Assembly: GCF_000017505.1 (NCBI RefSeq)
Contig: NC_009675.1
Span: 2,852,001 to 2,916,000, forward strand
DNA length: 64,000 bases
Source: Anaeromyxobacter sp. Fw109-5
GTDB taxonomy: Bacteria; Myxococcota; Myxococcia; Myxococcales; Anaeromyxobacteraceae
Direction of reading: 5' to 3'
The number at the start of each line of letters is the position of its first letter. Position 1 is the stretch's first letter. A program made the position numbers and the translations under genes. Below, piece by piece: positions 1 to 64,000 of this stretch. The notes under the pieces were generated by a model. It made no database searches. It was given only the letters and a program-made list of their open reading frames with translations, and had not been told where the DNA came from.

Positions 1-153
1 GAAGTACGGGCGGAGCTCGTTCGGGCGGTCGTAGGTGAAGCCGCGGAACGCCACCACCGCGCTGGGCTGCGCGAGCCCGACCCCGATGGTGGTGGTGCTG
101 CTGCCGCACGCGACGAGGGTCGCCGCGAGCGCGAGAGTTCCCAGCCGCCGCAT
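1..153 (-). CDS. Lipoprotein, N-terminal 51 residues only (cut by window edge)
   Basis: Only the N-terminus lies in the window. The protein opens MRRLGTLALAATLVACGSS, a short lipoprotein signal peptide: two arginines, a hydrophobic core and a lipobox ending at Cys16. After the cysteine comes a Ser/Thr-rich linker and then a region with no recognisable family. The ATG overlaps the TGA of the upstream lipoprotein gene by one base (TGATG), so the two are translationally coupled and probably belong to one operon of exported proteins. The function cannot be called from 51 residues. Confidence 0.75.
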   Translation of the reverse strand, partial: MRRLGTLALAATLVACGSSTTTIGVGLAQPSAVVAFRGFTYDRPNELRPYF

Positions 154-1460
154 CACCGCACCACCCCGAACCGCTCGTCCACGCGCGGCTCCGCAGTGCT
201 CCACGGCGCGTCGAGCGGCACGTCCAGCGGCGTGACGAATCCGTCCTCGAACGAGGACACGAACAGCCGGGCGGTCGCCCCGTCGTCGCGGACGGCGAGG
301 CCGAACGGCTTCCTGCCGAGCACGGGGATCCCCGTGCCCGGGTCGTGCCCGAAGACGCGCACGAGCGTCCCCGCGTCGTCGTCGTAGAGCCACAGGAGGC
401 CGTCGTCCGAGGCGGTCACGGCGACGACGTCGCCCATGCCGGGGCGCACGGGCAGCACCTTCACCTCGTTCGCCCCGAGCCCGACCTCGTGGAGGGCGGC
501 GAGCCGCGGCTCGACGCCCGCGCGACCCTCGACGAGGTCGAGCACCATGAGCACTCCCCCCACGTCGAACCCAGGCCGTCCGCCGATCGCGGCGGCGAGG
601 TCCACGTTGTAGAGGCGAGCCGCGACGAAGGCCCGGCGCGTGCGGCCCGGCTGCGGGTTCGAGAGCGCGATCCCGCGGAGCTCCAGGCCTCGCAGGTACT
701 GGGCGAGATCCACGCCGGACACCGTGCAGCCGTCCTCCGCCACGGGCGCGTCGATGCGGCAGTCGCCGGCGAGCTCCGCCCAGCGGAGCGGGGCCGGGGA
801 GCCGGTGTCGATCGAGGTGAAGTAGAGCCGATCGTTCACCTCGTCGTAGGCGAAGCTCCTCACGGGTCCCAGCCCGACGTCGCGGGTGCGTGACGCGCCG
901 GTCCGGAGGTCGAGCTCGACGATCTGGCCGCGGTTCTGCGGGGTGCGCAGGAAGGCCAGGTAGGCGCGCGCGCGCGACTCGTCGGCCGCCGTCGCCGGGT
1001 CGTCGCGGCGGCACACCGTCGTGACGCCGTACGGATCCTGGAAGCCGTCCTCCAGCGGGAGCCGGCAACCGCCGGAGCAGGAGAGCGCGCCGCCCGGGCC
1101 CACGGCGATGCGGTAGAGCGAGTTCCCCTCTCGCGCCGGCACGAGCGCGAGGGTCTCGGGGAGGCCGCAGGCGGCCGCGTCCGCCAGGGCCAGCTCACCG
1201 GCGAAGCTCGCGATGCGGACGCCCTGGCGCAGCGCGGCGGGAGTCGCCCCGACGTCGACGGCGATCACGCTGCCGCCGTCGTCGAGCCCGTAGGCGAGGT
1301 CGTAGTTCGAGGAGACGACGAGCATCTCCTGCCCCACGAACCCGAGCGCGATCGGGAACGTGAAGCGATCGAGCGGGGCCGGCTCGGCGGCGGGCGGTTC
1401 GCCGCAGGCCGCCAGCGCGACGGCGAGGGCGAGCATCGTGGATCGGAAGTGGACGGGCAC
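153..1460 (-). CDS. Lipoprotein, probable beta-propeller
   Basis: A 435-residue protein with a lipoprotein signal peptide (Arg6, hydrophobic stretch, lipobox LAAC with Cys19). The body has repeated beta-rich segments of the type IxxLxxRxGxxxR and VFGHDPGTG, as in YncE-like or NHL beta-propellers. This suggests a surface or periplasmic binding scaffold; no catalytic motif was seen. The GTG start at 1460 is preferred over the ATG at 1436 for two reasons. It gives a charged n-region, and a promoter TTGACC (1496-1501) - 17 bp - TACGGT (1473-1478) ends 12 bases before it. It is coupled to the downstream lipoprotein gene by a one-base overlap. The fold is inferred, not recognised from a named family. 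Confidence 0.7.
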   Translation of the reverse strand: MPVHFRSTMLALAVALAACGEPPAAEPAPLDRFTFPIALGFVGQEMLVVSSNYDLAYGLDDGGSVIAVDVGATPAALRQGVRIASFAGELALADAAACGLPETLALVPAREGNSLYRIAVGPGGALSCSGGCRLPLEDGFQDPYGVTTVCRRDDPATAADESRARAYLAFLRTPQNRGQIVELDLRTGASRTRDVGLGPVRSFAYDEVNDRLYFTSIDTGSPAPLRWAELAGDCRIDAPVAEDGCTVSGVDLAQYLRGLELRGIALSNPQPGRTRRAFVAARLYNVDLAAAIGGRPGFDVGGVLMVLDLVEGRAGVEPRLAALHEVGLGANEVKVLPVRPGMGDVVAVTASDDGLLWLYDDDAGTLVRVFGHDPGTGIPVLGRKPFGLAVRDDGATARLFVSSFEDGFVTPLDVPLDAPWSTAEPRVDERFGVVR

Positions 1461-1472
1461 GGGTGGTCGCGA

Positions 1473-1501
1473 ACCGTAGCCGCGGGTCAGGAGGCGGTCA
1501 A
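1473..1501 (-). promoter_or_regulatory. Predicted sigma70-type promoter of the lipoprotein operon
   Basis: Read on the minus strand: TTGACC, a 17-bp spacer, then TACGGT. Transcription would start about 1466, only a few bases before the GTG at 1460, so the mRNA would be nearly leaderless. Confidence 0.5.
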
Positions 1502-1519
1502 GGCAGCCGTCGCCCCCGC

Positions 1520-3613
1520 TCACGCTCGCGGCGCCGCCTCCGCCTGGATCTTGCGGAAGTCCGCGACGCCGGAGAACAGCGCCGCGACTCTCCGCATCAG
1601 CCCGAGGCGGTTGGCGCGCACCGCTGGTTCCTCCGCCATGACGAGCACGTCGTCGAAGAACCGCGCCACGGCGGGCTCGAGGGTGGCGACGTTCCGCAGG
1701 ACGCCCGGGTAGTCGCGCGTGCCGCGCAGCGCCGCGGCCTCGGACTCGACCCGCTCGAGCTCGGAGAGCAGGTGGCGCTCCGCCTCCTCGCGCAGGAGCT
1801 GCCGGTCGACGACCGCACCCGCCGTCTCCGACTTCTCCTGGATGTTCGCCACGCGCTTGAACGCCACCGCGAGCGGAACGAAGTCGGCGCGCGCCTTCAC
1901 CTCCGCGAGCGCCTCGAGCCGGCGCCGAGCGTCCACCACGTCGTCGAACCCGGCGCCGAGCACCGCCTCGACGAGGTCGGCGTCGAACTCCTCGCTCCAC
2001 TGCGCGCGGAGCCGGCCGCGGAGGAAGTCCAGCACCTGCTCGGCGACGACCGCGCGGTCGCTCGCGAGCCTCACGCCGCCGAGCGTGTCGAGCGTCTGCT
2101 CGATCGCGGCGGAGAGCGAGAGGTGGTACCCGCGGGCGAGCAGGAGGCGGAGGATGCCGATGGCGGCCCGGCGCAGGCCGAAGGGATCGGCCGCGCCGGT
2201 CGCCTTCTCCCCCACCCCGATGATGCCCACGAGCGAGTGGAGCCGGTCGGCGATCGCGACGAGGGCGCCCACGTCTCCGCGGGGCATCTCCTCCGAGGCG
2301 CCCACCGGCTTGTAGTGGTCCTCGATCGCCTCCGCGATCTCGGGCTTCAGCCCCTCGAGCCTGGCGTAGTGGCCGCCCATCACGCCCTGGAGCTCGGGGA
2401 ACTCGCCGACCATCCCGGTGGTGAGGTCCGTCTTCGCCAGCCGGGCCGCCTCGACCACGTCGGAGACGAGCTCCTCGCGCCCGATCGCGCGCGCGAGCGC
2501 GCTGCCGATGGCGACGATGCGGTCGGCGCGCGCGAGCTCGCTGCCCAGCCGCGCCTGGAAGGTGCGCCGCCCGAGATCCTCGATGCGATCGCGGAGCGGC
2601 CGCCGCTTGTCCTCGTCGAAGAAGAACCGCGCGTCCGCGAGGCGCGCCCGCAGGACGCGCTCGTAGCCGTGCCGCGCGACCCGGGGATCCTTGACGGGCG
2701 TCCCAGAGACCGCGACGAAGCGGTTCTTGAGCCGGCCCTTGCCGTCCACCAGCGCGAAGTAGCGCTGGTGGTTGCGCATCTCGGAGACGACCACCTCGGG
2801 AGGCAGGTCGAGGTTCGACTTCTCGAACTCGCCCGCCACGCCGGTGGGGTGCTCGACGAGGTAGAGCACCTGCTCGACGAGCGGCTCGTCGGGCCTCAGC
2901 TTCCCTCCCGCCGCCTTCGCCGCCTTCGCCAGCTCCTGCTCGAGGGCCGCGCGGCGCTCGACGGGGTCCACCAGGACCTTCGCGCGCCGGAGCTTCGCCA
3001 CGTAGTCGTCGGGCGTGCCCTTCAGCGCGATCGACCTGGGCGCGGCGAAGCGATGGCCGAACGTCACCGCGCCGGAGACGAGCTCTCCGTGGCGGACCTT
3101 GAGCGGCTTCCCGCCGTAGAGCGCGACCATCCAGCGGATCGGGCGGGCGAAGGTCACCTCGTCCCAGCGCGAGCGCATCGCCTTCTTGAACCGCAGCCCG
3201 CCCAGGAGCCGCTCGAGGAGCTCGGGCAGCACCTTCTCCGCCTTGCGGCCCTCCTCGATCCGGGTCACCGCCACGCGCTCGCCCTTCGGCGTCTGGGCGC
3301 GCTCGAGCTTCGAGACGTCCACGCCCTGGCTCTTCGCGAACCCGAGCGCCGCCTGGGTGGGGTTCCCGGAGGCGTCGAAGGCCTGCGCGACCGGCGGGCC
3401 GAGCGCCTCGGTCTTGGCGTCGGTCTGGCGCCTGGCGACGTCGCGCGCCCACACCGCGAGCCGGCGCGGCGTGCCGACCGCCTTCACCTCGCCGTGGGAG
3501 AGCCGCGCGGCGTCGAGCGCCCTCGCGAGGTCCTCCTGGAGCTGCTTCAGCGCCGGGGGCACGAAGCCCGCCGGGATCTCCTCCGCGCCGATCTCGAACA
3601 GAAGGTCCGCCAT
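1520..3613 (-). CDS. glyS: Glycyl-tRNA synthetase beta subunit
   Basis: The 697-residue product matches the length and layout of bacterial GlyS. It starts MADLLFEIGAEEIPAGF, has the family's N-terminal domain, the HD-like central part (around GMVGEFPELQG and GDPFGLRR-type motifs, here AADPFGLRRAA) and the C-terminal anticodon-binding DALR-like helices. With GlyQ it forms the alpha2beta2 enzyme that charges tRNA-Gly in the cytoplasm. It follows glyQ by 36 bp, the usual order, and is probably co-transcribed from the glyQ promoter. The start ATG agrees with the conserved N-terminus. Confidence 0.96.
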   Translation of the reverse strand: MADLLFEIGAEEIPAGFVPPALKQLQEDLARALDAARLSHGEVKAVGTPRRLAVWARDVARRQTDAKTEALGPPVAQAFDASGNPTQAALGFAKSQGVDVSKLERAQTPKGERVAVTRIEEGRKAEKVLPELLERLLGGLRFKKAMRSRWDEVTFARPIRWMVALYGGKPLKVRHGELVSGAVTFGHRFAAPRSIALKGTPDDYVAKLRRAKVLVDPVERRAALEQELAKAAKAAGGKLRPDEPLVEQVLYLVEHPTGVAGEFEKSNLDLPPEVVVSEMRNHQRYFALVDGKGRLKNRFVAVSGTPVKDPRVARHGYERVLRARLADARFFFDEDKRRPLRDRIEDLGRRTFQARLGSELARADRIVAIGSALARAIGREELVSDVVEAARLAKTDLTTGMVGEFPELQGVMGGHYARLEGLKPEIAEAIEDHYKPVGASEEMPRGDVGALVAIADRLHSLVGIIGVGEKATGAADPFGLRRAAIGILRLLLARGYHLSLSAAIEQTLDTLGGVRLASDRAVVAEQVLDFLRGRLRAQWSEEFDADLVEAVLGAGFDDVVDARRRLEALAEVKARADFVPLAVAFKRVANIQEKSETAGAVVDRQLLREEAERHLLSELERVESEAAALRGTRDYPGVLRNVATLEPAVARFFDDVLVMAEEPAVRANRLGLMRRVAALFSGVADFRKIQAEAAPRA

Positions 3614-3649
3614 GTGGGGTCTCTCGTGGGGAAGGGAAATGCCGGACCG

Positions 3650-4630
3650 TCAGGCCTGCCGCGCGCGGTCGTCCTGCGCGCGAGGCCGCTCACCCTGAGC
3701 CTGTCGAACGACGCGCGCCTCGCGCGCGACCCGCGCCGCCTCGACCGCCTTCTTCCGCTCCGCGGGCGGCAGCAGCGGGAACCCGAGCGCCTCGCGGGAG
3801 TCGAGGTAGCCCTTCGCGCACTCGTGGGCGAGCGCGCGGACCCGGCCGATGTACGCCGCACGCTCCGTCACGCTGATGGCGCCGCGCGCGTCGAGGTTGT
3901 TGAAGCTGTGCGAGCACTTCAGGCAGTAGTCGTAGGCCGGCAGCGGGAGCCCGGCCGCGAGGAGCCGCTTGCACTCCGCCTCGTAGGTGTCGAACAGCCC
4001 GAAGAGCATCTTCGGATCCGAGGCGCGGAACGAGTACTCGCTCATCTCCACCTCGTTCCGGTGGAAGACCTCGCGGTAGCGCACGCCCTTCACCCACTCC
4101 ACGTCGAACACGTTCTCGACGTCCTGCAGGTACATGGCGATGCGCTCGAGGCCGTAGGTGAGCTCCGCCGCGACCGGCTTCACCTCGAACCCGCCCGCCT
4201 GCTGGAAGTAGGTGTACTGGGTGATCTCCATCCCGTCGCACCACACCTCCCAGCCGAGGCCCCAGGCGCCGAGCGTCGGGCTCTCCCAGTCGTCCTCCAC
4301 GAAGCGGATGTCGTGCTCGAGGGGATCGATCCCGATCGCCTTCAGCGACCCGAGGTAGATCTCCTGCACGTCCGGGGGGTTGGGCTTCAGGATCACCTGG
4401 AACTGGTGGTGCTGGTACAGGCGGTTCGGGTTCTCGCCGAACCGGCCGTCCGCGGGGCGCCGCGAGGGCTCGACGTACGCCACGTTCCAGGGCTCGGGGC
4501 CGAGCACGCGCAGGAAGGTGGCCGGGTTCATCGTGCCGGCCCCGACCTCCTGATCGTACCCCTGGGCGAGGATGCAGTTGCGGCCCGCCCAGTAGGTCTG
4601 GAGCTTCAAGATGAGGTCCTGGAAGTACAC
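3650..4630 (-). CDS. glyQ: Glycyl-tRNA synthetase alpha subunit
   Basis: 326 residues. The conserved core contains [27 protein letters not shown]-type (here [12 protein letters not shown]), [15 protein letters not shown] and [12 protein letters not shown], so this is the catalytic class II alpha subunit. It pairs with glyS just downstream. Start is the GTG at 4630, preceded by a strong GAGGAGG (4638-4644) at 7-base spacing. The family is usually about 290-310 residues. Here the last 20 or so residues ([18 protein letters not shown]) are encoded by a dispersed repeat, 3689-3710, that has extended the C-terminus. Confidence 0.96.
3689..3710. repeat. Dispersed repeat inside the 3' end of glyQ
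   Basis: The core CTCACCCTGAGCCTGTCGAA resembles the widespread 'CCCTGAGCCTGTCGAAGG' type of dispersed repeat. It lies in frame near the glyQ stop codon and encodes the GERPRAQ-like tail, which is beyond the conserved synthetase core. Sequence shows the element; its family identity is from memory of such repeats. Confidence 0.5.
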
Positions 4631-4688
4631 GCGCGCGCCTCCTCGACCGGCGCGCGTCCGCGCGGCGGCCCCGTCTCCGGAGCGGGCG

Positions 4689-4718
4689 ACGGTAGGGCCG
4701 TAAGGGTGCGGATGTCAA
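4689..4718 (-). promoter_or_regulatory. glyQS promoter
   Basis: On the minus strand a perfect TTGACA (4713-4718), an 18-bp spacer and TACCGT (4689-4694). The start point would be near 4682, giving a leader of about 50 bases that carries the GAGGAGG ribosome site. The -35 box overlaps the stop codon of the upstream kinase gene (4715-4717), so glyQS transcription starts inside the preceding unit. Confidence 0.65.
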
Positions 4719-5665
4719 ACCGAAACATCGCCGGCTCGGGGGAGCCCGGCGACCGCGCCGAGGCGGGTGCAGACGCGCCCGGCGACGCGGTTCGCGAAGG
4801 CCACCGCCCGGTGGAGCTCGGCGCGCGGGATCCCCTCGACGCCCCCGCGGGCGACGATCGCGGCGAGCAGCCCGGCCACGAACGCGTCCCCCGCCCCCGT
4901 GGTGTCCACCACCTCCACCGGATCGGCCGGGACGAGGAAGCGCTCGTCGCCGCGCCGCACGAGCGCGCCTCGCTCCGCGAGCGTCACGCAGGCGAGAGGC
5001 ACCCCCAGCGACGCGAGCCGCGCCGCCGCCCGCTCCGGATCCGCCTCCCCGGTCACCACCTCGGCCTCGTCCGCCGACACCTTCACCAGGGTGCAGAGGG
5101 GGAGCACGTCCGCGCAGAGCCGGCGGAGCGCGCCGAGGTCGTCCCAGAGGTGCGCGCGCACGTTCGGGTCGAACGAGACGCACGTCCCCAGGGCGCGCGC
5201 GGCGGCGACCGCCTCGCGCAGCGCGGCCTGGGCCTCGGGGAGCACGTGCGCGGAGGAGCCCACGTGAAGCCACGCGGCGCGCGCGAGGAGCGCGCGGTCC
5301 ACGTCGCCGGGGTGCAGGAGCTTGTCCGCCGAGAAGCGGGCGTTCGGCGAGAAGAAGCTCCGCTCGCCGCGCTCGTCGAGCGCGACGAACCACATGCCAG
5401 TCGGCCGCTCGGCCGTGAGCCGGAACGCGCAGCGGACGCCCTCCGCCTCCAGCTTGCGGATGAGGAGCCGCCCGAACGGATCGTCGCCGAGCACGCCGCG
5501 GAAGGCGACGCGCGCGCCGAGCCGCGCGAGCCCCGTCGCGACGTTCGCCGGCGCACCGCCCGGGCAGGCCTCGAAGCGGTCGCAGTCCTCCAGGCGGCCG
5601 CGCCGGTCCGGCAGCAGGTCCACGAGGGCCTCGCCCAGGCAGACGACGTCCAGCTCCGCGCGCAT
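4715..5665 (-). CDS. PfkB-family sugar kinase, probable fructokinase
   Basis: 316 residues, ribokinase/PfkB fold. It begins MRAELDVVCLGEALVDLLP, has the substrate-side GGAPANVATGLARLG motif near residues 35-50, and the C-terminal signature DTTGAGDAFVAGLL with the catalytic Asp around residue 255. The family phosphorylates a sugar hydroxyl with ATP in the cytoplasm; the closest-looking subfamily is fructokinase, but the exact sugar cannot be fixed from sequence. The ATG lies 4 bases after the recO stop, so the two are probably translated from one mRNA. Confidence 0.85.
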   Translation of the reverse strand: MRAELDVVCLGEALVDLLPDRRGRLEDCDRFEACPGGAPANVATGLARLGARVAFRGVLGDDPFGRLLIRKLEAEGVRCAFRLTAERPTGMWFVALDERGERSFFSPNARFSADKLLHPGDVDRALLARAAWLHVGSSAHVLPEAQAALREAVAAARALGTCVSFDPNVRAHLWDDLGALRRLCADVLPLCTLVKVSADEAEVVTGEADPERAAARLASLGVPLACVTLAERGALVRRGDERFLVPADPVEVVDTTGAGDAFVAGLLAAIVARGGVEGIPRAELHRAVAFANRVAGRVCTRLGAVAGLPRAGDVSV

Positions 5666-5669
5666 GGCG

Positions 5670-6440
5670 TCAGTCCCCGAGCAGCGGCCCGACCTCGTCC
5701 AGGAACCGGCGCGCCGCCAGGCGCCGGCCCAGGTGGTGCTCGAGGAACGCCGCGAGGGCGTCGCGCGCCTCGCGCCCGACCGAGGGAGGGAGCGCGGCGG
5801 ACGCGCCGGCGAGCCCCTCCGCCTGGAGGCGCGCCAGGGCGGAGGCCGCGGCGATCGACACCCACGGCGCGCCGGGCGCGGCGGCGGGCGCGCACGGCGG
5901 GCAGAGCACCCCACCCTGCCCCGGATCGAAGCGCACGCGGCCCTCGGGGCCGAGCGCGCCGCCGCAGGCGACGCACGCGTCGACGCGCGGCATGAGCCCG
6001 GCGGCGCGCAGCGCCCCGAGCTCGAAGGCACGGAGCCCCTCCGGCCGCGCCGGCCCGGCGTCGAGCGCGCCGAGGTACTCGAGGAGCAGCGCCAGGAGCT
6101 CGGCGTGCGGCTCGTGATCGCGCACGAGCTCGCGCGAGAGCTCGGCCGCGTACCCCGCGCACGCGATGCGCGCGAGCTCGCCGCGGATCCCCCCGTGCGC
6201 GCGCAGGACGGAGACCGACTCCAGCCCGAGCATGTCCGAGCCGGGGCGCTCGCGGGCCTCCGCGACGAGCAGCGTGAACGGCTCGAGCGCACCGCCGAAG
6301 CGCCGTCGCGAGGCGCGCGCGCCGCGCGCGAAGCCCGACACCTTGCCCCGCTCGCGGGTGAGGAGCGTCACGACCCGGTCCGACTCGCCGTAGTCCACGG
6401 CGCGCAGGACGAGGCCGGTGAGCTTCAGGCGTTCGGTCAC
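5670..6440 (-). CDS. recO: DNA repair protein RecO
   Basis: 256 residues with the RecO OB-fold N-terminus (KLTGLVLRAVDYGESDRVVTL) and a zinc-finger-like pair CVACGG and CPPC around residues 150 and 180. RecO loads RecA onto SSB-coated single-stranded DNA with RecR in gap repair. The GTG start at 6440 has no ribosome site; instead a TACCGT (6447-6452) ends 6 bases upstream, so the message is probably leaderless. A PfkB kinase follows at 4 bases. Length is normal for the family. Confidence 0.92.
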   Translation of the reverse strand: MTERLKLTGLVLRAVDYGESDRVVTLLTRERGKVSGFARGARASRRRFGGALEPFTLLVAEARERPGSDMLGLESVSVLRAHGGIRGELARIACAGYAAELSRELVRDHEPHAELLALLLEYLGALDAGPARPEGLRAFELGALRAAGLMPRVDACVACGGALGPEGRVRFDPGQGGVLCPPCAPAAAPGAPWVSIAAASALARLQAEGLAGASAALPPSVGREARDALAAFLEHHLGRRLAARRFLDEVGPLLGD

Positions 6441-6495
6441 GCCGGGACGGTAGCCGCTCGCCGGGCCAGGCGCCAGGGCAGGCCGCCGGCGGCTC

Positions 6496-6924
6496 TCAAC
6501 GCAGCAGCGCGATCGCCGCCGCGAGGGCCGCCGCCAGCGCGGCCGCGATCGCCACCCACGCCGCCGCCGGCACCCCTCGCGCGGCGGCGCCGGCGCCCGG
6601 CTCGGAGGTCGCGGCGACCTCCTCGTAGCGGAGCACCACCTCGTTCGCGTCGAGGCCCACCGCGGTGGCGTAGCTGCGGAGATACCCGACGACGTACGCG
6701 CGCGGCGGCATCCGGGCCTCCTCGCCCGACTCGAGCGCCTCCACCACGCCCGGCGCGAGCTTCGTCGCGCGGGTCACCTCGTCGCGCGAGAGGCCGCGCA
6801 GCTCGCGCTCGCGCGTCAGCCACCGGGCGAACGCGGCGAGCCGCTCCTCGGGAGTGGCGCCCGGCTCGGGGGGCTCGCCGGCGAGCCCGGGGGGCGGGGC
6901 GGAAGGGTCGCGGGGCTCGGTCAC
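6496..6924 (-). CDS. RodZ-like HTH protein with one C-terminal membrane helix
   Basis: 142 residues. An XRE/HTH_25 domain spans about residues 28-95 (WLTRERELRGLSRDEV, then RMPPRAYVVGYLRSYA), as in the cytoplasmic part of RodZ, which binds MreB. It ends with a hydrophobic helix (about 118-140) and only two or three residues after it, so the periplasmic domain of classical RodZ is absent. The GTG start lies 3 bases after the stop of the PilF-like gene. In many gammaproteobacteria pilF is likewise followed by a rodZ-like gene, which supports both calls. Confidence 0.75.
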   Translation of the reverse strand: MTEPRDPSAPPPGLAGEPPEPGATPEERLAAFARWLTRERELRGLSRDEVTRATKLAPGVVEALESGEEARMPPRAYVVGYLRSYATAVGLDANEVVLRYEEVAATSEPGAGAAARGVPAAAWVAIAAALAAALAAAIALLR

Positions 6925-6927
6925 GGT

Positions 6928-7686
6928 TCACTCGACGAGCAGGGAGAGGCTGCGGCGGCACTCGTCGCCCTCCCCGCCTTGCGGGGCGAGCTCGGCGCAG
7001 CGCTCGAACGACTCGCGCGCGCCCGGGACGTCGCCGGCCCGCATCCGCGCGAGGCCGAGCTGGAGGTGCGCGTCCGGGACCTTCTCGCAGCTCCGCGCGT
7101 AGGCGGCGAGCTCGGTGATGCCCTCGGCCATCTTCCCCTCGTCGAGGAGGATGCGCCCGAGCTCGCGGCGCCCCTTGCAGAAGGACGGCGCGAGGGAGAG
7201 GCAGGCGCGGAGCTCCGCGTGGCCCTCCTCCCGGCGCCCCATGCGCCACAGCGCCAGCCCCTTGTTGCAGCGGGCGACGTACGGCTCCCGGTACGTCATG
7301 TCGCCGAGGGCGAGGTCGAACTCGCGCAGCGCCTCCTCGTGCCGCCCGGTCCTGGCGAGGAGCTGCCCCAGGTCGTTGTGGGCCTCGGGGTACTCCGGCC
7401 GCAGCTCGAGCGCGCGGCGGTAGGCGCGCTCCGCCTCGTCGATCCGGGCGAAGGCGAAGTCGAGGACGAGGCCGCGGCCGCGGTGCGCCTCGGCGAGCCG
7501 TCCGTCGATGGCGAGCGCGGCGTCGTACTCGCGCAGCGCGTCGGGGGCGCGTCCGGCGCGGAACGCCTCCACGGCGAGGTCGTGGTGGATCTCGGCCGCG
7601 CGCCGCTCCTTCGCGCTCGGGCGGTGGGCGCAGCCGAGGGCGGCCGCGGCCACGAGGAGGAGCGTGCGGGCGATCGAGCGGGTCAT
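6928..7686 (-). CDS. TPR lipoprotein, PilF/Tgl-like pilotin candidate
   Basis: 252 residues. The signal peptide MTRSIARTLLLVAAAALGC ends in a lipobox with Cys19, and at least five or six TPR units follow (for example ALREYDAALAIDGRLAEAHR, AYRRALELRPEYPEAHNDLG). This is the build of PilF/Tgl, the outer-membrane lipoprotein that assembles the type IV pilus secretin. Support is the architecture and the next gene being RodZ-like, a known arrangement. Other TPR lipoproteins look similar, so the pilus role is an inference. Its ATG overlaps the upstream stop (TGATG). Confidence 0.6.
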   Translation of the reverse strand: MTRSIARTLLLVAAAALGCAHRPSAKERRAAEIHHDLAVEAFRAGRAPDALREYDAALAIDGRLAEAHRGRGLVLDFAFARIDEAERAYRRALELRPEYPEAHNDLGQLLARTGRHEEALREFDLALGDMTYREPYVARCNKGLALWRMGRREEGHAELRACLSLAPSFCKGRRELGRILLDEGKMAEGITELAAYARSCEKVPDAHLQLGLARMRAGDVPGARESFERCAELAPQGGEGDECRRSLSLLVE

Positions 7687-8168
7687 CAGAAGGAGGCGAG
7701 CAGGCGGGCGAGCCGGGCCGCGTCGGGAGCGGCGGCCGCACCCGGCGCGCCGGCCGCGGGGGCGGGGGCGGCGCCGGACGCGCGCGGCGGGGAGAAGAGC
7801 GGGACGCGGCGGAGCACCTGCTCCTGGGCCTCCGGCGCGAGGTTCCGGAAGTTCAGGTTGTCGAGCATGAACCCCATCGACTCGAGGAACTGCAGCCCCT
7901 CCACCTCGACCGCGCGGTACTCGTCGACGGTGGTGAGCTGTCGCCGGTCGGGCAGGTAGATCACGTTCTCGCCAGAGCGCGGGAGGTGAAGGACCGCGTA
8001 GATCGAGAACGAGCCGTTCGGGTTGCGCAGCCCGCAGAGGTGCCCCGAGACCGCCTGCGCGGGCTTGCCCGGGATGGAGACCTGCGGCTGGTTGATGCTC
8101 TCGACGATCGCGACGACCTGGTCGCGCGTCGTGTGCAGCCAGGTGAGGCTCGGCTCGGGGGTGAACAC
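7686..8168 (-). CDS. Conserved-looking protein of unknown function
   Basis: 160 residues, no signal peptide and no membrane segment. Residues 1-120 look globular (TTRDQVVAIVESINQPQVS, AVLHLPRSGENVIYLPDRRQ, FLESMGFMLDNLNFRNL); the rest is an Ala/Pro-rich low-complexity tail. No family was recognised. It is translated just before the PilF-like gene with a one-base stop/start overlap and follows a secreted protein by 12 bases, so it is part of the same cluster and may work with it, probably in the cytoplasm. Confidence 0.7.
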   Translation of the reverse strand: MFTPEPSLTWLHTTRDQVVAIVESINQPQVSIPGKPAQAVSGHLCGLRNPNGSFSIYAVLHLPRSGENVIYLPDRRQLTTVDEYRAVEVEGLQFLESMGFMLDNLNFRNLAPEAQEQVLRRVPLFSPPRASGAAPAPAAGAPGAAAAPDAARLARLLASF

Positions 8169-8180
8169 GCGGCCTCCGGT

Positions 8181-8789
8181 TCAGCGCGCCACGAGGACGT
8201 GCTCCTCGGCGCGGTCCTCGACGTCCGCCGCGGTGCGCGTCATCTCCACGAGCGGGTTGTCGATCATCACGTGGTCGCCGCCGACGTTCCCCTCGCCGAC
8301 GACGACCTTCAGCGCGACCTGGGGGGACGTCGAGAGCCGCTCGCCCTGGACCCGCTTCGTCGGGGCGAGGACGAGCTTGTTCTGCCCGGGGCGGAGGTAG
8401 CGCGTGATCTCCATCACCACCTGCGGCTCGCTCGCCTTCACCTCCCGGATCCACTGAGCGTTGATGAAGATGGCGAGGTCGTACTGGGTGCCGGGCGCCG
8501 CGTGCTCCGTCGCGAGGAAGTAGCGGCGGGTGAGCGCCGCGGGCGCGGCCGCGCCGGTCACCCCGTCGGCGGGCGGCGCGGCGGATCGCTCGCCGGCCGC
8601 GTGCACGGCGTAGCCCCGCGCCTCGATGTGGACGTTCCCCTGCGCGTCGATGACGACGGTCGCGTTCTCGATGCGCTGGCTCGTCGCGCCGTCGATCGCG
8701 ACGCCGTTCAGCGTGATCGACGGGCCGGCGGCAGCGGGCACCGGCGCCGCGAGCGCGGCCGCGACGAGCGCGAGGGCGAGGGGGCGCAT
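8181..8789 (-). CDS. Secreted protein of unknown function
   Basis: 202 residues. The start MRPLALALVAAALAAPVPAAAG is a Sec signal peptide with cleavage likely near residue 21. The mature part is beta-rich (SITLNGVAIDGATSQRIENA, QGNVHIEARGYAVHA, RYLRPGQNKLVLAPTKR), compatible with a periplasmic or surface beta-sandwich, with no catalytic motif. It is the first gene of the run 8789-6496 that also holds the unknown protein, the PilF-like lipoprotein and the RodZ-like protein, which suggests an envelope role. No family name can be given. Confidence 0.75.
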   Translation of the reverse strand: MRPLALALVAAALAAPVPAAAGPSITLNGVAIDGATSQRIENATVVIDAQGNVHIEARGYAVHAAGERSAAPPADGVTGAAAPAALTRRYFLATEHAAPGTQYDLAIFINAQWIREVKASEPQVVMEITRYLRPGQNKLVLAPTKRVQGERLSTSPQVALKVVVGEGNVGGDHVMIDNPLVEMTRTAADVEDRAEEHVLVAR

Positions 8790-8887
8790 CCGTCGACTTG
8801 CTTAGCCCCGGCCCGCCTCGGAGGTCAAGAACACGGCCGATTTCGCGGCGGATGGCGCCACCCGCTCGCACGAGCGGCAGGGCGCCG

Positions 8888-9520
8888 TCACACGCCGCGC
8901 GCGTCGGGGCCCCAGATCACCTTGTGGATCTGCAGCGAGAGCCGCGCGTCGAGGCCGTCCCGGAGGATCCAGCGCGCGAGCTCCCGCGGCTCGACCTCGC
9001 CCCAGGCGGGCGAGAAGAGGAGGTGCGCCCGCCCCTCCAGCCGGTGGCGGCGCACGACGTCCACGGACCAGCGGTAGTCCGGCTCCGAGCACACGACGAA
9101 CTTCACCTCGTCCTGCGGCCGCAGGCCGTCGAGGTAGGCGAGGTCCTTCGCCTCCTCGCGGGAGCCGGGCGTCTTCACGTCCACGATGCGGATCGTCTCC
9201 GGCGGGAGCGCGTCGAGGGGTCGCTGCCCATGCGTCTCGACGGTCACCTCGTGCCCGCGGGCCACGAGCTCGCGGGCGAGCTCGGGCAGCTCCCGCTGCA
9301 GCATCGGCTCGCCTCCGGTGAGGCACACGAGCTTCGCCGGGTGACGCGCGATCTCGGCCAGGATCTCGGCGCGCGTGAGCTCACGGCCGCCGTGGAAGGC
9401 GTAGGCGGAGTCGCAGTAGCCGCAGCGCAGGTCGCAGCCGGTGAACCGCACGAACACGCAGGGGCGCCCCGCGCGCGTCCCCTCCCCCTGGAGGCTGAAG
9501 AAGATCTCGGTGACCCGCAT
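8888..9520 (-). CDS. queE: 7-carboxy-7-deazaguanine synthase
   Basis: 210 residues, radical-SAM fold. The start MRVTEIFFSLQGEGTRAGRP is typical of QueE, and the iron-sulfur motif CDLRCGYC (CX3CX2C) lies near residues 30-37, followed by LTGGEPMLQ for SAM binding. It converts 6-carboxytetrahydropterin to 7-carboxy-7-deazaguanine in the queuosine/deazaguanine pathway. No other queuosine gene is beside it here. Length is normal. Confidence 0.93.
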   Translation of the reverse strand: MRVTEIFFSLQGEGTRAGRPCVFVRFTGCDLRCGYCDSAYAFHGGRELTRAEILAEIARHPAKLVCLTGGEPMLQRELPELARELVARGHEVTVETHGQRPLDALPPETIRIVDVKTPGSREEAKDLAYLDGLRPQDEVKFVVCSEPDYRWSVDVVRRHRLEGRAHLLFSPAWGEVEPRELARWILRDGLDARLSLQIHKVIWGPDARGV

Positions 9521-9552
9521 CGGCGGGTCTTAACCGTTCGGACGCCCCGCTG

Positions 9553-10257
9553 TCACGGAGCCGGGCCCGAGGGCGCCGCCACCGGCGCGCGCGCGACCGC
9601 CAGCGCGGAGGGAGGCGTGCCCGCGCCGCGGCGGAGCTTGCGGTGCACGGCCTGCACGCGGCGGGGGTACGCGTGGAAGCGCTCCGGGATCGCGCCGTCG
9701 CGCAGGTAGCCGAGGATGCGGTTCGGGCCGGCGTTGTAGGCCATGAGCGCGACCTCCTCTCGCCCGAACGCGTCGAGCAGGCGCCGGAGGTAGCGGACGC
9801 CCGCCACCACGTTGGCGGCGGGATCGTGGAGATCGAGGTGCAGGAGGCCGGCGCGCTCGAGCTCGCGCCTCAGGGTGGGCTCGCGGAGCTGCATGAGGCC
9901 GCGCGCCCCGGCGCCGGAGATCGCCTGCGGGTCGAAGGAGGACTCGACCTGGATGAGCGCGAGGACGAGGAGCGGGTCGATGCGCGCGGCCTGGGCCTCC
10001 GCGACGATGGTGCGCGCGAGCGCCTGCCGGCGGGCTTCCGCGAGCGCCGGCATCCGGCGCCCGAGCTGCCTCTCGATGCGGGCGACGGCGGGCAGCGCGC
10101 CGCCGGCGGCGTCCACCAGGCTCGCCGCCGGTCCGAGCTCGGCCGGCGCCAGCTGGCGCGCCTCCTCCGAGAGCTCGCCCGGGAACGCGACCGCCGACGC
10201 CACGAAGGCGACGGCGACGGCGGCTCCGGCGAGCCCGTGGAGGCGCGGCGGCGTCAC
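9553..10257 (-). CDS. Lytic transglycosylase (SLT domain)
   Basis: 234 residues. An N-terminal hydrophobic stretch (about residues 9-25) is a signal peptide or anchor. The SLT domain spans about 80-205, with the catalytic glutamate in LIQVESSFDPQA, then GLMQLREPT and ALMAYNAGPN. The enzyme cleaves peptidoglycan between MurNAc and GlcNAc in the periplasm. The GTG start overlaps the stop of the phasin-like gene (GTGA, 4 bases), so it is translationally coupled to it. Its C-terminus ends in an Ala/Pro-rich stretch. Confidence 0.9.
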   Translation of the reverse strand: MTPPRLHGLAGAAVAVAFVASAVAFPGELSEEARQLAPAELGPAASLVDAAGGALPAVARIERQLGRRMPALAEARRQALARTIVAEAQAARIDPLLVLALIQVESSFDPQAISGAGARGLMQLREPTLRRELERAGLLHLDLHDPAANVVAGVRYLRRLLDAFGREEVALMAYNAGPNRILGYLRDGAIPERFHAYPRRVQAVHRKLRRGAGTPPSALAVARAPVAAPSGPAP

Positions 10258-10571
10258 TGCGCGTTCTTCTCCCTGGCCAGCGCCTCGACGCGCTCCGAGA
10301 TGGCCTCGAGCCGCTTCTCGAGGGCCTCGAGGTCCTCGCGGGAGGGCACGCGGAAGCGGCTCGTCGCGCGGCGGACCGCCTCGTCGAGGGTCCGCTCGAC
10401 CTCGCGCCGCTGCGTGGCGAGCCGCTCGCCGAAGTCCCGCGCGTGCCGCCGGACGTCCTCCGGCGAGAACCCGATGCGCGTGAGGACCTTCTCCGCCTCC
10501 TGCTCGGCGGCGTTCACGCCGGCGAGCGCGTGCGACCAGGCGTCCCTGAAGATCTCCTGCAGGTCCGCCAT
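10254..10571 (-). CDS. Phasin-like coiled-coil protein
   Basis: 105 residues, almost entirely alpha-helical. It has an aromatic N-terminus (MADLQEIFRDAWSHALAG) and a C-terminal coiled coil with regular charged heptads (REDLEALEKRLEAISERVEAL). This is the layout of PhaI/PhaF-type granule-associated proteins, which coat polyhydroxyalkanoate granules. The ATG at 10571 lies 2 bases after the stop of a second protein of the same type; longer upstream reading in this frame is only the shadow of that gene. The granule role is inferred from architecture. Confidence 0.65.
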   Translation of the reverse strand: MADLQEIFRDAWSHALAGVNAAEQEAEKVLTRIGFSPEDVRRHARDFGERLATQRREVERTLDEAVRRATSRFRVPSREDLEALEKRLEAISERVEALAREKNAQ

Positions 10572-10573
10572 GG

Positions 10574-11035
10574 CTACGCCCCCTCCCCCGGCTTCGCCCG
10601 CTTCGGCCGGCGCGCGCCCTTCTCGAACCGCCGCGCGAGCTTCTCGAGCTCGCGCGAGAGCTCCTGGACCTCCTCGCGCGTCGCGACCCCGAGGAACTGG
10701 ACCGCGCGCGCCTGCAGCTCGAGCATTCGCTCCAGCGCGTCCGACCGGAACGTCTCGGCCCGGTCGCGCCACCCGGCGGCGCGCTCGGCGCCCTGATCGC
10801 GCAGCCGCTCGAGGCGCTGCCTCACCTCCGGCAGCGAGAAGTCCTGACGCGACAGGCGGTGAACGATCTCCTCGATGTCCTTCCGGCTCGCACGCCCGCG
10901 GTCCACCAGGTCCTTCAGCACCCGCTGTGCCTCCTCCTCGATGAGCTCGAAGCGCGCCTGCGCAGCGACGAGCGGCTCTCGCAGGAACTCCGGGACCTTG
11001 AGCTTTCCGTTGTCAGTCTTCTGTGCCTCGGCCAT
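10574..11035 (-). CDS. Phasin-like coiled-coil protein
   Basis: 153 residues, helical and rich in Glu/Arg/Lys, with a C-terminal coiled coil (EEVQELSRELEKLARRF) and a basic tail. Architecture matches the poly(hydroxyalkanoate) granule-associated family; VATREEVQEL is a typical segment of it. It is followed at 2 bases by a shorter relative and then a lytic transglycosylase. A clear AGGAGG sits 5 bases before the ATG at 11035. An earlier in-frame start would add residues beyond this site and is not needed. Confidence 0.7.
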   Translation of the reverse strand: MAEAQKTDNGKLKVPEFLREPLVAAQARFELIEEEAQRVLKDLVDRGRASRKDIEEIVHRLSRQDFSLPEVRQRLERLRDQGAERAAGWRDRAETFRSDALERMLELQARAVQFLGVATREEVQELSRELEKLARRFEKGARRPKRAKPGEGA

Positions 11036-11225
11036 GTCATCCTCCTGGGGGCGGCGGTGTATTCGAAGGGGATCTCGACCCCCGGCGCCGACCACAGGTA
11101 ACGCGTCGCGTCAGCACACGTCAAACGACCCAGCGGTGCTTCAGGGCGACGGACCCTACATGTGTGGCACCTCTCCGGCCAGGGGAAATTGCCCCCGGCG
11201 GGTCGGCACCTCACCTAGGGATGGG

Positions 11226-12317
11226 TCAGACGCCTGCCCGCTCGGCCGTCTCGACGTCGGCGCCCACCGCCTCGGCGACGGTGCGGAAGCCGTCGCGGGC
11301 GAGCAGCCTCGCGAGGCCGTCGTTCAGGCGCCGCACGAACCCCGGCCCGCCGTAGACGAGGCCGGTGTAGACCTGCACGAGCGTCGCGCCAGCGCGGATC
11401 TTGGCGTAGGCGCCCTCCGCGTTCATCACGCCGCCGCACCCGACGATGGGCACCCGACCCGCCGCGCGGATGTAGCAGCGCCGCACCACGCTCGTGGCGA
11501 GTGCCTCGAGCGGCGCTCCCGAGAGCCCGCCGGCCTCACGGGCGCGTGGGTGACGCTCGACCCCCGCCCGCGAAAGGGTCGTGTTCGTCGCGACGATGCC
11601 GGACACCCCGGCGTCGATCGCCACGTCCACCGCCTCGTCGAGCGCGGTCGGGGAGAGGTCGGGGGCGAGCTTCACGAGGAGCGGCTTGCCCGGCGCCCGC
11701 TCGCGGAGCCTCCCCGCGCAGGCGCGCAGCAGCGCGTCGAGCTGGTCGCGCTCCTGGAGCTGGCGCAGCCCCGGGGTGTTCGGCGACGAGATGTTCACGA
11801 CGAGGTAATCGGCGTACGGGTGGAGCCGGTCGATGCAGGCGAGGTAGTCCGCCGCCGCGTCCTCGTTGGGCGTCGTCTTGTTCTTCCCGACGTTGACGCC
11901 CACCGGGCCCATCCGCGCCGTGGCGGGGACGCCGGCGAGGCGGCGCGCGCACACCTCGGCCCCGGCGTTGTTGAAGCCCATCCGGTTGACGAGGGCGCGG
12001 TGCTCGACGAGGCGGAACAGCCGCGGCGGCTCGTTGCCGGCCTGCGGCCGCGGGGTGATGGTCCCGATCTCCACGTGCGAGAAGCCGAGGGCGAAGAGCC
12101 CCGCGATCGAGGCGTCGCCCTTGTCGAAGCCGGCGGCGAGGCCGATGGGGCCGTCGAAGTCGAGCCCGAGGCAGGAGACGCGGAGCTCCGGCGGCACCGC
12201 GGGACGGCGCAGCCGCGCCAGCCCCGGCGGCACGCGGTGCAGCGCGCCGTGCGCGAGGCGGTGGGCGCGCTCGGGGTCGAGGTGGAACAGGGTCCAGCGC
12301 AGGGCGGGCCAGATCAT
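11226..12317 (-). CDS. pyrD: Dihydroorotate dehydrogenase (quinone), class 2
   Basis: 363 residues. Signatures in order: an amphipathic N-terminus (MIWPALRWTLFHLDPERAH) for membrane association, GLAAGFDKG, NRMGFNNAG, GVNVGKNKTTP, VNISSPNTPGLRQLQ with the catalytic serine, KLAPDLS, TNTTLSR, and GCGGVMNAEGA/VQVYTGLVYGGP for FMN. It oxidises dihydroorotate to orotate and passes electrons to the quinone pool. A TATCTC box ends 10 bases before the ATG. Length is usual for class 2. Confidence 0.96.
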   Translation of the reverse strand: MIWPALRWTLFHLDPERAHRLAHGALHRVPPGLARLRRPAVPPELRVSCLGLDFDGPIGLAAGFDKGDASIAGLFALGFSHVEIGTITPRPQAGNEPPRLFRLVEHRALVNRMGFNNAGAEVCARRLAGVPATARMGPVGVNVGKNKTTPNEDAAADYLACIDRLHPYADYLVVNISSPNTPGLRQLQERDQLDALLRACAGRLRERAPGKPLLVKLAPDLSPTALDEAVDVAIDAGVSGIVATNTTLSRAGVERHPRAREAGGLSGAPLEALATSVVRRCYIRAAGRVPIVGCGGVMNAEGAYAKIRAGATLVQVYTGLVYGGPGFVRRLNDGLARLLARDGFRTVAEAVGADVETAERAGV

Positions 12318-12372
12318 CGGGGCCCGAGAGATACCGGATGGCGGGCGAGGATGCGAGGGCGTTCGGGCGTCC

Positions 12373-12438
12373 CTCGGCTTCGCCTGTCCTGAGCGTAGAG
12401 GCCGGAGGCCGCGGAGTCGAAGGCTCGGGATGAGCGGC
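12373..12438. repeat. Dispersed palindromic repeat between rimI and pyrD
   Basis: Contains the blocks CCTGAGCGTAG, GCGGAGTCGAAGG and CTCGGGATGAGCGG. The same blocks, slightly changed, occur twice inside the TPR protein gene at 48654-48812. It fills most of the 130-bp gap between the rimI stop and pyrD start. Nothing else is visible in this gap. Confidence 0.55.
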
Positions 12439-12447
12439 CGCGCCGGT

Positions 12448-12927
12448 TCACAGCTCCAGCAGCATGACGATCGCGTCCTCTCCCTCCTCTTGATAGTAGT
12501 TCGGCCGGATCCCCACCTGGCGGTAGCCCAGGGAGCGGTACAGCTCGAGCGCGGGCAGGTTGGAGCGCCGCACCTCGAGCGTGGCCACCGTCGCGCCGCG
12601 CGCCTTCCCGGCGACGTGCGCCTCGACCATGAGCGCGCGCCCGACGCCCGCGCGCCGCGCCTCCAGCGCCGTCGCGATGTTGAGGATGTGCACCTCGTCG
12701 TGGACGAGCCAGAACACGACGTACCCGAGGACGCGCTCCTCGACCTCCGCGTCGCGCTGGACCGCGAGGAGGATGTGGGACCACGCGTGCCCGAGCTCGC
12801 GGGCGAGCAGGTCGCGCGACCACGGATGGCGGAAGCCGGCGCGCTCGATGTCCTCGACGCGATCGAGGTCCTCCGGCCGCATGCGGCGGAACTCGAGCTC
12901 GGCGAGGGGGGGCGCGGGACGGCGCAC
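12448..12927 (-). CDS. rimI: GNAT acetyltransferase, probable ribosomal-protein S18-alanine N-acetyltransferase
   Basis: 159 residues. GNAT core with the acetyl-CoA loop RRAGVGRALM (about 95) and the RimI-like segments MRPEDLDRVEDIERAGFRHP, NIATALEARRAGVG and YRSLGYRQVGIRPNYYQ. RimI acetylates the N-terminus of S18. The GTG start lies 2 bases after the stop of the SurA-like gene. Substrate assignment rests on the NYYQ(E)-type ending and length; a related acetyltransferase cannot be excluded. Confidence 0.83.
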   Translation of the reverse strand: MRRPAPPLAELEFRRMRPEDLDRVEDIERAGFRHPWSRDLLARELGHAWSHILLAVQRDAEVEERVLGYVVFWLVHDEVHILNIATALEARRAGVGRALMVEAHVAGKARGATVATLEVRRSNLPALELYRSLGYRQVGIRPNYYQEEGEDAIVMLLEL

Positions 12928-12929
12928 CG

Positions 12930-13586
12930 CTACGGCCCTTCCTTCCGGAGCGAGTCGAGGACGCGGACGTCGGCGCGGCCGCGCAGCTCCGCCACCAGCT
13001 CGTGGACCTCGGCCCGCGCGCGCTCCTCCTCGAGCTGGGCACGCGCGGCGGCGCGCGCCGGGGCGGGCGCCTCGGCGGCGCCGTTCGCCGCGAGCCAGCG
13101 ATCGATCTCCTCGTCCCCCACCCGCGCCCCGCGGCCGACGCGGCTCTGCACGTACCGCTCGACCCGCACCATCCGGGCGAGCGTGGCGAGCAGCTCCTCG
13201 TCCGTGAGCTCCGACGCCGCCAGGAAGCGCGCGTAGGCCTCCGCCGAGCCGAGCTGCGCGCGGAACCGCGCGGCGGCGGCCTCCACCGCCTCGCGCTCGA
13301 TCTGGTCGAGCCCCAGGCGCGCGGCGTCGTCGGAGAGGAGCATCTGATCGAGCAGCCAGTCGAGCGCCGCCCGGAGCGCCTCCGCGTCGAGGGGCTGCGT
13401 CGCGGCGGCCGCGGCGCCGCGGGAGACGAGCGCGACGCGCGCCTCCTCCTCGAGCTTGGTCAGGGTGATCAGCCGGGGCGGCGCGCCGGGCGGGTTGCGC
13501 ACCACGGCCACGACCTCCTCCACGACGCGCGGCGCGGTCGCGGGGGGAGCGGCGGCGAGCAGCGTCGCGGCGAGGAGCGAGACCAT
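12930..13586 (-). CDS. Exported SurA-N-like protein without PPIase domain
   Basis: 218 residues. A signal peptide (MVSLLAATLLAAAPPATA) is followed by a beta strand and a helical region resembling the chaperone part of SurA (LITLTKLEEEARVALVSRG, LDWLLDQMLLSDDAARLG, ELLATLARMVRVERYVQSRV). No parvulin domain follows, so any role would be as a periplasmic chaperone. The ATG at 13586 is chosen because a TACAAT box (13592-13597 region) ends 7 bases upstream of it and overlaps the alternative ATG at 13595. It is divergent from the DnaJ-like gene. Confidence 0.65.
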   Translation of the reverse strand: MVSLLAATLLAAAPPATAPRVVEEVVAVVRNPPGAPPRLITLTKLEEEARVALVSRGAAAAATQPLDAEALRAALDWLLDQMLLSDDAARLGLDQIEREAVEAAAARFRAQLGSAEAYARFLAASELTDEELLATLARMVRVERYVQSRVGRGARVGDEEIDRWLAANGAAEAPAPARAAARAQLEEERARAEVHELVAELRGRADVRVLDSLRKEGP

Positions 13587-13684
13587 GGTCCCCATTGTAG
13601 TGCGAGCACGCGGGGCGGCGCGACGCCGCGCCCGGTCCGGGAAGGCGCGTTGACGGACCCTCCCGATGCGTTACGTTTCCCTCC

Positions 13685-14647
13685 GTGCCCCAGCACGACC
13701 TCTACGAGATCCTCGGCGTCCCGAGGAGCGCGACAGGCGAGGAGATCAAGAAGGCGTACCGGCGGCTCGCGAAGAAGTACCACCCGGACGTGAACCCCGG
13801 GGACAAGGCGGCGGAGGAGAAGTTCAAGGAGGTCACCGCCGCGTTCGAGGTGCTCTCCGACGCCAAGCGGCGGAAGCTGTACGACGAGTTCGGCGCCGAC
13901 GCGCTCCGCACCGGCTTCGACGAGAAGCGGGCGGAGGAGTACCGCCGCTGGAAGAGCCACGGCTCCCCCTCGGGCGGGATGCCCTTCGACTTCGGCGACT
14001 TCCGCACCGTCAACGTCGGCGACTACGGCGCCTTCGACTTCGGCTCGATCTTCGGCGATCTCTTCGGCGGCGCGCCGGGCCCTCGCGGGCGCGTGCGCCG
14101 CGGGCCCATCCCTTCGTCCGGCGTGAGCGCGGAGGCGGAGATCGAGGTCTCTCTTCGCGAGGCCGTGCTCGGCGGCGAGCGCGATCTGCGCGTGGACGGG
14201 CGCACGCTGCGGGTGAAGATCCCGCCCGGCGTGGCGGACGGCTCGCAGATCCGGCTCGCCGGACAGGGCGGCGCCGGCGCGCACGGCGGGCCGGCGGGAG
14301 ACCTGTACCTGAAGGTGAGGCTCCGCGAGCACCCGCGGGTGAGGCGGGACGGCAAGGACCTCTACCTCGACCTGCCCGTCACCGTGCCGGAGGCGGTGCG
14401 GGGTGCCGAGGTGACGCTCCCCACGTTCGAGGGCGCGGTGCGGCTCCGCGTCCCGGCGGGCGCGCAGAGCGGGACGCAGCTCCGCCTGCGCGGCAAGGGG
14501 CTCCCGGACCTCCGCGGCGGGCCGCGTGGCGACCTCTACGCGGTGGTGCAGCTCGTGCTCCCGAAGGGCTCCGAGGCGCTGGGCAAGGCCGTCGAGTCGC
14601 TCGAGGCCCTGTACGAGGAGGATCCGCGGGCGGGCATCTCGTTGTAG
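13685..14647 (+). CDS. DnaJ-class co-chaperone, CbpA type
   Basis: 320 residues. The J domain covers residues 4-70 with the HPD motif at 33-35, which stimulates DnaK ATPase. A Gly/Phe-type linker follows, then the two DnaJ C-terminal beta domains (from about 140: [38 protein letters not shown]). There is no CxxCxGxG zinc module, so it is CbpA-like rather than true DnaJ. The GTG start lies 7 bases after a TACGTT box whose partner TTGACG (13650-13655) is 16 bp further up; the mRNA would be leaderless. It precedes a HEAT-repeat gene by 24 bases. Confidence 0.9.
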
Positions 14648-14671
14648 AACCTCCGGCCACGGAGGCTAGGG

Positions 14672-15421
14672 ATGGGACTTTTCGATCTGTTCGGCTCGAA
14701 GGAGGAGCGTGAGCGCGGCGCGCTGAAGAAGCTCGCGAAGCGCGTGACGGAGCGCTACGGGCCGCCCGAGAACCGGCAGAAGGCCATCCAGCAGCTCGGG
14801 GAGATGGCCACGCCCGCCGCGCTCTCGACCCTCTGCCTGCGGTTCACGGTCCGCTCCGAGCCCGGGATCACCGACGACGAGGAGAAGGAGACGACGCGCC
14901 GGCTCCTCGTCGAGGCGCGGGAGGCGGCGGCCGGGCCGCTCGAGGCGTTCGTCCGCGAGCAGGAGTCCGGGATCGCCTGGGGGCTGCGGGCGCTCGCCGA
15001 CATCGTGCCGCCGGCGCGCCTCTTCGAGATCGTCGTGCGTGAGCTCGCCCGGCTCGGGCGCGAGTACAGCCGCGATCCCGAGAAGAAGCTCGTCCTGCTC
15101 ACCTGGCTCGTCGAGCACCACGCGGGCGCGACGAGCGGCGAGCTCGAAGGGGCGCTCCTGCCGCTCCTCGAGGACTTCTCCGACGACGTCCGCATCAGCG
15201 CGACCCGGGCCATCGCGCGCCTCGCCCCCGGCGAGGCCGGCCGGGACGGCCTCATCCAGCTCCTGCTGCGCGATCGCGACAACGCCCGGGTGCGCGGCGA
15301 GGTGCTGGAGGCGCTCGCGCAGCTCGGCGCCGACGTGAAGGGCCACCGCCCCAGCGTCGAGGCCCTGCTCGTGGAGCCGTTCTTCCTCGACCGCGAAGGG
15401 CGCGTGAAGAAGCGCGGCTGA
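14672..15421 (+). CDS. HEAT-repeat protein
   Basis: 249 residues, soluble and fully helical. The N-terminus (MGLFDLFGSKEERERGALKK) is amphipathic. Repeats resembling HEAT units are visible at about 25-60, 160-190 and 195-235 (DDVRISATRAIARLAP, NARVRGEVLEALAQLGAD). Such proteins are scaffolds; no partner can be named. It lies between the CbpA-type co-chaperone and plsB on the same strand, 24 bases after the first and 29 before the second, though plsB appears to have its own promoter. Confidence 0.8.
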   Translation: MGLFDLFGSKEERERGALKKLAKRVTERYGPPENRQKAIQQLGEMATPAALSTLCLRFTVRSEPGITDDEEKETTRRLLVEAREAAAGPLEAFVREQESGIAWGLRALADIVPPARLFEIVVRELARLGREYSRDPEKKLVLLTWLVEHHAGATSGELEGALLPLLEDFSDDVRISATRAIARLAPGEAGRDGLIQLLLRDRDNARVRGEVLEALAQLGADVKGHRPSVEALLVEPFFLDREGRVKKRG

Positions 15422-15450
15422 GCCCTCGTCCGAGGCGTTACACTCCCGCC

Positions 15451-18060
15451 GTGGACGCACAGGAGTCATCTTCCGGCGGGCAGGCCCCCGGCCCCTCGCC
15501 CGCCTCGCCTCCACCCGCCGCGCCCGCGCCCGAGCCCCAGCGCTCGCTGCTGTCGCGCTGGTTCGAGCCGGTGCGCGTCCCTCGCGACGCCGCCGCCGAG
15601 CTCCAGGCGCTCGCCGCGCGGGGCAGCCTGGTGTTCGTGATGCGCTCGCCGGGCCTGCTCAACTTCCTGTACCTGCGCTGGTTCCTGCGCCGGCTCGGGC
15701 TGCCCACCCTCCGCGCGGCGCAGGGGTTCCACGGGTTCTTCGGCTGGGTCGCGCGCGTGCGCCGGACCCGGCGCGCGTTCGAGGACGCCGTCGCGTCGGG
15801 CGACGCGAGCCTGGTCTTCCTCGGACGCCGTCCGGAGAAGGACCCGTTCGCCCCGCTCGTGCGGATGCAGCGCGACCTCTTTCAGCCGGTGTTCCTGATC
15901 CCGGTGCTGCTCGTCTGGAGCCGGCGCGCGCAGAAGCTGAAGCCGTCCCTGTGGGACGTGCTGTACGGCTCGCCCGAGGCGCCGAGCGCCTTCGCCAACG
16001 CGATCGCCTTCCTCCGCAACTTCCGGCGCGCCATCTTCGACGTGGGCCGGCCGATGGACCTGCAGGCCCGCCTGCGTGAGCGCCCGGGCGACCCGGACGC
16101 GCTCGCCGCGCGCAAGATCCGCGGCGTCCTCCACCAGCACCTGGCGCGCGAGTTCCGCACCGCGGTCGGGCCGCCGCTCAAGGCGCCCTCCCGAGTGCGC
16201 GAGAAGGTCCTGCGGGACCGCACCCTGCGCGGCGCCATCGCGGCGGTCGCCGCGGAGACCGGCCGCCCCGCGGCCGCGCTCGTCGCCGAGGCGGAGAAGG
16301 ACCTGAAGGAGATCGCGAGCCGCTTCGACCCCGCGTTCGTCGGCTTCCTGCGCGGGGTGCTGGGGTGGATGTTCGGACGGCTGTACCGCAGCGTGGAGGT
16401 GGACGAGGCGGGGCTCGCCCGCCTGAAGCGCGCCGCCGCGGAGGCGCCGGTGGTGCTCTGCCCGAGCCACAAGAGCCACGTCGACTACCTCGTGGTGTCG
16501 TGGCTCCTGTACGAGCACGGCATGACGCCGCCGCACGTCGCGGCCGGCATCAACCTGGCCTTCTGGCCGTTCGGGCAGCTCGCCCGGCGAGGGGGCGCGT
16601 TCTTCATCCGCCGCAAGGTGAAGGGCGACCGGATCTACACGGCCGTGCTGCGCGCCTACGTGAAGCACCTCCTGCGCGATCGCTTCCCGCAGGAGTTCTA
16701 CGTGGAGGGCGGGCGCAGCCGCACGGGCAAGCTCCTCCCGCCGAAGAGCGGCCTCGTCTCGATGGAGGTGGACGCCTGGCTCGACGGCGCGGCGGACGAC
16801 GTGCTGTTCGTCCCGGTCGCCATCGACTACGAGAAGCTCATCGAGGCGTCGAGCTACCTGCGCGAGCTCTCCGGCGCCGAGAAGAGGAAGGAGAGCCTGC
16901 GCGGGCTGCTCGGCGCCGCGACCGTGCTCTTCCGGCAGTACGAGCGGCTCTACGTGCAGTTCGAGGAGCCGATCTCCCTCCGCCGGATCGCCTCGGAGCG
17001 GCTCGGCGAGGGCGCCGCCTCGCTCGCGGTCGACGAGGCGTGGGGCGGCGAGGCCGAGCACCTCGCGGGACCGGCCGCGCCCGGACGGCACGGGTCCCGC
17101 GCGGACGGGAAGCGAGCCCTCGTCCAGGCGGTCACGAACCAGATCGCCTACGGCATCAGCCGGGCGGTCACCGTCACGCCCGTCGGCCTGGTGGCGGCGG
17201 CCCTCCTCTCGCACGGCCGGCGCGGCATGACGGCCGCGGAGCTGGCGAGCCGCGTCGAGCTGCTCCGCGGCCTCGCGGTGGAGGGTGGCGCGCGGCTCGG
17301 GCGGGACCTCGCGAGCTCACCCGCCGACCCGCGCCAGCCGGGGGCGGTCGCCGACGCGGTGCGCGGGCTCGCGCTCGCGGGCACCGTGCGCATCGAGGTC
17401 GCCGCTGGGGACACCATCTACCTCGTCCCCGACGAGAAGCGGCCGGTGCTCGACTACCACCGCAACGCCGTCATCCACCGCTTCGTCGCGCCGGCGATCC
17501 TGGCGGCCGCGGTCCAGCGGGCCGACGCCGCCGGGGAACCGCTCCTCGTCGTCCGAAGCCGCGCGCTCTGGCTCTCGCGGCTCTTCAAGCTCGAGTTCAT
17601 GTACCGGGTCGGCGCGGCTCCGGACGAGGTGTTCCAGCAGAACCTCGCCTTCCTCGTCCGGATCGGCGCGGTGGTGCGCGAGGACGACCGCGTCCGCCCG
17701 GGGGTCGCCCCGGACCTGCTCCACTTCCTCGCCGAGCTCCTGAGGGCCTACCTGGAGGCCTATCACCTGGCCGCGACCACCGCGCTCGCGGTCCTGAGGC
17801 CCTCCGAGGGCGGTCCCGCCGCGGCGGCCGACCGTCGCGCCCTCGTCCGCGAGGCGCTGGAGCGCGGACGCGCGGCCTTCCTCTCCGGGCAGATCCAGCT
17901 GCGCGAATCGCTCTCGAAGGCGACGCTCGAGAATGCGTTCGACTGGCTGATGACGCAGGGTGTCATCCTGGAGACCGAAGGCAAAGTTCGCCTGGCGGAG
18001 CCGGACGGCGCCTCGCTGCGCGTGATCGTGGACGGAATAACTCGGCATTCTGCCGGGTGA
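15451..18060 (+). CDS. plsB: Glycerol-3-phosphate 1-O-acyltransferase
   Basis: 869 residues, close to the usual length for PlsB. The acyltransferase block has the catalytic HX4D motif SHKSHVD around residue 340, then AGINLAFWPFG, RRGGAFFIRR and YVEGGRSRTGKLL. It makes lysophosphatidate, the first step of membrane phospholipid synthesis, at the inner membrane. The N-terminal 30 residues are Pro/Ala-rich. The GTG start has no ribosome site but a TACACT (15439-15444) ends 6 bases before it, so the transcript is predicted to be leaderless. Confidence 0.94.
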   Translation: MDAQESSSGGQAPGPSPASPPPAAPAPEPQRSLLSRWFEPVRVPRDAAAELQALAARGSLVFVMRSPGLLNFLYLRWFLRRLGLPTLRAAQGFHGFFGWVARVRRTRRAFEDAVASGDASLVFLGRRPEKDPFAPLVRMQRDLFQPVFLIPVLLVWSRRAQKLKPSLWDVLYGSPEAPSAFANAIAFLRNFRRAIFDVGRPMDLQARLRERPGDPDALAARKIRGVLHQHLAREFRTAVGPPLKAPSRVREKVLRDRTLRGAIAAVAAETGRPAAALVAEAEKDLKEIASRFDPAFVGFLRGVLGWMFGRLYRSVEVDEAGLARLKRAAAEAPVVLCPSHKSHVDYLVVSWLLYEHGMTPPHVAAGINLAFWPFGQLARRGGAFFIRRKVKGDRIYTAVLRAYVKHLLRDRFPQEFYVEGGRSRTGKLLPPKSGLVSMEVDAWLDGAADDVLFVPVAIDYEKLIEASSYLRELSGAEKRKESLRGLLGAATVLFRQYERLYVQFEEPISLRRIASERLGEGAASLAVDEAWGGEAEHLAGPAAPGRHGSRADGKRALVQAVTNQIAYGISRAVTVTPVGLVAAALLSHGRRGMTAAELASRVELLRGLAVEGGARLGRDLASSPADPRQPGAVADAVRGLALAGTVRIEVAAGDTIYLVPDEKRPVLDYHRNAVIHRFVAPAILAAAVQRADAAGEPLLVVRSRALWLSRLFKLEFMYRVGAAPDEVFQQNLAFLVRIGAVVREDDRVRPGVAPDLLHFLAELLRAYLEAYHLAATTALAVLRPSEGGPAAAADRRALVREALERGRAAFLSGQIQLRESLSKATLENAFDWLMTQGVILETEGKVRLAEPDGASLRVIVDGITRHSAG

Positions 18061-18191
18061 TTTGGGCCAGGGTCTCTTCCCTACCCACATCCTCCGCGGT
18101 AACCTTCGCCTCCACCGCGCAGCTTTTGCCGCACCCGGAGTCGTACCGAGCCTCGTCCCCGTGAACGGACGATACCCAGGAGGCTGATCGA

Positions 18192-19724
18192 ATGTCGGAC
18201 CGCATCCAGCACAAGGGCCTGAAGGCGAAGGTGATGTCCGCCGAGGCCGCAGCAGCCATGATCCCGAACGGCGCCGTCGTCGGGGCGAGCGGCTTCACCG
18301 GCGCCGGCTACCCCAAGGCCGTCCCGATCGCGCTCGCGAAGCGCGCCGTCGACGAGCGCCTCAAGGGCAAGCCGTTCAAGGTGAACCTGCTCACCGGCGC
18401 CTCCACGGGCCCCGAGCTCGACCAGGTGATGGGGCTCACGGAGTCGGTCGCCTTCCGCTTCCCGTACAACGGCGACGCCGTCATGCGCGAGAAGTTCAAC
18501 GCGGGCGTCATCGAGTACCAGGACATGCACCTCAGCCACGCGGGGTCGCTCGTCCGGTACGGCTACTACGGCCGCCCGGACAACAAGATCGACTTCGCCC
18601 TCATCGAGGTCACCAAGATCCGCGAGGACGGCTCGGTCATCTTCTCGTCCTCCGTCGGCGCGAACACCGCGTACCTCGAGGTGGCGGACAAGATCATCCT
18701 CGAGGTGTGCGAGTGGCAGGACGAGCGGCTCGAGGGGATGCACGACGTCTTCTCCGTCCCCGGCCAGCACGGTGAGCGCGGCCCCATCCCGGTCCTCAAG
18801 GCGGACGACCGCGTCGGCTCGCCGTACTGCAAGATCGACGTCTCGAAGGTCGCCGCGGTGGTGATGTCGAACTACCCGGACCGCAACGCGCCCTTCAAGG
18901 CGCCCGAGGCCGATCACAAGCGCATCGCCCAGCACATCCTCGACTTCCTCGACGGCGAGGTGAAGGGCGGCCGGCTCCCGAAGAGCCTCACGCCGCTGCA
19001 GTCCGGCGTGGGCAACATCGCGAACGCCGTGCTCGTCGGCCTGAACGAGGGCCACTTCGAGAACATGACGAGCTACACCGAGGTCATCCAGGACGGCATG
19101 CTCGACCTGCTCGACTCCGGCAAGCTCCGCATCGCCTCGGCGACGGCGTTCTCGGTCTCCCCGGCCGGCCAGGAGCGCTTCAACAAGAACATCGAGCGCT
19201 ACCGCAAGCAGATCATCCTGCGCCCGCAGGACGTCTCGAACCACCCGGAGGTCATCCGCCGGCTGGGCTGCATCGCGATGAACGGGTTCGTCGAGGCCGA
19301 CATCTACGGCCACGTGAACTCGACGCACATCGTGGGCAAGGGCATCGAGAACGGCATCGGCGGCTCGGGTGACTTCGCCCGCAACTCCGCCTACACGATC
19401 TTCATGTCGCCCTCGGTCGCGAAGAACGGCGCCATCTCCGCGATCGTGCCGTTCGCCACGCACATCGACCACACCGAGCACGACGTGAGCGGCATCGTCA
19501 CCGAGTACGGCTTCGCCGACCTGCGCGGGAAGAGCCCGAAGCAGAAGGCGAAGGAGATCATCGAGAAGTGCGCGCACCCGGACTACCGTCCGCTGCTCAA
19601 CGACTACCTGAAGCGCTCGCTCGCGAACCCGAGCGCCGGGAAGCACTCGCCGCACATGTTCGAGGAGGCCTTCGGCTTCCACAACCGGTACCTCAAGACC
19701 GGCGACATGCGTCCCAAGAAGTAG
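18192..19724 (+). CDS. Succinyl-CoA:acetate CoA-transferase / acetyl-CoA hydrolase family
   Basis: 510 residues, Cat1/AarC family. Visible motifs are ASGFTGAGYPKAVP, GASTGPELD, the central GVGNIANAV with a glutamate in SYTEVIQDG (about residue 297) that matches the catalytic Glu of AarC, and VTEYGFADLRGKSP near 440. The enzyme moves CoA between succinate and acetate (or hydrolyses acetyl-CoA), linking acetate and the TCA cycle. The ATG is preceded by AGGAGG (18178-18183) at 8 bases. Lys and Asp codons are strongly C/G-ending, suggesting high expression. It ends at a clear terminator. Confidence 0.9.
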   Translation: MSDRIQHKGLKAKVMSAEAAAAMIPNGAVVGASGFTGAGYPKAVPIALAKRAVDERLKGKPFKVNLLTGASTGPELDQVMGLTESVAFRFPYNGDAVMREKFNAGVIEYQDMHLSHAGSLVRYGYYGRPDNKIDFALIEVTKIREDGSVIFSSSVGANTAYLEVADKIILEVCEWQDERLEGMHDVFSVPGQHGERGPIPVLKADDRVGSPYCKIDVSKVAAVVMSNYPDRNAPFKAPEADHKRIAQHILDFLDGEVKGGRLPKSLTPLQSGVGNIANAVLVGLNEGHFENMTSYTEVIQDGMLDLLDSGKLRIASATAFSVSPAGQERFNKNIERYRKQIILRPQDVSNHPEVIRRLGCIAMNGFVEADIYGHVNSTHIVGKGIENGIGGSGDFARNSAYTIFMSPSVAKNGAISAIVPFATHIDHTEHDVSGIVTEYGFADLRGKSPKQKAKEIIEKCAHPDYRPLLNDYLKRSLANPSAGKHSPHMFEEAFGFHNRYLKTGDMRPKK

Positions 19725-19749
19725 CGCTCCGCTTCCACGCCTGCTGCCG

Positions 19750-19784
19750 AGCGGCGGTCCCCCGGGGCCGCCGCTCTTTTTTTT
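19750..19784 (+). terminator. Rho-independent terminator of the CoA-transferase gene
   Basis: The stem AGCGGCGG (19750-19757) pairs with CCGCCGCT (19768-19775), with further C/G pairing inside, and eight T residues follow (19777-19784). This is the only hairpin in the window with a textbook T tract. Confidence 0.9.
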
Positions 19785-19810
19785 CGCCCGCGGCTCGCCC
19801 TCCCCCGGCC

Positions 19811-19816
19811 TAATCT
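19811..19816 (+). promoter_or_regulatory. -10 box directly before hisN-like gene
   Basis: TAATCT, then six bases CCCGCC, then the ATG at 19823. No ribosome site fits, so a leaderless transcript is predicted. A -35 box is not evident. Confidence 0.45.
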
Positions 19817-19822
19817 CCCGCC

Positions 19823-20614
19823 ATGCCCGACCTCGACCTGGACCTCGCCCTGGAGACCGCCCGCCGCGCGGTGGAGGCGGCCACCGCCGCGAGCCTCGCC
19901 CACTTCCGGCGCGGCGTGCGCGTCGAGGTGAAGCCCGATCGCACCCCCGTCACGGCGGCGGACCGGGAGTCGGAGGCCGCCATCCTGGCGGTGGTCCGCG
20001 CCGCCTTCCCCGATCACGGCTTCCTCGGCGAGGAGACCGGGGCCCACGCCGGGGCCGCCGCCACGCGCTGGATCGTCGATCCGCTCGACGGGACCAAGGG
20101 GTTCACGCGCGGGCGCGGGTTCTGGGGCCCGCTCGTGGCGCTCGAGCACGAGGGGGCCGTCGTCGCGGGGGCGATGGCGCTGCCGGCGCTCGGGGAGACC
20201 TACTGGGCCGCCCGCGGCCGGGGCGCCTGGCTGCGGAGCGGGGAAGGAGCGCCGCTGCGGCTCGCGGTGTCGAGGATCGCCGCCTGGGAGGACGCGACGC
20301 TCTCGCTGGGCGAGCCGCACGTGCTCTTCCGGCCGCCGCTGCTCGAGCGCGTGGCGGCGCTCGCCACGAGCGCGCAGTGCGCGCGCTGCTACGGCGACCT
20401 CGCCGGCGCCGCGCTGGTCCTGCAGGGGAAGGCGGAGGCGTGGGTCGAGGCGGGCGTGCAGCTCTGGGATCTCGGGCCGCTGCCGGTGCTCGCGGAGGAG
20501 GCGGGCGGCAGGTTCACCGACCTCGAGGGGCGCCCGACCCCCGCCTCCGGGAGCTGCGTCCTCTCGAACGGCCTCGTGCACGATCACGTGCTCCGGGCGC
20601 TCGCCGGCCGCTGA
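19823..20614 (+). CDS. Inositol-monophosphatase-family phosphatase, probable histidinol-phosphatase
   Basis: 263 residues. The metal-binding motifs are complete: GEETG (about residue 72), WIVDPLDGTKGFTRG (about 88-102) and the C-terminal WVEAGVQLWDLGP. The GTKGFTRG form is the one seen in HisN-type histidinol-phosphate phosphatases, which act in histidine synthesis; other members hydrolyse inositol or fructose bisphosphate. Substrate is therefore a family-based inference. Its 3' end overlaps the convergent GNAT gene by 101 bases. Confidence 0.85.
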   Translation: MPDLDLDLALETARRAVEAATAASLAHFRRGVRVEVKPDRTPVTAADRESEAAILAVVRAAFPDHGFLGEETGAHAGAAATRWIVDPLDGTKGFTRGRGFWGPLVALEHEGAVVAGAMALPALGETYWAARGRGAWLRSGEGAPLRLAVSRIAAWEDATLSLGEPHVLFRPPLLERVAALATSAQCARCYGDLAGAALVLQGKAEAWVEAGVQLWDLGPLPVLAEEAGGRFTDLEGRPTPASGSCVLSNGLVHDHVLRALAGR

Positions 20615-21203
20615 GCAGGAGCCGCATCACCGGCCGCGTCGGGCTGCGGCGCGCCACCTCCTCGAACCCGAGCGCCGCGAAGGTGGAGGCCGCGCCGGTG
20701 TAGAGGAACGCGTCCCCGAGCCGCGCGCTCGAGTCCACGGGGTACGCCTCCAGGGCCGGCGCGCCGCTCGCGCGCGCGTGCGAGGCGGCCGCCTCGACGA
20801 GCGCCCGCGTCACGCCGCGACCGCGGTGACCGCGCGCCACGAAGAAGCAGGTGATCGACCAGACGGGGCGATCGTCCACCGGCGCGAGGCTCCTCGAGCG
20901 CGCCAGCCGCGGGTACGCGGCGCGCGGCTCCACCGCCACCCAGCCGACGGGGACCTCGCCCTCGTAGGCGACGAGCCCCGGGACTCCTCCGCCGTGCACG
21001 TACGCCCTCAGGGCGGCGCGGTTCCCCTCCCCCTTGCCCGCCACGAACTCGGCCCGCGAGAGGCGCCACCACATGCACCAGCACCCGGCGCACGCGCCGC
21101 GCGGGCCGAAGAGCCGCTCGAGCTCGGGGAAGCGCTCGGGCGTGAGCGGACGGACGTCGAGCGCGGGGGGAGGAGGCGTGCGCGGAGCGCGGGTGCGCGG
21201 CAT
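20514..21203 (-). CDS. GNAT-family acetyltransferase
   Basis: 229 residues. The GNAT fold is shown by ITCFFVARGHRGRGVTRALV, whose RGHRGRG loop binds acetyl-CoA, and by LEAYPVDSS and ALGFEEVARRSPTRPVM. The N-terminal part has a Cys/Trp cluster, CAGCWCMWWRLSR, typical of a GNAT subgroup that often annotates only as acetyltransferase. The substrate is unknown. The last 33 residues are Arg/Gly-rich and are encoded opposite the hisN-like 3' end, so the natural stop gives a low-complexity tail. A TAGAGA box ends 6 bases before the ATG. Confidence 0.8.
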   Translation of the reverse strand: MPRTRAPRTPPPPALDVRPLTPERFPELERLFGPRGACAGCWCMWWRLSRAEFVAGKGEGNRAALRAYVHGGGVPGLVAYEGEVPVGWVAVEPRAAYPRLARSRSLAPVDDRPVWSITCFFVARGHRGRGVTRALVEAAASHARASGAPALEAYPVDSSARLGDAFLYTGAASTFAALGFEEVARRSPTRPVMRLLLSGRRAPGARDRARGRSRGRSSRRRGSGAPRGR

Positions 21204-21257
21204 CCCCGCTCTCTAGCGGACCGGGCGCCCGCTCGCCGCCGGAACCACGGCCGTCGG

Positions 21258-22760
21258 TCACTGCGCCCGGCGGAAGAGGTCGACCACGGCGCCGGTGCGC
21301 CCCGCCACGCGCGCGCGACCGCGCGCCCACTCGCGCAGCCCCTTGATCTGCTCCTCGTAGGTGCGGAACAGGGGCACCAGGTCCTGCGCCACGCGCCGGA
21401 GGTCGCCCGACTCCACGTCGCGCCCGAGCGCGTAGGCCCGGTGCAGCGCGCCCACCACCACCTGCTCGAGCTCGGCGCCGGAGTACTCGGAGCACAGCTC
21501 GGCGATGGCGTGGACGTCCACCTTCTCGGGGTCGCGCCCGCGCCGCCGGAGGTGCAGCGCGAGGATCTCCCGGCGGGCCTCGAGGTCGGGGAGGTCCACG
21601 AAGAACAGCTCGTCGAAGCGGCCGCGCCGCAAGAGCTCCGGGGGGAGCCGCGTGACGTCGTTGGCGGTCGCGACCACGAACACCGGGCCGCGCCGCTCCT
21701 GGAGCCAGGTGGAGAACGCGCCGAGCAGCCGGGCCGCGCGCGGGTCGCCCCCGTCGCCGGGCGCGCTGCCCGCGAACCCCTTCTCGATCTCGTCCACCCA
21801 GAGCGCCACCGGCGCGAGCGCCTCGGCGGCCTCCAGGGCGAGGGCGAGCCGCTCCTCCGCGGCGGCGCTCGCCCCCAGGACCCGCGGCAGGTCGAGCCGG
21901 AGGATGGGGACGCCGAGGCGCGCCGAGGCGGCCTTCGCCGCGAGCGACTTGCCGCAGCCCTGCACCCCCACGAGCAGCACGCCGCGCGGGGGCGGCAGGC
22001 CGAAGCGCGAGGCGTCGGGATCGAAGGCCAGCGCCCGCTCCTCCATCCACGCCTTGAAGCCCGGCAACCCGCCGAGATCGGCGGGCCCCTCCGTGCTGTC
22101 CACGAGCTCGAGGCCGAGGTCGCGCGAGAGGAGCCGCTTCTTCTCGCCCGCGATGATCGCCTGGCCGGAAGGGCCGAGCGCCGCGTCGCGCCGGAGCGCC
22201 CGGGTGAACGCACGCCGCGCCTGCCCCTCCGAGAGGCCGCGCGCCGCGACCAGGGCCCGGTGCCGGACCTCCGGCGCGAGCGCCGCGGCGGGGGCCGGGT
22301 GCGCGAGCCCCGCCTGGACCGCCTCCAGGAGCGCGGCGAGCTCGCCGTCGTCCGGCAGCGGGAGACGGAGCACCGCGACGTCGGCGGCGAGGCCGTCCGG
22401 GACCACCAGGCGGGGCGCCACGACGGCGAGGCAGCGCCCCTCGGCGGCGAGCCGCGGGAGGAGGTCGCGGACGCGCCGCACCGTCAGCGGATCGCGGAGC
22501 GCCTCGTGAAAGTCGAGCGCGACGACCAGCACGGGCGCGGGGGCCCGCGCGAGGGCGTCGAGCAGCGCGGCCGGGTCCTTCGCGCCGGGCGCCAGCCCGT
22601 CGAGGCCGCGCGCGCTCGACCAGACCGCGGCCCGCGCGCCGAAGCCCGCCGCCGCGGCCTCGCAGACCGCCACCGCCCGCTCCTCCTCGGCCGTGACGAC
22701 GTAGAGGAGCGGCGTCCCGGCCGACCACAGCTCCGCGATCTCCTGGGCGATGGCGCTCAC
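21258..22760 (-). CDS. AAA+ ATPase, Ycf46-like
   Basis: 500 residues. The N-terminal half begins VSAIAQEIAELWSAGTPLLY with VTAEEERAV, the hallmark of Ycf46/YjoB-type AAA proteins. The AAA module follows: Walker A GVQGCGKS (about 265), Walker B LWVDEIEKGF (about 322), the sensor ATANDV and the arginine finger region RRGRFDELFFVDLP. Function of the family is not established; members act as ATP-driven remodelling factors. The GTG start overlaps the stop of pilB (GTGA), so the two are translated together. Confidence 0.85.
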   Translation of the reverse strand: MSAIAQEIAELWSAGTPLLYVVTAEEERAVAVCEAAAAGFGARAAVWSSARGLDGLAPGAKDPAALLDALARAPAPVLVVALDFHEALRDPLTVRRVRDLLPRLAAEGRCLAVVAPRLVVPDGLAADVAVLRLPLPDDGELAALLEAVQAGLAHPAPAAALAPEVRHRALVAARGLSEGQARRAFTRALRRDAALGPSGQAIIAGEKKRLLSRDLGLELVDSTEGPADLGGLPGFKAWMEERALAFDPDASRFGLPPPRGVLLVGVQGCGKSLAAKAASARLGVPILRLDLPRVLGASAAAEERLALALEAAEALAPVALWVDEIEKGFAGSAPGDGGDPRAARLLGAFSTWLQERRGPVFVVATANDVTRLPPELLRRGRFDELFFVDLPDLEARREILALHLRRRGRDPEKVDVHAIAELCSEYSGAELEQVVVGALHRAYALGRDVESGDLRRVAQDLVPLFRTYEEQIKGLREWARGRARVAGRTGAVVDLFRRAQ

Positions 22761-24592
22761 GCGCTGGCCTCCGCGTCGGCGGTGGCGCGGAACGCCTCCT
22801 CGAAGGAGGTCACTCCGGAGGCGATCTTGCGCACCGCGTGATCGCGGAGCGAGCGGAGCCCGTCCTGCCGCGCCGTGCGCGCGAGCACCTCGGGCGTGGC
22901 GCCCTCGGCGACGAGGTGGCGGAGCCGGGCGTTCACCGGCAGCACCTCGAAGATGCCGGTGCGTCCGTAGAAGCCGGTGAACCGGCACTTCGCGCAGCCC
23001 TGCCCCCGGCGCCCGAGGAGCTGGCCCGCGTGGTCCTCCGGGTGCGGCACGGAGAGCGCGTGGATCTCGTCCGCCGTCAGCGGCACGTCGGCTGCGCAGG
23101 ACGGGCACACCTGGCGGACGAGCCGCTGCGCGACGACGCCGGTCAGGGTCGCCGCGACGAGGAAGCTCGGCACGCCGAGGTCGCGCAGCCGGGCGACCGC
23201 GCTCACCGTGTCGTTCGTGTGCAGGGTGGTGAGCACCATGTGTCCGGTCAGCGCCGCCTGGACCGCCTGGGCGGCCGTCTCGCCGTCGCGGATCTCGCCG
23301 ACCATGATCACGTCCGGGTCCTGCCGCAGCACGTGGCGGAGGGCCTCCGCGAAGCCGGTGCCCGTCCTCGCGTTCGCCGCGATCTGGTTGAACTCCTCGT
23401 GCACCATCTCGATGGGGTCCTCGATGGTCACGACGTTCACCTCGGGCGAGGCGAGCGCCTGGAGCGCGGAGTAGAGGGTGGTCGTCTTGCCGCTGCCGGT
23501 CGGCCCCGTCACCACCACGAGCCCGTGCGGCCGCACCAGCCAGCGCTCGAGCGCGTCGCGCTCGTCCGGGAGGAAGCCCAGCTCGGAGAGGTCGCGCACG
23601 AGGACGGTCGGGTCGAGCACGCGGACCACGACCTTGTCGCCGAAGGTGGTCGGCATCGTGGAGACGCGCAGCTCCATCTCCGCGTCCCCGCGCGCGGTGC
23701 GGATGCGCCCGTCCTGCGGGCGCCTCATCGCGATGTCGAGCCGGCTCATGATCTTGAACCGGTTGGCGATCGCGCCGTGGACGGCCTTGGGGATGCGGTG
23801 GACCGGGTGGAGGACGCCGTCGATCCGCATGCGGATGATCGACTCCTCCCGCCGGGGCTCGAGGTGGATGTCGCTCGCCCGCTGCTCGAACGCGTAGTGG
23901 AGGAGGTACTCCACGGCCGCGATCACCGGCTCGGAGGACGCCTCGAGCGCCTCGATCCCGGAGAGGTTCACGAACTGCTCGAGGTTCGCGACGTCCGGGG
24001 CGGCGTCGCTCTGCTCGAGCTGGGTGCGCGCCTCGGAGATCTGCTGGCGGAACCCGTAGACCTCGGCGATGGCGCGGTGGATGTCGGCGGGCGACGAGAG
24101 GACCGGCTCGATCTCCGCGCCGGTGAGGCCGCGCAGGTTCTCGAACAGCTCGCGGTCGAAGGGGTTCGCCGCGGCGACGACCAGCGCCCCGTTGCGCCGC
24201 TCGAGCGGGAGCACCCCGTGACGCCGCGCGAACGGACGCGACAGCGTGCGCGTGATGAGCTGCGCGTCGAGCTTGAGGGGATCGATCTTGCGGTAGGGGA
24301 CCCCTACCGCCTGCGCCACCGCCTGCGTCGCCTTGTCCTCGTCGACGACCTCGGACTCCTGGCGGGCGTCGGTGAAGCCGAACGAGGCGAGCACCTCGAT
24401 GGGCGAGAGCTCCGCCCGGCGTAACCCTCGGCCTCCCGCGCGCGAGGCGTGGTCGCGCAGCAGCCGGGCGCGCTGCACGTTCTCGCGGGCGAAGGCGGTG
24501 CGCTTGGCGTCGTCGGTGAGGATCCCCTGGCGCGCGAGGAGATCCGCCACGAATTCGAGGGTGTAGTCGGTCGCGTGATAGGTCCTGGGCAC
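22757..24592 (-). CDS. Type IV pilus / type II secretion assembly ATPase (PilB/GspE)
   Basis: 611 residues. It has a divergent MshEN-like N-terminal domain (about 40-170), then GspE core: GPTGSGKTTTLYSAL (Walker A, about 362), the Asp box, Walker B VGEIRDGETAAQA, and LTTLHTNDTVSAVARL. The C-terminal zinc site is CPSCA and CAKCRFTGFYGRTGIFEVL. The hexamer powers pilin polymerisation at the inner membrane. PilB and GspE are hard to separate from sequence alone; no other pil or gsp genes lie beside it. The GTG start follows a TACACT box by 10 bases. Confidence 0.92.
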   Translation of the reverse strand: MPRTYHATDYTLEFVADLLARQGILTDDAKRTAFARENVQRARLLRDHASRAGGRGLRRAELSPIEVLASFGFTDARQESEVVDEDKATQAVAQAVGVPYRKIDPLKLDAQLITRTLSRPFARRHGVLPLERRNGALVVAAANPFDRELFENLRGLTGAEIEPVLSSPADIHRAIAEVYGFRQQISEARTQLEQSDAAPDVANLEQFVNLSGIEALEASSEPVIAAVEYLLHYAFEQRASDIHLEPRREESIIRMRIDGVLHPVHRIPKAVHGAIANRFKIMSRLDIAMRRPQDGRIRTARGDAEMELRVSTMPTTFGDKVVVRVLDPTVLVRDLSELGFLPDERDALERWLVRPHGLVVVTGPTGSGKTTTLYSALQALASPEVNVVTIEDPIEMVHEEFNQIAANARTGTGFAEALRHVLRQDPDVIMVGEIRDGETAAQAVQAALTGHMVLTTLHTNDTVSAVARLRDLGVPSFLVAATLTGVVAQRLVRQVCPSCAADVPLTADEIHALSVPHPEDHAGQLLGRRGQGCAKCRFTGFYGRTGIFEVLPVNARLRHLVAEGATPEVLARTARQDGLRSLRDHAVRKIASGVTSFEEAFRATADAEASA

Positions 24593-24695
24593 GGCGCGCG
24601 CGAGTGTACCGCGGCGTCCCTGCGCTCAGAAGTTCGCGGAATCCGGGACGTATGTAGGTGCGGGTCGCCCGACCGGGCGACGAGGCTCAGATGCC

Positions 24696-24893
24696 TCAAC
24701 CCACGGGGCCGCACGCGGGCGGTGCGCCGCCTCCGCTCGCCCCGCCTCGCGTCGCCGCCGGCCGCGACATCCGCCGGGACACCTCGGCGCCTCCGCAGGC
24801 CGGGCACTTCACGTCGGCCTCGTCCGAGCGGCGGACGATGAGCTCCTCGAACTGCTTCTCGCACCTCGTGCAGGCGTACTCGTAGATCGGCAT
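24696..24893 (-). CDS. FmdB-family zinc-ribbon protein
   Basis: 65 residues. It begins MPIYEYACTRCEKQFEE and has the second metal pair CPACGG at about residue 31-36, the FmdB zinc ribbon (C-X2-C ... C-X2-C). The C-terminal half is Gly/Ala-rich and disordered, ending with one more cysteine in PPACGPVG. Such proteins are small regulatory or metal-carrying proteins of unknown role. It is transcribed divergently from the cytochrome gene across a 414-bp gap. Confidence 0.85.
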   Translation of the reverse strand: MPIYEYACTRCEKQFEELIVRRSDEADVKCPACGGAEVSRRMSRPAATRGGASGGGAPPACGPVG

Positions 24894-25180
24894 CGCGCGG
24901 TGGGAGACGCGCCGCGCGAAAAGGATTCGCCCTCGCCGACACCCCGACAGCGACGCGGGGGAGGCCCCTCTTCCAGGGCTACTGCGACCACCCGCCGCGG
25001 TATCCCGCTCACCCGCGACGCTTCGCCGCGTCGCGCACGCCTGGCCGGCTGGCGACTGCGACGCCACGCCGCAATCCGTCCGGCATTTCTCACCTCCAAT
25101 TACAGGCGTCAATTTGTCGCGCCGCACGCATTTCGCGGGGTTAACGCCGAACGCGGCGAAACGCCATATTCGTCTTTGAT

Positions 25181-25196
25181 TTCGGACGGTTCCGAA
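25181..25196. promoter_or_regulatory. Perfect 16-bp palindrome, possible operator
   Basis: TTCGGACGGTTCCGAA, two 6-base arms around CGGT, 17 bases upstream of the predicted -35 box. It has the form of a dimeric regulator site. The regulator is unknown. Confidence 0.4.
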
Positions 25197-25212
25197 TGTG
25201 CGGTTCGCGAAG

Positions 25213-25243
25213 TTGACTTAACGCCGCACGGCGGAGCTATGGT
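25213..25243 (+). promoter_or_regulatory. Possible promoter of the split-Soret-type cytochrome
   Basis: TTGACT (25213-25218), a long 19-bp spacer, TATGGT (25238-25243). The long spacer would make a weak promoter unless a regulator helps it. Start would be near 25250, leaving a 57-base leader with AGGGAG before the GTG. Confidence 0.4.
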
Positions 25244-25307
25244 CGCGTTCGAGCATCGTTCATTGCTCTTCGTGGCCAATTCTTCGGCATACCCAGGGAG
25301 CCCAATC

Positions 25308-26189
25308 GTGAAGAAGGAACTCACCCGCAGAAACCTGCTCGGCCGCGCGGGCCTCGCCCTCGGCGGCGCCGTTGCGATCGGATCGCTCGCGTGCGGCAGC
25401 GACGACTCGGATCCTCAGCCCCAGCCGCAGCCGCAGGAAGGGCCGCAGGTCGCGGACTTCCCGTACAAGAAGCATCTCGCCGCGGACTTCCGGCTGGACG
25501 TCGCCGCCGTCAAGGAGGCCGCCTACCACGCCTACTACAACGGCGGCTGCTGCCACGCAGCGTACAGCGCGCTGCTCGGAGACCTCCAGCGCGCGGGCGC
25601 GCCGTTCACCCTCCTGCCGCTCGGGTTCGGCAAGTTCGGGGCCGGCGGGATCGCGAGCTACGGCTCGATCTGCGGTGCGGCCCTCGGCGGCGCGCTGATC
25701 ATCAACATGGTCGTCGAGGATCCCGCGGCGCCGGCGCCGGCGGCCCGGAACCCGCTCATCGTCGAGCTCATGCGCTGGTACGAGCGCTATGCGTTTCCCG
25801 AGTTCGTCCCGAACGCGATCGACGCCGCCGAGCAGGGCAAGACGACCATCGCCTTCGACGACACGAACCCGACCCTGAAGGTCGTCCCCGGGTCGCACCT
25901 CTGCCACGCGTCCGTGACCACCTGGTGCGCCGCGAACGGGGTGGCCGCGACGAGCCCGGACAAGCTCGCCCGCTGCGCCCGCCTGAGCGCCGACGTCGCG
26001 GGCAAGACCGCCGAGCTCCTGAACGCGTACCTCGCCGGCGAGACGTTCACCGCGACCCCGCTCGACGACGCGTCGAAGGGGTGCGGGGGCTGCCACTCGA
26101 AGGACTCGGCCGCGGTCGGCCCGAGCGTCGCTTCCGGGATGTCCTGCAACAGCTGCCACCCCGGCCACACGACGTACCCGCACCCGTAG
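25308..26189 (+). CDS. Tat-exported dihaem cytochrome, split-Soret / C_GCAxxG type
   Basis: 293 residues from the GTG at 25308, which has AGGGAG 5-10 bases upstream. The N-terminus VKKELTRRNLLGRAG carries a twin-arginine motif and a lipobox-like LACG at about Cys30. A C_GCAxxG_C_C domain follows (NGGCCHAAYSA, SICGAALGGALI). The C-terminal part has two haem c sites, CGGCH and CNSCH, in the last 35 residues. This is the make-up of split-Soret cytochromes, periplasmic haem proteins of sulfate and metal reducers whose physiological role is open. The periplasmic location is inferred from the signal. Confidence 0.8.
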   Translation: MKKELTRRNLLGRAGLALGGAVAIGSLACGSDDSDPQPQPQPQEGPQVADFPYKKHLAADFRLDVAAVKEAAYHAYYNGGCCHAAYSALLGDLQRAGAPFTLLPLGFGKFGAGGIASYGSICGAALGGALIINMVVEDPAAPAPAARNPLIVELMRWYERYAFPEFVPNAIDAAEQGKTTIAFDDTNPTLKVVPGSHLCHASVTTWCAANGVAATSPDKLARCARLSADVAGKTAELLNAYLAGETFTATPLDDASKGCGGCHSKDSAAVGPSVASGMSCNSCHPGHTTYPHP

Positions 26190-26217
26190 CGAGCGAGCAC
26201 CGGCTCGTCGGCACCAG

Positions 26218-26246
26218 GAGGGCGGCGCCAGGAGCGCCGCCCTCTT
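26218..26246 (+). terminator. Hairpin terminator after the cytochrome gene
   Basis: GAGGGCGGCGC (26218-26228) pairs perfectly with GCGCCGCCCTC (26234-26244) around CAGGA. Only TT follows. It lies between convergent genes and could end transcription from both sides. Confidence 0.6.
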
Positions 26247-26258
26247 CACGTCCAGGTC

Positions 26259-26750
26259 TCAGCGCGCGCCGGCCCGCGCCGGATCAGGGGGAGACGCCAC
26301 CCTCCCCTCCGGACGCCGCCCGAGGATGTCCGCCGCCTCCGCGCGGACCGTCCGGCGCGCCTGGGCGATGGAGGCCATCACGTAGAGCGCCATGCCGGCC
26401 ATCAGCACCACGCCGAGGCCGAAGGTGGCCATGGGCGCCGCGGGGCCGATCGCCACGTACGCCTGCCCGAGCCAGAGCAACGAGGTGAGCACGAACGAGA
26501 ACAGCGCGCCGTAGTTCAGCAGGATCGCGCGCGAGTAGAGCCGGTGGCGGAGCTCCAGCACGCGGACCTGCCTGGCGACCACCGACCGGCGCGCCGGCGC
26601 GTCGTCGTCTCGGAACTCGCGCGCGAGCTCGCGCAGCCGGCCGGACATGCGGGCGATCTGGTTGTCGAGGCCGAGGGCGATGAGCCCGCACGCGGAGACC
26701 ATCACCGCGGGGGTGACCGCGGCGGCGAGGTGTTCGAGGGCGTGTTCCAT
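26259..26750 (-). CDS. DUF2721-family membrane protein
   Basis: 163 residues from the ATG at 26750 (a GTG at 26762 would add four). There are three hydrophobic segments: about 5-30 (AAVTPAVMVSACGLIALGL), 70-92 and 98-122 (MATFGLGVVLMAGMALYVM). Between the first two is a charged cytoplasmic loop NQIARMSGRLRELAREF typical of DUF2721, a small inner-membrane family of unknown function. No clear ribosome site precedes either start. Confidence 0.75.
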   Translation of the reverse strand: MEHALEHLAAAVTPAVMVSACGLIALGLDNQIARMSGRLRELAREFRDDDAPARRSVVARQVRVLELRHRLYSRAILLNYGALFSFVLTSLLWLGQAYVAIGPAAPMATFGLGVVLMAGMALYVMASIAQARRTVRAEAADILGRRPEGRVASPPDPARAGAR

Positions 26751-26826
26751 GGGGCGGTACACATAACCGCGGCGGGGCGCGGCTGCCTGTCGCGGCGGCC
26801 GGGCCGGCGCCCGCCCAGCCCGTCCA

Positions 26827-27474
26827 TCAGCGGCGGCGCGCCTTGGCGGGCGTGCTCTTGCGCGACCCGCGCTTCGCCCGGCTCGCGCGGGGCGGCGGCT
26901 GCTGCGGCGCGGTGGCGGACACGTGCGGCGCCCCGATCAGCCGCACCTTCTCCTGATCGTAGAGCCGGATCGCGTCGCGCAGCACCTGCAGCGCCTCCGA
27001 GCGGCCCTGGGGCTCGGAGACGAGCACCTTCTTGTTCTCGAGCGCCTTGTAGTCCTCGAAGAAGCGCTTCAGCTCGCGCAGCTTGTGGCTCGGGATCTCC
27101 GACACGTCCGTGTAGTCCGCGTAGGTCGGGTCGTCCGCGTGCACCGCGATGAGCTTGTCGTCCTCGCCCTTGTCGTCGCGCATCTTCATGACGCCGATGA
27201 TCTTGGCGCGCATGATGGCGAGCGGGACGATCTCCTCCTGGCAGAGCACGAGCACGTCGAGGGGATCGCCGTCGTCGCAGTAGGTGCGCGGCACGAACCC
27301 GTAGTTCGCCGGATAGTGAACGGCCGAGAAGAGGATCCGGTCCACGATGAGCAGGCCGGACTTCTTGTCGAGCTCGTACTTCACCTTGGAGCCGGTGGCG
27401 ATCTCGATGATCGCCGGGATGGGCTCCTCGATGAAGCGGGGGAGCTCGACGTCGTGCCAGGGATGGTAGGCCAA
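26827..27474 (-). CDS. ppa: Inorganic pyrophosphatase
   Basis: 215 residues, class I soluble pyrophosphatase. The active-site region is [11 protein letters not shown] (metal-binding aspartates, about 66-76), with [11 protein letters not shown] and [13 protein letters not shown] upstream and [11 protein letters not shown] downstream. It hydrolyses pyrophosphate and pulls biosynthetic reactions forward. The last 35 residues form a Lys/Arg/Ser-rich tail ([17 protein letters not shown]) not needed for the fold. The start is a TTG at 27474 with GGAAG upstream; there is no ATG or GTG in a suitable place. Confidence 0.95.
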
Positions 27475-27516
27475 GGGTGCGTCTTCCTTTCGCCGAGACG
27501 ACCCTCGGCGCCGCGC

Positions 27517-28458
27517 TCAGATGCCGCCGCCGTGCGAGTACCGCTGCTCCCGGACCTCGGCCTGGGTGATGCGGCTCCCCGGCGGAACGCCCGTGGTGAG
27601 CCACACGTTGCCGCCGATGGAGGAGCCCTTGCCGATGACGACGCGGCCGAGGATCGTGGCGCCGGCGTATATCACGACGTCGTCCTCGACGATCGGGTGC
27701 CGATCGATCCCCTTGATCGGGTTCCCCTTCTCGTCGAGGGGGAAGCTCTTCGCGCCGAGGGTCACGCCCTGGTACACGCGGACGCGGTCGCCGATCCGCG
27801 ACGTCTCGCCGATCACCACCCCCGTCCCGTGGTCGATGAAGAAGCGCTCGCCGATGGCCGCGCCGGGGTGGATGTCGATCCCGGTGATCGTGTGCGCGTG
27901 CTCGGTGATGATGCGCGGGATGAGCGGGACGCCGAGCACGTGCAGCTCGTGGGCGATGCGCTGGTTCGTGATCGCGAACATCCCCGGGTAGGCGAAGATC
28001 GCCTCGTCGCGCGTCTTCAGGGCGGGATCGCCCTCGTACGCCGCCTCCACGTCGGAGGCCACGAGGCGCCGGATCTCCGGGACCCGGCCGAGGAACGCGC
28101 GGGTCACCGCGCGCGCCGTGTCGGCGCAGTGATCGCAGGTCTCGACGTCGTGCCGGTCGTTGAAGGCCACGCCACGCCGGACCTGCTCCTCGAGGGCCCG
28201 CAGCGCCCGCGCCAGCGTCGCGCCCACGAAGTAGTGCAGGCTCTCGTCGTGCACGTCGCTCGTCCCGAAGTAGCCCGGGAAGAGCACGGCCCGCAGGTCC
28301 TCGACGATCCCGATCACCGCCTCGCGCGAGGGGAGCGTCACCTTGCCGCCGGGCGGGAACGCCGCGTTCAGCGTCGCCTCGCGGCAGAGGGAGTCCACCA
28401 CCGGGGCGAGCGCCACGGTGTCGACCGCCGGCGCCCTCGCTTGTCTCGAATCGCTCAC
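27517..28458 (-). CDS. epsC: Serine O-acetyltransferase
   Basis: 313 residues. The C-terminal left-handed beta-helix has hexapeptide repeats ([56 protein letters not shown]), as in CysE/EpsC-type serine acetyltransferases. The N-terminal helical part is longer than in E. coli CysE and includes [17 protein letters not shown]. It makes O-acetylserine, the substrate of CysK next door. The GTG start overlaps the cysK stop (GTGA), giving tight coupling and matching the CysE-CysK complex. Confidence 0.92.
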
Positions 28459-29384
28459 TTCGCCTCCTCGAACAACCACGTGGAGAGGTACCGCTCCCCC
28501 GTGTCCGGGAGGACGGTGACGATGAGCTTACCCTCGTTCTCGGGCCGGCGGGCGATCTCGCGGGCCGCCCACACCGCCGCGCCGCACGAGATGCCCGCGA
28601 GGATCCCCTCCTCCTTGCAGAGGCGGCGCGCCATCTCGCCCGCGTCCTCGTTCTTCACCGTCACCACCTCGTCGAGGAGCTTGGTGTCGAGCACCTTCGG
28701 GACGAAGCCGGGACCCCAGCCCTGGATCTTGTGCGGCCCCGGCTTCCCGCCCGAGATCACGGGCGAGTCCGCGGGCTCGGCGGCGACGATCCGCAGCGAC
28801 GGCTTGCGGGGCTTCATCACCTGCGCGCAGCCGGTGACGGTCCCCCCGGTCCCCGTGCCGCAGACGAGGATGTCCACCTTGCCGTCCGTGTCCTTCCAGA
28901 TCTCCTCCGCGGTCGTGCGCCGGTGGATGTCCGGGTTGGCGGGGTTGTCGAACTGCTGGAGGATGAGGTAGCGGGGATCCTTGGCGGCCATCTCCTCGGC
29001 GCGCTTGATCGCGCCCTTCATCCCCTCGGATCCCGGCGTGAGCACGAGCTCGGCGCCGAAGACGGCGAGCAGCTTCCGCCGCTCGACGCTCATGGTCTCC
29101 GGCATGGTCAGGACGAGCTTGTAGCCCTTGGCCGCCGCGGCGAAGGCGAGGCCGATCCCGGTGTTGCCGCTCGTCGGCTCGAGGAGGATCGTGTCGGGCT
29201 TGAGCTTCCCGTCGCGCTCGGCCGCCTCGATCATCGAGACGCCGATCCGGTCCTTCACGCTGCCCGCGGGGTTCCACATCTCGAGCTTGGCCGCGACGGT
29301 GGCCTTGGCGCCGTCGAGGACGCGGTTGAGCCGCACGAGCGGCGTGTTGCCGATGAGCTTCGTGATGTCTTCGGCGATGCGCAT
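28455..29384 (-). CDS. cysK: Cysteine synthase A
   Basis: 309 residues, PLP fold-type II. Key motifs: [12 protein letters not shown], the PLP-lysine segment [11 protein letters not shown] (about 36-46), [12 protein letters not shown] and [13 protein letters not shown]. It joins O-acetylserine with sulfide to give cysteine. A GGAGG lies 5 bases before the ATG. The serine acetyltransferase gene overlaps its stop by 4 bases, so the pathway is encoded as a two-gene operon. Confidence 0.95.
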
Positions 29385-29471
29385 GAGACCTCCGGGAAAC
29401 GGGACCGAACCCGCCCTGCATAAGGGGCCCCGGCCCGGCTGGCAACGAGCGCCCGCCCGGGGCGCTGGGGG

Positions 29472-31622
29472 TCACTCGACGGGCGCCGGTCCTTCCGCGT
29501 CCTCGTCCTCCGCTGCCAGCGCGGCGTCGATGTCCTCCTCGCTGACCGCCTCGGCGACCGCAGCGGTCTCGATCGGCGGAGCGGCCGCGGCGGACGGCGG
29601 GCCCACGACCGCGGCGCCCTCGGCGCCCTCGCGCCGGGGCGGATGGAAGAACTCGAACACGGCCCGCGCCTGCTTCGGTCCGAAACCGTCCACCTGCGAG
29701 ATCTCGTCGAGCGTCGCCTCCTTCACGCGCCTCAGCGCTCCGAAGTGGCGCAGCAGCGCCCGCTTCCGCCCCTCGCCGATGCCGGAGATCTCCTCGAGCA
29801 CGCTCTGGAAGTTGCGCTCGCGGCGGAGCTTGCGGTGGAAGGTGATGGCGAAGCGGTGCGCCTCGTCGCGCAGGCGGGCGAGGAGGAACAGCTCCGCCGA
29901 GTTCTGCCGCAGCACCACCGGATCCTTGCGGCCGGGCAGGAACACGCGCTCGGGGCTCCGCGCGAGCTCGGAGACGAACCCGTGCTCCTGAGCCTCCGCC
30001 GCGTCCGCCAGCGCCGCCGCGCCGCTCGCGGCTCGCGAGGCGCCGCCACCCCGTCCACGGCGGCCGATGACCCGCGTCGTCCCGAGCGCCGGGGCGTCCA
30101 CGAGCCGGCTCTTGGCGAGCCCCACCAGCTCCACGAACGGCGCGCCCTCGTTCCCGGGCGACGGCTTCGTGGGGACGCCGAGGTCCTTCGCCGCGGCGAG
30201 GGCCGCGTTGAGCTGGCCCTTGCCGCCGTCGATCACGAGCAGGTCCGGGAACGCCCCCTCGCCGAGGGCGCGCCGGAGCCGGCGCGACACGACCTCGTAC
30301 AGCATGGCGAAGTCGTCCTGCCCCGCCACCCCTTTGACCTTGTACCGGCGGTAGCACGCCTTGTCGGGCTCGCCGTCCCTGAACGACACCCCCGAGCCGA
30401 CGGCGAGCGCGCCCTGGAACGTCGAGATGTCGTAGCACTCCATCCAGCGGGGCGGCCGGGCGAGGTGCAGCGCGCGCGTGAGCGCCGCGAGGGCCTGCTC
30501 GCGCCGCTCGTCCTTCTCGTGCCAGCTCCGGAACCCCTGCTCCGCGTTGCGCGCGGCCACCTCGAGCAGGTCCGCCTTGGCGCCCCGCTGCGGCGTGAGG
30601 AGCCGGACGCGGCGGCCGCGCCGCTCGGAGAGGACGTCGGCCAGCGCGTCCACCTCCGCCGGCTCCACCGGGACGAGGATCTCCTCCGGCGCGGCGTTCT
30701 GCTCGTAGTAGAGCGACAGGAACGACGAGAGCGTCTCCTCGTCCGGGAACTCCTGCTCGTGGAAGGGGTAGCTGCGCGAGTCCTGCAGCTTGCCGGCGCG
30801 CATGGCGAGCACCTGCACGACGAGGTCGGGCCCCTCGCGGTAGAGCCCCACCACGTCGCGGTCGGCCCGATCCGCCATGAGGACGCGCTGCTTCTCGAGG
30901 CTCCGCTCCACCGCCTGCAGCTGATCCCGCAGCCGCGCCGCGTCCTCGAAGCGGAGCGCGTCCGCGGCCTCGTCCATGCGGCCGTGGAGCCGCTCCACCA
31001 GCTCCGTCTCCCGCCCCTCGAGGAACTCGATCGCGTCCTCGACCGACTGCCGGTACTCCGCCTCCGGCACGTCGTACACGCACGGCGCCGGGCAGCGCTT
31101 GATCTGGTAGAGGATGCACGGCCGCTTGCGGTGCTCGAACACGTGGTCGGTGCACGTGCGGAGCTGGAAGTGCCGGTTCACCACCCGCAAGGTCTCGCGG
31201 ATGGAGCTCGCCGACGAGTAGGGGCCGAAGTAGCGCGCCCCGGCCCGGCGCGGCTCGCGGGCGCGGCGGACCTCGAGCCGCGGGAACGCGTGGCGCTCGT
31301 CGAGGCGCAGGACGATGAAGTCCTTGTCGTCGCGCAGCCGGATGTTGAAGCGCGGCCGGTGCCGCTTGATGAGCTCGTTCTCGAGGAGGACGGCCTCCTT
31401 CTCCGAGCGCGTCACGATCACCTCGACGTCGCCGAGGAGCTCGTCGAGGAGCGCCACGAAGGCGCGATCGTCGCCGCGCGAGGCGTCGAAGTAGGAGCGG
31501 ACGCGCGAGCGCAGGCTCGACGCCTTGCCGACGTACACCACCGCCCCCCGGCGGTCCTTCATGAGGTAGCAGCCGGGCTCGGCGGGCAGCTCGTCGAGCG
31601 TCTTCCTGAGGTTCGCGTCCAT
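29472..31622 (-). CDS. uvrC: Excinuclease ABC subunit C
   Basis: 716 residues. The N-terminal GIY-YIG nuclease spans about 12-90 ([16 protein letters not shown]), followed by the CX3C region ([16 protein letters not shown]), the UvrB-binding UVR helix (about 205-240), the RNase-H-like C-terminal nuclease ([15 protein letters not shown]) and two HhH motifs ([30 protein letters not shown]). UvrC makes both incisions in nucleotide-excision repair. An Ala-rich loop near residues 520-540 is lineage-specific. The ATG follows TAATTC at 11 bases. Confidence 0.95.
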
Positions 31623-31704
31623 CCGGGAACGAGGAATTACCCGGAAACGGCGCGCGGATCACCTCCCGAGGTCCCCGCGCCGTCGAGCCGCCCCGCCCGC
31701 GCCG

Positions 31705-31728
31705 GGCGCCGCGCTCCCGCGGGGCGCC
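31705..31728 (-). terminator. Hairpin after the 221-residue lipoprotein gene
   Basis: GGCGCCGCG (31705-31713) pairs with CGCGG-GCGCC (31718-31728) around CTCC, with one bulged G. No T tract; a candidate only. Confidence 0.3.
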
Positions 31729-31733
31729 TCGCC

Positions 31734-32399
31734 TCAGGGGACGCAGATCTCGTTCGCGGCCCCGCACCCCGCGCCGAGCCCGGTGCAGACGTCGGTGGAG
31801 AACGCGCAGAAGGGGACGTCGAACGGCCCGCTCACGCTGCCCCCGTCCGTGAAGGTCACGCTCGCGTTGCCCGTGACGCGCTCCGAGAGCCGGTCGATGG
31901 TGATCGAGCCGCCCGTCGGCTCCACCGCGCCGCTCGTGTCGGCGCACGTCGCGTCGGTGCGCGAGACGAGGGCGGTCGCGAAGGTGAGCCGCCCCTGCGC
32001 GTCCGGCACCGGCGTCTCGCGGCTGATGGGGTAGGTCCCAGGCTCCACCGCGCCCGCCGCGCCGCCCAGCACGTTGGCCCGGAGGACGAGCACGCTCACC
32101 GTGGTCGCGTTCGCCTTCCCGCCGCACGCCTGCGTCTGCCGGGCGACGTCGCAGAGCCCGCCGAACGTGCCGAAGCCGACGAGCAGCGCCGACGCGTTCG
32201 CCTCGACGTCGCTCAGCTCCGTCTCGAAGAGGCACGCCTCCTCCGTCAGGCGGAGCGCCGCGCCGTCGCTCGGCTCGAACGGCTGGCCCAGCACGGTCCC
32301 CCTCAAACCCGCGGGCCCGCCGCCGCCGCCGTCGTCGCCCCCGCACGCCCCCAGCACACCCACGAGCACCAGCGCCGCCGCGGCCATCCGCATCGTCAT
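31734..32399 (-). CDS. Cys-rich lipoprotein of unknown function
   Basis: 221 residues. Signal peptide MTMRMAAAALVLVGVLGACG with lipobox Cys19, then a Gly/Asp linker and a beta-rich body. Cysteines recur (EEACLFE, LCDVARQTQACGG, ATCAD, PFCAFSTDVC, LGAGCGAANEIC), which suggests disulfides and an extracytoplasmic fold. No family recognised. A TACCAT box about 22 bases upstream and GGGAGA before the ATG make this start likely. Possibly surface exposed; nothing more can be said. Confidence 0.75.
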   Translation of the reverse strand: MTMRMAAAALVLVGVLGACGGDDGGGGGPAGLRGTVLGQPFEPSDGAALRLTEEACLFETELSDVEANASALLVGFGTFGGLCDVARQTQACGGKANATTVSVLVLRANVLGGAAGAVEPGTYPISRETPVPDAQGRLTFATALVSRTDATCADTSGAVEPTGGSITIDRLSERVTGNASVTFTDGGSVSGPFDVPFCAFSTDVCTGLGAGCGAANEICVP

Positions 32400-32468
32400 T
32401 CTCCCGGCGTGAACTCCCGGGATGGTAGCGGCGCGCGAGGCGCGCGGACGGTCTCGCGCGGGGAGGGA

Positions 32469-32489
32469 CCGCCGAGGAGCGCTCGGCGG
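32469..32489 (-). terminator. Hairpin after the TsdA-like gene
   Basis: CCGCCGAG (32469-32476) pairs perfectly with CTCGGCGG (32482-32489) around GAGCG. There is no T tract. It lies 58 bases beyond the stop of the cytochrome gene. Confidence 0.35.
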
Positions 32490-32546
32490 GAGACGGGGGC
32501 TCGCCCGCCCGCCTCACACACGCCGAGCGCCAGGAGGCCGCGACGG

Positions 32547-33578
32547 CTACGGCTCCGCCCGAGGGACCCGCGCCGCGATCTGCTCGGGCGTGAGCGAGGC
32601 GCCGTAGTGGTACACGATCTCCGGTCCTCCGTAGACCGTCCCGCCGCTGGGCAGGTGCTCCGCCTCGACGAACGCCGCGTGCGGCTGCGCGTTCACGAAC
32701 GCAGCGACGTCGAGCGCGTCCTGGTCCGAGAGCGTCAGCTCCGCTCCGGGGGGCATGTTGAACTGGATCCAGCTGCCCGCCTGGACGTTGTTCGCCATCC
32801 CCGCGCCCTTGTTGTAGGCGCGCGCTCCCCAGACCGGCGGCGACCCTGCGACGCCCTCGCCGTCCTCGGAGTGGCACGCGGCGCAGCGGCCGGCATAGAC
32901 GGCCGCGCCGTTCGACGGGACCGCCTTCCCGGCGAGGGCCATCGCCTTGATGTTGGGGTTGGGGAACGACTGGTTGAGGGTCGAGACGGCACGGTCCGGA
33001 TTGGGCTGGACCGGGAAGCCCTGCGACAGCCAGTTGATGTAGGAGACGATGGCGAGCAGCGCCTCGGAGTTCTCCGGGAGCCGCACGCCGTTCATGCTCC
33101 GCATGAAGCAGCTGTTCACGCGGTCCTGCAGCGTGATGACGCCCCCGTCCCGGTCGTTGAAGGCGGGGAACGACGCGGCGGCCCCGATGAAGGTGGAGGC
33201 GATGGCCTTCTTCTTCCCCGCGTCGAGGTGACAGGAGCTGCAGGTCAGGCCGGAGGCGGGCATGTACGGCGCCGTCAGCGGGTGGGTGTTCGTCTCACGG
33301 AGCAGCCGCTCGCCCAGCTGGATCATGTACGCGAGCTCCTGGCGCGCGCCCGAGCTCCGCGGCAGGACCGTCGGCGCGTCCGGCATCGCCGCGACCTCCG
33401 CCTTGCGCGCGGCGAGGTACTCCGCCTGCGGATCGGCGCTCGGCGGCGGCTCGGCGGAGGGAGGCGGAGGAGGCGGCGAAGGCGGAGGCTCGATCGTGCG
33501 CGTCGAGCTCGCGTCGCTGCATGCTGCGAAGAGGAGGACCGCCACGAGCATGGCGGCGGCACGGATTCGAGGGAACAT
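32547..33578 (-). CDS. Dihaem cytochrome c, TsdA-like (thiosulfate/tetrathionate)
   Basis: 343 residues. A lipoprotein signal (MFPRIRAAAMLVAVLLFAAC) is followed by a Pro/Ser linker. Haem sites are CSSCH (about 112) and CAACH (about 236). Around them are the TsdA motifs: CHLDAGKKK, LQDRVNSCFMRSMNG, YINWLSQGFP, AYNKGAGMANN and QFNMPPGAELTLSDQDALDV. TsdA enzymes interconvert thiosulfate and tetrathionate in the periplasm. Whether the axial cysteine of the catalytic haem is present cannot be judged here. AAAGGAG lies about 9 bases before the ATG. It is divergent from the sensor kinase. Confidence 0.8.
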   Translation of the reverse strand: MFPRIRAAAMLVAVLLFAACSDASSTRTIEPPPSPPPPPPSAEPPPSADPQAEYLAARKAEVAAMPDAPTVLPRSSGARQELAYMIQLGERLLRETNTHPLTAPYMPASGLTCSSCHLDAGKKKAIASTFIGAAASFPAFNDRDGGVITLQDRVNSCFMRSMNGVRLPENSEALLAIVSYINWLSQGFPVQPNPDRAVSTLNQSFPNPNIKAMALAGKAVPSNGAAVYAGRCAACHSEDGEGVAGSPPVWGARAYNKGAGMANNVQAGSWIQFNMPPGAELTLSDQDALDVAAFVNAQPHAAFVEAEHLPSGGTVYGGPEIVYHYGASLTPEQIAARVPRAEP

Positions 33579-33747
33579 GGGCGCGTCTCTCCTTTGCCGG
33601 CGCTCGCCGGGCTGCCCACGCGCTTCTCGCGGGGCGCGAAACGTGCTCTTTCCAGCGGCGTGCCCGGCGAGGTGGCGCGGCAGATCCCCGCGCCCTCGGC
33701 GGTTTTCGCGGAGGGCGCCTGCCTCGGGCCCGGGCGGAGGTTGCAGA

Positions 33748-35708
33748 GTGCAACGGAGCGGCGACGGGACATTGCGGCGACGCGACGGCCGCTGGCGGTC
33801 CGGCATCGGCGCACGCACGCTCGCGACGATGCTGCTGGTCGCGATCCCCTCGCTCCTGGCCTTTTCGCTGCTCGTGCGCGGTGCGGCGGGGGACCTGCTG
33901 CGCGGCCGCACCGAGGCCCACATCCAGACGGTCGCGCAGAGCTCGGCGCGCGGCGTCGAGGAGCTCGTCCGGCGCGGAGAGCACTCGGCGCTCGCCCTCG
34001 CCACCTCCACGTCCATCGTGAGGGCGCTCGGGGAGCTGGAAGACGGGCGAGCGGACACCGCCTCCGTGGCCGCCCTCGGCGAGAGCTTCCTCGCCGCCCA
34101 GCGGCTCGATCCCGCGATTCAGGCGGTTCGCCTCGTCGACGTCGAGGGGAACGAGGTCGTGAAGGCGAGGGAGGGCGAGCTGACGCCCGCGCATTCGCCC
34201 GTCCATGGACCGCTCGGGCTACCGGCCATCCAGTCGCTCCGCGGCCGCCCCTTCTTCGAGGAGGCGCTCCGCGCGCCGCGAGGGTCCGTCACGATCTCCG
34301 ATCTGGAGCGCGGCCGGGTCGAGGGCGAGGAGGACTGGTGCCCGGCGATGGTGCGCTTCGCGACGCCGCTGTTCTTCCAGTCGGGCGCCCGCGCAGGCGT
34401 GCTCATCGTGAACGTCTGGGGCGCCGAGGTCGGGGCCATGCTGAACCGGCTCGTCCCCGCCGAGCAAGGCGCCGCCTTCCTCGTCGAGCGCAACGCGGCG
34501 GCTCCCGACCGATCCGGCGTCTACCTGTTCCACCAGGACGGTCAGTGCGAGTTCGGCAACCAGACCGGCTCGCGCGTGACCGCGTGGCAGCAGTATCCGC
34601 GGGAGCTCGTCGACTCATGGATGAAGACCGACGCGGGCATCGCGATGGATCCCCGGACCGGGGATCTGCTCGCCCACGTCTACTACTCCCCCTACGCGCG
34701 CCCGGACCGCGGCTGGGTGGTCGTGCTCGCGGCCCGCGAGGCCTACTTCGCGCGTCCGCTCGAGCGGCTCCAGGCGAGCGTCCTCGGGCTCTCGGCGCTC
34801 GTCGTGGCAGGCACCGTGGTGGCCGCGCTCCTGCTGTCGCGCACGCTCACGCAGCCGCTGCGCACGCTCGCGGCCGGGGTCCGCGCGATCGGCGACGACC
34901 TCTCCGTGCGCGTGCCGGTGCGGGGCGGTCGTGAGGTCGCGATCGTGGCGGAGTCGGTGAACCGGATGGCTGGCGCCCTGCAGGAGCACCTCGAGACCCG
35001 CGAGCGATCGGAGCGCCAGCTGCGCGAGACGGAGAAGCTCGCCTCCATCGGCGAGATGGCGGCGGGGCTCGCCCATGAGCTCAACACGCCCCTGTCCAAC
35101 ATCCGCGCGCTCGCCTCCCTCGCGCGCCGCGATCTCGACGCCGGGCGGGTGGAGCTCCAGGCGCTGAAGGCGGATCTCGCCGACGTGGCGGACCAGACCC
35201 GCCGCTGCACGACCATCATCGACGGCCTCCTCCGGTTCGCGCGTCGCCAGCCGCCCGCGCTCGCCGCGCACGACGTGAACCGGCTCGTGCACGGATCGCT
35301 CGCGCTCGTCCGGCTGCGCGCAGAGAAGAAGGGCGTCACGCTCGCGTTCGAGGCAGGCGCGGCGCAGGCTGCGGTCGTGGACGCCGCGCAGCTCGAGCAG
35401 GTGTTCGTGAACCTGCTCCTGAACGCCGTCGACGCGGCGCGCCCCGGCGGCCGCGTGGAGGTGTCGACCGCCACGGCCGGCGGCCGGATCGCCGTCCGCG
35501 TCTCCGACGACGGCGCGGGCATCGCGCCCGAGCACCTGCCGCGCATCTTCGATCCCTTCTTCACGACCAAGGCGGTCGGCGAGGGGACCGGGCTGGGCCT
35601 CTCCGTGAGCTACGGCATCGTCCGCAACCACGGCGGCGCGCTCTCGGTCGACTCGGCGCCGGGGCGCGGCGCCACGTTCACGGTCAGCCTCCCCCTGGGG
35701 ACTCCCTG

Positions 35709-35709
<1 letters not shown>
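33748..35709 (+). CDS. Membrane sensor histidine kinase
   Basis: 653 residues from the GTG at 33748, which has GGAGG at 7 bases. TM1 is at about 28-48 (TMLLVAIPSLLAFSLLVRG); a periplasmic dCache-like sensor spans about 50-335; TM2 follows (VLGLSALVVAGTVVAALLL), then HAMP. The kinase has H-box AHELNTPLSNI (His about 442), N-box VFVNLLLNAVDA, G1 DDGAGI, F-box FFTTK and G2 GTGLGLSV. It phosphorylates the NtrC-type regulator translated next (stop/start overlap TGATG). The signal may relate to the divergent TsdA-like cytochrome. Confidence 0.92.
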
Positions 35710-37067
<1,358 letters not shown>

Positions 37068-37079
37068 GTCCCCGGTCAC

Positions 37080-39179
37080 TCAGCGGCGCCGCCGGCGCTG
37101 CTGCGCGCGGCGCGCGCCGCCGAGCTTCCCCAGCGCGGCCGCGCCGGCGAAGGCGCCCGAGCCGAGCAGGCCCTTCACGCCGGAGGCCTTGGCCGGCAGC
37201 CCCAGCTCGAGGTCCTTCAGGGCGAGGATGCGATCGCGCAGCTGCGCCGCCTTCTCGAACTCGAGCGCGCGGGCGGCCTCCTTCATCTCCTGCTCGAGGG
37301 CGGCCACGATGGCGGGGAGCTGCTCCGGCTTGTACTCGGCGCCGTCCTCGGCGGCCATCGGCACGGTGACGTAGTCCGCCTCCACCACGGCCATGTGCAG
37401 GTCGGTGATGTTGCGCTTCACCGTCTGCGGGGTGATGCCGTGCTCGAGGTTGTAGGCGCGCTGGATCTCGCGGCGGCGGTCGGTCTCGTCGAGGGCGCGG
37501 CGCATCGACGCCGTCACCGCGTCGGCGTACAGGATCACGCGCCCGTTCACGTTGCGGGCGGCGCGCCCGATGGTCTGGATGAGCGAGACCTCGGAGCGGA
37601 GGAACCCCTCCTTGTCGGCGTCGAGCACCGCGACGAGCGACACCTCCGGGATGTCGAGCCCCTCGCGCAGCAGGTTGATGCCGATGAGCACGTCGAACTC
37701 CCCGCGGCGGAGGTCGCGGATGAGCGCGCTGCGCTCGAGGGTCTCGATGTCCGAGTGCAGGTAGCGGCAGCGGACCCCCACGTCCGTGAAGTACTCCGTG
37801 AGATCCTCCGCCATCCGCTTCGTCAGCGTGGTGACGAGGACGCGCTCGCCGGCCTCGGCGCGCTTCCGCACCTCGCCGAGCAGGTCGTCCACCTGCGAGC
37901 CCACGGGCCGGACCTCGACCTCCGGATCCGTGAGCCCGGTGGGGCGGATGATCTGCTCGACGACGACCCCCTGCGCCTTCTGGAGCTCGTACTCGGCGGG
38001 CGTGGCCGAGACGTAGATGCCCTGGTGGACGAGCCGCTCGAACTCCTCGAACCTGAGGGGCCGGTTGTCGAGCGCCGACGGGAGGCGGAACCCGAACTCC
38101 ACCAGCGTCTCCTTGCGCGAGCGATCGCCCCGGTACATCGCGCCGATCTGCGGGATGGTCTGGTGCGACTCGTCCACGACGACGAGGAAGTCCTTCGGGA
38201 AGTAGTCGAGCAGGCACGGCGGGGGATCGCCGGCCTTCCGCCCGGAGAGCCAGCGCGAGTAGTTCTCGATGCCGGGGCAGAAGCCCATCTGCTCCAGCAT
38301 CTCGAGGTCGAACATCGTCCGCTGCTCGAGCCGCTGCGCCTCGACCAGCTTGTTCGCGGCCTTCAGCTCGCCGAGCCGCTCCCGCAGCTCCTCGCGGACC
38401 CCGTCGACGGCGCGCTTGCGCGTCTCCGGCGCCGACACGTAGTGGCTGTTGGGGAAGATCGCGACCTTGTCGACCTCGGCGAGCGTCACGCCCCGGAGCG
38501 GATCGAACTCGTGGATCGACTCGACCACGTCCCCGAAGAACTCGATGCGGACGGCGCGGTCCTCCTCGTACGGAGGGAACACCTCGATGGTGTCGCCCCG
38601 CACGCGGAAGGTGCCGCGGTGGAAGTCCACGTCGTTGCGCTCGTACTGGATGTCGATGAGGGAGCGGATGAAGCGATCGCGCACGAACTCCTGCCCACGC
38701 TCGATCTGCTGCAGCAGGCCGAAGTAGGCCTCGGCCGTGCCGAGGCCGTAGATGCAGGAGACCGACGCGACGATGAGCACGTCGTTCCGGGTGAGCAGCG
38801 CGTGCGTGGCCGCGTGCCGCATCCGGTCGATCTCGTCGTTGATGGACGAGTCCTTCTCGATGTACGTGTCGGTCGAGGGGACGTACGCCTCGGGCTGGTA
38901 GTAGTCGTAGTACGAGACGAAGTAGTGGACGGCCGCCGAGGGGAAGAGCTCCTTGAACTCGCCGTACAGCTGCGCGGCCAGCGTCTTGTTGTGCGCGATG
39001 ACGAGCGTCGGCCGGCGCAGCTCGGCCACCACGTTCGCGACGGTGAAGGTCTTCCCCGAGCCGGTGACGCCGAGCAGCACCTGGTGACGGTCGCCGCGGC
39101 GGAGGCCGGCGGTGAGCTCCCCGATGGCCCGCGGCTGGTCGCCCGTGGGCTGGAACTCGCTCCGGAGGTCGAAGGGCAC
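37080..39179 (-). CDS. uvrB: Excinuclease ABC subunit B
   Basis: 699 residues. Signatures: [13 protein letters not shown], Walker [11 protein letters not shown], the beta-hairpin region [21 protein letters not shown] Walker [12 protein letters not shown] and the C-terminal UVR motif ([20 protein letters not shown]), then a Lys/Arg-rich tail. UvrB receives damage from UvrA and recruits UvrC. The GTG at 39179 is chosen: it starts exactly at the conserved N-terminus and a TACACT box ends 6 bases upstream with CTGACC at -35, implying a leaderless message. Confidence 0.96.
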
Positions 39180-39184
39180 CGGCG

Positions 39185-39214
39185 GAGTGTAACGGCCTCC
39201 GGCGCCGCGGTCAG
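39185..39214 (-). promoter_or_regulatory. uvrB promoter
   Basis: Minus strand: CTGACC (39209-39214), 18-bp spacer, TACACT (39185-39190), then 5-6 bases to the GTG. The identical -10 is used by plsB and pilB. Confidence 0.5.
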
Positions 39215-39262
39215 CGAGCGCCCGCCCTCCCCCCTCGGTGGGCGGGCGGGTCCGCGAGCCGC

Positions 39263-39291
39263 TCGACAAGCGCACCCGTTCCAGTTAATTT
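39263..39291 (+). promoter_or_regulatory. Possible csp promoter
   Basis: TCGACA (39263-39268), 17 bp, TAATTT (39286-39291). The start would be near 39298, giving a 5' leader of about 70 bases. Confidence 0.45.
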
Positions 39292-39325
39292 GCGCGCGTC
39301 CCGCCTGTCGAATGGACGGGGCCGT

Positions 39326-39341
39326 GCGGGAAGTCTCCCGC
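39326..39341 (+). promoter_or_regulatory. Leader hairpin upstream of csp
   Basis: GCGGGA (39326-39331) pairs with TCCCGC (39336-39341) around AGTC. In cold-shock mRNAs leader structure often tunes translation with temperature; here that is only a possibility. Confidence 0.3.
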
Positions 39342-39367
39342 GCGAATGACGAAAGAAGTGTGTACAG

Positions 39368-39571
39368 ATGGCGAGCGGTTCCGTGAAGTGGTTCAACGAC
39401 GCGAAGGGCTTCGGCTTCATCCAGCAGGACGGCGGTGGCGAGGACGTCTTCTGCCACCACACCGCGATCCAGTCCCAGGGTTTCCGGACCCTGCAGGAGG
39501 GTCAGCGGGTCGAGTTCGAGGTGAAGCAGGGCCCCAAGGGCCTCCAGGCGGCGAACGTCCGCCCGGTGTAG
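39368..39571 (+). CDS. Cold-shock domain protein
   Basis: 67 residues, single cold-shock OB fold. RNP1 is KGFGFIQ (about 14-20) and RNP2 is DVFCHHTAI, where the usual VFVHHSAI has Cys in place of Val. It binds single-stranded RNA and melts structure. The length is that of CspA proteins. Upstream are a possible promoter and a leader hairpin; downstream a strong hairpin terminator. The start ATG has no perfect ribosome site. Confidence 0.95.
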
Positions 39572-39593
39572 CGCGCGGCGTGAGCCGCTTCTC

Positions 39594-39624
39594 GGGGGCC
39601 CGGCCGCGCAGTGGCCGGGCCCCC
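39594..39624 (+). terminator. Long hairpin terminator after csp
   Basis: GGGGGCCCGGCC (39594-39605) pairs over 12 bp with GGCCGGGCCCCC (39613-39624), loop GCGCAGT. No T tract follows. Confidence 0.55.
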
Positions 39625-39655
39625 ACGATTTCGTGATCTCGAGCACGGAGGAGCG

Positions 39656-39841
39656 ATGGCCTTCAACCCCGGAGCGACGAAGAGGCAGAAGGAGGCGGCG
39701 CGCCGCGACAAGCAGCGCCGCAAGGACGAGAAGAAGGAGCAGCGCAAGCGCGAGAAGGTGGAGCGCGGGCCCCTCGCGCCGGGAGAGGACCCGGACATCG
39801 CCGGGATCGTCCCCGGGCCGCAGCCGCCGCTCGAGGACTGA
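39656..39841 (+). CDS. Small, highly basic protein of unknown function
   Basis: 61 residues. It opens MAFNPGATKRQKEAARRDKQ, continues with a charged helix (Lys/Arg/Glu over residues 8-38), and ends in a Pro-rich acidic tail (GEDPDIAGIVPGPQPPLED). GGAGGAG lies at 4 bases before the ATG, so it is very likely translated. No domain recognised. The helix could bind nucleic acid, ribosome or acidic partners. It follows csp and its terminator by 32 bases. Confidence 0.75.
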   Translation: MAFNPGATKRQKEAARRDKQRRKDEKKEQRKREKVERGPLAPGEDPDIAGIVPGPQPPLED

Positions 39842-39883
39842 CCGGCCCCGCCGCCGCGATGCGCCGGCGCCGGGCCCACGGGG

Positions 39884-41332
39884 CTACTCGACCTTCCAGG
39901 TCGTGCCCTGCGGGCCGTCCATGAGCGCCACGCCCTGGGCGAGCAGCGCATCCCGGATGGCGTCGCTCCGCGCGAAGTCCCGCGCCCTGCGCGCCTCCGC
40001 GCGCTCCACGATCTTCGCCTCCACCGAAGCCGGATCGATGCCGCGCCGCGCCGCCGCCCTGGCGCGGATGGCGCGAAGCGCCTCCGCGGGCCGCCGCTGC
40101 ACGAGCCCGAGCGTGGTGCCGATCTCGCGCACGTCGCGGGCGAACGCGGCGAGCCGCGCCCGGTCCTCCGGCGTCTTCTTCCCCCGCTTGTCGGCGAGCG
40201 CGTTCGCGGCCGTGAACGCCTCGGCGAGCACGGCCAGCACCTGGGGGGCGTTGAAGTCGTCGTCGAGCGCCCGGCGCGCGTCCTCCACCACGCCGCCGCC
40301 CTCCCCTGCGGGCGACGTCCCCTCGGCGAGCGCGTCCACCTTCTCGAGCGTCTCGTAGAAGTAGTTCAGGCGCCGCTCGGCCTCCGCGAGGATCGCGTCC
40401 GAGTAGTTGATGGGGTTGCGGTAGTGCGTCCCGAGGTAGAAGAGCCGCACGCCCTCCGCGTCGAACTTGGCGAGCACGTCGCGCAGCGTGAAGAAGTTGC
40501 CGAGCGACTTCGACATCTTCTCGCTGTCGATCTCGACGAAGCCGTGGTGCATCCAGTGGCGGCAGAAGCTCTCGGCCGTGCGGCCGTCCCCGACCGCCGC
40601 GGCGGACTGGGCGATCTCGTTCGTGTGGTGCGGGAAGACGAGGTCCTTGCCGCCACCGTGCAGATCGATCGGCACGCCCAGGTGCGCGAGCGTCATCGCC
40701 GAGCACTCGATGTGCCACCCCGGCCGGCCCCCGCCCCACGGCGAGTCCCAGGTCGGCTCGCCCGGCTTGGCCGCCTTCCACAGGGCGAAGTCCAGCGGAT
40801 CGCGCTTCGCCTCGCCCGGCTCGACGCGCGCGCCGGAGAGGAGATCGTCGAGGTTGCGCTTCGACAGCCGCCCGTAGTCGGGGAAGGCGCGGACCGAGAA
40901 GTACACGTCGCCGTTGGCCGCCGCGTAGGCGAACCCCTTCTCGACGAGGCTCGAGATCATGGCCACGATCTGCGGCACGTGCTCCGACACCTTGGGCGCG
41001 ACGTCCGGGCGGAGGTTCCCGAGCGCGTCCATGTCCTCGTCGAACTCGCGCGCGTAGCGCGCCGCGAGCGCCACGGGATCCTCGCGCCGCTCGGTCGCGC
41101 GGCGGATGATCTTGTCGTCCACGTCGGTGAAGTTGCGCACGTAGCGGACCTCGTAGCCGCGCGCGCGCAGGTGGCGGACGACGAGGTCCCACACCACGTA
41201 GCTGCGCCCGTGGCCGACGTGGGCGGAGTCGTAGACCGTGGGGCCGCAGGCGTAGAAGCGGATCTTGCCGGGCTCGATCGGCTGGAGCTCGCGCTTCGTC
41301 CCGGTGAGCGTGTCGGAGATGACGATGGGCAT
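39884..41332 (-). CDS. cysS: Cysteinyl-tRNA synthetase
   Basis: 482 residues. Class I motifs: YACGPTVYDSAHVGHGRSY (HIGH-type HVGH), the zinc site near FYACG, WHIECSAM, FPHHTNEIAQS and the KMSKS loop EKMSKSLGN (about 267). The C-terminal DALR and anticodon helices follow. It charges tRNA-Cys. It is downstream of ispDF by 11 bases and probably in the same operon. Normal length. Confidence 0.96.
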   Translation of the reverse strand: MPIVISDTLTGTKRELQPIEPGKIRFYACGPTVYDSAHVGHGRSYVVWDLVVRHLRARGYEVRYVRNFTDVDDKIIRRATERREDPVALAARYAREFDEDMDALGNLRPDVAPKVSEHVPQIVAMISSLVEKGFAYAAANGDVYFSVRAFPDYGRLSKRNLDDLLSGARVEPGEAKRDPLDFALWKAAKPGEPTWDSPWGGGRPGWHIECSAMTLAHLGVPIDLHGGGKDLVFPHHTNEIAQSAAAVGDGRTAESFCRHWMHHGFVEIDSEKMSKSLGNFFTLRDVLAKFDAEGVRLFYLGTHYRNPINYSDAILAEAERRLNYFYETLEKVDALAEGTSPAGEGGGVVEDARRALDDDFNAPQVLAVLAEAFTAANALADKRGKKTPEDRARLAAFARDVREIGTTLGLVQRRPAEALRAIRARAAARRGIDPASVEAKIVERAEARRARDFARSDAIRDALLAQGVALMDGPQGTTWKVE

Positions 41333-41343
41333 CGGCGCTTCTC

Positions 41344-42504
41344 CTACCGCACTCTGACGAGGAGCGCGACGGCGTGCGCGGCGATCCCCTCGCCGCGCCC
41401 GACGAACCCCATCCCCTCGCCCGTGGTGGCCTTCACGTTGACCTGCCCCGGCGTGACGCCGAGCGCCTCGGCGAGGCGCGCCCGCATCTCCTCCGCGCGC
41501 GGCGCGATCTTCGGCCGGCGCGCGGCGAGCGTCACGTCGCAGTTGCCCACCCGGAAGCCGGCCGCCGCAACCTTCGCGGCGATCTCGCGCAGCAGGGCGA
41601 GCGAAGAGACCCCCTTCCAGCGCGGGTCCGTGTCCGGGAAGTGCCGGCCGAGGTCGCCGAGGCCGGCGCCGCCGAGGATGGCGTCGCCGATGGCGTGCGC
41701 GCAGACGTCCGCGTCGGAGTGGCCGAGGAGACCGTCGCCCTCGAACTCGACGCCCCCGAGCACCAGCCGGCGCCCCTCCGCGAAGCGGTGGGTGTCGTAG
41801 CCGACGCCCATCGCCACCGGGGCCTCGAGGATGGACCGGGCGCGCGCCACGTCGTCGGGCCCCGTGATCTTGAAGTTGCCGGGCTCGCCCGGGACGAGGG
41901 TGACGGGCGCGCCGAGCGCCTCGACGAGGGCGCACTCGTCGGTCGCCTCCGCGGCGCGGTCCCCCGCCGCCTCGAAGGCCTCGAGGAGGAGGGCGCGCCG
42001 GAAGCCCTGCGGCGTCTGCGCCAGCCACAGCGCGCGCCGATCGAGCGTGGCCTCCACGATCGGCGCACCGTCACGCGGCGCGGCGCGCTTCACCGTGTCC
42101 GTCACCGGCAGCGCCGCGAGGGCCGCGCCGTCGCGCGCCGCCGCCTCGGCCACGCGCGCCGCCAGGCCCGGCGTCGCGAACGGGCGGGCCGCGTCGTGCA
42201 CGAGCACGATCCCGCAGCCCTCCGCCGCGCGCGCGCCGTTCCGCACGGAGTCGGCGCGCGCCGCGCCGCCCGCGATCGCCCGCGCCGGTCGACCGAGCCC
42301 CTCCACCTCAGCGAGGCCGCGGCCCTCCTCACCCGACGGGACCACCACCACGAGCTCGTCCACGGCGTCGCAGGCGACGAGCGCGCGCGCCGCCCGCCGC
42401 AGGACGCTCTCACCCCCGAGCTCGAGCCACTGCTTCCTCAGGCCGGCGCGCACCCCCGAGCCCCCCGCCGCCAGGATCGCCGCCACCCGCTCATCGCGGA
42501 TCAT
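41344..42504 (-). CDS. ispDF: Bifunctional IspD-IspF enzyme
   Basis: 386 residues. The N-terminal 225 are IspD (AAILAAGGSGVRAGLRKQW, VHDAARPF, TPQGFRR), which makes CDP-methylerythritol; the C-terminal 155 are IspF (GVGYDTHRFAEGRRLVLGG, LLGHSDADV, KATTGEGMGFVGRGEGIAA), which forms the cyclic diphosphate. The two are fused in one frame, an arrangement known in several bacteria, though the enzymes are not consecutive in the pathway. GGAGGAG lies 5 bases before the ATG at 42504. Confidence 0.96.
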   Translation of the reverse strand: MIRDERVAAILAAGGSGVRAGLRKQWLELGGESVLRRAARALVACDAVDELVVVVPSGEEGRGLAEVEGLGRPARAIAGGAARADSVRNGARAAEGCGIVLVHDAARPFATPGLAARVAEAAARDGAALAALPVTDTVKRAAPRDGAPIVEATLDRRALWLAQTPQGFRRALLLEAFEAAGDRAAEATDECALVEALGAPVTLVPGEPGNFKITGPDDVARARSILEAPVAMGVGYDTHRFAEGRRLVLGGVEFEGDGLLGHSDADVCAHAIGDAILGGAGLGDLGRHFPDTDPRWKGVSSLALLREIAAKVAAAGFRVGNCDVTLAARRPKIAPRAEEMRARLAEALGVTPGQVNVKATTGEGMGFVGRGEGIAAHAVALLVRVR

Positions 42505-42608
42505 CCGGATCTCCTCCGTCGCCCGCGGGACGCGGGCTGGCACCGCTCGTGCTGAGGCCGCCGCTGGTGACGGCGTCCCCCCGACCCAGGCGCGCAGACG
42601 CGCCGATA

Positions 42609-42648
42609 CGCGACCGCCGCGCGGACGCGGGTCCGTGCGGCGGTCGCG
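42609..42648 (-). terminator. Large hairpin downstream of cdnL
   Basis: CGCGACCGCCGC (42609-42620) pairs with GCGGCGGTCGCG (42637-42648), and the inner GCGGAC/GTCCGT closes a GCGG loop, giving about 18 bp of stem with one G-T. It lies 38 bases beyond the cdnL stop. No T tract. Confidence 0.6.
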
Positions 42649-42686
42649 TGAGCCTCGCCCCGGCGCGAGCGCGCCCGGGCGGGCGA

Positions 42687-43202
42687 TCAACAGTTGAAGA
42701 TCTTCTTCAGGTCGTCCTCGACGTCGTCCTCGCCGCACTCCTTCGCGATCGCGAGCTCCTTGATGAGGAGCGACCGTGCGGTGTCGAGCATCTTCCGCTC
42801 TCCGAAGGACAGGTCCTTGTCCGACCGGAGCAGGTAGAGATCGCGCAGCACCTCGGCGATCTCGAACACGCTGCCGGTCTTGATCTTGTCCATGTACTCC
42901 CGGTAGCGGCGGTTCCAGGTGGTCGAGTCGACCGAGACCTCCTTCTCGCGGAGGATCGTGTAGACCCTGCGGACGTCCTTCTCGCCGATGATCTCGCGGA
43001 GACCGACGGAGCCCACCTTGTTCATCGGGATCATGATCTTCATCCCGTTCTCGAGGATGCGGAGCACGTAGAAGGACTGCCGCTGGCCGGCGACCTCCTT
43101 GTGCTCGATTCCCATGACCTCGCCGACCCCCTGGCCGGGATAAACCGCCTTGTCCCCGACCTTGAAATTCGGGGCCATCTGAGTAGCCTGCGTTGCGGGC
43201 AT
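42687..43202 (-). CDS. CdnL/CarD-type RNA-polymerase-binding regulator
   Basis: 171 residues. The N-terminal CarD_CdnL_TRCF Tudor-like domain (about 10-70: FKVGDKAVYPGQGVGEVMGI) contacts the polymerase beta subunit; the helical C-terminus (YREYMDKIKTGSVFEIAEVL, DKDLSFGERKMLDTARSLL) binds promoter DNA. In M. xanthus CdnL is essential and stabilises open complexes at rRNA promoters. There is no HMGA-like tail, so CdnL rather than CarD. GGAGG sits 5 bases before the ATG. Its own promoter lies upstream, next to comEC. Confidence 0.92.
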   Translation of the reverse strand: MPATQATQMAPNFKVGDKAVYPGQGVGEVMGIEHKEVAGQRQSFYVLRILENGMKIMIPMNKVGSVGLREIIGEKDVRRVYTILREKEVSVDSTTWNRRYREYMDKIKTGSVFEIAEVLRDLYLLRSDKDLSFGERKMLDTARSLLIKELAIAKECGEDDVEDDLKKIFNC

Positions 43203-43274
43203 TCCTTCCTCCGCTCCCTGCGGCTCCCCGGCCGACCGGGGCGGTCGAAGCCGGGGCGGGAGCTTGATCGCGGG

Positions 43275-43303
43275 AGACTATCACAGCCTCCCGTTCTGCT
43301 CAA
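43275..43303 (-). promoter_or_regulatory. cdnL promoter
   Basis: Minus strand: TTGAGC (43298-43303), 17-bp spacer, TAGTCT (43275-43280). The start is near 43268, giving a 65-base leader. It lies in a locally AT-richer 160-bp divergent gap with comEC. Confidence 0.6.
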
Positions 43304-43363
43304 TAACACTACGGAAATCCTTTTTGTTCTCCGCTCGGGCCGACCGCATCCGCAGAGGCTCGC

Positions 43364-45715
43364 GTGAGCGTCCCGCGCCCCTTCGTCGCGCCTGCGCTGG
43401 CGCTCGTCGCAGGGATCGCGCTCGGCCTGCACGGCGTCCGCCTCCCGCGCGGGGTGGCCGCCGCGGGCCTGCTGCTGGGCGCATCCCCGCCGCTCGCCCC
43501 GGCGGCCTTTGCCGTGACCGGATGGTGGGCCACCGAGCGGTCGCTCGCCGCCGCGAAGGAGCGGCGCCTCCGCGGCGACGTCTCGCCGCCGCTGGCTCGC
43601 CCGCCCCTCGAGCCCGCAGGCGCGGCGCTGGCGGGCCGGATCGCCTCGGTGCCCGACCCGCTGGGCGATCGCGTCCGCTTTCGCCTACGGAGCGCGGCTG
43701 GCGGCGCGGTGGAGGTGCTCGCGCCGCGCGCCCCGTGGCCGCTCGGCCTCGGCGACGAGGTCCTCCTCCGCGCGACGCTCCGGCAGCCGCCGGGCGCGCG
43801 GAACCCCGGCGGACGCGACGTGCGCGCCCGGCTCGCGGCGAGCGGCATCGCGCACCAGGCGCTCGCCACTACCCCAGCCGTCCGGATGCGGCCTGCGCGG
43901 GCCCCGAGCTGGCTCGAGCGCGGCCGCGAGCGGCTGGCCGAGGCCGCGCGCGCCCTCCCCGCGCGCGAGGCCGGCGTCGTGCGCGCGATCGGCGCGGGCG
44001 ACCGCGGCGGCCTGGATCCGGAGACCAGCGCGTCCTTCGCGCGCAGCGGCCTCGCGCACGTCCTCGCCGTCTCCGGGATGCACCTCGTGCTCGTGGCCTT
44101 CGGCCTCGAGCGGTTCCTGCGGGCCCTCCTCCTCCGCGTGGACGCGCTGGCCTCCCGGGCCGATCCGCGCCGGGTGGCCGCCGCCGTCGCCGTCCCGGCC
44201 ACCCTCGTCTACGCCGTCGCGACCGGGGCGGGTCCGCCCGTGCTGCGCGCGGCCGTCGCGGCCGCCGTCGTGCTGGCGGGGACCGCGCTCGATCGCGAGC
44301 CCGACGCCGCCAACACGCTCGCCCTGGCCGCGCTGGTCCTGCTCGCCGCGGATCCCGGCGGCGCCCTCGACGTCTCGCTCCAGCTCTCGTTCGCGGCGGT
44401 GGGCGGCCTCGTCGCGTGGGCGGGGCCGATCCGCCGCGCCCTTCCGCTCGCCCGGCCTCCGCCCCGCAGCTGGCGCGCGCGCATCCTGGAGCCGCTCGTC
44501 GCCGGGGCTTGCGCGAGCGGCGCCGCCTCGCTCGCGGCGGCGCCGGTCCTCGCGTTCCATTTCCGGCAGCTCCCCACGCTCGGCCTGCTCGCCAACGTCG
44601 CCGCCGTGCCCATCGGCTCGGCCCTGACGATCGCGGCCACCCTCGCCGCGGTCGCGGCCGCCGCCGCGCCTGCGCTCGGGGCTGCCCTGCTCGTCGCGGC
44701 GCGCCCGCTCGCGAGCGCCCTGCTCGCCGTGTCGGACGCGGCGGCGGCGCCCCGCCTGGCGACGATCGGCGTCGGCACGCCCGGCCTCGCCGGCGTGGCC
44801 GGCTTCTACGTCGCGGCCGTCCTCGCCACGCGCGCGCGCCGCGGCCTGCGGCGCCTCGCGTGGGCGGCGGCCGCCGCTTGCCTCGTCGCGCCCGCCCACC
44901 TCCGCGCGACCGCGGCCTCGGCGCGCGGGGGGCTCGAGATCCTGTTCATCTCCGTGGGCCAGGGCGACGCCGCGCTGCTCCGCCTCCCCGACGGAAGCGC
45001 GGTGCTCGTCGACGCCGGCGGCGCCCCAGACGGCGGCGCCGACCCGGGGGCGCGCGACGTCGTTCCGCTCCTCCGCGATCTCGGCGTGCGCCGTCTCGCG
45101 GCGGCGTTCCTGTCCCACGCGCACCCCGACCACGTGCTCGGCCTCGCCGCGGTGGCCGAGGCGTTCCCCATCGACGTCGTGTTCTCGAACGGAGCGCCGG
45201 GCGAGGGCGAGGCCGCCCGCGTGCTCGCCCCCCTCTCACCGATCGCGCTCGCGCCGGGGGACGGCTGGGCGCGGGCAGGCGTACGCTTCGACGCGCTCGG
45301 CGGGGTCCGCGACGGCCTCGGCGAGAACGACGCGTCGCTCGTGCTGCGCGTCTCCTACGGCGACACGGCGCTCCTGTTCACCGGTGACGTCGAGGCGCCC
45401 GGCGAGGCGGCGGCGGTCGCTCGCGGCGGGCTCGACGCCGACGTGGTGAAGGTGCCGCATCACGGCAGCCGGACCTCCTCGAGCGAGGCGTTCACCCGCG
45501 CGGTGCATCCCGGCCTGGCGATCGTGAGCGTGGGCCGCGACAACCGCTTCGGCTTCCCCCATGCCGAGGCGGTCACGCGATGGCAGTCGGCTGGCGCGAC
45601 GGTGCTCCGGACCGACGAAGGGGCGATCCGCCTGCTCTCGGATGGACGCCAGGTCCGGCGCGTGCCCGCTTCGGCCACCCTCGACCCCCTGGCGATCCTC
45701 CGCGAGCGCCCCTAG
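43364..45715 (+). CDS. ComEC/Rec2-family DNA-uptake channel
   Basis: 783 residues. N-terminal membrane helices, then the competence domain (about 215-500) with HVLAVSGMHLVLVAFG and many helices, and a C-terminal metallo-beta-lactamase domain (ISVGQGDAALL, FLSHAHPDHVLGLAA, VKVPHHGSRTSSSEAF, SVGRDNRFGFPHAEA). ComEC moves single-stranded DNA across the inner membrane in natural transformation. The GTG at 43364 follows AGAGG by 5 bases. A small gene starts 8 bases later. Confidence 0.93.
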   Translation: MSVPRPFVAPALALVAGIALGLHGVRLPRGVAAAGLLLGASPPLAPAAFAVTGWWATERSLAAAKERRLRGDVSPPLARPPLEPAGAALAGRIASVPDPLGDRVRFRLRSAAGGAVEVLAPRAPWPLGLGDEVLLRATLRQPPGARNPGGRDVRARLAASGIAHQALATTPAVRMRPARAPSWLERGRERLAEAARALPAREAGVVRAIGAGDRGGLDPETSASFARSGLAHVLAVSGMHLVLVAFGLERFLRALLLRVDALASRADPRRVAAAVAVPATLVYAVATGAGPPVLRAAVAAAVVLAGTALDREPDAANTLALAALVLLAADPGGALDVSLQLSFAAVGGLVAWAGPIRRALPLARPPPRSWRARILEPLVAGACASGAASLAAAPVLAFHFRQLPTLGLLANVAAVPIGSALTIAATLAAVAAAAAPALGAALLVAARPLASALLAVSDAAAAPRLATIGVGTPGLAGVAGFYVAAVLATRARRGLRRLAWAAAAACLVAPAHLRATAASARGGLEILFISVGQGDAALLRLPDGSAVLVDAGGAPDGGADPGARDVVPLLRDLGVRRLAAAFLSHAHPDHVLGLAAVAEAFPIDVVFSNGAPGEGEAARVLAPLSPIALAPGDGWARAGVRFDALGGVRDGLGENDASLVLRVSYGDTALLFTGDVEAPGEAAAVARGGLDADVVKVPHHGSRTSSSEAFTRAVHPGLAIVSVGRDNRFGFPHAEAVTRWQSAGATVLRTDEGAIRLLSDGRQVRRVPASATLDPLAILRERP

Positions 45716-45723
45716 GGTTGCTC

Positions 45724-45981
45724 GTGCGCATCGAGGACCTCGACCTGGCCGAGATCACGGAGAAGATCCGCCGCCATATCCCCCCCACCGAGCCCCCCGT
45801 GGGATACCTCCGCGGCCGGAGCTACTTCCGCGACGTGCTGGTCCACGAGCTCGGCATCAGCGAGTTCGAGGCCGAGGCGCTCGTCGATACCCTCGAGCTC
45901 AACGGCTACCTCAAGTTCGAGGGCGATCCCTCGGAGCGCTCTCAGGCCGAGAGCCGCTGGCACGTGGGCTCGGACTCCTGA
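45724..45981 (+). CDS. Small acidic protein of unknown function
   Basis: 85 residues from a GTG 8 bases after the comEC stop. It begins VRIEDLDLAEITEKIRRHIP and contains GYLRGRSYFRDVLVHELGI and EALVDTLELNGYLKFEGDP, the latter like a small winged-helix or helix-hairpin tip. No signal peptide. It looks conserved in layout and is probably coupled to comEC. Function unknown. Confidence 0.7.
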   Translation: MRIEDLDLAEITEKIRRHIPPTEPPVGYLRGRSYFRDVLVHELGISEFEAEALVDTLELNGYLKFEGDPSERSQAESRWHVGSDS

Positions 45982-46009
45982 CGCGTCGATGGGGCTTGGC
46001 CGGGCGGGG

Positions 46010-46029
46010 GGGGGCGGGCCGCCGCCCCC
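46010..46029 (+). terminator. Hairpin after comEC and the small gene
   Basis: GGGGGCGG (46010-46017) pairs with CCGCCCCC (46022-46029). It starts inside a run of nine G (46006-46014). No T tract. Confidence 0.4.
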
Positions 46030-46136
46030 GGCGGCCGCGCGGCGGACGGCTCGGTCGGCTCTGGCGCCGCAACCTCCCGGAATCAGACGGTTCGCGTCGC
46101 GGTCGTCATGGCACGGCTCCTGGATCGCCGCCGCGC

Positions 46137-46916
46137 GTGCGACACGCGATCCTCCTCGAGCGGGCGGGCGTCGAGACCGAGGAGCGCGAGCTCCTCTCCG
46201 CGGTGACGGCGGGGGGCTCGCGGGCCGATCTCCTCCCCCTCCCTGGCGCTCCCGCCGCGGCCGTCCGGCTGCAGCCCTGCGCAGCGGGAGTGATCGCCGA
46301 GGCGCGCGCCATCGGCGTCCGGGCCGCGGGGCGCCCGCTGCTCCCGGGCGCGCGGAGGCTCCTGCGCCCCGGGGAGGGAGTCGAGGTCGGCGGGAGCCGT
46401 ATCCGCCTCGCACCAGCCTCGGTGGCGGAACGCACCTGCCTCGCCGCGGCCGCGCTCCTCCGGGACGCGGCGGCGAGCCCGGAGGCGCCCGTCGCCGGAC
46501 CGCACCTCCTCGTGCTCACGGGCACGAGCGCTGGGACGCGGTACCCGCTCGTCGCGGACCAGGTCCTCGGCCGAGGACGATCGGCCACCATCCGGCTCGC
46601 CGATCCGCTGGCGTCGCGCCGTCACGCGCGGCTCCGCCTCGAGGCGGGCGGGGCCTCGGTGGAGGACCTCGGGTCCAAGAACGGTCTGCGGGTGAACGGG
46701 GTCGCGGTCGAGCGCCGCCCCTGGCCGCTCCGCGACGGCGACGAGATCGCCGTCGGCGAGACGATCCTCACCCTCGTGGACGCTTCGGCGCGGGAGCCCG
46801 CGCCTTCGCTCGCCGACCCCGGGGACGATCCGTCCACGGCGATCGCCTCGCTCAACCACGCCGCAGCCGCGGCGCTCCTCGGCTTGTGCGCCGCGGCGCT
46901 CGCCCTCGCCTCGTGA
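46137..46916 (+). CDS. FHA-domain protein with C-terminal membrane segment
   Basis: 259 residues from the GTG at 46137. The FHA domain spans about 140-215: LGRGRS, SRRHARL and SKNGLRVNG are its phosphothreonine-binding marks. The first 130 residues are Ala/Leu-rich and of unknown fold. A hydrophobic tail AAAAALLGLCAAALALAS ends the protein, so it may be tail-anchored. FHA proteins read kinase signals or bind secretion partners. No Ser/Thr kinase lies near it here. Confidence 0.75.
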   Translation: MRHAILLERAGVETEERELLSAVTAGGSRADLLPLPGAPAAAVRLQPCAAGVIAEARAIGVRAAGRPLLPGARRLLRPGEGVEVGGSRIRLAPASVAERTCLAAAALLRDAAASPEAPVAGPHLLVLTGTSAGTRYPLVADQVLGRGRSATIRLADPLASRRHARLRLEAGGASVEDLGSKNGLRVNGVAVERRPWPLRDGDEIAVGETILTLVDASAREPAPSLADPGDDPSTAIASLNHAAAAALLGLCAAALALAS

Positions 46917-46929
46917 GCGGTCACAGGGT

Positions 46930-47077
46930 CGTTCAGAATGCCGGGGACCGAGCCAGGCGAGACGCGAGCAGCGCAAGGCGCGACGACCGAGCATGGCCGT
47001 AGGCCATGTAAGGGAGGAGCAACGCAGCGAGGCGACGCGGATCGTTCGCCGCGGCGACGGGACCGGCGTTCTGGACG
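46930..47077. repeat. 148-bp element with imperfect inverted ends and central hairpin
   Basis: Ends CGTTCAGAATGCCGG (46930-46944) and CCGGCGTTCTGGACG (47063-47077) are inverted with 2 mismatches. A perfect hairpin CATGGCC-GTA-GGCCATG sits at the centre (46992-47008). It lies between convergent genes. The shape is that of a REP/MITE-like element; no open reading frame inside. Confidence 0.6.
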
Positions 47078-47084
47078 CCCTCTC

Positions 47085-47504
47085 TCAGCGCGGGGACCGC
47101 TGCGGAGACAGATCGGCGCGCTCCAGCAGCAGCTCGAAGAGCTCGCCGTGCCGAGCGAACAGGCTCGTGAACTGGACCCGCCCGCGGCGCGTGAAGACGG
47201 CGTACACCCTGCCACCGAGCCCGTCCTGCACCACGATGTGGCGGATCTCGTCCCACCGCACGGGACGCCGGCTGAAGGGGGTGGCCGCGACGATCCCTTC
47301 GTCCGTCACGGTGATCGACGTGCGGCCGTACACGACGGTGAACACGGCGAAGAAGGCGACGAACAGGGACGCGCCGAGCACCGCGCGCGGCTCGGCCCCG
47401 GGAGCGCCGAGGAGCACCAGGAGCACGACGAGCCAGAACGCGCCGGCCGTGGCCACCGCGATCCTCAGCGCCAGGCGCGTCTTGTAGATCCGCGCCGCGT
47501 CCAT
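47085..47504 (-). CDS. Membrane protein with bacterial PH-like domain
   Basis: 139 residues. Two hydrophobic segments (about 14-34 and 43-60: GAFWLVVLLVLLGAP, LGASLFVAFFAVFTVVY) form a hairpin, then a beta-rich domain (TSITVTDEGIVAATPFSRRP, VRWDEIRHIVV, VYAVFTRRGRVQF) like the bPH_2 fold. The family's role is not known. The ATG at 47504 gives a cytoplasmic N-terminus. Transcribed towards the palindromic element. Confidence 0.75.
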   Translation of the reverse strand: MDAARIYKTRLALRIAVATAGAFWLVVLLVLLGAPGAEPRAVLGASLFVAFFAVFTVVYGRTSITVTDEGIVAATPFSRRPVRWDEIRHIVVQDGLGGRVYAVFTRRGRVQFTSLFARHGELFELLLERADLSPQRSPR

Positions 47505-47683
47505 GCGCCAAGTCTACGGCCGCGGAGGGAGGCGGGCCAGACGGCCGGCGCGGGACGAAAGGGGCGGACCTCGGGTGGCGTCCCCGCGCTCGGCCGCGCC
47601 CGCGCCCCCCCGCCGCACAACCGGTGCGTCGGGGGAACCACGCGAGGCGTGGCACGAACGAGCGGCCGTCTCGCGGGCCGTGC
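47505..47683. other. 179-bp gap between TPR and PH-like genes
   Basis: Very GC-rich, no hairpin or box recognised apart from G/C runs. It should hold the promoter for the PH-like gene on the minus strand, but no clear -10 was seen. Confidence 0.4.
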
Positions 47684-48913
47684 TCAGCGGCGCGAGAGGT
47701 CCTCCGCACGATCGCGCGCGATGACCCGGAGATCCTCGCGCACGTCGGAGGCGCGGCTCGCCGCGTACCGTGCGTACAGCTCGGCGGCGAGGGGATCGCC
47801 CAGGAGCCTGTAGCACTCGCCGAGGCCGTACAGCGGCGTGGCGAGCGCGGGGTCGAGGCCGAGCGCCGCCTTGTAGTCGTCGGCGGCCTCGCGGAAACGG
47901 CCGAGCCCGAACCGGGCGCTCGCGCGCGCCGTGTAGGCGACCGCGAGTCGCGGCTCCAGCGCGATCGCCTCGTTCAGCAGCGCGATCGCCCCGGCGTAAT
48001 CGCGGCGGGCCACCAGGTCGAGCGCGCTCCGGTATCTCTGGCCGGCGGACGGCAGCGCGCCCGGCGCGCTCGCCGCGGGTGCGGGGGCCCCGGCTCCTTC
48101 CGGCGGCAGCCGGTACATGCGCGGCTGAGGGCTCGCGGACGTGGAGGGGGCCGGAGCCGCCGCGGCGCTGGGGAGCGCGAGGGCGGGCGCGGAGCCCGCG
48201 GGCATGACCACGACCACCGTCGCGCCGGCCGGGATGGACGGCGCCGCCGCGGCCGCGGCCCCAGCGGGAGCCGCGGCACCTGGAGAGGGCGGCGCGACGC
48301 CCGGGGACGGAGCCGAGGGCACGGGCGGAACGGCGGGCCCCGTCGCGACGGACCTCGGCGCCCGCGCGTCGTCGCTCAGGCGGCGCGCCTCCTCGTCGGC
48401 AGGATCCGCGGCGAGCACGAGCTCCGCCTGGGCGATGGCCTGCGCGGGGTAGCGGAGCGCGAGGTAGGCGCGACCGAGCTTCACGCGTGCGAACGCGTAG
48501 CCGGGCTGGAGGTAGACCGCGTCCTGGTACGCGAAGAGCGCGCCGCGGAAGTCTCCGGCCCCGAAGGCGCGATCCCCTTGCGCGAGCTTCTCCGCGACAG
48601 CGGCGGAGGGACCGGCCTCAGGAGATCCGGCCGGGGTCGCGGTCGGGCTCGTCCCTCGACTCCGCGCCTCCGCTGTCGCGGAGTCGCTACGCTCGGGATG
48701 AGCGGCCTCAGGAGATCCGGCAGGGGTCGCGGTCGCGGTCGCGGCCCCTCGACTCCGCGTCTCCGCTGTCGCGGAGCCGCTACGCTCGGGGTGAGCGGCC
48801 TCGGGAGCTCCGCTCGCGGCCGGGGCCGCCGGCGCGGCAGCGGCATCCGGCTGCGCCGCCTGCGCGAGCGCGGGGGAAGCGTGGAGGGCGACGGCGAGGG
48901 CGAGGGCGCGCAT
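47684..48913 (-). CDS. TPR-repeat protein with low-complexity linker
   Basis: 409 residues. Signal peptide MRALALAVALHASPALAQA. After a repeat-derived linker (see 48614-48812) comes one TPR unit (about 110-180: DRAFGAGDFRGALFAYQDAV, VKLGRAYLALRYPAQAIAQA), a long Ala/Pro-rich region, and C-terminal TPRs (about 300-400: RDYAGAIALLNEAIALEPRL, FREAADDYKAALGLDPALA). Likely a periplasmic scaffold. TATCAT ends 9 bases before the ATG at 48913, with TTCGCC 17 bp further up. Confidence 0.8.
   Translation of the reverse strand: MRALALAVALHASPALAQAAQPDAAAAPAAPAASGAPEAAHPERSGSATAETRSRGAATATATPAGSPEAAHPERSDSATAEARSRGTSPTATPAGSPEAGPSAAVAEKLAQGDRAFGAGDFRGALFAYQDAVYLQPGYAFARVKLGRAYLALRYPAQAIAQAELVLAADPADEEARRLSDDARAPRSVATGPAVPPVPSAPSPGVAPPSPGAAAPAGAAAAAAPSIPAGATVVVVMPAGSAPALALPSAAAAPAPSTSASPQPRMYRLPPEGAGAPAPAASAPGALPSAGQRYRSALDLVARRDYAGAIALLNEAIALEPRLAVAYTARASARFGLGRFREAADDYKAALGLDPALATPLYGLGECYRLLGDPLAAELYARYAASRASDVREDLRVIARDRAEDLSRR
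48614..48812. repeat. Tandem 90-93-bp repeats, in frame, in the TPR gene
   Basis: Anchor GGCCTCAGGAG recurs at 48614, 48704 and (GGCCTCGGGAG) 48797, spacing 90 and 93. Between anchors lies the dispersed repeat seen at 12373-12438 (CCTCGACTCCGCG ... GCTCGGGATGAGCGG). Each unit encodes SPEAAHPERSxSATAExRSR. In-frame length preserves the reading frame. Confidence 0.75.
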
Positions 48914-48922
48914 CAGGCGCGC

Positions 48923-48928
48923 ATGATA
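48923..48928 (-). promoter_or_regulatory. -10 box of the TPR gene
   Basis: TATCAT on the minus strand, 9 bases before the ATG, with TTCGCC 17 bp upstream. Suggests a start about 3 bases before the ATG. Confidence 0.45.
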
Positions 48929-48988
48929 CTTCGACGCCGCGCCCCGGCGAAGGCGGCGCGGCTGTCGCACATCCCCGCTGGACGAGCG

Positions 48989-51504
<2,516 letters not shown>

Positions 51505-51514
51505 TGGCCTCGCC

Positions 51515-53101
51515 TCACAGGACGATCGCCCGCGCGGAGCGGACGTGCGGCAGCTTGCGCACCTTCTCCAGGAGCTCGGCCGAGGGCGGCGAGTCGACGT
51601 TCAGGAAGGCGAACGCGCCCGAGCGGTCCTCCAGGCGCGAGAGCGAGATCTGCGCGATGTTCACGCCCGCCGCGGCGAGCGTCGTCCCGAGGTTCCCCAC
51701 CACCCCCGGCGCGTCGTCGTTCTCGCAGAGGAGCACGTTCCCGTCCGGGACGGCCTCGACGCGGAACGCGTTCACGCGCACCACCCGCGCCTCGCGCTTC
51801 CCGTACACGGTCCCGGCGACCTCCGCCTGGCCGACCGCGCCGCGCACGGTCACGGTGACGAGGCTCGCGTAGTCGTGGAGCTCGGCGGAGCGGACCTCGC
51901 GCACCACCAGGCCTCGCTCGCGGGCGATGGCCGGCGCGCTCACCTCGTTCACCGGAGTGTCGAGGACCGGCCCGAGCATCCCGACGAGCGTGCGCGCCGC
52001 GAGCGGGCGGATGGGCACCGCCGCCAGCTCCCCGGCCACCTCGATGGTCACCTCGCTCGGCCCCTGCGGCGCGAGCTGCGCCGCCAGCGCGCCGAGCTTC
52101 TGCGCGAGGGGCAGGTACGGCGCGAGCTGCTCCATCACCTCCGGCGGCAGCCCCGGCGCGTTCACCGCGTTGCGCACGACGCCGCGCACGAGGTAGTCGG
52201 CGAGCTGCTCGGCGACCGCCACGGCGACGGCCGACTGCGCCTCCTCGGTCGAGGCGCCGATGTGCGGCGTCAGGATGACGTTCTCGAGCCCGTACAGCGG
52301 GTGGTCCGCGGGCGGCGGCTCCTGCTCGAACACGTCGAGCCCGGCGCCCCCGAGCTGCCCCGAGCGCAGCGCGTCCGCGAGGGCGCGCTCGTCCACGATC
52401 CCGCCCCGGGCGCAGTTCACGAGGAGGGCGCCCTTCTTCATCTTGCCGAGGGCGGTCGCGTCCACGAGGTGGCGGGTCTTGTCCGTGAGCGGCACGTGGA
52501 TGGAGACGACGTCGGCCTCGCGCCAGAGCGTGTCGAGATCCACGAGGCTCGCGCCGAGCTTCGCGGCGGCCTCCGCGGAGATGAACGGGTCGAAGGCGAC
52601 GACGCGCATCCCCAGCGCGACGGCGCGCGCGACCAGCACCGAGCCGATGTTCCCGATGCCGACGACCCCCAGCGTCCTGCCGGCGAGCTCGTGTCCCTGG
52701 AACCGCTTCTTCTCCCACTTGCCCGCCTTGACGCTCCCCGTCGCCGCGGCGACGTGGCGGGAGAGCGCGAGGATCATGGAGAGCGCGAGCTCCGCCACGG
52801 TGATGGACGAGCCGCCGGGCGTGTTCATCACGACGACGCCACGGCGCGTGGCCGCGGCGAGGTCGACGTTGTCGACCCCCACCCCGGCGCGCCCGATCAC
52901 CTTCAGCCGCGCCGCCTTGTCGAGCAGCTGAGCGGTGACCTTCGTCGCGCTGCGGACGGCGAGGCCGTCGTAGTCGCCGACGATCCGCTCGAGCTGGTCG
53001 GGCTTCAGCCCGACCTTCACGTCCACCTCGAGCCCGGCCTCCTGGAGGATCCGCACCGCCTCCGGCGACAGGTCGTCCGACACGAGTACGCGCGCCACCA
53101 T
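51515..53101 (-). CDS. serA: D-3-phosphoglycerate dehydrogenase, long form
   Basis: 528 residues. NAD-binding GVVGIGNIG (about 146), substrate residues in MNTPGGSSITVAE and NCARGGIVDE, and the catalytic His in TPHIGASTEEA. A second intervening domain (ASB) and a C-terminal ACT domain (LLCENDDAPGVVGNLGTTLA) follow, as in the long type regulated by serine. It makes 3-phosphohydroxypyruvate for serine synthesis. ATG at 53101 fits the conserved N-terminus. Confidence 0.95.
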   Translation of the reverse strand: MVARVLVSDDLSPEAVRILQEAGLEVDVKVGLKPDQLERIVGDYDGLAVRSATKVTAQLLDKAARLKVIGRAGVGVDNVDLAAATRRGVVVMNTPGGSSITVAELALSMILALSRHVAAATGSVKAGKWEKKRFQGHELAGRTLGVVGIGNIGSVLVARAVALGMRVVAFDPFISAEAAAKLGASLVDLDTLWREADVVSIHVPLTDKTRHLVDATALGKMKKGALLVNCARGGIVDERALADALRSGQLGGAGLDVFEQEPPPADHPLYGLENVILTPHIGASTEEAQSAVAVAVAEQLADYLVRGVVRNAVNAPGLPPEVMEQLAPYLPLAQKLGALAAQLAPQGPSEVTIEVAGELAAVPIRPLAARTLVGMLGPVLDTPVNEVSAPAIARERGLVVREVRSAELHDYASLVTVTVRGAVGQAEVAGTVYGKREARVVRVNAFRVEAVPDGNVLLCENDDAPGVVGNLGTTLAAAGVNIAQISLSRLEDRSGAFAFLNVDSPPSAELLEKVRKLPHVRSARAIVL

Positions 53102-53283
53102 CGTCACCCTCGCTCCTGCCCCGTGGGGCCGGGGTTGCCGGCGGCTCCGCGCCCCGGTCAGTGTCATGAGCCCACCGCCCGGCCGCCCGGGCAGCGCCCG
53201 CCACGCCGCAGCGCGGCACGAGGGGAAGGGATTCTGTTCGGGGCGGCCGCCGGGTCCAAGCTCCGCGCGGGGCGCGCGTCGCC

Positions 53284-53299
53284 GAACCGCCCGCGGTTC
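53284..53299 (-). terminator. Hairpin after the TetR gene
   Basis: GAACCGC (53284-53290), CC, GCGGTTC (53293-53299). It lies 20 bases beyond the tetR stop; no T tract. The rest of the 218-bp gap to serA shows nothing firm. Confidence 0.35.
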
Positions 53300-53319
53300 G
53301 CAGGGCGCTTCCAGGCGGC

Positions 53320-53955
53320 TCAGCGGCGCCGCAGCCCGCCGCAGACCAGCTCGACGATCTCGCGGCGCGTCCGGTCGACGGCGGACTCGTCCCCGGCGGG
53401 GACGATGCCGATCACCATTCCGGTCATCGCCAGCTCGAGCGCGCCGAGGAGGCCCGCTGCCGCGATCAGCGGGTCCAGATCGGACCGGAACTCGCCACGC
53501 TGCTGCCCCTGGCGGACCACGTCGGCGACGAGGTGGACCGCCCGGTCGAACGTCTCGCGGGTGGAGCCCGCGCGCAGCCCCTGCGGCGTCCGCGTCACCT
53601 CCAGGATGAGGACGCGCACGGCGGCGGGCGCCGTCTTGTACACGTCGAACACGAACCCGAAGATCGCCGCGACCTTGTCGCTCGCCGTGCCGGGACCCTC
53701 GTCGATGGCGCGGATCGCGTTGATGAGGATGGTCCACTGCTCGGCGAACACGCTCTCGAGCAGCTCTTCCTTGTTCCGGAAGTAGTGGTACACGAGGCCG
53801 TACGCGACGTCCGCAGACCGTGCGACGTCGGCGATGCGACAGCCGTGATAGCCCTTCTCCGCGAACACGCGGACGGCCGCGTGAAGGATGGCGCGCCGCT
53901 TCTCGGGCTCGGTGCCTTCGACGTTCCTCGCAGGTGGCGTGCGGGCCCGGCTCAC
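53320..53955 (-). CDS. TetR-family transcriptional regulator
   Basis: 211 residues from the GTG at 53955. HTH at about 20-65: RAILHAAVRVFAEKGYHG, IADVARSADVAYGLVYHYF, RNKEELLESVF. The C-terminal ligand domain is helical with VDRTRREIVELVCGGL at the end. GGAGA lies about 8 bases before the GTG. It is beside lptD on the same strand (80-base gap) but its target is not evident. Inducer unknown. Confidence 0.87.
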   Translation of the reverse strand: MSRARTPPARNVEGTEPEKRRAILHAAVRVFAEKGYHGCRIADVARSADVAYGLVYHYFRNKEELLESVFAEQWTILINAIRAIDEGPGTASDKVAAIFGFVFDVYKTAPAAVRVLILEVTRTPQGLRAGSTRETFDRAVHLVADVVRQGQQRGEFRSDLDPLIAAAGLLGALELAMTGMVIGIVPAGDESAVDRTRREIVELVCGGLRRR

Positions 53956-54035
53956 CGGTCGATTCTCCAGTCGGCGTTCACGTTCGGCAACCCCCGCGAA
54001 TGCCGGACGAAGTGCTCCGGCAGGGGCGTCGGACT

Positions 54036-56465
54036 CTACCGGGTCGCACGTGTCAACGTCGAGCCCAACCGGGAGAGATCGAGCGACGCGCGGTACGAAA
54101 CGTCCCCGCAGTCGTTCACGCTCACGAACGCCGCGGCGCTGAAGCAGCGGCAGAGCGACTCCCAGGCGACCGACGCGACGTGCTGCTGGACGTGCAGCGC
54201 ACCGACCTCGCGGGGCGCCTCCCCCGGGCACTGGCGGACCTCCGGGCGGCCGGGGAAGAGCACGTCGTAGGTCGCCGTCGCGCCTCCCATCCGCCCCGTG
54301 ATGCCCGCGTTCCCCTGCGCCACCGCCTCGATCGGGGCCGGGCGCAGATCGAACAGCGGGTCCAGCCCGGCGACGAGCGCGCCGGAGGAGCCCCGACCGA
54401 TGGACAGCAGCCCGAGCCGCAGAACGTCTCCGCGGCGGTCCGCGACCGAGGCCGTGGCGCGGAGCTCGGTGAGGCGGTCGAGCGGGGAGGACGTTCGGGC
54501 CGGCCTTCCAGTGAACGGGACGGGCTCGGTCCGGCCGTCGATGGCCAGGAAGCGCGCGGTCGCGTCGAGGGAGAACGGCCCGGCCCGGACGGTCCCGTTC
54601 GCGAAGGTCTCGCCGAAGCGCCCGGCCTCCAGGTCGAAATCCTGGCCGAGCTCCAGCCGGAGGGCGTCCGCGCCGCGTACGGAAAGGCGGGTGTCCACCG
54701 CGGCCCGGAGCTGGTGGAAGCGGCCGGGCGGGGCGGCGGAGAGCACCGGCCAGGCGAGCTGGAGGGGGGGGCCGCCGGGGACCGGCCACGTGTAGACCGG
54801 GCTCGGGGCGGTCCGATCGTACGCATCGTACGCCGTCGCGAGCCCCGCCTCGCCGAACCGGTCGGTCCCGACCCGCCACTCGATGCGCGGCGACACCCGG
54901 TGGTGGACCTCACCGTAGCGCCGGCCCACCGCGGTCTCCAGCCGCGCGCCTGCGATCCCCCACACGTTCGCGGCGGGGTCATCCGCGTCGGGTCCCTCGA
55001 ACCCGTAGCCCACCGCGGCGCCGCGCGCGAAGGGCTCGAGCGTGGCGGCGGAGCCCAGCATCAACGGCAGGGCGAGCTCGAGCCGCGCGTCCGCCCGAGA
55101 CGCGGCGGAACGCCAGTAGGCCGCGACGCCGGGGGCATCGCCGGCCCAGCCGAAGCGCGTGAGCCCTGCGCGTCCGTCGACGCGGAGCGGACCGAACATC
55201 GCCGGGAGGAGCGTGGCGGACGCCCACGGCAGCCGGTGGAGCGAGCCGAAGTCGCTGCCGAAGAGGCCGTAGTCGTCCGAGGAGACGAGGAGCGGCTGGA
55301 GATAGGAGGCGCCGCCCTCGAGCACGAGCGCCTCTCGCGCGTGGGTAGCGATCAGATCCGAGCGCCGGTAACTGGTGCCACGCGCGAGGACGTCGGTGGA
55401 GAAGTCGCGCGGCAGGAACGGGTCGCCGTACAGCGCCACGTCGGCGCGGATCGAGGTGCGCTCCGAGAAGCGCTCCGCGTGCGAGAGCGACAGCGCGTAG
55501 CGGTTGCCGGACTCGCCCCCCGGCTCGGCGTCGAGGTCGTCGAGCCAGGTCAGCTCCGCTTGCCCGCGCGAACCGGCCGCGGGCGTCCACCGGCCCTCGA
55601 GCCGGAGGATCGGGCCGCGCACGGCGGGGTTCCCCTTCGCGACGTCCTCCCGGCCACGCCCGAGGGCGTACGCGGGCCGGAGCGTGAGGTCGGCGCTCCG
55701 CCCGAGGGTGACGAAGACGGGCAGCTCGACGGCGAACCCGGTCGCGCTGCTCGACGCGATCTGCGGGAGCAGCAGCCCCGTCTGCCGATCTCCGAGCGGG
55801 AGGTACAGCCAGGGGAGCGGGAGCACCGGCACCGGGCGATCGACGAAGAGGAAGCGCGGCGTGACGTACAGGATGGGCCAGGAGAGCGTGGCACGCCTGC
55901 CCGGGATGACGTCGGCGCCCCGCGCGCGGAGCTCCCAGGAGGGCGCCCGGCCCGCCCCGCAATCACAGAGCGTGAGGCGGGCACCGGAGAGCCTCAGCCG
56001 GCCCGCGGGATCCCCGTGGAGCTTCGTGCCGGAGAAGGACAGCCGGTTGCGTCCGATGTCGCGGGCCGCCTCGATCGACTCGGCCTCTCCGAGCGCCACC
56101 GGCCCGTCCTTCAGGAACGCGACGACGTCCTCGGCCTCGAAGGGGCCGCCGAGCACCGCGGTGACGCCGTCCGCGGCGACGGCTCGGGTGGAATCCGTGA
56201 GGAGCACGCCACCCGTGGCGACGACCTCGCCGGTGGCCGGGTCGTAGCGTGCGGTCCTCGCGCGCAGGACGACCGAGCCCCGGCGGAGCACCGCGCCATC
56301 CTCGACGAGGTAGCCCCCGGTGACCGCGTCGTAGGTCACCGTCCCGGCCTCGACGCGGACGTCGCCGGCGAAGCCGGCATCCGGGCGAGCCCGGGTCTCC
56401 GGCGCCTGGGCGGCGGCGAGACGCGCGGCGAGCGCGATGGTGGCGAGCAGGACGGCGCGGCGCAC
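54036..56465 (-). CDS. lptD: LPS-assembly outer-membrane protein LptD
   Basis: 809 residues. Signal peptide MRRAVLLATIALAARLAAAQA, then an OstA/LptD N-domain (about 35-200: VTYDAVTGGYLVEDGAVLRR), then a C-terminal beta-barrel (FVDRPVPVLPLPWLYLPLGDRQTG). Two cysteine groups, CDCG (about 175) and CRCF/DCG near the end, fit the LptD disulfide pattern. It inserts LPS into the outer leaflet with LptE. GTG start with TAGAAT ending 10 bases upstream. Confidence 0.93.
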   Translation of the reverse strand: MRRAVLLATIALAARLAAAQAPETRARPDAGFAGDVRVEAGTVTYDAVTGGYLVEDGAVLRRGSVVLRARTARYDPATGEVVATGGVLLTDSTRAVAADGVTAVLGGPFEAEDVVAFLKDGPVALGEAESIEAARDIGRNRLSFSGTKLHGDPAGRLRLSGARLTLCDCGAGRAPSWELRARGADVIPGRRATLSWPILYVTPRFLFVDRPVPVLPLPWLYLPLGDRQTGLLLPQIASSSATGFAVELPVFVTLGRSADLTLRPAYALGRGREDVAKGNPAVRGPILRLEGRWTPAAGSRGQAELTWLDDLDAEPGGESGNRYALSLSHAERFSERTSIRADVALYGDPFLPRDFSTDVLARGTSYRRSDLIATHAREALVLEGGASYLQPLLVSSDDYGLFGSDFGSLHRLPWASATLLPAMFGPLRVDGRAGLTRFGWAGDAPGVAAYWRSAASRADARLELALPLMLGSAATLEPFARGAAVGYGFEGPDADDPAANVWGIAGARLETAVGRRYGEVHHRVSPRIEWRVGTDRFGEAGLATAYDAYDRTAPSPVYTWPVPGGPPLQLAWPVLSAAPPGRFHQLRAAVDTRLSVRGADALRLELGQDFDLEAGRFGETFANGTVRAGPFSLDATARFLAIDGRTEPVPFTGRPARTSSPLDRLTELRATASVADRRGDVLRLGLLSIGRGSSGALVAGLDPLFDLRPAPIEAVAQGNAGITGRMGGATATYDVLFPGRPEVRQCPGEAPREVGALHVQQHVASVAWESLCRCFSAAAFVSVNDCGDVSYRASLDLSRLGSTLTRATR

Positions 56466-56475
56466 GGAGGGCGGG

Positions 56476-56481
56476 ATTCTA
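56476..56481 (-). promoter_or_regulatory. -10 box directly before lptD
   Basis: TAGAAT (5/6 to TATAAT) on the minus strand, 10 bases before the GTG. No matching -35 at normal spacing. Confidence 0.4.
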
Positions 56482-56504
56482 CGCGGCGCGCCGCCGGCGT
56501 GGCG

Positions 56505-58055
56505 TCAATTCGCGGCCGGTGCCGCCTCGGGCGCGCCCCCCTCGAGCGCGGCGGGAACCGGCTCGGCGGCGTCCGCGCCGTCGGCCGGGGCGCTCCCCGC
56601 GACGGGCAGATCGCCCGCGGCGGCGGGACGCTCGAAGTCGATGGCGAGCATGTCGCCCTCGATCCGCTGCTGGAACGGGACGCGCTCGCGCAGCTTGATG
56701 TCCAGGACGTAGCTGGACCCGCGCCGCGCGGGGGTGACCACGGCGACGGCCGACGGGAAGAACGAGGTGTCGAGGTGGCGCAGGTCGTTGCCGCGCGTGG
56801 CGCGGGTGTTCTCGAGCTCCACCCGGATGACGTTCTCGCCGACGTCCTGGATGGTGAAGCGGGGCGTCACGGTCGTGCGGATGTAGACGCGCGAGGCGCC
56901 GGGGAGCTGGCGGAAGCCGACCTCGCGCAGCCGCGCGCTCGGCGCGCCCACGTCGAGCCGGTCGGCGGACCCGTCCTCGGCGGCAGCCCTCTCAGCGAGC
57001 GCGGGAGACGCCTCGGGCGCCGCCTCGGCGCTCGCCGCTGCCCGCTCGAACGCGGCCGCGTCGTCGGATGCGACCGCCTCGCTGCGCCCGTTCGCGGCGG
57101 CGAGCTCGTGCTCGGCGGCGGCCCGCGCCTCCGCGGCCGCCCGGGCGTCGGCCTCCTCCCGCGCCTTCCGGTCCGCCTCGGCGCGTGCCTGCGCCGCCGC
57201 CTCGCCCGCCTCGGCCTCCGCCCGCGCGCGCTCCTCGGCGGCGGCCCGCTCGCTCGCGACCGCCTCCTGCCGCTCCTCCTCGTAGGCCGCGCGCGCTTCG
57301 GCCGCGCTCCTCGCCTCCTCCTCCGCGCGCGCCCGCTCCGTCGCCGCGACCTTCTCGGCTCCCGCAGCCTTCTCGGCCTCCGCAGCTTTCTCGGCCTGCG
57401 CAACCTTCTCGGCCTGCGCAACCTTCTCGGCCTGCGCAACCTTCTCGGCCTCCGCAGCCTTCTCCGCCCGCGCAGCCTTCTCGGCCTCCTCGGCGGCCTT
57501 CGCCTGCTCGGCTTCGGCCCGCGCCTGCGCCTCCGCGGCGGCGCGGGCGGTGGCCTCCTCCTGTGCCTTTCGCTCCGCCTCGGCCTGCGCCTCGGCGCGC
57601 GCCCTCGCCTCCGCTGCCTCGCGCGCGTCCGCGTCGTCGGCGGCCGCCACCGCCGGCGCCGTACCGGCGGGCTTCGCCACGCGGACGACGAGCGTGGTCC
57701 CCTCCGCCAGGACCTCGGGGGGATCCACCTCGAGCTGGAAGGCCACCATGATGCGCGCGATGGACGTCGCGTCGGATCCGTAGGACAGGTTCTTCACGAG
57801 GTTCACGACCCCGTTCCGGACCAGGATGTCCTCGGGCACGCCCTGGAACTTCGCCTCCGACAGGTCGATCACGAACCGCGGGGGATCGGCCATCGAGAAG
57901 GTCGTGAAGTTCGGCGCCTTGGAACCCTTCACCTGCAAGACGACCGCGGCACCCTCGTCCCTCACCTCCACCGCTGAGACGACGTTCAGGCCGCCCGCGG
58001 CGCGGGCGCTGCCCGCGAAGGCGAGGACGAGCGCGAGGAGATGACGAGGACGCAT
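56505..58055 (-). CDS. Exported AMIN-domain protein with central coiled coil
   Basis: 516 residues. Signal peptide MRPRHLLALVLAFAGSARA. An AMIN domain (about 24-125: LNVVSAVEVRDEGAAVVLQV, PRFVIDLSEAKFQGVPEDI), a long Ala/Glu/Arg coiled coil (about 130-370) with 6-residue repeats, and a second AMIN-like domain (about 375-480: RLREVGFRQLPGASRVYIRT). AMIN domains bind peptidoglycan and are found in PilQ and AmiC. There is no secretin or amidase domain. It sits between folC and lptD. GGGGAG precedes the ATG. Confidence 0.82.
   Translation of the reverse strand: MRPRHLLALVLAFAGSARAAGGLNVVSAVEVRDEGAAVVLQVKGSKAPNFTTFSMADPPRFVIDLSEAKFQGVPEDILVRNGVVNLVKNLSYGSDATSIARIMVAFQLEVDPPEVLAEGTTLVVRVAKPAGTAPAVAAADDADAREAAEARARAEAQAEAERKAQEEATARAAAEAQARAEAEQAKAAEEAEKAARAEKAAEAEKVAQAEKVAQAEKVAQAEKAAEAEKAAGAEKVAATERARAEEEARSAAEARAAYEEERQEAVASERAAAEERARAEAEAGEAAAQARAEADRKAREEADARAAAEARAAAEHELAAANGRSEAVASDDAAAFERAAASAEAAPEASPALAERAAAEDGSADRLDVGAPSARLREVGFRQLPGASRVYIRTTVTPRFTIQDVGENVIRVELENTRATRGNDLRHLDTSFFPSAVAVVTPARRGSSYVLDIKLRERVPFQQRIEGDMLAIDFERPAAAGDLPVAGSAPADGADAAEPVPAALEGGAPEAAPAAN
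57350..57475. repeat. 18-bp tandem repeat encoding AEKxAx
   Basis: Seven units of period 18 (core CTTCTCGGCCTGCGCAA, read on plus) plus partial flanking units. Each codes AEKVAQ or a close variant in the coiled coil. Unit length is a multiple of three, so changes in copy number would keep frame. Confidence 0.85.
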
Positions 58056-58084
58056 GCGTGGGCTCCCCTGGAAGATCGGCCGGC

Positions 58085-58113
58085 AGGTTAGCATGCGACC
58101 GGGCGAGCCCCAA
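58085..58113 (-). promoter_or_regulatory. Promoter of the AMIN-domain gene
   Basis: Minus strand: TTGGGG (58108-58113), 17-bp spacer, TAACCT (58085-58090). The start is near 58078, giving a short leader with GGGGAG. Confidence 0.5.
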
Positions 58114-58145
58114 AAAAAGCCTAGGCGTTACAATGCGATATCTAC

Positions 58146-59357
58146 CTACCCCGGCACGAGCAGGTCCCTGGCCTCGCCGACCAGGTAGAGCGACCCGGCC
58201 ACGCAGACGACGCCGCCGGGGAGCGCCGCGCGCCGGGCGCAGGCGATGGCGTCCGCCACCGAGTCGTGCACGTCGGCTGGCGCGCCGAGGCCGCGCGCAG
58301 TCGCCGCGACCTCGTCGGCGGGGCGAGCACGGGTGGAAGCGGGCGTGACGACGTGCAGGGCGCGCGCGGCCCGGACGAGCGCCGCGAGCATCCGGGCGTG
58401 GTCCTTGTCGGCCAGCACGCCGAACACCAGCTCCACCGGACGTCCGGGGTACATCGCCCGGAGCGCGGCTGCCAGGGCGGCCGCGCCGTCCGGGTTGTGC
58501 GCTCCGTCGAGGAGCACGCCGGCGACCTCCTCGAGCCGCCCCGGCCAGCGCGCCGTCGCGATCCCGCGGGCGATCGCCTCGTCGGAGAGCGCGACCCCGG
58601 CCCGGGAGAGCTGGCGCAGCGCGGCGTCCGCGAGCCCGGCGTTGCCGCGCTGGTGCGGGCCCGGCAGCGCGATGGCGCCCGGGTAATCCCGGGCGGCGAC
58701 CACGAACGGCGCGCCGCGCCGGACGGCCTCCGCGTGGAGCGCCTCCAGCGCCGCGGGGGGCTGCCGCCCGTGGACCACCGCCGGCACGCCGGGCTTGAAG
58801 ATGCCGGCCTTCTCGACCGCGATCCGCTCGACGGTGTCGCCGAGCAGCTGCGTGTGATCGAGGCCGATGGCGGCGATGGCGGTGACGCGCGGGACGATCG
58901 CGTTCGTCGCGTCGAAGCGGCCGCCGAGCCCCACCTCGACCACCGCGGCGCCGACGCCGGCCCGCGCGAAGTGGAGCAGGCCCGCGAGCGTGGCGAACTC
59001 GAAGTAGGTGAGCCGGTCGCCCTCCCCGCCCCCGTCGTGCCACGGACAGGCCCGGCGGATCTCCTCCACCACGGCGGCGAGCTCGTCGTCGCCGATGGCG
59101 GCGCCGCGCACCTGGATCCGCTCGTTGAAGCGGACGAGGTGGGGGGACGTGTAGAGGCCCACCTCGTGGCCGGCGGCGGCCAGGGCCGCGGCCGCCATCG
59201 CGCAGGTGGACCCCTTGCCGTTCGTCCCGCCGACGTGCAGTACGGGGTAGGCGCGCTCGGGACGCCCCAGCGCGTCGAGCGCGCGCTGCATGCGCTCGAG
59301 GCCGAAGCGCATCGCGAGCGGCTGCAGCCCGGCGAGGTAGGCGTGGGGATCGGCCAT
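58146..59357 (-). CDS. folC: Folylpolyglutamate synthase / dihydrofolate synthase
   Basis: 403 residues. Mur-ligase-like: VLHVGGTNGKGSTCAM (ATP loop, about 40-55), GLYTSPHLVRFNERIQV, EVGLGGRFDATNAI and LLDGAHNPDGAAAL. It adds glutamate to dihydropteroate or folates. The ATG at 59357 lies 126 bases after the accD stop. Start context lacks a clear ribosome site. Length is normal. Confidence 0.94.
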   Translation of the reverse strand: MADPHAYLAGLQPLAMRFGLERMQRALDALGRPERAYPVLHVGGTNGKGSTCAMAAAALAAAGHEVGLYTSPHLVRFNERIQVRGAAIGDDELAAVVEEIRRACPWHDGGGEGDRLTYFEFATLAGLLHFARAGVGAAVVEVGLGGRFDATNAIVPRVTAIAAIGLDHTQLLGDTVERIAVEKAGIFKPGVPAVVHGRQPPAALEALHAEAVRRGAPFVVAARDYPGAIALPGPHQRGNAGLADAALRQLSRAGVALSDEAIARGIATARWPGRLEEVAGVLLDGAHNPDGAAALAAALRAMYPGRPVELVFGVLADKDHARMLAALVRAARALHVVTPASTRARPADEVAATARGLGAPADVHDSVADAIACARRAALPGGVVCVAGSLYLVGEARDLLVPG

Positions 59358-59432
59358 GACTCAAAGCCAGTCGGTCAAGCGCTGCGGCCTCGGTCCTCGG
59401 AGCTCTGGCCTCGGCGAAGCGGCGCGGCTGCG

Positions 59433-59453
59433 CGGGCTTCAGCCTGAAGCCCG
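59433..59453. repeat. Short palindrome between accD and folC
   Basis: CGGGCTTCAG (59433-59442), C, CTGAAGCCCG (59444-59453). A third GAAGCCCG copy follows at about 59462. Relates in sequence to the arm of the 51426-51504 repeat (CGGGCTTC). Confidence 0.55.
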
Positions 59454-59483
59454 ACGCGTGAAGCCCGTCCGCCGGGCGTTCAC

Positions 59484-60341
59484 TCAGCCGAGCAGCGACA
59501 TCAGCTGCCCGAGCCGATCGCGCATGTCGTGTCGGTGCACGATGGCGTCGATCATGCCGTGCTCGAGGAGGAACTCGCTCCGCTGGAAGCCCGGCGGCAG
59601 CTTCTCGCGGATGGTCTGCTCGATCACGCGCGGCCCGGCGAAGCCGATGAGCGCCTTCGGCTCGGCGATGACCACGTCGCCCAGCCAGGCGAAGCTCGCC
59701 GCCACCCCGCCCGTGGTCGGGTGGAGCATCACGGAGACGTAGGGCTTGCGCACCGAGCGGAAGCGGTGGAGCGCCGCGGACGTCTTCGCCATCTGCATGA
59801 GGGAGAAGATGCCCTCCTGCATGCGGGCGCCGCCGGTCGAGGAGAAGACGATGGCCGGGATCCTGCGCTCGTAGGCGCGGTCGAACACGCGCGTCACCTT
59901 CTCGCCGACCACCGAGCCCATGGAGCCGCCCATGAACTCGAACGCGAAGGAGCCGATGGAGACCTGCTGGCCGCCGATGGCGCCCACGCCGGAGATGAAG
60001 GCGTCTCGCAGCCCGGTGCTCTTGAAGGTCCCCTTGAGCCGATCCCGGTACCTCTTCGAGTCCACGAAGCCGAGCGGGTCCTGGGGAGTGAGCTCGGCGT
60101 CGAGCTCCTCGAACGAGCCATCGTCGAGGACCAGCTCCAGGCGCCGCCGGATGGGGAGCGCCTCGTGCTGGCCGCACGACGGGCACACGTTCCACTCGCG
60201 CTCCAGCTCGGCGCGCGCGACGACGTTCTCGCACCCCGCGCACTTGTGCCAGATGCCCTCGCCCTTGGCGAGCGGGGGCGGGGGGGAGGCGGGCGTCGAC
60301 TCCTTCGCCTTCACCTTCTTCTGCTTGGAGAACCAGGCCAT
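59484..60341 (-). CDS. accD: Acetyl-CoA carboxylase carboxyltransferase beta subunit
   Basis: 285 residues. N-terminal zinc ribbon CAGCENVV ... CPSCG (about 34-57) and the carboxyltransferase core (GAIGGQQVSIGSFAFEFMGG, VFSSTGGARMQEGIFSLMQM, PTTGGVAASFAWLGD). It transfers carboxyl from biotin to acetyl-CoA to make malonyl-CoA. The start M at 60341 keeps the basic N-terminus (MAWFSKQKKVKAKES). Followed by folC, as in many bacteria. Confidence 0.96.
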   Translation of the reverse strand: MAWFSKQKKVKAKESTPASPPPPLAKGEGIWHKCAGCENVVARAELEREWNVCPSCGQHEALPIRRRLELVLDDGSFEELDAELTPQDPLGFVDSKRYRDRLKGTFKSTGLRDAFISGVGAIGGQQVSIGSFAFEFMGGSMGSVVGEKVTRVFDRAYERRIPAIVFSSTGGARMQEGIFSLMQMAKTSAALHRFRSVRKPYVSVMLHPTTGGVAASFAWLGDVVIAEPKALIGFAGPRVIEQTIREKLPPGFQRSEFLLEHGMIDAIVHRHDMRDRLGQLMSLLG

Positions 60342-60508
60342 TTGCGGTGGGTGACCTCGCGAGGGAGACGTGGGCTTAGCCGACCTTCCGCGCCGGTGTC
60401 AACGAACCGCCTGCGACGCGCCGCGGCACGGGCGCGGTCGAAAACTGGCGATGACGGATCGCTCCGCTACGATGCCCGTCAAGCACTCCGAGCGAAGGCT
60501 GCTCCCCG

Positions 60509-60688
60509 ATGCGCCTCACCACCGTCCTCCTCGCCGCCCTGCTGCTCCTCGCGGTCGCCCTCTAGCGACCCGCGCAGCCCGCGCCCGCGCCTCAGGGCGC
60601 CGCGCCTCCCCACGTGTCACCTGGCTCCTGGCCGCCGGGCCCGTATCGTGCGCCGAGCGGGCTTGCGGCCGTCGCGCGGTCGCGATAA
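60509..60688 (+). pseudogene. Broken small exported-protein gene
   Basis: From ATG 60509 the frame reads MRLTTVLLAALLLLAVAL and then TAG (60563-60565). Beyond the stop the same frame stays open and Pro/Ala-rich (RPAQPAPAPQGAAPPHV) to TAA at 60686-60688. A signal peptide followed by a stop suggests a nonsense or frameshift break in a short secreted peptide of about 58 residues. It could equally be an 18-residue membrane peptide. It fills most of the 356-bp gap between accD and purM; the rest shows nothing clear. Confidence 0.35.
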
Positions 60689-60697
60689 GGGCCCGCC

Positions 60698-61732
60698 ATG
60701 TCCCTCACCTATCGCGACGCGGGCGTCGACATCGACGAGGGCGACCGCCTCGTCGAGCTCATCAAGCCCCATGCCCGCCCCACCCTCCGCCCGGAGGTCC
60801 TCGCCGGGATCGGCGGCTTCGGGGGGCTGTTCGCGCTCGACGTGAAGAAGTACCGCGAGCCGGTGCTCGTCTCCGGCACGGACGGGGTCGGGACGAAGCT
60901 CAAGGTCGCCTTCGCGGCGAACCGGCACGACACCATCGGCATCGACCTCGTGGCGATGTGCGTGAACGACGTGGCGGTCGTGGGCGCCGAGCCGCTCTTC
61001 TTCCTCGACTACTTCGGGACCGGCAAGCTCTCGGCCGAGCAGGGCGCCGAGGTGGTGAAGGGCATCGCCGAGGGCTGCCGCCAGGCGGGCTGCGCCCTCA
61101 TCGGCGGCGAGACCGCGGAGCTCCCGGGCTTCTACGCGCCGGGCGAGTACGACCTCGCCGGCTTCGCGGTGGGCTGCGTGGAGCGGTCTCGGATCGTGGA
61201 CGGGAAGGGCGTCGCGCCGGGCGACGTCGTCGTCGGGGTGGCGTCCACGGGGCTCCACTCGAACGGCTACTCGCTCGCGCGCAAGGCGCTCATGGACCGC
61301 CACCCGCTCGACCGGCGCTTCGACGGCCTCGGCGGTCGGACGCTCGGGGAGGCGCTCCTCGAGCCCACCCGGATCTACGCTAAGGACGTCCTCGCGCTGC
61401 TGGACGCGGTGCCGGTCAAGGCGTTCTCCCACATCACCGGGGGAGGCCTGCCCGGCAACGTCCCGCGCACCCTCCCCGACGGCACCCGCGCCGTGCTCGA
61501 GGAGAAGCGCTGGCCGCGGCCCGCGATCTTCGATCTCGTCGAGCGCGAAGGGGGGGTCCCGCGCGACGAGATGTACCGGACCTTCAACATGGGGCTGGGG
61601 CTCGTGGCGGTGGTCGCCCCGGGGGACGAGGCGGCCGCGCACGCCGCGCTGCGCGCCCGCGGGCTCGACGCCTGGACCGTCGGGCAGATCGAGGTGGGCA
61701 CCGGCGAGGCGACCTGCGAGGTGGTGCGGTGA
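60698..61732 (+). CDS. purM: Phosphoribosylformylglycinamidine cyclo-ligase
   Basis: 344 residues. PurM motifs: LVSGTDGVGTKLK, DLVAMCVNDVAVVGAEPLFFLDYFG, GGETAELPGFY, VGVASTGLHSNGYSLAR, THITGGGLPGN-type (here SHITGGGLPGN). It closes the imidazole ring to AIR in purine synthesis. The ATG fits the conserved start; the stop overlaps the purN GTG (GTGA). Confidence 0.96.
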   Translation: MSLTYRDAGVDIDEGDRLVELIKPHARPTLRPEVLAGIGGFGGLFALDVKKYREPVLVSGTDGVGTKLKVAFAANRHDTIGIDLVAMCVNDVAVVGAEPLFFLDYFGTGKLSAEQGAEVVKGIAEGCRQAGCALIGGETAELPGFYAPGEYDLAGFAVGCVERSRIVDGKGVAPGDVVVGVASTGLHSNGYSLARKALMDRHPLDRRFDGLGGRTLGEALLEPTRIYAKDVLALLDAVPVKAFSHITGGGLPGNVPRTLPDGTRAVLEEKRWPRPAIFDLVEREGGVPRDEMYRTFNMGLGLVAVVAPGDEAAAHAALRARGLDAWTVGQIEVGTGEATCEVVR

Positions 61733-62421
61733 TCCGGGTCGGCGTCCTCGCCTCGGGCGGCGGCACGAACCTGCAGGCGATCCTGGACGCGTGCGGGGCC
61801 GGGGGCGCCGCGCGCCGCATCGACGCCGAGGTCGCGGTGGTGGTGTCGAACGTCCCGACCGCCGGCGCGCTCGATCGGGCGCGTCGCGCGGGGGTCGCGA
61901 CCGAGGTCCTCCCGTCCAAGGGCGTCGCGGATCGGGAGGCCTACGACCTCGCGCTGGTCGAGGTCCTGCGCGCGCATCGCGTCGAGGTGGTGTGCCTCGC
62001 CGGCTACATGCGCCTCGTCACCCCTGCCTTCCTCCGCGCCTTCGGCCCGACCTCCGGGTCGCGCGGCTGCCCGCGCGTGCTGAACGTCCACCCTGGCCTC
62101 TTGCCGAGCTTCCCCGGGCTCCACGCGCAGCGGCAGTGCGTCGAGTACGGCGCGCGCTTCGCCGGCTGCACCGTGCACTTCGTGGACGAGGGGACCGACA
62201 CCGGCCCGGTCATCGCGCAGGCGGTCGTGCCGGTGCTGCCGGACGACGACGACGCGGCGCTCGCCGCGCGCATCCTCCAGCAGGAGCACCGGCTCTATCC
62301 GCAGGCCATCCAGTGGCTGTCGGAGGGGCGGCTCTCCGTCGAGGGGCGCCGCGTGCGCGTGGACGGCGCGCGCGCCGCGCCCGCGGCGCCGGTCACGAAC
62401 CCGGTCGTCGAGCTCGGCTGA
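61729..62421 (+). CDS. purN: Phosphoribosylglycinamide formyltransferase
   Basis: 230 residues. GVLASGGGTNLQAILD phosphate loop, LAGYMRLVTPAFLRAF, LNVHPGLLPSFPGLHA with the catalytic His, and VHFVDEGTDTGPVIAQ with Asp. It transfers formyl from 10-formyl-THF to GAR. A short insert (TSGSRGCPR) precedes the catalytic loop. GTG start overlaps the purM stop by 4 bases, so the two are coupled. A compound hairpin follows. Confidence 0.95.
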   Translation: MIRVGVLASGGGTNLQAILDACGAGGAARRIDAEVAVVVSNVPTAGALDRARRAGVATEVLPSKGVADREAYDLALVEVLRAHRVEVVCLAGYMRLVTPAFLRAFGPTSGSRGCPRVLNVHPGLLPSFPGLHAQRQCVEYGARFAGCTVHFVDEGTDTGPVIAQAVVPVLPDDDDAALAARILQQEHRLYPQAIQWLSEGRLSVEGRRVRVDGARAAPAAPVTNPVVELG

Positions 62422-62442
62422 GGTCGCGCCGCGCGACGCGCA

Positions 62443-62488
62443 GGGGCCCACGACGGCAGCGGTGAGCCGTTGCCAGCGGTGGGGCCCC
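62443..62488 (+). terminator. Compound hairpin after purMN
   Basis: Outer stem GGGGCCCAC (62443-62451) with GTGGG-GCCCC (62479-62488), one bulge; inner stem GGCAGCGG (62455-62462) with CCGTTGCC (62467-62474), loop TGAG. No T tract. Confidence 0.5.
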
Positions 62489-62537
62489 AGCTGCTCCGCT
62501 GCCGGGGCGGGGCGCAGCCCCCGTCCAACTGATCCGT

Positions 62538-62565
62538 TTGGCGTCCGGCCGAACCCGAGTAGACT
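62538..62565 (+). promoter_or_regulatory. Promoter of the FAD oxidoreductase gene
   Basis: TTGGCG (62538-62543), 16 bp, TAGACT (62560-62565). The GTG start is 9 bases later, so the mRNA would be nearly leaderless. Confidence 0.5.
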
Positions 62566-62574
62566 GCCACGCCC

Positions 62575-64000
62575 GTGGCGCAGACCTTCCGTCCCCCCGC
62601 AACCCAGCGCATCTACGACGTCTGCGTCGTCGGCTCGCAGCTCGGCGGCGTCGTCGCCGGCGCCCTGCTCGCCCGGCGCGGCCTCCGCGTCTTGCACGTC
62701 GCGCACGACGACCCGGGCTTCCACTACGCCGATCACGGCTACGTCCTGCCGTTCGGCCCGGCGGTCGTCCCCTCCCCGCGCCAGCTGCCGAGCGCCGAGG
62801 CGGTCCTCTCCGAGCTGGGCCTGGCGACGGACTTCTCGCGCGCGCTCGTCCCCTCGGATCCGGACCTCCAGCTCCTCCTGCCGAAGCACCGCGCCGACCT
62901 CTCGCGCGACCCCGCGGTGCTGCGCATCGAGCTGCGCCGCGAGTGGCCGCAGGAGGCCGAGGCGCTCGAGGCCTCCTTCGCGAAGCTCGGCACGCTCTTC
63001 GACTTCGCCGGGTTCTTCCTGCGCGCGGCGCCGCCGCTCCCGCCCGACGGCTTCATCGAGCGCCGCGAGGTGAAGAAGGCCATCAAGCTCGCCTCGTCGG
63101 CGCCCGGCGCGCCGCCGGAGCCGGTCGGGGTGGCGCGGCCGTTCGCGGGGCTCGAGGATCACGAGCTCGCGCAGAGCCTCGCCATCGCGCACCGCTATCT
63201 CACCTACCTCGACGGCGAGCCGTCCCCCCTCTCCCTCGTGCGCCTCCTCGGCGGCGCGTTCCGCGGCACGAGCCGGCTGCCCGGCGGCCAGGGGACGCTG
63301 CGCGAGATGGTCCGGCGCCGCATCGCGGAGTCGCGCGGGGAGCTCCGCGGCGGCCCGGGCGAGCCGGCGGTCGCGACCGGGTTCGAGATCGAGGGCGGCA
63401 AGGTGGAGGCGGTGCGGCTCGCCGACTCTCCGGACGCCCACGTCGCACGCGCGTTCATCGCCGCCACCGACGCGGACCGCCTGCTCGGGCTGCTGCCCGC
63501 GGACCTCCGGGAATCGCGCGCGCTCGAGCCGCTCCGCGGGATCCGCCCCCGGCGCCAGCTCGTCTCGGTGAACCTCGTCGTCAAGCAGACGGCCCTGCCC
63601 CCGGCGCTCGCCGAGAACGTCGTGGCGCTCCGGAACGCCTCCGGCGGCGACGGGCTCGACAACGCGGTGTTCCTCCAGGTCCTCCCCGCCCGGCGCGAGG
63701 GTCGAAAGGGGCCCGGCGACAAGGGAGCGGCCGGGGAGCCCGTGTCGGACGAGCGCGTCGTGTGCGCCTCGGGCTTCATCTCCGCGGACGTGCGAGGCAG
63801 CGCCGCGCTCCGCGAGGCGGCCGGCCGCATCCGCGAGGCCGTGGCCGACGCCATCCCGTTCTTCGAGCGCCACCTCATCGCCGAGTCCGCGCCGCTGCTG
63901 GCGTCGCCACACGCCGCCGAGCTCCCCCCGGTGCACCCGCTCTACGAGGCGAACCTCGACGAGTTCCTCGGCGTCACCGGCCTGCCCGTGAAAGGCCCGT
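62575..64000 (+). CDS. FAD-dependent oxidoreductase, phytoene-desaturase-like (truncated by window edge)
   Basis: 475 codons are visible and the frame is still open at 64000. The N-terminus has a Rossmann fold YDVCVVGSQLGGVVAGAL, where the usual GxGxxG reads GSQLGG, and RRGLRVLHVAHD. Later parts (GLEDHELAQSLAIAHRYLTY, RLPGGQGTLREMV) resemble the NAD(P)-binding/phytoene-dehydrogenase superfamily. Substrate unknown. GTG at 62575 is preferred because the promoter lies directly upstream and no other start fits. Confidence 0.75.
   Translation, partial: MAQTFRPPATQRIYDVCVVGSQLGGVVAGALLARRGLRVLHVAHDDPGFHYADHGYVLPFGPAVVPSPRQLPSAEAVLSELGLATDFSRALVPSDPDLQLLLPKHRADLSRDPAVLRIELRREWPQEAEALEASFAKLGTLFDFAGFFLRAAPPLPPDGFIERREVKKAIKLASSAPGAPPEPVGVARPFAGLEDHELAQSLAIAHRYLTYLDGEPSPLSLVRLLGGAFRGTSRLPGGQGTLREMVRRRIAESRGELRGGPGEPAVATGFEIEGGKVEAVRLADSPDAHVARAFIAATDADRLLGLLPADLRESRALEPLRGIRPRRQLVSVNLVVKQTALPPALAENVVALRNASGGDGLDNAVFLQVLPARREGRKGPGDKGAAGEPVSDERVVCASGFISADVRGSAALREAAGRIREAVADAIPFFERHLIAESAPLLASPHAAELPPVHPLYEANLDEFLGVTGLPVKGP

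Follow-up and report, generated by a model that had tools for sequence, protein, structure and literature searches.

Split-Soret cytochromes and the C_GCAxxG_C_C domain

The split-Soret cytochrome c (SSC) of Desulfovibrio desulfuricans ATCC 27774 is known from a crystal structure (PDB entry 1h21), the title of which reports a novel iron center. Stacked hemes in a dimer and a split Soret band characterize proteins of this kind. The Desulfovibrio protein reportedly gives the EPR signal of an iron-sulfur center, possibly [2Fe-2S], that is absent from the aerobic 1h21 crystal, and each chain is said to carry two bis-His hemes, with one His of each coming from the other chain. Its N-terminal part belongs to the C_GCAxxG_C_C family (Pfam ID PF09719), which is labeled “putative redox-active protein” in Pfam. 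Several further SSCs have been mentioned in the literature. Twin-arginine signal peptides have been predicted for archaeal split-Soret cytochromes (PMC4429474), and SO0939 of Shewanella, a split-soret diheme cytochrome, appears among the putative Tat substrates in Table 1 of PMC3623810. According to PMC8105010, the Pyrodictium SSC is associated with a formate dehydrogenase cytochrome b subunit. In the open-license literature searched, which lacks most subscription journals, we found no discussion of an Anaeromyxobacter split-Soret cytochrome; the one paper naming both does so in separate contexts.

An SSC homolog in Anaeromyxobacter

The window analyzed here is a stretch of 64,000 nucleotides from the genome of Anaeromyxobacter sp. 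Fw109-5, which consists of 5,277,990 bases in a single contig. Its positions 25308..26189 on the forward strand, the strand of all window features given below, encode a 293-aa protein with a GTG start and a TAG stop (26187-26189), identified as an SSC homolog by its reading frame and homology; a first-pass annotation of this DNA had the extent of the gene exactly right. The GTG start at 25308 is borne out by the starts of the orthologs, since GTG occupies the same position in two of them (L002 and L003) and ATG is found there, within a residue or two, in the other five. The open frame of L002 opens just five codons upstream of the L002 start, and the longer frame that runs from 24900 in the window is therefore mechanical.

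By both sequence and fold, the product is a full-length homolog of SSC in the wide sense. A phmmer search matched its residues 62-287 to 1h21 with an E value of 2.8e-27. PF09719 scored 33.9 bits in the protein search against Pfam, above its cut-off of 27, and 25.2 bits, below the cut-off, at the same place in a six-frame genome search; from the Pfam match, the structural model, and a profile alignment, the domain spans approximately residues 61-244 (25488..26039). The C_GCAxxG_C_C subfamily model TIGR01909 gave 15.6 bits against a cut-off of 47.4. The Desulfovibrio-type SSC equivalog model NF047622 gave 147.9 bits, far below its cut-off of 400, whereas L083 from Desulfovibrio scored 510.7 bits; the window protein is therefore a divergent homolog that falls outside this equivalog.

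An AlphaFold2 model built from 53 sequences (alignment A5, comprising 53 of the 86 SSCs) had a mean pLDDT of 85.4 and a pTM of 0.81. The only solved structure matching it in Foldseek below an E value of 0.001 was 1h21 (E = 7.6e-11), and VIA-align superimposed the two over 224 aligned residues with a Z score of 25.6 and an rmsd of 3.7. Structure prediction of the N-terminal domain, which the first-pass annotation had proposed as a check, thus yields the fold of 1h21; the label “split-Soret-like” given there named the right family and understated a homology that extends over the full length. Mean pLDDT exceeded 90 in 14 of the 19 ten-residue blocks of residues 51-240 and was 79-89 in the other five. 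Along the heme tail, residues 251-293, the mean values were 84, 63, 61, 78, and 60, as would be expected if the tail becomes ordered only with heme.

Distribution and phylogeny of SSCs

The host genome contains a single SSC copy. Eight of the nine genomes of the genus have an SSC match: six besides the host carry a close ortholog (57-67%), each along with a second, distant paralog, and one genome (G003) has a distant SSC only. In the phylum as a whole, an SSC match at 1e-8 was found in 10 of the 195 genomes. A scan of the wider collection produced 107 loci, 80 of which were confirmed; these come from Acidobacteriota, Archaeoglobaceae, Chloroflexota, Bacillota, Desulfovibrionaceae, and other groups. 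The 87-row alignment used below left out seven of these 80 loci, four of them broken or cut (L066, L080, L088, and L100) and three near copies of others (L033, L034, and L036); L010, L011, L013, and L017 were likewise not used in the SSC alignment. A few rows of alignments A1, A2, and A4 have shortened N termini, namely, L016, which starts late in all three, L015, which lacks its first residue in A1 and A2, and L035, which is short by one residue in A4; none of the counts given here uses those N termini.

In the 87-row tree, the window protein grouped with its seven orthologs (support 100/99); 1h21 lies in the Desulfovibrio clade, which is separate. The branching point shared by L062 and the window clade carries a flag for long branches meeting there.

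Gene context was dropped as a guide to function because the neighbors proved uninformative and pointed to no partner. No informative neighbors were found at six of the seven orthologous loci compared with wide flanks (L018 to L023, that is, all except the G002 locus), where the neighbors were alike solely within the pairs L018/L019 and L020/L021; the ORF caller used in this comparison was a rough one, which at some loci did not call even the SSC. Among the neighbors listed for the wider set of SSC loci, computed for 73 of them, no recurrent one was seen by eye.

Twin-arginine signal and putative lipobox

The first 29 residues (25308..25394) form a Tat-type signal peptide, as judged by comparison of the orthologs: they contain the sequence TRRNLL, a hydrophobic stretch, and a putative lipobox with Cys29. 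The twin arginines R7 and R8 (25326..25331), found in MKKELTRRNLLGRAGLALGG, are followed by the hydrophobic stretch in an arrangement that is conserved in the orthologs and typical of a Tat motif; R7 is present in all 53 rows of alignment A5 and R8 in at least 90%. The Tat signal model TIGR01409 gave 15.8 bits, below its cut-off of 16.7, while in the relatives L045 and L048 it gave 19.6 and 17.6 bits, respectively. An RR pair is present in 81 of the 86 SSCs, from both bacteria and archaea: in 78 of these, it aligns with R7-R8, and in three (L016, L040, and L060), it is found in frame just upstream of the called start. Four of the remaining SSCs have RK (L077, L081, L086, and L107) and one has RS (L074). 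Of the 78 SSCs with an aligned pair, 62 have Ser or Thr directly before the RR. Thus, the reading of the arginine pair as part of a Tat-type signal is upheld by conservation, despite the TIGR01409 score.

For comparison, we inspected other multiheme ORFs of the host genome, taking as such the 22 with two or more CxxCH motifs that came from 60 loci (30 of 38 plus 30 of 72 matches), a sample that does not comprise every cytochrome. None of these 22 had a clear Tat motif. A loose Tat rule flagged two of them, L127, where the motif depends on a far upstream start, and L152, in which RRR abuts the hydrophobic stretch; neither contains S/T-R-R-x-F/L. With RR in 81 of the 86 SSCs against no clear case in the 22 multiheme ORFs, and with the heme-free C_GCAxxG_C_C proteins described below being leaderless, Tat appears to accompany the exported, heme-bearing form of the C_GCAxxG_C_C domain and, in this sample, not heme c generally. 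The first-pass annotation had singled out Tat export of a heme c protein as notable. As far as sequence comparison can tell, a Tat-type signal is the rule in the sampled SSC family rather than a special trait of this gene, and it has already been predicted in print for other members.

The lipobox of the window protein, GSLAC, is a weak one, with Ser at position -3 and recognized by a loose pattern, compared to LQAC, VQAC, or LGAC in the other seven orthologs. Its Cys29 (25392..25394), presumed to be lipidated, is nevertheless conserved in all eight proteins. Overall, 21 of the 86 SSCs have a lipobox Cys, a number obtained from 22 pattern matches by discounting L060, where the match is the first cluster Cys; they include five Archaeoglobaceae rows and some from Chloroflexota and Bacillota.

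Predicted metal cluster and heme ligands

Four Cys residues are invariant in all 87 aligned rows and are the presumed ligands of a metal cluster: Cys81 (25548..25550), Cys122 in a CGA motif (25671..25673), Cys199 in an LCH motif (25902..25907, together with His200), and Cys223 (25974..25976). A fifth, Cys207, is found in 71 of the 87. All 87 rows have His200 and both heme-binding sites, CGGCH at residues 259-263 (26082..26096) and CNSCH at residues 280-284 (26145..26159). The two CxxCH motifs, twin arginine, presumed lipobox Cys, and C_GCAxxG_C_C domain are all present as first annotated. All 8 proteins of the ortholog clade keep the twin arginines R7 and R8, the two CxxCH motifs, and each of the four Cys, and the combination is therefore not a product of chance.

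The four Cys recur in heme-free members of PF09719. Ten such proteins from the same phylum, which by eye start without a signal and have no heme tail, were aligned, and their four invariant Cys align with Cys81, Cys122, Cys199, and Cys223 (hhalign probability, 92.2; E = 6e-7). These are 10 of 17 PF09719 loci; the rest were L178, whose open frame does not take in the 5' end, the double-domain forms L181/L201, L194, and L195, as well as L191 (a broken SSC) and the low-scoring L192 with a single CxxCH. A model of one heme-free member (L175; pLDDT, 89.7) was superimposed by VIA-align on residues 27-191 of 1h21 with a Z score of 11.8, the next row scoring 4.6; helical models can reach such Z scores by arrangement alone, and this match counts together with the hhalign result. 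Foldseek alone did not match the L175 model to 1h21. Because the four invariant Cys are common to the leaderless heme-free homologs and an iron center has been reported for 1h21, the N-terminal domain very likely binds a metal cluster. The first-pass annotation had suggested that this domain binds a cofactor and must therefore fold in the cytoplasm first; the cofactor is supported by the four Cys, the heme-free homologs, and the 1h21 iron center, and its insertion before export is what we infer.

Two sequences outside the SSC alignment deserve mention here. The host genome also encodes a heme-free, leaderless C_GCAxxG_C_C protein (L030, G000:C1:571306-571638; PF09719, 28.9 bits), which would serve as a cytoplasmic counterpart in comparisons of cluster binding. 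A relative from the same family (G043) has an apparent broken SSC (L191:1501-1794), with a Tat-type stretch and an LCH motif, in which the frame leaves into unrelated sequence before any CxxCH.

His200 is the presumed distal ligand of one heme, and a His in the C-terminal tail, His292 (26181..26183), that of the second. In 84 of the 86 SSCs, the tail has a His beyond the last CxxCH; L008 and L014 are without one. Together, His200 and the tail His would supply just the number of ligands needed for two bis-His hemes per chain. If both readings hold, the cluster ligand Cys199 and the heme ligand His200 adjoin in the chain.

The window clade has its own marks next to the first cluster Cys (25551..25556). 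His83, two residues from the presumed cluster ligand Cys81, is conserved in all eight members, whereas 77 of the other 79 rows have Tyr or Phe; Cys82 is found in seven of the eight, compared to six of the 79. The occurrence of this His in a lipobox-bearing clade is possibly new. One may speculate that the Anaeromyxobacter clade has a lipid-anchored protein with a re-tuned cluster (C81-C82-H83 in place of C-x-Tyr/Phe) of altered ligation or potential, and that all C_GCAxxG_C_C proteins are four-Cys iron-sulfur proteins, of which SSC would be the exported version matured in two steps. We put this proposal forward as an outside chance.

Maturation and function

The explanation that we favor, and consider probable, is that the SSC homolog is an exported, likely membrane-anchored electron-transfer protein, with a cluster domain that folds inside, export by Tat, and heme c attachment outside. 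According to this scheme, in which we infer both the cluster and the order of the steps, the domain would fold in the cytoplasm around an iron-sulfur center held by Cys81, Cys122, Cys199, and Cys223, and the folded domain would cross via Tat with the heme tail still open. Cys29 would be lipidated, and the cytochrome c maturation machinery would put two hemes on the tail. Dimerization would then complete the bis-His ligation, each chain contributing two further ligands, His200 and the tail His292. Electrons could move between the cluster and the hemes, Cys199 and His200 being neighbors in the chain, and on to periplasmic partners. Matches to TatC and three to the Cytochrom_C_asm family are present in the host genome.

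Both the cofactor and the export route could be read differently. The four Cys might serve as redox-active thiols or disulfides with no metal bound, Tat being used simply because the domain folds fast. Such a reading would suit the “putative redox-active” name of PF09719 and the crystallization of 1h21 reportedly without its center, but the title of that entry itself reports an iron center and exactly four Cys are invariant in both the heme and the heme-free forms, which makes a metal-free site unlikely. We consider it highly improbable that the arginine pair is incidental and that the protein is exported by Sec, as other heme c proteins are, with the cluster, if any, forming outside. The sub-threshold TIGR01409 score, the lack of a clear Tat motif in the sampled other multiheme ORFs of the host genome, and the RK or RS in 5 of the 86 SSCs would all be compatible with Sec. 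Yet this reading would have to accommodate an R7 that all 53 rows share and an R8 found in at least 90% of them, RR in 81 of 86 bacterial and archaeal SSCs, frequently preceded by Ser or Thr (62 of 78), and the Tat signals predicted by others, in the sources cited above, for archaeal SSC and Shewanella SO0939.

As for function, the protein could be an enzyme, e.g., a periplasmic oxyanion or sulfur-compound reductase, rather than an electron carrier. The Desulfovibrio ssc gene is described in PMC5701242 as lowered by NO and as having earlier been reported to be induced more strongly by nitrate than by sulfate, which would be in line with an enzymatic role. However, His200 and the tail His would let both hemes be six-coordinate, so that no open heme site is indicated, and three genomes have paralogs located downstream of hydrogenase genes, fitting an electron carrier. 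Also, PMC4215793 counts D. alaskensis ssc mutants among those without a fitness defect, a result behind which its authors allow for redundancy. An enzyme is therefore quite unlikely, and the most likely role of the SSC homolog is that of a periplasmic electron carrier.

Other SSC variants

In a third group of SSCs, found in relatives of Anaeromyxobacter (L008, L014, and L017), the gene follows, on the same strand, that of a Tat-type NiFe/NiFeSe-like hydrogenase small subunit. The respective loci are L026:6861-10096, L027 (minus strand), and L028:6859-10144; the small subunit was recognized by family scan in L026 and by motif in all three. A hydrogenase large-subunit motif lies between the small subunit and the SSC in L026 and L027, with a 42-base gap in L026. 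This arrangement suggests that these SSCs, which lack the tail His, are electron partners of a periplasmic hydrogenase.

In addition, SSCs of Bacteroidota, Ignavibacteriota, and candidate division KSB1 combine an RK or RS signal with a type IX secretion sorting domain at the C terminus. They are encoded at L074:6526-7644, L081:3486-4598, L086:4125-5243, and L107:1004-2116; TIGR04183 scored above its cut-off in L074, L086, and L107, as did PF18962 in L081. These are possibly cell-surface proteins, which would cross the inner membrane via Sec or a variant of Tat before type IX secretion.

Comparison with known systems

The arrangement described here is that of a known family and is mostly ordinary. 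A Tat-type signal and four Cys conserved across bacteria and archaea make cluster-then-heme maturation a clear prediction; SSC would be a small case of a single chain with two places of maturation, the iron-sulfur center being made inside and heme c outside. The fold link also suggests cluster binding as the function of the heme-free C_GCAxxG_C_C proteins, and the parts of most value are this wider prediction and the His83 variant.

With the heme-free proteins, the window protein shares the four Cys and, judging from the L175 model, the fold of residues 27-191 of 1h21; the ten that were aligned differ in having neither an export signal nor a heme tail. The archaeal SSCs of Archaeoglobaceae and Desulfurococcales (PMC4429474) are likewise diheme proteins with predicted twin-arginine signals, and the five Archaeoglobaceae rows noted above also have a presumed lipobox Cys, but they occupy a separate part of the tree and none has His83. 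The D. desulfuricans SSC (1h21), 31-34% identical to the window protein, has the same fold over 224 residues, the same four Cys, the LCH motif, and two C-terminal CxxCH motifs, and its nearest row in the tree, L083, shares the Tat-type signal. The two differ in the presumed lipobox Cys, which is present in the window protein and absent, by pattern, from every Desulfovibrionaceae row, and in the residues that follow the first cluster Cys, Cys-His in the window protein and Gly-Phe in 1h21.
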